In this document: positions 1 through 11,416 of the stretch, piece by piece
Layout: the number at the start of each line of letters is the position of its first letter
How positions within the stretch are numbered: position 1 is the first letter of the stretch
From: a bacterium
Lineage (GTDB): Bacteria; JAHJDO01
Reading direction: 5' to 3'
DNA: 11,416 nt
Assembly (NCBI GenBank): GCA_030611945.1
Contig: JAUWOV010000058.1
Span: 1-11,416 of the forward strand
The notes under the pieces: generated by a model
Database searches by the model: none
Told to the model about the DNA's origin: nothing
The model's input: the letters and a program-made list of their open reading frames with translations, nothing else
Position numbers and translations under genes: made by a program

Positions 1-1
1 T

Positions 2-1354
2 CTCCTTCAGCCAGAGGTAACAATTGGCTACAGTTATGATGCAAATGGAAACAAAGTAACTATGACTGGTCCAACTGGAACAACAGATTACAGCTATGAT
101 GTAGTTAACCGGTTAATATCTCTTACCAATCCAGATGCTCAAAGTACTGCCTTTGACTATGATGAGTTAAGCCGAAGAACATCTATGACTTTAGCAAACG
201 GGATAGCTACCAGCTACAGTTATGATTTCGCAAGTCAGTTAATCGGTATTCAGTCCTCAGCAGTCAGTTATCAATATACTTATGATAAAGTTGGTAACAG
301 AACCGCCATGACCGAACTTACAGGTCCAAATAACTATACCTATGACGTGCTTAATAGACTTATATCTTCAACTCATCCACAACCAGTTAATCCAGCAGAA
401 ACATTTACTTATGATACCGTGGATAATAGATTAATTTCACACGTCTCATCGTCCTATGTCTATGATGAATTAAACAGACTATTAGAAGACGAGCAATATA
501 CCTACGCATATGATAATAATGGCAATACGACTTCTAAGACAGACAAAACTACATTAGAGACTACTACTTACACATACAATGCCGAGAATCAGCTTGCAAG
601 GATAGATTTTGCAGGTGGTACTTATGTGGCTTATGCCTATGACGGATTAGGAAGACGCATACAAAAGGATGTCAATGGAGTAATTACAAGATATATTTAT
701 GATGCTGAAGACATATTGCTTGAATATGATGGCGCTAACACACTCACAGCAAGATATACTCATGGGGCAGGAGTAGATGAGCCTATTAGTATGGATAGAG
801 GAGGGCAATGCTACTTCTATCATGTTGACGGATTAGGAAGCGTAACTATTCTCACCGACTCTGCTGGGAATGTAGTCCAAGCTTATATTTACGATTCTTT
901 TGGTAACATCGTAGAACAAACTGGCTCGTTGACAAATCCGTATACATATACAGGTAGAGAGTTTGATAAGGATAGTGGTTTGTATTATTACAGGGCTAGA
1001 TATTATGACGCGAAAGTGGGGAGGTTTACAACGGTTGATCCTCTCCTCAGCATGATTTCTTCAGCAGGCGGATGCGGTTGTAACGGGGCAATAATCGAAC
1101 TTACTACGACGATGCGTATTGACCTTTATAATCCGTCTGAATTACATTCTTATGTATATTGCAGGAATAATCCTGTAAGTTTTATTGATCCAATGGGGCT
1201 TGTCGCAAAGGAAGACTGCATGAGTATATGCGATAGAAAATATAGTCAGGCTAAGTCAAGGTGTTTCAGGCATATTCTCTGTCCTTCAAAATGGGCAGCT
1301 TGCATGGAAAAGGCACGAGGAAGTTGGTACATTTGCTATATAAACTGTATCTAA
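2..1354 (+). CDS. Rhs/YD-repeat protein A, C-terminal part (5' end outside window), with cysteine-rich tip
   Basis: The reading frame is open from the window edge, so the first ATG at 62 is internal; 450 residues are visible. About nine tyrosine-aspartate (YD) repeats of the form YxYDxxNRL or YxYDxxGN run to roughly 840. The Rhs core follows: HVDGLGSV, YDSFGNI, YTYTGREFDKDSGLYYYRARYYDAKVGRF and then NNPVSFIDPMGL, with DPMGL at 1187-1201. In this family the repeats build a hollow beta shell, and the DPxGL region is where the variable C-terminal tip is cut off. The tip here is only 50 residues (1202-1351) with seven cysteines, and I recognise no enzymatic toxin domain in it. A cysteine/glycine-containing insert sits between DPLLSM and YVYCRNNPV. 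The stop overlaps the next start (TAATG). By family knowledge this is a secreted polymorphic toxin or adhesin-like protein. The Rhs assignment is firm; the tip's activity is unknown. Confidence 0.93.
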   Translation, partial: LLQPEVTIGYSYDANGNKVTMTGPTGTTDYSYDVVNRLISLTNPDAQSTAFDYDELSRRTSMTLANGIATSYSYDFASQLIGIQSSAVSYQYTYDKVGNRTAMTELTGPNNYTYDVLNRLISSTHPQPVNPAETFTYDTVDNRLISHVSSSYVYDELNRLLEDEQYTYAYDNNGNTTSKTDKTTLETTTYTYNAENQLARIDFAGGTYVAYAYDGLGRRIQKDVNGVITRYIYDAEDILLEYDGANTLTARYTHGAGVDEPISMDRGGQCYFYHVDGLGSVTILTDSAGNVVQAYIYDSFGNIVEQTGSLTNPYTYTGREFDKDSGLYYYRARYYDAKVGRFTTVDPLLSMISSAGGCGCNGAIIELTTTMRIDLYNPSELHSYVYCRNNPVSFIDPMGLVAKEDCMSICDRKYSQAKSRCFRHILCPSKWAACMEKARGSWYICYINCI

Positions 1355-1851
1355 TGTATTGGATGAAAAGTAGAAATATGAAAAAAATAATTTGGGGAAT
1401 TTTTGCGGTACTCTTATGTTCTATAGTTACCTATGGTTTAATGCTGATTACTCTTTCAGTATTCCTCGGGCCTGCTAGCGGAGTAGCCTCTATTATGAGA
1501 CGTATTGGATGCTCAGAAGTCCTAATTTTTCATGGGCGTATTTTTACAATTGAACTTGGTTGGGTTTTATCCAGCTTCATCGGAGGACTTCTGGTAGGTT
1601 TGTGGTGTAAGTATCATGGGTGGTTTCATGGTTTAGTGGTAGTACTTTGTTCATACATAATTCATGGACTGGCAATAATGCAGACAGAAGTTGTTCAAGA
1701 AGCTTTGAAAGGAATGTTCGTGGAAAAAGGGCTTTATACAGGGCGTATCTTTGTATCAATAATTATTTTTTTATTGTGTCTCCTTTGTGGTGGCATTGGT
1801 GGTGAGTTAGGAGTTCGCATTAGAACAAAGTTACTAAAAAGGGCAAACTAA
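1354..1851 (+). CDS. Small four-helix membrane protein; candidate immunity/partner of Rhs A tip
   Basis: The protein has 165 residues from the ATG at 1354, which overlaps the Rhs A stop as TAATG. In-frame ATGs at 1363 and 1378 are alternatives; the last gives a tidier MKKIIWG start, and no strong ribosome-binding site decides between them. Four hydrophobic segments are visible: IIWGIFAVLLCSIVTYGLMLI, ELGWVLSSFIGGLLVGLW, GLVVVLCSYIIHGLAIM and FVSIIIFLLCLLCGGIGG. The last runs into a glycine-rich GGIGGELG turn and a basic tail (RIRTKLLKRAN). It belongs to no family I can name. Its place directly behind a toxin tip, with overlapping start, is where Rhs immunity genes sit, so an immunity role is a positional inference only. 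An unrelated small integral membrane protein is equally compatible with the sequence. Confidence 0.7.
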   Translation: MYWMKSRNMKKIIWGIFAVLLCSIVTYGLMLITLSVFLGPASGVASIMRRIGCSEVLIFHGRIFTIELGWVLSSFIGGLLVGLWCKYHGWFHGLVVVLCSYIIHGLAIMQTEVVQEALKGMFVEKGLYTGRIFVSIIIFLLCLLCGGIGGELGVRIRTKLLKRAN

Positions 1852-1884
1852 ATGATACAAGGCAACCTAGCATTGAAACTTGAA
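1836..1884 (+). repeat. Module-junction repeat, copy 1 (AAAAAGGG ... TAA|ATG ATA CAA GG ... leader MIQGNLALKLE)
   Basis: This junction joins the end of the first membrane-protein gene to the start of Rhs B. It recurs at 3142-3209 after the second membrane-protein gene. Both copies have AAAAAGGG followed by the previous gene's TAA, then ATGATACAAGG, and then an 11-residue leader differing at one position (MIQGNLALKLE here, MIQGNLVLKLE there). Within the leader codons most differences are synonymous (ggc/ggt, cta/tta, ttg/cta, ctt/cta). The copies are therefore old, and the peptide rather than the DNA appears to be conserved. Confidence 0.6.
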
Positions 1885-2754
1885 GAGTTTGAGGATAGTT
1901 ATTGCGGTCTTCATTTGCTAGATGACAGAGAGCAAAGTTTCCCTGACAATATCATTCAGTTTCCATTAAAAAATAACACCTACAGCGCGTATGAGCACGA
2001 TTATCAGAATCTGATAAAGAAGATTATATTCCCTGACGCTTCAGTCAACGCATTCAATTATTGCAGATGCGGACCTGTCCGGAGGATGAAGCAGGATTCT
2101 ACAGGTACAACAAAATATCTCTATGATTTTGATGAAACATACCTGCTCTATGACTGCGATGAAAGCTGGAATGTAAAGGCTCAGTATACACTCGGTCTTG
2201 GAATAGACGAAATAATCAGCAAGAAATATCTTGATGGAGTGACATGGAAGAAGATATATTATCATTATGATGGATTGGGAAGTGTAGTTGCCCTTACAGA
2301 TGAAAACGGAGACTTAATCGGCAGATATGTTTACGACTCATTCGGAAATATCGTATCAGAGCCAGTGGGAGTGGATAACAGATATACCTATACAGGAAGA
2401 GAGTATGATAAGGATTCAGGATTGTACTATTACAGGGCGAGGTATTATGATGCGAAGGTGGGTAGGTTTACCACTGTTGATCCTCTTCTCAGCATGATTT
2501 GTTCAGGATATGGAGGGGGAGGGTGTGGCGTGATAACTCCTACTGCTTCTTTTGAACATCCTTATGTATATTGTTTAAATAATCCGGTTAATTATAAAGA
2601 TCCAACCGGGGAATTTGTGGATCCCGTAACTGCTGCTATTATACTACTAATAGTTATTGCCATTGCATATGCTAATTATCTTGCTGTCTGTTCGGATCCC
2701 TGTTCTACTCCTGAAGACATACAAAGAGCCCATGACGCAATACCAACAAAATGA
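1852..2754 (+). CDS. Rhs B: short (orphan-type) Rhs core with a membrane-helix tip
   Basis: The 300-residue protein starts directly after the preceding stop (TAA then ATG). Residues 1 to about 48 resemble nothing I know and begin with the repeated leader MIQGNLALKLE. From about residue 50 it aligns with the end of Rhs A: YLYDFDETYLLYD, YHYDGLGSVVALTDENG, YVYDSFGNIV and YTYTGREYDKDSGLYYYRARYYDAKVGRF, ending at NNPVNYKDPTGE (DPTGE 250-254). The tip is residues 255-300: a hydrophobic helix around 258-279, then a CSDPC motif and a polar end. It lacks the signal peptide, beta-propeller and most YD repeats of a full Rhs protein, which is the layout of a displaced Rhs core-tip cassette. It has an intact frame of normal codon structure, so it is not an obvious pseudogene. 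It may be expressed alone or serve as a donor for tip exchange; both are inferences. Confidence 0.85.
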   Translation: MIQGNLALKLEEFEDSYCGLHLLDDREQSFPDNIIQFPLKNNTYSAYEHDYQNLIKKIIFPDASVNAFNYCRCGPVRRMKQDSTGTTKYLYDFDETYLLYDCDESWNVKAQYTLGLGIDEIISKKYLDGVTWKKIYYHYDGLGSVVALTDENGDLIGRYVYDSFGNIVSEPVGVDNRYTYTGREYDKDSGLYYYRARYYDAKVGRFTTVDPLLSMICSGYGGGGCGVITPTASFEHPYVYCLNNPVNYKDPTGEFVDPVTAAIILLIVIAIAYANYLAVCSDPCSTPEDIQRAHDAIPTK

Positions 2755-3176
2755 AACCAAATATGAAAATTGACAAGTCAATGAGGATGCCAAGAAGATA
2801 TGCTATTGTTAATATAGTTGTAGCTCTTCTGATGTTTTTGATGCTCACCGGCTTATGTGTTATTGGTATGAAGATGGCATGTAGTTGGAAGAGCGCATCA
2901 AAGACACAGGAGAAAATGAGTAAGTTTGTGCCAACTACTTCAGCCGAACAGGGCATGAAAAAGCTTCTTATTCATTATTGCTGGGTGACTAAAGTTCAGA
3001 GAGCTGAGTTTTTTCTCCTAGTGACAGTAGTCTTTGCTTTCGGGTTTTTTGGAGTATATTCATTCACAGTAATTAGGAAACTCACTATGAAATTAGCAAG
3101 GCACAGCAACACAAGGAAAGAAGAAAAAGAGCAAAAGGAGCAAAAAGGGACAGCAACCTTTTTAAAGGAAGAATAA
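2751..3176 (+). CDS. Small two-helix membrane protein; candidate immunity/partner of Rhs B tip
   Basis: The protein has 141 residues; its ATG overlaps the Rhs B stop as ATGA, a classic translational-coupling junction. In-frame ATGs at 2763, 2781 and 2787 are possible later starts, none with a clear ribosome-binding site. A basic N-terminus (MRMPRR) precedes a first membrane helix (about residues 17-42). A polar middle of about 45 residues with two cysteines follows, then a second helix (about 87-108). The C-terminus is highly charged (KEEKEQKEQK) and ends in FLKEE. I recognise no family. Position after an Rhs tip makes an immunity role plausible, but it does not resemble the protein after Rhs A in helix number. 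The 3' end overlaps a short inverted repeat (3142-3163), so the charged tail may partly derive from a repeat element. Confidence 0.65.
   Translation: MKPNMKIDKSMRMPRRYAIVNIVVALLMFLMLTGLCVIGMKMACSWKSASKTQEKMSKFVPTTSAEQGMKKLLIHYCWVTKVQRAEFFLLVTVVFAFGFFGVYSFTVIRKLTMKLARHSNTRKEEKEQKEQKGTATFLKEE
3142..3163. repeat. Short inverted repeat AAAAAGG-8 nt-CCTTTTT
   Basis: Perfect 7-bp arms (3142-3148 and 3157-3163) flank an 8-nt loop GACAGCAA, inside the 3' end of the two-helix membrane-protein gene. The arms are mostly A/T, so the hairpin is weak as RNA. It has the oligo-T tract of a terminator but only two G-C pairs, so I do not call it one. It resembles short REP-like palindromes of the AAAAAGG...CCTTTTT type that I recall from environmental bacterial genomes. 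Confidence 0.4.
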
Positions 3177-3245
3177 ATGATACAAGGTAACTTAGTGCTA
3201 AAACTAGAAAAAAGCGAGATGGAAAAATTAGGGGTAGCATCGTAA
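3177..3245 (+). CDS. 22-codon stub ORF with Rhs B leader (module junction, copy 2)
   Basis: The ORF starts directly after the preceding TAA and stops in a TAATG overlap with rpmC. It encodes 22 residues beginning MIQGNLVLKLEKSEMEKLG; the first 11 match the Rhs B leader at 10 positions. After the leader the two sequences part, and no YD-repeat or core follows. It could be the remnant of a third Rhs cassette whose body was lost, the abandoned 5' junction of the whole insertion, or a translated spacer that keeps ribosomes moving into rpmC. It contains the AGGGG (3230-3234) that probably serves as the rpmC ribosome-binding site. The open frame is certain; expression and function are not. Confidence 0.4.
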   Translation: MIQGNLVLKLEKSEMEKLGVAS

Positions 3246-3472
3246 TGAAGGTTAGTAAGTTTAGAGATATGACAAATATAGAATTAGATCAAGAGCTTGT
3301 TAATCTGAAACAGGAAATATTTAATTTGAGTGTTCGTTCATCTACGGGGCAATTGGAGGATCCAAAAAGGATCGGACGATTAAGAAAAGATATAGCGAGA
3401 ATTAATACTGTCCTGCGAGAGGGACAGATAGAGGAAAGGAAAAGTGAAAAAGATTCAAAAGGGAAAGACTAA
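3245..3472 (+). CDS. rpmC: 50S ribosomal protein L29 (uL29)
   Basis: The 75-residue protein is a small two-helix component of the large subunit near the polypeptide exit tunnel. The L29 pattern is clear: [39 protein letters not shown], then the second helix [19 protein letters not shown]. It is slightly longer than average because of a charged tail. The start overlaps the stop of the upstream 22-codon ORF, and AGGGG at 3230-3234 gives a good spacing of 10 nt. Normally rplP lies directly upstream; here it is replaced by Rhs material, so the gene has lost its usual neighbour and possibly its native promoter. The 3' end overlaps rpsQ by 29 nt. Confidence 0.96.
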
Positions 3473-3704
3473 AGCAGGTGTTGTTGTTAGTGATAAGATG
3501 GATAAGACGGTTGTCGTTTTAGTAGAAAGACTGGTTTTACATTCAATCTATAAAAAAAGGGTGAAGAGATTCAGCAGGTTTAAGGCGCACGATAAAGATA
3601 ATTCTGCGCATACAGGCGATAGAGTGGAAATTAAGGAAACCAGACCGTTGAGTAAAGATAAAAGATGGTATATTTCAAAGATTATGGAAAAGGCGGGCAC
3701 ATAA
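3444..3704 (+). CDS. rpsQ: 30S ribosomal protein S17 (uS17)
   Basis: The 86-residue OB-fold protein binds 16S rRNA early in small-subunit assembly. Signature sequences are [38 protein letters not shown] and [18 protein letters not shown]. The start codon is GTG at 3444, inside the end of rpmC. It is needed because the basic lead-in ([11 protein letters not shown]) matches the family and the next in-frame start is well inside the fold. GAGG at 3431-3434 lies 9 nt upstream. The 29-nt overlap with rpmC suggests coupled translation. Confidence 0.96.
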
Positions 3705-3705
3705 A

Positions 3706-4074
3706 TTGATACAAGCGCAAACCATCCTCAACGTAGCTGATAATTCAGGAGCAAAGAGGTTAATGTGCTTTAAGGTATTAGGAGGCACGCGCAGAAGATA
3801 TGCTCGCATAGGAGATATTGTAGTAGCGTCTGTAAAAGAGTCAACCCCTGATGGCGCTGTAAAAAAAGGGGATGTAGTAAAAGTTGTTATTGTGCGAACA
3901 AGAAAAGAGATCAGAAGGGAAGACGGTTCATATATAAAATTTGATAAGAATGCCGGTGTTATAATTGACGCTCAGAAGAATCCTGTTGGAACAAGGATTT
4001 TTGGTCCGGTTGCCAGAGAATTGCGGGATAAGGAGTTTACTAAAATTATTTCATTGGCTCCTGAGGTTATTTAA
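3706..4074 (+). CDS. rplN: 50S ribosomal protein L14 (uL14)
   Basis: The 122-residue protein has exactly the usual family length. It lies at the subunit interface and contacts 16S rRNA in bridge B8. Recognisable parts are [26 protein letters not shown] at the start, then [44 protein letters not shown] and [27 protein letters not shown] at the end. The start is TTG at 3706, one base after the rpsQ stop; the universal MIQ beginning of L14 fixes this choice although the codon is rare. Confidence 0.97.
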
Positions 4075-4075
4075 A

Positions 4076-4426
4076 ATGAAAGTGAAGAATGAAATGGCTA
4101 AAGAATATAATTATATTAAAAAAGGTGATCAGGTTGTTGTCATATCAGGAAAGGAGAATGGCAAGGCAGGGCGTGTTTTACGTGTGTTTCCCAAAAAAAA
4201 GAGAGCTATTGTAGAGAGAGTGAATTTTGTTAAGAAACACACAAAACCTTCACAGAAGAATCAGAAGGGCGGAATAATGGAGAAGGAAGCGCCTTTACAT
4301 GTATCTAATTTATTATTATATTGCGCGCGATGTGAAAAAGGATCCAGAATTGGATTTAAAATATTGGGAAATAAAACCAAAGTGAGATATTGCAAACGCT
4401 GCAACGAGTTAATTGATAAGAGTTAA
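4076..4426 (+). CDS. rplX: 50S ribosomal protein L24 (uL24) with C-terminal double CxxC
   Basis: The 116-residue protein initiates assembly of the 50S subunit. The N-terminal KOW motif is plain: IKKGDQVVVISGKENGKAGRVLRVFPKKKRAIVERVN. It is followed by KHTKPSQKNQKGGIMEKEAPLHVSN and a C-terminal zinc-ribbon-like part with CARC ... CKRC. The frame stays open upstream into rplN, but ATG 4076, two nt after the rplN stop and 9 nt after a GAGG (4063-4066), is the natural start. ATG 4094 (MAKEYNYIKKGD) is the alternative and would give a more typical length. Confidence 0.95.
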   Translation: MKVKNEMAKEYNYIKKGDQVVVISGKENGKAGRVLRVFPKKKRAIVERVNFVKKHTKPSQKNQKGGIMEKEAPLHVSNLLLYCARCEKGSRIGFKILGNKTKVRYCKRCNELIDKS

Positions 4427-4429
4427 AAA

Positions 4430-4978
4430 ATGACACGATTAGAAAAGAAATATAAAGAAGACACAATACCGCAAATGATGAAGAAGTTTGGGTATAAAAA
4501 TAAACTGCAGGTCCCGAAATTGGAAAAGATTGTGCTTAACACATGTCTAAAAGAGGCTATAGAAAATAAGAAGGTTTTAGATAGCGCATGTTTAGAACTG
4601 GGAGCAATAACAGGACAAAAGCCAATTATTACAAAGGCAAAGAAGTCTGTAGCAGGGTTTAAGCTCAGAGAAAATATGCCAATAGGAGCTAAAGTAACTC
4701 TACGGCGAAACAGAATGCATGAATTCCTTGACCGCTTGTTAAATATAACTCTGCCGCGTATAAGGGATTTTAGAGGAGTTTCTTCGAAATCTTTTGACAT
4801 TAGCGGAAATTACACACTGGGTATTAAAGAACAGACTATATTCCCTGAAATAGATGTTGATAAAGTAGAAAAGGTTCATGGAATGGATATTACAATTGTA
4901 ACCAGCGCAAAAACTCCTGACGAAGGAAGAGAGCTATTGGGATTATTAGGGATGCCTTTTAGTAGAGAGGATACATAA
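4430..4978 (+). CDS. rplE: 50S ribosomal protein L5 (uL5)
   Basis: The 182-residue protein is close to the standard length of about 180. It binds 5S rRNA and contacts S13 across the central protuberance. Family blocks in order are [110 protein letters not shown] and [27 protein letters not shown]. The start follows the rplX stop by three nt. The gene is followed by the only long gap in the ribosomal block, which holds a palindromic repeat. Confidence 0.97.
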
Positions 4979-4989
4979 GAATGACAAAA

Positions 4990-5125
4990 AAACTAAATAC
5001 GAAGCACGAAATACTAAACAATATCAAATAACCAAAATACAAATGTTCAAAACAATGTTTAGAATTTTGAGAATTAGAATTTTAAATTTGTTTCGAGTTT
5101 AGATATTAGGATTTAGGATTTAGGA
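4990..5125. repeat. AT-rich imperfect palindromic intergenic repeat between rplE and rpsZ
   Basis: The 154-bp gap contains no gene. It is built as an imperfect inverted repeat with arms of about 60 nt around the core AAACAATGTTT (near 5050-5060). The left arm carries CTAAATACGAAGCACGAAAT and CTAAAC; the right arm carries GTTTCGAGTTTAG and ends in the short direct repeat ATTTAGGATTTAGG. The last copy of TTAGG supplies the Shine-Dalgarno AGGAGA (5122-5127) of rpsZ. From memory, similar palindromes (AAACAATGTTT cores with AATTCAAAATTC-like arms) are scattered between genes in Omnitrophota and other candidate-phylum genomes; I cannot check this here. Confidence 0.6.
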
Positions 5126-5132
5126 GAAAGAG

Positions 5133-5318
5133 ATGGCAAGAAAAGCGCTTATAGTAAAAGCTAAAAGAGAGCCGAAACATAAGGTGCAGAGATATAATAG
5201 GTGCAGTTTGTGCGGAAGACCGCGTGGATATATAAGAAAATTTGGATTATGTAGAATATGTTTTAGAAAATTAGCTCTGAGCGGAAAACTGCCTGGAGTT
5301 ATAAAAGCTAGTTGGTAA
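5133..5318 (+). CDS. rpsZ: 30S ribosomal protein S14, zinc-binding short type (uS14)
   Basis: The 61-residue protein is the short S14 form with four zinc ligands, visible as C24-x2-C27 and C40-x2-C43 (CSLC and CRIC). It acts in the 30S head near the decoding region. The rest matches the family: [30 protein letters not shown] and a C-terminal GVIKASW. The ribosome-binding site AGGAGA (5122-5127) is contributed by the end of the upstream palindromic repeat. It sits in the normal spc position between rplE and rpsH. Confidence 0.97.
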
Positions 5319-5333
5319 TTTAGGAGAATAAAG

Positions 5334-5729
5334 ATGCCTGTAACAGATCCAATATCAGATATGCTTACATCCATTAGAAATGCTTATATGGTTCATAAAA
5401 ACCGTTTGTCTGTATCTGCCTCTACATTGAAGGTGGATATAGTAGGTATCCTGAAAAAAGAGGGGTTCATTCAGGATTATAAAGTTGAGGCTAATAATGG
5501 TCATAAAATCATAGAAATAGATCTGCGCTATTATAAAAAAGAACCTATGGTAAGAGGTTTAGAAAGAGTAAGCAAACCAGGTCTGCGCATATATGTCCCT
5601 GCTTCTAAAATCCCCAGAGTAAAAAGAGGCGCAGGAATAGCTGTCTTATCTACTTCAGAAGGCATAATGACTGATAAAGAATGCAGGAAAAGAAAAATCG
5701 GAGGCGAGGTTATTTGTTATGCGTGGTAG
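5334..5729 (+). CDS. rpsH: 30S ribosomal protein S8 (uS8)
   Basis: The 131-residue protein has the usual length. It binds the central domain of 16S rRNA and, in model bacteria, also spc-operon mRNA as a translational repressor. Family blocks are TDPISDMLTSIRNAYMVHKNRLSV, ILKKEGFIQDYKVE, KPGLRIYVPASKIPRV and the C-terminal VLSTSEGIMTDKECRKRKIGGEVICYAW. The start is preceded by AGGAGA at 5322-5327 with 6-nt spacing. The stop codon TAG is part of the strong ribosome-binding site of rplF. Whether S8 feedback control exists here cannot be judged from the sequence. Confidence 0.97.
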   Translation: MPVTDPISDMLTSIRNAYMVHKNRLSVSASTLKVDIVGILKKEGFIQDYKVEANNGHKIIEIDLRYYKKEPMVRGLERVSKPGLRIYVPASKIPRVKRGAGIAVLSTSEGIMTDKECRKRKIGGEVICYAW

Positions 5730-5733
5730 GAGG
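5728..5733 (+). promoter_or_regulatory. Shine-Dalgarno AGGAGG that decides the rplF start
   Basis: The perfect AGGAGG overlaps the rpsH stop codon. Spacing to the ATG at 5736 is only 2 nt, but 5 nt to the GTG at 5739. This, together with the family's usual MSRIG beginning, favours GTG 5739 as the rplF start. Confidence 0.75.
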
Positions 5734-5738
5734 AAATG

Positions 5739-6290
5739 GTGTCTAGAATAGGGCTCATGCCAATAGATATTCCGGATGGTGTTAAGGCGCAGATAGATGG
5801 GAAGCTGGTTAAGGTTAGCGGACCTAAAGGCGCTTTGGAACATAAATTAGATGCAGAGGTATCTGCAGCTGTAGAGGATAATAAGATTATTGTAAAGAGA
5901 GGATCGGATACGAAATCAGCAAGAGCAAAACATGGATTAAATAGAGCTTTAATTGCCAATATGGTAATAGGAGTAACTACAGGGTTTGAAAAAATTCTGG
6001 AAATCAAGGGAGTAGGATATAGAGCTCAAATGCAGGGGCAGAAGCTGCAGCTGCAATTGGGTTTTTCACATCCAATAGTATATGAGATTCCGTCAAATAT
6101 AGAGATTGAAGTAAGGAAAAATAATCAGATTGTAGTGAAAGGAATTGATAAACAGTTGGTAGGCGAGGTAGCTGTCGCAATCAGGAATATGAGAAAACCA
6201 GAGCCATATAAAGGAAAGGGAATTCGCTATTTGGGCGAGCACATTAAACACAAAGTTGGTAAAACAGCCACAGCTGGCGTGCAGGCATAA
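5739..6290 (+). CDS. rplF: 50S ribosomal protein L6 (uL6)
   Basis: The protein has 183 residues from GTG 5739, or 184 from the overlapping ATG at 5736. L6 binds helix 97 of 23S rRNA near the factor-binding site. From GTG the protein begins MSRIGLMPIDIPDGV, the typical family start. Further blocks are KLVKVSGPKGALEHKL, RAKHGLNRALIANMVIGVTTGFEKILEIKGVGYRAQ, LQLGFSHPIVYEIP, IVVKGIDKQLVGEVAVAIRNMRKPEPYKGKGIRYLGEHIKHKVGKT. Both copies of the duplicated L6 fold are present. It follows rpsH with the ribosome-binding site overlapping that gene's stop. Confidence 0.96.
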   Translation: MSRIGLMPIDIPDGVKAQIDGKLVKVSGPKGALEHKLDAEVSAAVEDNKIIVKRGSDTKSARAKHGLNRALIANMVIGVTTGFEKILEIKGVGYRAQMQGQKLQLQLGFSHPIVYEIPSNIEIEVRKNNQIVVKGIDKQLVGEVAVAIRNMRKPEPYKGKGIRYLGEHIKHKVGKTATAGVQA

Positions 6291-6302
6291 AGGATACTGC
6301 TA

Positions 6303-6668
6303 ATGAAATTAAAAGGTAGAGCTAGAAGACATAAGAGAGTAAGAAAAAAAGTTATTGGCACAGCTCAAAGACCAAGGTTATGTGTCTTTAGAAGTTTAGG
6401 ACATATATATGTTCAATTAATTGATGATGGGAACAGCAGGACAATACTTTCAGCGTCAACTCGTTCAAAAGGCCCCGAAGGCGTTCGGGGTGGGAAAATA
6501 AAGTACGGAGGAAACGTAGCAGCAGCAAAAGCCGTGGGAAAGATGCTGGGGGAGAAAGCGTTAAATAATAAGATTACAGATGTTGTATTTGATAAGGGAG
6601 GATATTTATATCATGGCCGCATAAAGGCTTTAGCAGACGCGGCCAGAGAAGCCGGGCTTAAGTTTTAG
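6303..6668 (+). CDS. rplR: 50S ribosomal protein L18 (uL18), with a small loop insertion
   Basis: The 121-residue protein binds 5S rRNA together with L5. Typical blocks are [35 protein letters not shown], the SAST motif, [18 protein letters not shown] and [28 protein letters not shown]. Between SAST and GN the loop reads [16 protein letters not shown]; compared with remembered E. coli and Bacillus L18 it is about four or more residues longer. The added codons coincide with a perfect GC-rich inverted repeat at 6473-6490. Start ATG 6303 has AAGGA (6290-6294) 8 nt upstream. Confidence 0.96.
6473..6490. repeat. GC-rich perfect inverted repeat inside rplR
   Basis: CCCCGAA-GGCG-TTCGGGG forms a 7-bp perfect stem with a 4-nt loop, and a flanking G-T pair can extend it. 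It is strikingly GC-rich against an AT-rich gene and encodes the extra glycine-rich loop of L18 (GPEGVRG). It could be an in-frame REP-like palindrome insertion or a local RNA hairpin. There is no T-tract, so it is not a terminator. Confidence 0.6.
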
Positions 6669-6671
6669 CGT

Positions 6672-6678
6672 GAGGAGG
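6672..6678 (+). promoter_or_regulatory. Shine-Dalgarno GAGGAGG supporting the TTG start of rpsE
   Basis: A seven-base match to the anti-Shine-Dalgarno sequence lies 7 nt before TTG 6686. There is no ATG or GTG at that spacing in the frame, so this site decides the rare TTG start. Confidence 0.8.
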
Positions 6679-6685
6679 AACTAGT

Positions 6686-7177
6686 TTGATAGAAAACAGA
6701 AAAGAAAAGGGCGCAGATGGGCAGGAGCTAATAGAGCGAGTTGTGCATGTAAATAGAGTTGGTAAGGTTGTAAAAGGCGGAAGAAAGTTTGGTTTTAGTA
6801 GTCTGGCTGTAGTAGGGGATGGAAATGGAAAAGTAGGATACGGCATAGGTAAGGCAAACGCAGTACCTGAGTCAATAAAAAAAGCTGTCCAATCAGCAAA
6901 GAGGAATATGATAGATGTTTTAATTGTAGATACAACAATCCCGTTTGAAATAGTAGGTCATTATGATGCAGCAAGAATTATGTTGAAACCTGCTTCAAAG
7001 GGAACTGGTGTAATTGCAGGAAGCGCGGTTAGGGCTGTATTGGAAGCTGTTGGCATTCAAAATGCTTTGACAAAATGTTTGGGATCCAATAATTCTATAA
7101 ATGTTGTTAGAGCAACAATAGAAGGTTTGAGAAATATATCAGAGATTTATGAGTTATCAAAGAAAAGGCGCAGATAA
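6686..7177 (+). CDS. rpsE: 30S ribosomal protein S5 (uS5)
   Basis: The 163-residue protein has the usual length. It sits at the mRNA entry site and acts in decoding fidelity. The N-terminal double-stranded-RNA-binding-like domain reads [54 protein letters not shown]. The C-terminal domain reads [48 protein letters not shown]. The TTG start is supported by GAGGAGG. In many bacteria rpmD (L30) follows; here rplO begins at once after the stop, so L30 is absent from its normal place. Confidence 0.97.
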
Positions 7178-7618
7178 ATGATATTAGGTAATTTGAAAGT
7201 TCCTAAAGGCGCTAGCAAGAGGAAGAAAATAGTTGGACGCGGCGATGGTTCCGGTCATGGGAAAACTGCCTGCAGGGGGAGCAAGGGGCAGAGATCAAGA
7301 TCCGGCGGCGGAGTTCGCCGTGGTTTTGAAGGCGGTCAAATGCCTCTCTATCGCAGAGTGCCAAAAAGAGGATTTACAAGCCGCTCAAGGGAAAAAATAG
7401 CAATTATAAATATAGAGAAATTAAATTGTTTTAAGGACGGCTCGGTTGTGAATCTTGAGCGTCTTACAGAAAAAGGGCTGTTAAAGTCTCAGAATGCTTT
7501 AGTCAAAATTTTAGGTGTGGGAGAGTTAAAGAAAAAGTTAAATGTAAAAGCGCATAGCTTTAGTAAGGGTGCTATCAAGAAGATTGTAGGCGCTGGAGGA
7601 ACTGCAGAGGTTACATAA
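7178..7618 (+). CDS. rplO: 50S ribosomal protein L15 (uL15)
   Basis: The 146-residue protein is a late-assembly, 23S rRNA-binding component. The glycine- and arginine-rich N-terminus is diagnostic: KVPKGASKRKKIVGRGDGSGHGKTACRGSKGQRSRSGGGVRRGFEGGQMPLYRRVPKRGF. The globular C-terminal part reads INIEKLNCFKDGSVVNLERLTEKGLL ... VKILGVGELKKKLNVKAHSFSKGAIKKI. The start abuts the rpsE stop (TAA|ATG), and the stop overlaps the secY start (TAATG). Local GC is higher in the glycine-rich part, as expected from its composition. Confidence 0.97.
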   Translation: MILGNLKVPKGASKRKKIVGRGDGSGHGKTACRGSKGQRSRSGGGVRRGFEGGQMPLYRRVPKRGFTSRSREKIAIINIEKLNCFKDGSVVNLERLTEKGLLKSQNALVKILGVGELKKKLNVKAHSFSKGAIKKIVGAGGTAEVT

Positions 7619-8931
7619 TGCTATCAGGATTTCAAGATATATTTAGAATACCAGAATTAAAGAAGCGGGTTTTGTTTACCTTGTCTATTATAGCTGTTTT
7701 TAGAATAGGCGCCTTTGTCCCGACTCCAGGTATAGATACCAGCGCGTTGGTTGAGTATTTTACCAGAATGCAGGGAACTCTCTTTGGAATGGCAGACCTG
7801 TTTTCAGGAGGAGCATTACGAAAACTATCCATATTTGCCCTTGGCATAATGCCGTATATTAGCGCTTCAATCATAATGCAGTTATTGACTCCAGTTATCC
7901 CTTATTTAGAAAAATTGTCAAAAGAAGGAGATTTTGGACGAAAGAAGATAACTCAGTATACCAGATATGGAACAATAGTGGTAAGCCTGATTCAGTCTAC
8001 GGGTATTAGCTTGTGGCTGTCTAATCCGCATAGTTTTGGTGGATTAAAAATAGTTCCTAATCCAGGACTTTACTTTCACTTCATAGTTGTAATGACTCTT
8101 ACTACAGGAACAGTGTTCATTATGTGGTTGGGAGAACAGATAACTGAACGCGGGATAGGAAATGGAATATCACTTATAATTTTTGCGGGAATTGTTGCCG
8201 GAATGCCTGGAGATCTAGGCAGAACCTATAGATTGCTTGATACAGGGCAGATGAGGTTTTTCTCACTAATATTTCTCGCAGCAATTATGATTGCAGTTAT
8301 TGCAGCAGTGGTCTTAATTACACAAGGATACAGGAAGATACCTGTTCAATATGCGAAGCGTATTGTTGGAAGAAAAATGTATGGAGGGCAAAATACGCAC
8401 ATCCCGTTACGTGTAAACCAGGCAGGAGTGATTCCGATTATATTTGCGGTTTCTATTATGATGTTTCCACAGACAATAATGACCTTTTTACCAGCTAAAA
8501 GTTCAATAATTGGAACCATTGTTTCCTATTTCTCAATGAACCAATGGCCGGGTATGATAATGTATGTTGTTTTAATTATATTATTCACATACTTTTACAC
8601 AGCTATTACTTTTAATCCTATAGAAATGGCTGATAATATGAAGAAATATGGCGGATTTGTTCCAGGTATAAGACCAGGCAAACCAACTGCTGAATATTTT
8701 GACAGGATAATGACAAAAATTGCTTTTGCAGGAGGTATGTTTTTAGGGGCTATAGCAATCTTACCAACCTTAATGACAAAGTGGATGAATATTCCATTCT
8801 ATTTTGGAGGAACTTCACTTTTAATAGTTGTCGGAGTTGCTCTGGATACAATGAAGCAGGTAGAATCGCACCTGTTAATGAGACATTATGAAGGGTTTAT
8901 GAAAAAAGGGAAATTAAGGGCGCGGTATTAA
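7618..8931 (+). CDS. secY: Preprotein translocase subunit SecY
   Basis: The 437-residue protein has normal length and forms the channel of the Sec translocon in the inner membrane with SecE and SecG. Ten membrane helices are expected and the hydrophobic segments fit. Family blocks include FRIGAFVPTPGID near the start, GGALRKLSIFALGIMPYISASIIMQLL (about residues 64-90), ERGIGNGISLIIFAGIVAGMP (about 177-197), the cytoplasmic loop YRKIPVQYAKRIVG (about 238-251), HIPLRVNQAGVIPIIFA and FNPIEMADNMKKYGGFVPGIRPGKPT. The start overlaps the rplO stop and has GAGG 7 nt upstream. No adk, map, infA or rpmJ follows; a Sec-exported Rhs gene does. Confidence 0.97.
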   Translation: MLSGFQDIFRIPELKKRVLFTLSIIAVFRIGAFVPTPGIDTSALVEYFTRMQGTLFGMADLFSGGALRKLSIFALGIMPYISASIIMQLLTPVIPYLEKLSKEGDFGRKKITQYTRYGTIVVSLIQSTGISLWLSNPHSFGGLKIVPNPGLYFHFIVVMTLTTGTVFIMWLGEQITERGIGNGISLIIFAGIVAGMPGDLGRTYRLLDTGQMRFFSLIFLAAIMIAVIAAVVLITQGYRKIPVQYAKRIVGRKMYGGQNTHIPLRVNQAGVIPIIFAVSIMMFPQTIMTFLPAKSSIIGTIVSYFSMNQWPGMIMYVVLIILFTYFYTAITFNPIEMADNMKKYGGFVPGIRPGKPTAEYFDRIMTKIAFAGGMFLGAIAILPTLMTKWMNIPFYFGGTSLLIVVGVALDTMKQVESHLLMRHYEGFMKKGKLRARY

Positions 8932-8967
8932 AAATTTAAGTAATGAAGAAACTTAGAAATTGACTAT

Positions 8968-8973
8968 AAGGAG
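8968..8973 (+). promoter_or_regulatory. Shine-Dalgarno AAGGAG for the Rhs D gene
   Basis: AAGGAG lies 8 nt before ATG 8982 in the 50-bp gap after secY and fixes the start of the large exported protein. The gap shows no terminator hairpin and no convincing -35/-10 pair, so transcription may continue from secY. Confidence 0.7.
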
Positions 8974-8981
8974 ACAGTGAA

Positions 8982-11416
8982 ATGACTATCAAAAAAATAA
9001 TCACATTAGCCAGCCTATCTATTCTATGTCTTTTAACCCTCTCCCCCAATCTTGAAGCCAAAGGTAGAAACATTGATATTACCATCGCCCCTGATAAAGC
9101 GGAAGATTATGTTATAGAAGAAAAAGCCACATTTGACATAGAGATGACGCGTCGTAATAGACCTGCCAACATAAAGCTGAAGCAGATAGAAGCAACATTC
9201 CCAAATGAAGATATTTCAGTAAGTTTAACCAAAGTCAGCAAAGGCAAATTTAAATATATCAGCGAGGGATTTGAGGAGACTGGAGAGAAGACACTAGCCA
9301 TGACGGTAAGGACTTATGGAGCGGTAAAAAGCGTGGAGAGTCTTGAAAGAGCAAAGGAGAGACTTGAGAAGAGGATAGAGAAGCTGGAGGAACGAAAGGA
9401 GAACACAAACAATGAGAGGCTCAAGCGAATACTAGACAGGTTAATAGCCAAATGTCAGAGAAGCATTCAGAAGATAGAAGCTAAAATAGAGAAGATTAGA
9501 GAGAAGGGAATTATAGGCGAAGCTAGTTTGACGATCAATGTAATACCCATTGCTCCGCCGCCAGAAGTTCCTGAATCAGGACATATTTACGGCAATGTGT
9601 ATGACAGTGTGACAGAACTTCCCATTTATGAAGTTGTAATAATAGTAGAAGGAATAGAAGGAGGAGTTTCAACTGATGAAGAAGGAAGATTCAGATTCCC
9701 TATATCAGAGTTTGAGGGAGATTTCAGAGACGCAAAACTCCTCATTCAAAAAGAAGGATATATTTCTGTAACGAGAAATATAAGCGTAGTATCGGAAAGA
9801 GATGTTTCGGTAGGAGATATCTATCTAAAAGAGGTTGATCCTGTAGTTACAGAGATAACGCCAGCAGGAGGAGAGGCTACTGATTCTACTGAAACAGTAA
9901 AGTTAATTTTTCCTCCTGATGCAGTATCAGAGCCGGTTGATATTGTAATTACGCCGTATGAAGAAGAAAAGGAATTACCAGAAAAACTTCCGCTTAATAC
10001 TGGTTTTTTAACAGGGATAAGCGTTCAGGACGGAGGAGCCACATTCACACAGCCTGTAACCGTGGAATTGCCAAATGACAAAGGATTTCCGCCGGGCACA
10101 TTAATTCCCATTGGCAGATACTATCAAGATATAGAAGAGTGGGTGCATGAAACAATGGCGGTTGTAAACGAAGACGGAACCAAGATAGTATATCAGACGA
10201 CTCAATTCAGCAACCATTCTGCAGGTGTATCAACAAAGACTGAGGATGGTGGCGCAGGAGTGCATGGAGATAAAGAAGTAGACAAAGCGCCAGACGATCC
10301 ATTCCAACCTGAGCCAGGGGTTTACGCAGGTCTCAGAATGGGAAATCTTACTATTGAACATAAGCTTCCTTCAATTAAATGTCTTGGCAAAATAGAGGCG
10401 TTAAATTTTTACTATCAAACGGAGACAGTAAATCCCAGACCAAGGGTAAGCTTAGAACTTAGATGTCCGTCAGGTGGAGTAGGAGGAAGACCAATCCCGG
10501 AGACACTTGGATTTGATATATCTATAGGAGACGAGAATAGACATGTTGTGTTTGAATCTCAGCCAGGATGGTATAAACAGAGTTACATGTTTGACGCAAG
10601 AGATGGAGACGGCAATCTTCTTCCTACAGGAAGTTATCCGTATTCAGCAAATACAAGCAATGACTATGATGCTGTTTACTGCTTGACAGACGAATTTGGA
10701 GGTCCTCCGCTCGTATCAACAGGCATACCAACAGAAAAACCAGTTTCAATTCCAATGGTTGCGCCAGGAAGAGTAGAAATTCAGAATGAGACCGACAGCC
10801 CGTTTGGCGCAGGTTGGAGTATAGAAGGTTTGCAAAGAATGCATTTTGATCCTGATGGCACAATACTCCTGACAAATGGCGATGGAAGCATGGATATATT
10901 TGCAGCAGGGGAAGAAGTAGCAAAGGGATTTGGAATTCCTGCGTACATAGCAATAAGTCCTGAGGAAGACATCATTGTAACAGACCCATTCATTTCTCAG
11001 ATGACAGAAGTAGGAAAATCGGAAGTAATAACAGTCGTAAGAATAAGTCCTGATGGCACTAAAACAAAGGTAGTTGATTTAGAGAGACCAACAGGGATAG
11101 TTTATGACGCATTTGGCAATTTATATATAGCAAGCGCCAGATTTCCAAAGTATGAAAACGGCATCCCAATCCCGGGAACTTTTCCAACGATACTCAGAAT
11201 AGACCCTTTAGGAGGAACTACAGAATTGCCCTGTCCAGCCGCAAGACCTGGAGCATTAGCGATAGACGCACTGAATAATCTATATGTAGCTGACCTTATA
11301 ATGGGCAGAATATACAAGATAACGCCTTTAGGCCAGGTAAGTATTTTTGCAAAAGGATTTCAAATGCCGGGGGAAATGGCGTTTGATACATCAGGAAATC
11401 TCTACGTAGCCAATGG
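8982..11416 (+). CDS. Giant Sec-exported Rhs/teneurin-like protein D, N-terminal part (3' end outside window)
   Basis: The frame is open for 811 residues to the window edge. In order: a signal peptide (TIKKIITLASLSILCLLTLSPNLEA, cleavage after about residue 26) and an Ig-like beta domain (27-115). A charged coiled-coil hairpin follows (about 117-176), then a carboxypeptidase-regulatory-like beta domain (about 200-285; GNVYDSVTELPIYEVVI ... STDEEGRFRF). Next is a ZU5-like domain (about 286-430; FPPDAVSEPVDIVITP), then the plug/shell entry typical of YD proteins (MGNLTIEHKLPSIKCLGKIEALNFYY, and SPFGAGWSIEGLQRM at 606-620). Last comes a beta-propeller of NHL type (from about 649; RPTGIVYDAFGNLYIA, GALAIDALNNLYVA, MPGEMAFDTSGNLYVAN). 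YD repeats should follow beyond the window. There is no PAAR or VgrG-like start, so export is by Sec, not by type VI secretion. The identification is firm; the toxin tip is not visible. Confidence 0.92.
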   Translation, partial: MTIKKIITLASLSILCLLTLSPNLEAKGRNIDITIAPDKAEDYVIEEKATFDIEMTRRNRPANIKLKQIEATFPNEDISVSLTKVSKGKFKYISEGFEETGEKTLAMTVRTYGAVKSVESLERAKERLEKRIEKLEERKENTNNERLKRILDRLIAKCQRSIQKIEAKIEKIREKGIIGEASLTINVIPIAPPPEVPESGHIYGNVYDSVTELPIYEVVIIVEGIEGGVSTDEEGRFRFPISEFEGDFRDAKLLIQKEGYISVTRNISVVSERDVSVGDIYLKEVDPVVTEITPAGGEATDSTETVKLIFPPDAVSEPVDIVITPYEEEKELPEKLPLNTGFLTGISVQDGGATFTQPVTVELPNDKGFPPGTLIPIGRYYQDIEEWVHETMAVVNEDGTKIVYQTTQFSNHSAGVSTKTEDGGAGVHGDKEVDKAPDDPFQPEPGVYAGLRMGNLTIEHKLPSIKCLGKIEALNFYYQTETVNPRPRVSLELRCPSGGVGGRPIPETLGFDISIGDENRHVVFESQPGWYKQSYMFDARDGDGNLLPTGSYPYSANTSNDYDAVYCLTDEFGGPPLVSTGIPTEKPVSIPMVAPGRVEIQNETDSPFGAGWSIEGLQRMHFDPDGTILLTNGDGSMDIFAAGEEVAKGFGIPAYIAISPEEDIIVTDPFISQMTEVGKSEVITVVRISPDGTKTKVVDLERPTGIVYDAFGNLYIASARFPKYENGIPIPGTFPTILRIDPLGGTTELPCPAARPGALAIDALNNLYVADLIMGRIYKITPLGQVSIFAKGFQMPGEMAFDTSGNLYVAN

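What the first reader, a model, noticed from the sequence alone, without database searches (positions are those of the whole stretch)
1..11416. Ribosomal-protein block sandwiched between the tail of one Rhs system and the head of another
rpmC is directly preceded by Rhs cassettes (TAATG overlap) and secY is followed after 50 bp by an Rhs N-terminus. The usual neighbours (rplP/rpsC upstream; adk, map, infA or rpsM downstream) are missing on both sides. If real, the universal S10/spc cluster has been broken by, or embedded in, a repeated Rhs family. Alternatives are homologous recombination between Rhs copies, a tandem or circular unit in which left tail and right head belong to the same gene, or an assembly join inside a repeat.
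Basis: partly seen in the sequence, partly recalled or inferred. Interest (0 to 1): 0.75.

Follow-up and report, generated by a model that had tools for sequence, protein, structure and literature searches.

The report
Toxin genes wedged into ribosome operons
In an uncultured bacterium, two large Rhs-type toxin gene modules sit inside the normally unbroken run of ribosomal-protein genes, and a sister species has comparable insertions at other places in its ribosomal and translation genes; this looks real and is unusual, though the toxin family itself is well known.

Summary
The window is one whole contig of a 119-contig metagenome bin. It carries rpmC to secY in the usual order, flanked by an Rhs tail and an Rhs head. 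The 'missing' neighbours exist. Contig C103 runs rpsL...rplP and then into an Rhs head. Contig C76 overlaps the window's right end by 116 identical bases and leads through the rest of Rhs 2 to adk-infA-rpmJ-rpsM-rpsK-rpsD-rpoA-rplQ. So S10-spc-alpha order is intact apart from two inserted Rhs modules, rplP|rpmC and secY|adk. Three congeneric species have empty sites at both. A 31-bp exact duplication flanks the first insert. Further inserts occur in the same genome (ffh|rpsP, pilB/gspE|pilC/gspF) and in sister species G001 (rplC|rplD, before tuf); G004 keeps a scar at rplC|rplD. No interruption of either junction was found in up to 68 comparison loci. Misassembly or an excised circle is unlikely, but a tandem duplication of the block is not excluded. 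Best reading: co-directional polymorphic-toxin modules lodged between essential genes, expressed by read-through and kept by that setting. Read-through, toxicity and the insertion mechanism are inferred. I found no earlier report.

The parts
2..1354 (+). Tail of Rhs gene 1 (YD repeats, Rhs-associated core ending DPMGL, short variable C-terminus of about 50 aa); its 5' part lies off the contig. Its expected head is on C103 after rplP
   Evidence: PF05593 E 6e-26; TIGR01643, TIGR03696 above cut-off
1354..1851 (+). Candidate immunity gene 1, multi-spanning membrane protein (start 1354 or 1378)
   Evidence: position after the variable C-terminus; 5 hydrophobic segments; no Pfam family above cut-off
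1852..2754 (+). Orphan Rhs cassette: start motif MIQGNLALKLEEF, partial core, DPTGE, variable C-terminus
   Evidence: TIGR03696 73 bits; start motif found at other insert ends
2751..3176 (+). Candidate immunity gene 2, membrane protein with 2 hydrophobic segments
3177..3220 (+). Truncated cassette-start motif at the right end of the insert
   Evidence: pattern search; related copies at insert ends before adk (C76), pilC/gspF (C115), rplD (G001:C123) and upstream of tuf (G001:C82)
3221..3251 (+). 31-bp exact duplication of the rplP 3' end plus rpmC start; the other copy is C103:25346-25376, left of the insert
3245..8931 (+). spc block: rpmC 3245-3472, rpsQ 3444-3704, rplN 3706-4074, rplX 4094-4426, rplE 4430-4978, rpsZ/rpsN 5133-5318, rpsH 5334-5729, rplF 5736-6290, rplR 6303-6668, rpsE 6686-7177, rplO 7178-7618, secY 7618-8931 (no rpmD)
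   Evidence: 84-91% nucleotide identity to G002, G003, G004
4999..5122 (.). Dispersed AT-rich repeat of about 123 bp inserted between rplE and rpsZ; about 20 copies in the genome
   Evidence: absent at this place in G002-G004
8932..8981 (+). 50-bp gap between secY and Rhs 2, with Shine-Dalgarno-like TAAGGAG
8982..11416 (+). Head of Rhs gene 2: Sec-type signal sequence, carboxypeptidase-regulatory-like domain, NHL repeats; continues on C76
11301..11416 (+). 116-bp end-to-end exact overlap with the end of contig C76 (42055-42170, minus strand)

Best explanation
Two Rhs/YD-repeat polymorphic-toxin modules (exported Rhs gene, short variable C-terminal toxin, membrane immunity gene, sometimes an orphan cassette, then a truncated cassette-start motif) have inserted, in the direction of transcription, at the gene junctions rplP|rpmC and secY|adk of an otherwise normal S10-spc-alpha cluster. 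SHOWN by sequence: both inserts, empty sites in congeners, co-orientation, a 31-bp flanking duplication at rplP|rpmC that keeps both overlapping genes whole, and comparable insertions at other ribosomal/translation-gene junctions in the same genome (ffh|rpsP) and in a sister species (rplC|rplD, before tuf). INFERRED: the modules are translated from mRNA read through from the upstream ribosomal promoter, are tolerated because they lie between genes, are co-directional and have no terminator at the junctions, are hard to lose because two of them flank essential genes as direct repeats, and can spread between strains by homologous recombination in the conserved flanks. The insertion chemistry is probably illegitimate or template-switch repair rather than one transposase, because the flanking duplications differ in length (4, 31, about 45-60 bp) and no transposase or integrase was seen in the parts that could be read.
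For: C103 carries rpsL-rpsG-tuf-rpsJ-rplC-rplD-rplW-rplB-rpsS-rplV-rpsC-rplP and then an Rhs head. C76 carries the rest of Rhs 2, a CPBP/Rce1-like membrane protein, the motif, then adk-infA-rpmJ-rpsM-rpsK-rpsD-rpoA-rplQ. G002, G003 and G004 have uninterrupted rplP-rpmC and secY-adk. 31-bp exact repeat on both sides. Third insert: 7,012 bp between pilB/gspE-like and pilC/gspF-like genes on C115, clean empty site in G001 and G002 with a 4-bp AAAG repeat. Fourth: ffh|Rhs with a diverged copy of the rpsP start fused in frame to the Rhs leader, intact rpsP on C37. Sister species G001: inserts at rplC|rplD and before a tuf copy; G004 scar at rplC|rplD. No + strand terminator-like site at either Rhs/ribosomal junction in the window. 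In comparison loci rplP|rpmC is -13 to 45 nt (n=68) and secY|adk -15 to 121 nt (n=50). None of 25 Rhs-core loci outside this genus lay within 1.5 kb of the tested ribosomal genes.
Against: The middle of Rhs 1 (about 2.3 kb if it is one gene) is on no contig found in this bin, so the full content of that insert is unknown and could include a recombinase. The C24/C76 contig break at a shared 116-mer means the assembly graph probably branched there. No reads, coverage or transcripts are available. Only two species of one genus show full Rhs inserts in these operons, and one of them is 62% complete. Toxicity and immunity are inferred from architecture; no C-terminus was assigned to a known toxin family.
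Confidence: 0.8

Rival explanations
1. Assembly artefact: contigs were joined inside Rhs repeats, so Rhs and ribosomal genes are not neighbours in the cell.
For: The genome has several Rhs genes, the contigs break inside them, and contig depth is unknown.
Against: A random join would not place rplP before one Rhs head and rpmC after an Rhs tail, and secY before another head and adk after its tail. The ribosomal/Rhs junctions themselves lie in the contig interior, not at a contig end. An independent bin (G001) shows comparable insertions, and G004 shows a scar. A 31-bp duplication at the junction is hard to get from a misjoin.
Confidence: 0.06
2. A tandem duplication, or an excised circle, of [Rhs - rpmC...secY - Rhs]: the left tail and the right head belong to the same gene and the unit is amplified by recombination between the Rhs copies.
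For: The two Rhs copies are direct repeats flanking the block, so unequal crossover is expected to be possible; depth is unknown.
Against: The right head overlaps C76, whose Rhs tail leads to adk, and the left tail has its own expected head on C103 after rplP. Only one copy of the block was found in the bin. A circle carrying only essential genes and no replicon is implausible.
Confidence: 0.06
3. Site-specific mobile element: an integrase or transposon carrying Rhs cargo inserts at ribosomal gene ends, and the 31-bp repeat is its att or target duplication.
For: A 31-bp exact repeat that rebuilds the rplP 3' end resembles att sites of elements that target gene ends; the right ends share a motif.
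Against: No integrase or transposase was seen in any sequenced part. The flanking repeats differ in sequence and length between sites (AAAG; 31 bp; diverged rpsP start) and no shared terminal inverted repeat was noticed, though none was searched for systematically. The shared right-end motif reads as the start of an orphan Rhs cassette.
Confidence: 0.08

Closest known systems
Rhs / YD-repeat polymorphic toxin loci (e.g. E. coli Rhs; orphan CT/immunity cassettes, PMC3150448)
   Same: YD repeats, Rhs-associated core with DPxG boundary, short variable C-terminus, downstream candidate immunity gene, orphan cassettes in tandem.
   Different: Placed between ribosomal-protein genes in the same direction; Sec-type leader with carboxypeptidase-regulatory and NHL domains; candidate immunity proteins checked are all membrane proteins.
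[quoted passage not shown]
   Same: Genes, and in six cases transposable elements, inserted in this operon cluster.
   Different: The insertions analysed in detail there are small sets of metabolic genes (bfd-bfr, tusDCB, nrdHEF, ilv-leu), mostly between operons. Here large toxin modules lie inside S10 (rplP|rpmC, rplC|rplD) and at secY|adk, repeatedly in one genus.
T6SS effector/immunity module displacement (Vibrio cholerae, PMC5361080; title and abstract only read here)
   Same: Toxin/immunity modules exchanged at fixed loci, leaving arrays of immunity genes; by analogy conserved flanks could serve as homology arms.
   Different: There the loci belong to a secretion system; here the flanks are ribosomal genes. 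Exchange is only inferred here from the patchy rplC|rplD site.

Membership tests
Rhs polymorphic toxin | YD/RHS repeats | tested here: met
   PF05593, TIGR01643
Rhs polymorphic toxin | Rhs-associated core domain with DPxG boundary before a variable C-terminus | tested here: met
   TIGR03696 above cut-off; DPMGL, DPTGE, DPLGL, DPWGL read in translations
Rhs polymorphic toxin | Immunity gene directly downstream | tested here: inconclusive
   Small membrane-protein ORFs follow each tail checked; no test of neutralisation
Rhs polymorphic toxin | Toxic C-terminal domain | not testable with these tools
   No C-terminal domain matched a toxin family; an assay is needed
S10-spc-alpha ribosomal cluster | Canonical gene order across the three contigs | tested here: met
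   order interrupted only at rplP|rpmC and secY|adk, plus a 123-bp repeat at rplE|rpsZ
Transposon or integrative element | Transposase or integrase in the insert | tested here: inconclusive
   None seen in sequenced parts; the middle of the Rhs 1 insert is missing from the bin
Transposon or integrative element | Constant-length target duplication | tested here: not met
   4 bp, 31 bp and about 45-60 bp at three sites

The most novel reading that the evidence does not exclude
In this deep-branching genus ribosomal-protein and translation operons are a preferred landing and expression site for Rhs toxin modules: the modules borrow ribosomal promoters or start sites (at ffh|rpsP a copied rpsP start is fused in frame to the Rhs leader), so toxin output would follow growth rate, and conserved ribosomal genes act as homology arms that spread and retain them.
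Probability: 0.35. Interest if true: 0.8.

Novelty: new variant of a known kind. Interest (0 to 1): 0.62.

Why it matters
The S10-spc-alpha cluster is among the most conserved gene orders in bacteria (PMC8046335). Kilobase-scale toxin modules lodged inside it, at several sites and in more than one species, would show that this order tolerates large co-directional inserts, would suggest a way to couple weapon expression to growth, and would give toxin modules a setting from which they are hard to delete. It also bears on methods: ribosomal-protein contigs used as phylogenetic markers can break at such inserts.

Tried and rejected
Named relatives: no homologue of the Rhs head in genome contigs or viral contigs; SecY finds nothing closer than about 62% identity. 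A tree of eight proteins puts the genus near Omnitrophota/Elusimicrobia loci with uneven support (0.32 to 0.93), so no name is given. Gap contig between C103 and C24: no overlapping contig in the bin. Rfam: nothing at gathering thresholds. Promoter scan near chance (37 found, 33 expected) and not used as evidence. Literature: no paper found on Rhs genes inside ribosomal operons; the library is open-access only. G001's spc region is not in its bin, so the two window junctions could not be checked there.

Full report
What the window is. It is the complete contig C24 (11,416 bp) of a 119-contig, 1.66-Mb metagenome bin, about 91% complete with 3% contamination. Four other species of the genus are held (G001-G004). 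In the tool's listing the next genomes are related only at domain level. A rough tree of eight proteins places the genus near Omnitrophota and Elusimicrobia loci, with uneven support.

The observation. The TAATG before rpmC, however, is a copy of the rplP stop/rpmC start and not an overlap with an Rhs cassette.

The missing neighbours are in the genome. On C103 the str-S10 genes run rpsL, rpsG, tuf, rpsJ, rplC, rplD, rplW, rplB, rpsS, rplV, rpsC, rplP; about 45 nt after rplP an Rhs head begins and runs off the contig. The end of C76 matches the last 116 bp of the window exactly. Read away from that end, C76 carries the rest of an Rhs gene (1,202 aa open), a CPBP/Rce1-like membrane protein, the cassette-start motif, a 54-codon ORF, then adk, infA, rpmJ, rpsM, rpsK, rpsD, rpoA, rplQ. 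So the ribosomal order is normal, with one Rhs module between rplP and rpmC and another between secY and adk.

Empty sites. In G002, G003 and G004 rplP runs straight into rpmC, and secY is followed within tens of bases by adk. In comparison loci from named genomes and distant relatives, plus three congeners, rplP|rpmC spans -13 to 45 nt (68 loci) and secY|adk -15 to 121 nt (50 loci); none is interrupted. Contigs broken by an insert would not be counted there.

Junction detail. At rplP|rpmC 31 identical bases stand on both sides, covering the rplP 3' end and the first 7 nt of rpmC. Because the two genes overlap by TAATG, an insertion without such a copy would have damaged one of them. On C115 a 7,012-bp insert (Rhs of 2,032 codons stop to stop, two membrane ORFs, motif, HicB-like gene) lies between a pilB/gspE-like ATPase gene and a pilC/gspF-like gene; G001 and G002 have the uninterrupted site, with AAAG at both ends of the insert. 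On C81 an Rhs gene follows ffh; its ORF begins with a diverged copy of the first 14 codons of rpsP fused to a signal-sequence-like leader, while intact rpsP is on C37. G001, G002 and G003 have ffh-rpsP adjacent; G004 has a different insert there.

Other species. In G001 (62% complete) rplC is followed by a secreted Ig-domain protein and the start of another ORF on C5. On C123 an Rhs gene, membrane ORF, motif and MNT/HEPN pair precede rplD. On G001:C82 Rhs genes precede one of two tuf copies. G004 keeps, between rplC and rplD, a broken signal-peptide ORF and the same MNT/HEPN pair but no Rhs. G000, G002 and G003 have rplC-rplD adjacent (with 45 for G000 and G003). On a tree of rplD-rplV, G000 pairs with G001 and G002 with G004, so this site is patchy: either loss from a common ancestor or exchange between species.

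Is the location special? Counting Rhs loci with a known neighbour, roughly 5 of 8 in G000 and G001 lie at ribosomal or translation genes; with an assumed 3-5% of the genome in such operons the binomial chance is about 1e-6 to 2e-5, and leaving out the two window sites (3 of 6) about 5e-4 to 2e-3. These figures rest on small hand counts and an assumed fraction, and are a guide only. None of 25 Rhs-core loci from other genera lay within 1.5 kb of the ribosomal, translation and neighbouring genes tested; the stretches held there are short, so upstream neighbours of long Rhs genes were mostly out of reach.

How it probably works. The modules have Rhs architecture with a short variable C-terminus after DPxG and a following membrane protein; seven such candidate immunity proteins have 2-6 hydrophobic segments, which fits membrane-acting toxins. 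No terminator-like site lies at either Rhs/ribosomal junction in the window, and the modules are co-directional, so read-through from the ribosomal promoter is the simplest expression route. This is inference; no transcript data exist here. The two Rhs copies are direct repeats around twelve genes, most of them expected to be essential, so a deletion between them should be lethal while a duplication is possible. Variable flanking duplications argue against one dedicated transposase, but the unread middle of the first insert leaves that open.

Novelty. The toxin family is known and insertions into this operon cluster are known (PMC8046335), including transposable elements. I found no report of Rhs modules inside ribosomal operons in the open-access library. 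I file it as a new variant of a known kind.

Noticed in passing
window 4999-5122: AT-rich dispersed repeat of about 123 bp between rplE and rpsZ, with about 20 copies in this genome and copies in G001, G002 and G004; absent from this spot in G002-G004.
   Followed up: partly
window 7177-7178: rpmD is absent between rpsE and rplO.
   Followed up: no
L046 1-1459 (G000:C103 left end): A second tuf copy preceded by a copy of the rpsG 3' end (93% to the str-operon copy over the whole stretch); the second tuf in G002 and G004 shows similarity only from just after rpsG.
   Followed up: partly
L049 around 9010 and 9303: Short GC-rich palindromic dispersed repeats (such as GTAGGGGCGGGGCTTGCCTCCGCCC) lie in frame inside the C115 Rhs gene and recur in many contigs of all five species.
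   Followed up: no
L090 2678-3327; L055 about 1206-1864: An MNT/HEPN-type pair sits between rplC and rplD in G001 and G004; a HicB-like gene and a 54-codon ORF sit at two other insert right ends.
   Followed up: partly
L259 2738-5101 (G004:C96): A lipoprotein-like ORF and a TPR protein are inserted between ffh and rpsP in G004, the junction that holds Rhs in G000.
   Followed up: partly
L093 2642-4225 (G003:C34): A RAYT-like transposase ORF and a decayed cassette-start remnant lie between a topA-like gene and an rny-like gene.
   Followed up: no

What the first reader, a model, noticed from the sequence alone, without database searches (positions are those of the whole stretch)
1836..3245. A conserved leader (MIQGNLxLKLE) opens each Rhs unit straight after the preceding gene's stop
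At 1852 and 3177 the sequence TAA|ATGATACAAGG recurs, preceded in both cases by AAAAAGGG and followed by an 11-residue leader that differs at one position. Most leader-codon differences are synonymous, so the peptide seems selected. One copy leads into an Rhs core, the other only into an 11-codon remainder before rpmC. This could mark the 5' boundary of an exchangeable Rhs cassette or a translation-restart device, which I do not know to be described.
Basis: partly seen in the sequence, partly recalled or inferred. Interest (0 to 1): 0.65.

Follow-up and report, generated by a model that had tools for sequence, protein, structure and literature searches.

The report
Terminal adaptor ORF of Rhs islands
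In one genus of uncultured bacteria, toxin-type Rhs gene islands have inserted inside essential operons such as the ribosomal-protein operon, and most of them end in the same short conserved reading frame, which usually runs up to the start codon of the next gene and so probably hands ribosomes on to it.

Summary
In detail: TAA|ATGATACAAGG and MIQGNL(A/V)LKLE recur at 1852 and 3177. It is not one local duplication. The leader is the first part of a ~40-codon conserved frame with about 14 copies in three species of the genus, under protein-level constraint (pN/pS 0.29). Two sister species without Rhs have none. It sits 3' of the putative immunity gene, so it ends an Rhs unit rather than opening one. 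After it comes either the truncated core of a second Rhs unit (in frame, 3/3) or another gene. Empty-site comparison shows that the 3177 copy is the right end of an Rhs island inserted exactly at the rplP/rpmC overlap, flanked by an identical 31-bp duplication. The '11-codon remainder' is largely the duplicated rplP tail (EKLGVAS*), in frame with the leader, so the native TAATG junction with rpmC is recreated. In 9 of 12 copies the frame fuses with, or overlaps by 1-10 nt, the next gene (about 13% expected). Best explanation: a terminal translation-initiation/reinitiation ORF that keeps translation going into the following gene, functionally like integron ORF-11. Coupling is inferred, not measured; the mobility mechanism is unknown.

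The parts
2..1354 (+). 3' part of the first Rhs gene of the island (YD repeats, Rhs-associated core, short Cys-rich variable tip); runs off the contig start
   Evidence: Pfam RHS_repeat 6e-26; TIGR03696 8e-19
1378..1851 (+). small membrane protein right after tip 1, putative immunity gene 1; its stop codon TAA directly abuts the leader ATG
   Evidence: ORF table; no Pfam family; role inferred from position
1852..1992 (+). leader copy a (about 38-42 conserved codons MIQGNLALKLEEFEDSYC...PDNIIQFP)
   Evidence: homologous copies aligned; searches
1852..2754 (+). leader a fused in frame to a truncated Rhs core plus variable tip 2 (orphan-type Rhs module that has a start codon)
   Evidence: TIGR03696 1.9e-20; leader a frame continues into the core
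2751..3176 (+). small membrane protein, putative immunity gene 2; overlaps the stop of the previous ORF and abuts leader b
   Evidence: ORF table; role inferred from position
3140..3164 (+). REP-like palindromic stretch AAAAAGGGACAGCAACCTTTTT, similar to stretches before other leader copies
   Evidence: sequence, judged by eye
3177..3209 (+). leader copy b, first 11 codons, MIQGNLVLKLE
3177..3245 (+). complete leader-b ORF; ends with the duplicated rplP tail EKLGVAS* and overlaps the rpmC start (TAATG)
3221..3251 (+). 31-bp direct duplication of the rplP/rpmC junction (GGAAAAATTAGGGGTAGCATCGTAATGAAGG); the other copy is at C103:25346-25376, left of the island
3245..3472 (+). rpmC (L29), first host gene right of the island
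   Evidence: Pfam Ribosomal_L29 1.3e-20
8982..11416 (+). 5' part of a second Rhs-type island between secY and adk; continues on contig C76 and ends there with another leader before adk
   Evidence: 116-bp end overlap C24/C76; C76 ORFs; adjacent secY-adk in G002-G004

Best explanation
The leader is the terminal ORF of Rhs islands that inserted, in the sense orientation, between co-oriented housekeeping genes. It carries its own Shine-Dalgarno-like AAGGA and an ATG at or near the stop of the putative immunity gene. Its frame runs on until it overlaps or fuses with the next coding sequence: the truncated core of a second Rhs unit inside an array, or the next gene at the end of the island. Ribosomes that finish the immunity gene (or load at the leader) would translate the leader and then reinitiate at, or read straight into, the next gene. 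This would keep translational continuity where the island interrupted it, and would give displaced Rhs-core fragments a start codon. Shown: recurrence, position, reading-frame constraint, stop/start geometry, in-frame fusions, and the 31-bp duplication with empty sites in relatives. Inferred: that translation is actually coupled and that this is why the ORF is kept. Unknown: how islands move, and whether the conserved peptide has a job of its own.
For: About 14 copies in three Rhs-bearing species; none in the two Rhs-free sister species. Third codon positions vary most, and pN/pS is 0.29 in frame versus 0.74 and 1.08 out of frame. Nine of 12 copies read into the next gene: 4 in-frame fusions (3 Rhs cores, 1 small ORF before adk) and 5 overlaps of 1, 4, 4, 8 and 10 nt (rpmC, a hicB-like gene, a small membrane gene, a nucleotidyltransferase gene, pilT). 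With native gene starts of the same genome as null, overlaps of 1-10 nt are expected in 9.8%; 5 of 9 gives P about 8e-4. At rpmC the native TAATG junction of the relatives is recreated exactly. Three overlapped genes have no Shine-Dalgarno-like sequence, while the three genes the leader does not reach have one. The two Rhs islands whose next gene is convergent have no leader.
Against: No expression data. Three copies (before tuf, rny and a glycosyltransferase gene) stop 29-335 nt short of the next gene. If only coupling mattered the amino acids need not be conserved, yet they are, which points to a peptide function as well. Degenerate copies in G003 lie away from Rhs. A plain frame-0 versus frame-1/2 comparison is weak because the leader has early stops in the other two frames. 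The coupling statistics are post hoc and rest on few loci in fragmented metagenome assemblies.
Confidence: 0.55

Rival explanations
1. The leader is a small Rhs-associated protein of ~40-55 aa with its own function (for example a third module component). The stop/start overlaps are the ordinary compact spacing of operon genes, and the truncated copies are damaged genes.
For: Protein-level constraint up to codon 38; unfused ORFs of 52-55 aa in four loci.
Against: No Pfam, NCBIfam or PDB relative; no confident fold (pLDDT 58); C-terminal ends unrelated between copies; copies cut to 11-16 codons still end in stop/start overlaps, and three are fused to Rhs cores.
Confidence: 0.22
2. The leader is the 3' end of a mobile or recombining Rhs cassette, kept as a DNA-level end or crossover site; the open frame is incidental.
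For: Lies at the 3' end of most units; 31-bp duplication at one insertion; REP-like palindromes just upstream of many copies and a Y1 (RAYT-like) transposase gene in G003:C34.
Against: Conservation follows codon positions, not DNA; right ends differ from copy to copy (codons 11 to ~45); no recombinase recognised in the islands; no long duplication seen at the pilC site.
Confidence: 0.13
3. The leader is the inert remnant of an ordinary gene that was caught at the junction when Rhs modules were displaced.
For: Variable 3' truncation; degenerate copies in G003; restricted to one genus.
Against: No longer version found in five genomes of the genus, the GTDB genome collection or IMG/VR; constraint and frame preservation.
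Confidence: 0.05
4. The Rhs/ribosomal-operon junctions are assembly chimeras.
For: All genomes are fragmented metagenome assemblies; contigs break inside Rhs repeats; no contig spans the island from rplP to rpmC.
Against: Both junctions of the rplP/rpmC island share an exact 31-bp duplicate found nowhere else in the genome, in sequence that differs from relatives by about 7 changes; similar junctions occur on independent contigs and in another species; C115 spans a whole island including both flanks.
Confidence: 0.05

Closest known systems
ORF-11 / ORF-18 of the attI1 site in class 1 integrons (review PMC8876359; Hanau-Bercot et al. 2002 as cited there)
   Same: A short ORF with its own ribosome-binding site next to a junction; its stop is supplied by what lies downstream (here the duplicated rplP tail or the next gene); predicted to hand ribosomes to a gene that may lack a ribosome-binding site.
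   Different: Not an integron: no attC or integrase seen. It sits at the 3' end of the inserted unit and serves the following gene, host genes included. Its amino-acid sequence is conserved, whereas ORF-11 tolerates substitutions.
Orphan rhs-CT/rhsI and cdiA-CT/cdiI modules (PMC3150448, PMC3967940)
   Same: Array of full Rhs plus immunity gene followed by a truncated core plus tip plus immunity gene.
   Different: Enterobacterial orphan toxin fragments usually lack translation initiation signals; here all three readable truncated cores start from the same in-frame leader. Toxicity and immunity are not tested here.
Translational coupling by stop/start overlap in bacterial operons (review PMC12548453) and engineered bicistronic designs
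   Same: -1 (TAATG) and -4 (ATGA) spacing; short upstream cistron feeding the next gene.
   Different: Here the short cistron is a repeated, dispersed sequence attached to a mobile-looking toxin-type island.
REP sequences and RAYT transposases
   Same: REP-like palindromes precede many leader copies; a Y1-type transposase gene lies near two G003 copies.
   Different: The leader is coding and constrained; no evidence that a RAYT moves it.

Membership tests
Rhs / YD-repeat polymorphic toxin loci | YD repeats and Rhs-associated core followed by a variable C-terminal tip | tested here: met
   TIGR01643 and TIGR03696 hits on window ORFs and on C3, C76 and G001 C82; tips differ between loci
Rhs / YD-repeat polymorphic toxin loci | tip is toxic and the next gene neutralises it | not testable with these tools
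   needs expression tests; partners are small membrane proteins, one Rce1-like and one Yip1-like
Orphan Rhs-CT modules | truncated core homologous to the main Rhs, located downstream of the main immunity gene | tested here: met
   window 1852-2754 and G001 C82:1209-2876
Orphan Rhs-CT modules | usually without translation initiation signal | tested here: not met
   the truncated cores start in frame from the leader ATG
Integron ORF-11-type translational enhancer | short ORF with its own SD, stop at or near the next start | tested here: met
   SD-like AAGGA in most copies; overlaps or fusions in 9 of 12
Integron ORF-11-type translational enhancer | located in attI next to an integron integrase | tested here: not met
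   no integrase or attC recognised among the ORFs of the loci; no dedicated profile search was made
Integron ORF-11-type translational enhancer | loss of the ORF lowers downstream translation | not testable with these tools
   needs reporters or ribosome profiling
Transposon or integrative element | target-site duplication and an encoded recombinase | tested here: inconclusive
   31-bp duplication at rplP/rpmC, but no recombinase recognised in the islands and no long duplication at pilC

The most novel reading that the evidence does not exclude
A toxin-type mobile island carries a built-in translational adaptor: a conserved terminal ORF that lets it insert inside essential, translationally coupled operons without cutting off the downstream genes, and that also gives displaced toxin modules a start codon. 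In effect it is an insulation device that makes ribosomal-protein operons usable as a landing site.
Probability: 0.35. Interest if true: 0.75.

Novelty: new variant of a known kind. Interest (0 to 1): 0.55.

Why it matters
Insertions into ribosomal-protein operons should be strongly harmful, because the genes are essential and often translationally coupled. A recurring terminal ORF that restores the stop/start junction would explain how such islands are tolerated, and would be a natural counterpart of engineered bicistronic adaptors. It also suggests that orphan Rhs modules in this lineage may be translated, unlike most described ones, and it gives a sequence handle (MIQGNLALKLE) for finding Rhs island ends in this genus.

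Tried and rejected
Single local duplication: rejected, copies at other loci and in other species. Leader as the 5' start of Rhs: rejected, full Rhs genes start with their own signal peptide and no leader (L023, L011, window 8982). Known domain: no Pfam, NCBIfam or PDB match. Structure prediction: low confidence, one helix only, so no fold search was run. Wider spread: the GTDB genome scan found only related MAGs, IMG/VR none; one weak hit in an unrelated genome (G013, E 0.007) was not pursued. Derivation from the rplO start (MILGNLK): 13/20 identity against 10 or less at other TAAATG sites sampled; suggestive only. Long duplications at other islands: not seen at pilC nor by eye at secY/adk; the left flanks of the tuf and rplD islands were not found in the contigs read. 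A frame-0 versus frames 1/2 comparison was done but discounted, because the leader itself has stops in the other frames; an offset-based null was used instead (the '5 of 8' and '6 of 8' figures printed used a wrong denominator and are replaced).

Full report
What the finding is. Copy a (1852) opens a 300-aa ORF whose remainder is an Rhs-associated core and a short variable tip (TIGR03696). Copy b (3177) is a 22-codon ORF ending in TAATG with rpmC.

It is a dispersed element, not a local duplication. The window is contig C24 of a 1.66-Mb, 119-contig genome. Protein and profile searches found leader copies in this genome at C24 (two), C3, C76 and C115; in same-genus genome G001 at C82 (two), C123 and C170; in G003 at C34 (two), C123 and C16 (two, weak). 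The conserved part is about 40 codons, consensus MIQGNLALKLEDFEEDYCYPYIVDxxEQNLPDNIIQFPxSK, with ten invariant columns. G002 and G004, the other two genomes of the genus held here, have no Rhs core match and no significant leader. A scan of the GTDB genome collection returned only the related assemblies, and IMG/VR returned none.

It is read as protein. Third codon positions vary most (0.40 against 0.22 and 0.15), and pooled pN/pS is 0.29 in frame against 0.74 and 1.08 in the other frames. No Pfam, NCBIfam or PDB family matches, and AlphaFold gives no confident fold.

It belongs to the 3' end of Rhs units. Full-length Rhs genes start with their own signal-peptide-like sequence (MTIK[KR]II...) and have no leader (L023:3420, L011:4449, window 8982). 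The leader follows the small gene or genes after the Rhs tip. What follows the leader is either a truncated core of a second Rhs unit (window 1852; G001 C82; G003 C34) or another gene (rpmC, tuf, a HicB-like gene before pilC, a nucleotidyltransferase/HepT pair before rplD, pilT, a small ORF before adk, rny, a glycosyltransferase-like gene) (genes without a cited family hit were named by eye). For C170 the link to Rhs is weaker: the upstream gene is a lipase-like protein, and its resemblance to the start of a neighbouring Rhs protein was judged by eye only. Two Rhs islands, G001:C66 and G003:C24, have no leader, and in both the next gene is convergent; leader presence against orientation gives P about 0.03, on few loci.

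The rplP/rpmC insertion. In G002, G003 and G004, rplP and rpmC are adjacent and overlap as TAATG. In this genome rplP lies on C103 and runs intact through its stop and the first bases of rpmC, then into the 5' end of an Rhs gene; C24 carries leader b, then rpmC. The two junctions share an exact 31-bp sequence, GGAAAAATTAGGGGTAGCATCGTAATGAAGG (C103:25346 and window 3221), found nowhere else in the genome, whereas the relatives differ there at about 7 positions. So an Rhs island sits at the rplP/rpmC overlap and is flanked by a duplication that leaves rplP complete and gives rpmC its original upstream sequence. Leader b is in frame with the duplicated rplP codons EKLGVAS and its stop, so the native TAATG junction is recreated. 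No contig spans the whole island, so a chimera is not formally excluded.

Other islands. C24's right end (Rhs start at 8982, after secY) overlaps the end of C76 by 116 bp; C76 continues the Rhs gene, then an Rce1-like membrane protein, a leader, and adk. In the relatives secY and adk are adjacent. C115 carries a complete island between a gspE/pilB-type gene and pilC; the G001 empty site shows the two genes adjacent. In G001, islands precede tuf and rplD. All of these read in the direction of the host operon.

Stop/start geometry. Of 12 copies that could be scored, 4 are fused in frame with the next coding sequence and 5 overlap its start by 1, 4, 4, 8 or 10 nt; 3 stop 29, 148 and 335 nt short. 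For leaders placed 47-151 nt upstream of native gene starts of this genome, an overlap of 1-10 nt is expected in 9.8% and a fusion in 3.1%; 5 of 9 overlaps gives P about 8e-4. These are post hoc figures. On the upstream side, five copies start directly at, or overlap, the preceding stop. Leader starts mostly carry an AAGGA-type Shine-Dalgarno. Three overlapped genes (hicB-like, nucleotidyltransferase, small membrane gene) have none, while the three genes that the leader does not reach have one; the numbers are too small to test.

Mechanism. The most economical reading is a terminal translation-initiation/reinitiation ORF: ribosomes terminating at the immunity gene, or loading at the leader, translate it and reinitiate at, or read into, the following gene. 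This would limit the damage of inserting an island into a translationally coupled operon and would give displaced Rhs-core fragments a start. Coupling is most efficient at -4 to +3 nt, and -4 and -1 are the commonest spacings (PMC12548453). The closest functional precedent is ORF-11 of class 1 integrons, an 11-codon ORF with its own SD at the cassette junction, whose stop codon is supplied by the inserted cassette and which feeds ribosomes to cassettes lacking an initiation region (PMC8876359). Differences: no integron parts were seen, it lies at the downstream end of the insert, it feeds host genes, and its amino acids are conserved. Described orphan rhs/cdiA fragments usually lack initiation signals (PMC3150448, PMC3967940); here they have this one.

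What remains open. Whether translation is coupled; whether the peptide has its own role (the conservation suggests it may); how islands and leaders spread. REP-like palindromes precede many copies, and a Y1-type transposase gene lies near the G003 C34 copies, but the right ends of the leaders differ and no recombinase was recognised in the islands. No role as a toxin was tested for any tip, nor as an immunity protein for any partner.

Noticed in passing
window 8982-11416 and G000:C76 (L010:9495-14171): A second Rhs island sits between secY and adk; its two halves are on different contigs joined by a 116-bp overlap. It also ends in a leader.
   Followed up: partly
window 4976-5140: AT-rich repeat between rplE and rpsN in the spc operon; similar stretches elsewhere in the genus (86% over 142 nt in L098).
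   Followed up: partly
window 7175-7200: The rplO start (TAAATGATATTAGGTAATTTG, MILGNLK) directly after the rpsE stop resembles the leader start more than other TAAATG sites sampled (13/20 identical); a possible source of the leader's initiation region.
   Followed up: partly
L027:2654-3316 (G003:C34): Y1_Tnp (RAYT-like) gene ending in the same GGGGTCAACTCCCTTT palindrome that precedes G003 leader copies.
   Followed up: partly
L090:1510-1900 (G003:C16) and L039:1435-1548 (G003:C123): Degenerate leader copies without a neighbouring Rhs gene; one still overlaps the start of a small membrane gene by ATGA. They may be scars of lost islands.
   Followed up: partly
L011:11196-11215 and L025:3305-3325: The same 20-mer TACGAAATACGAACAATGAA joins the leader to toxin-antitoxin-type genes in two species at different loci; origin unexplained.
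   Followed up: no
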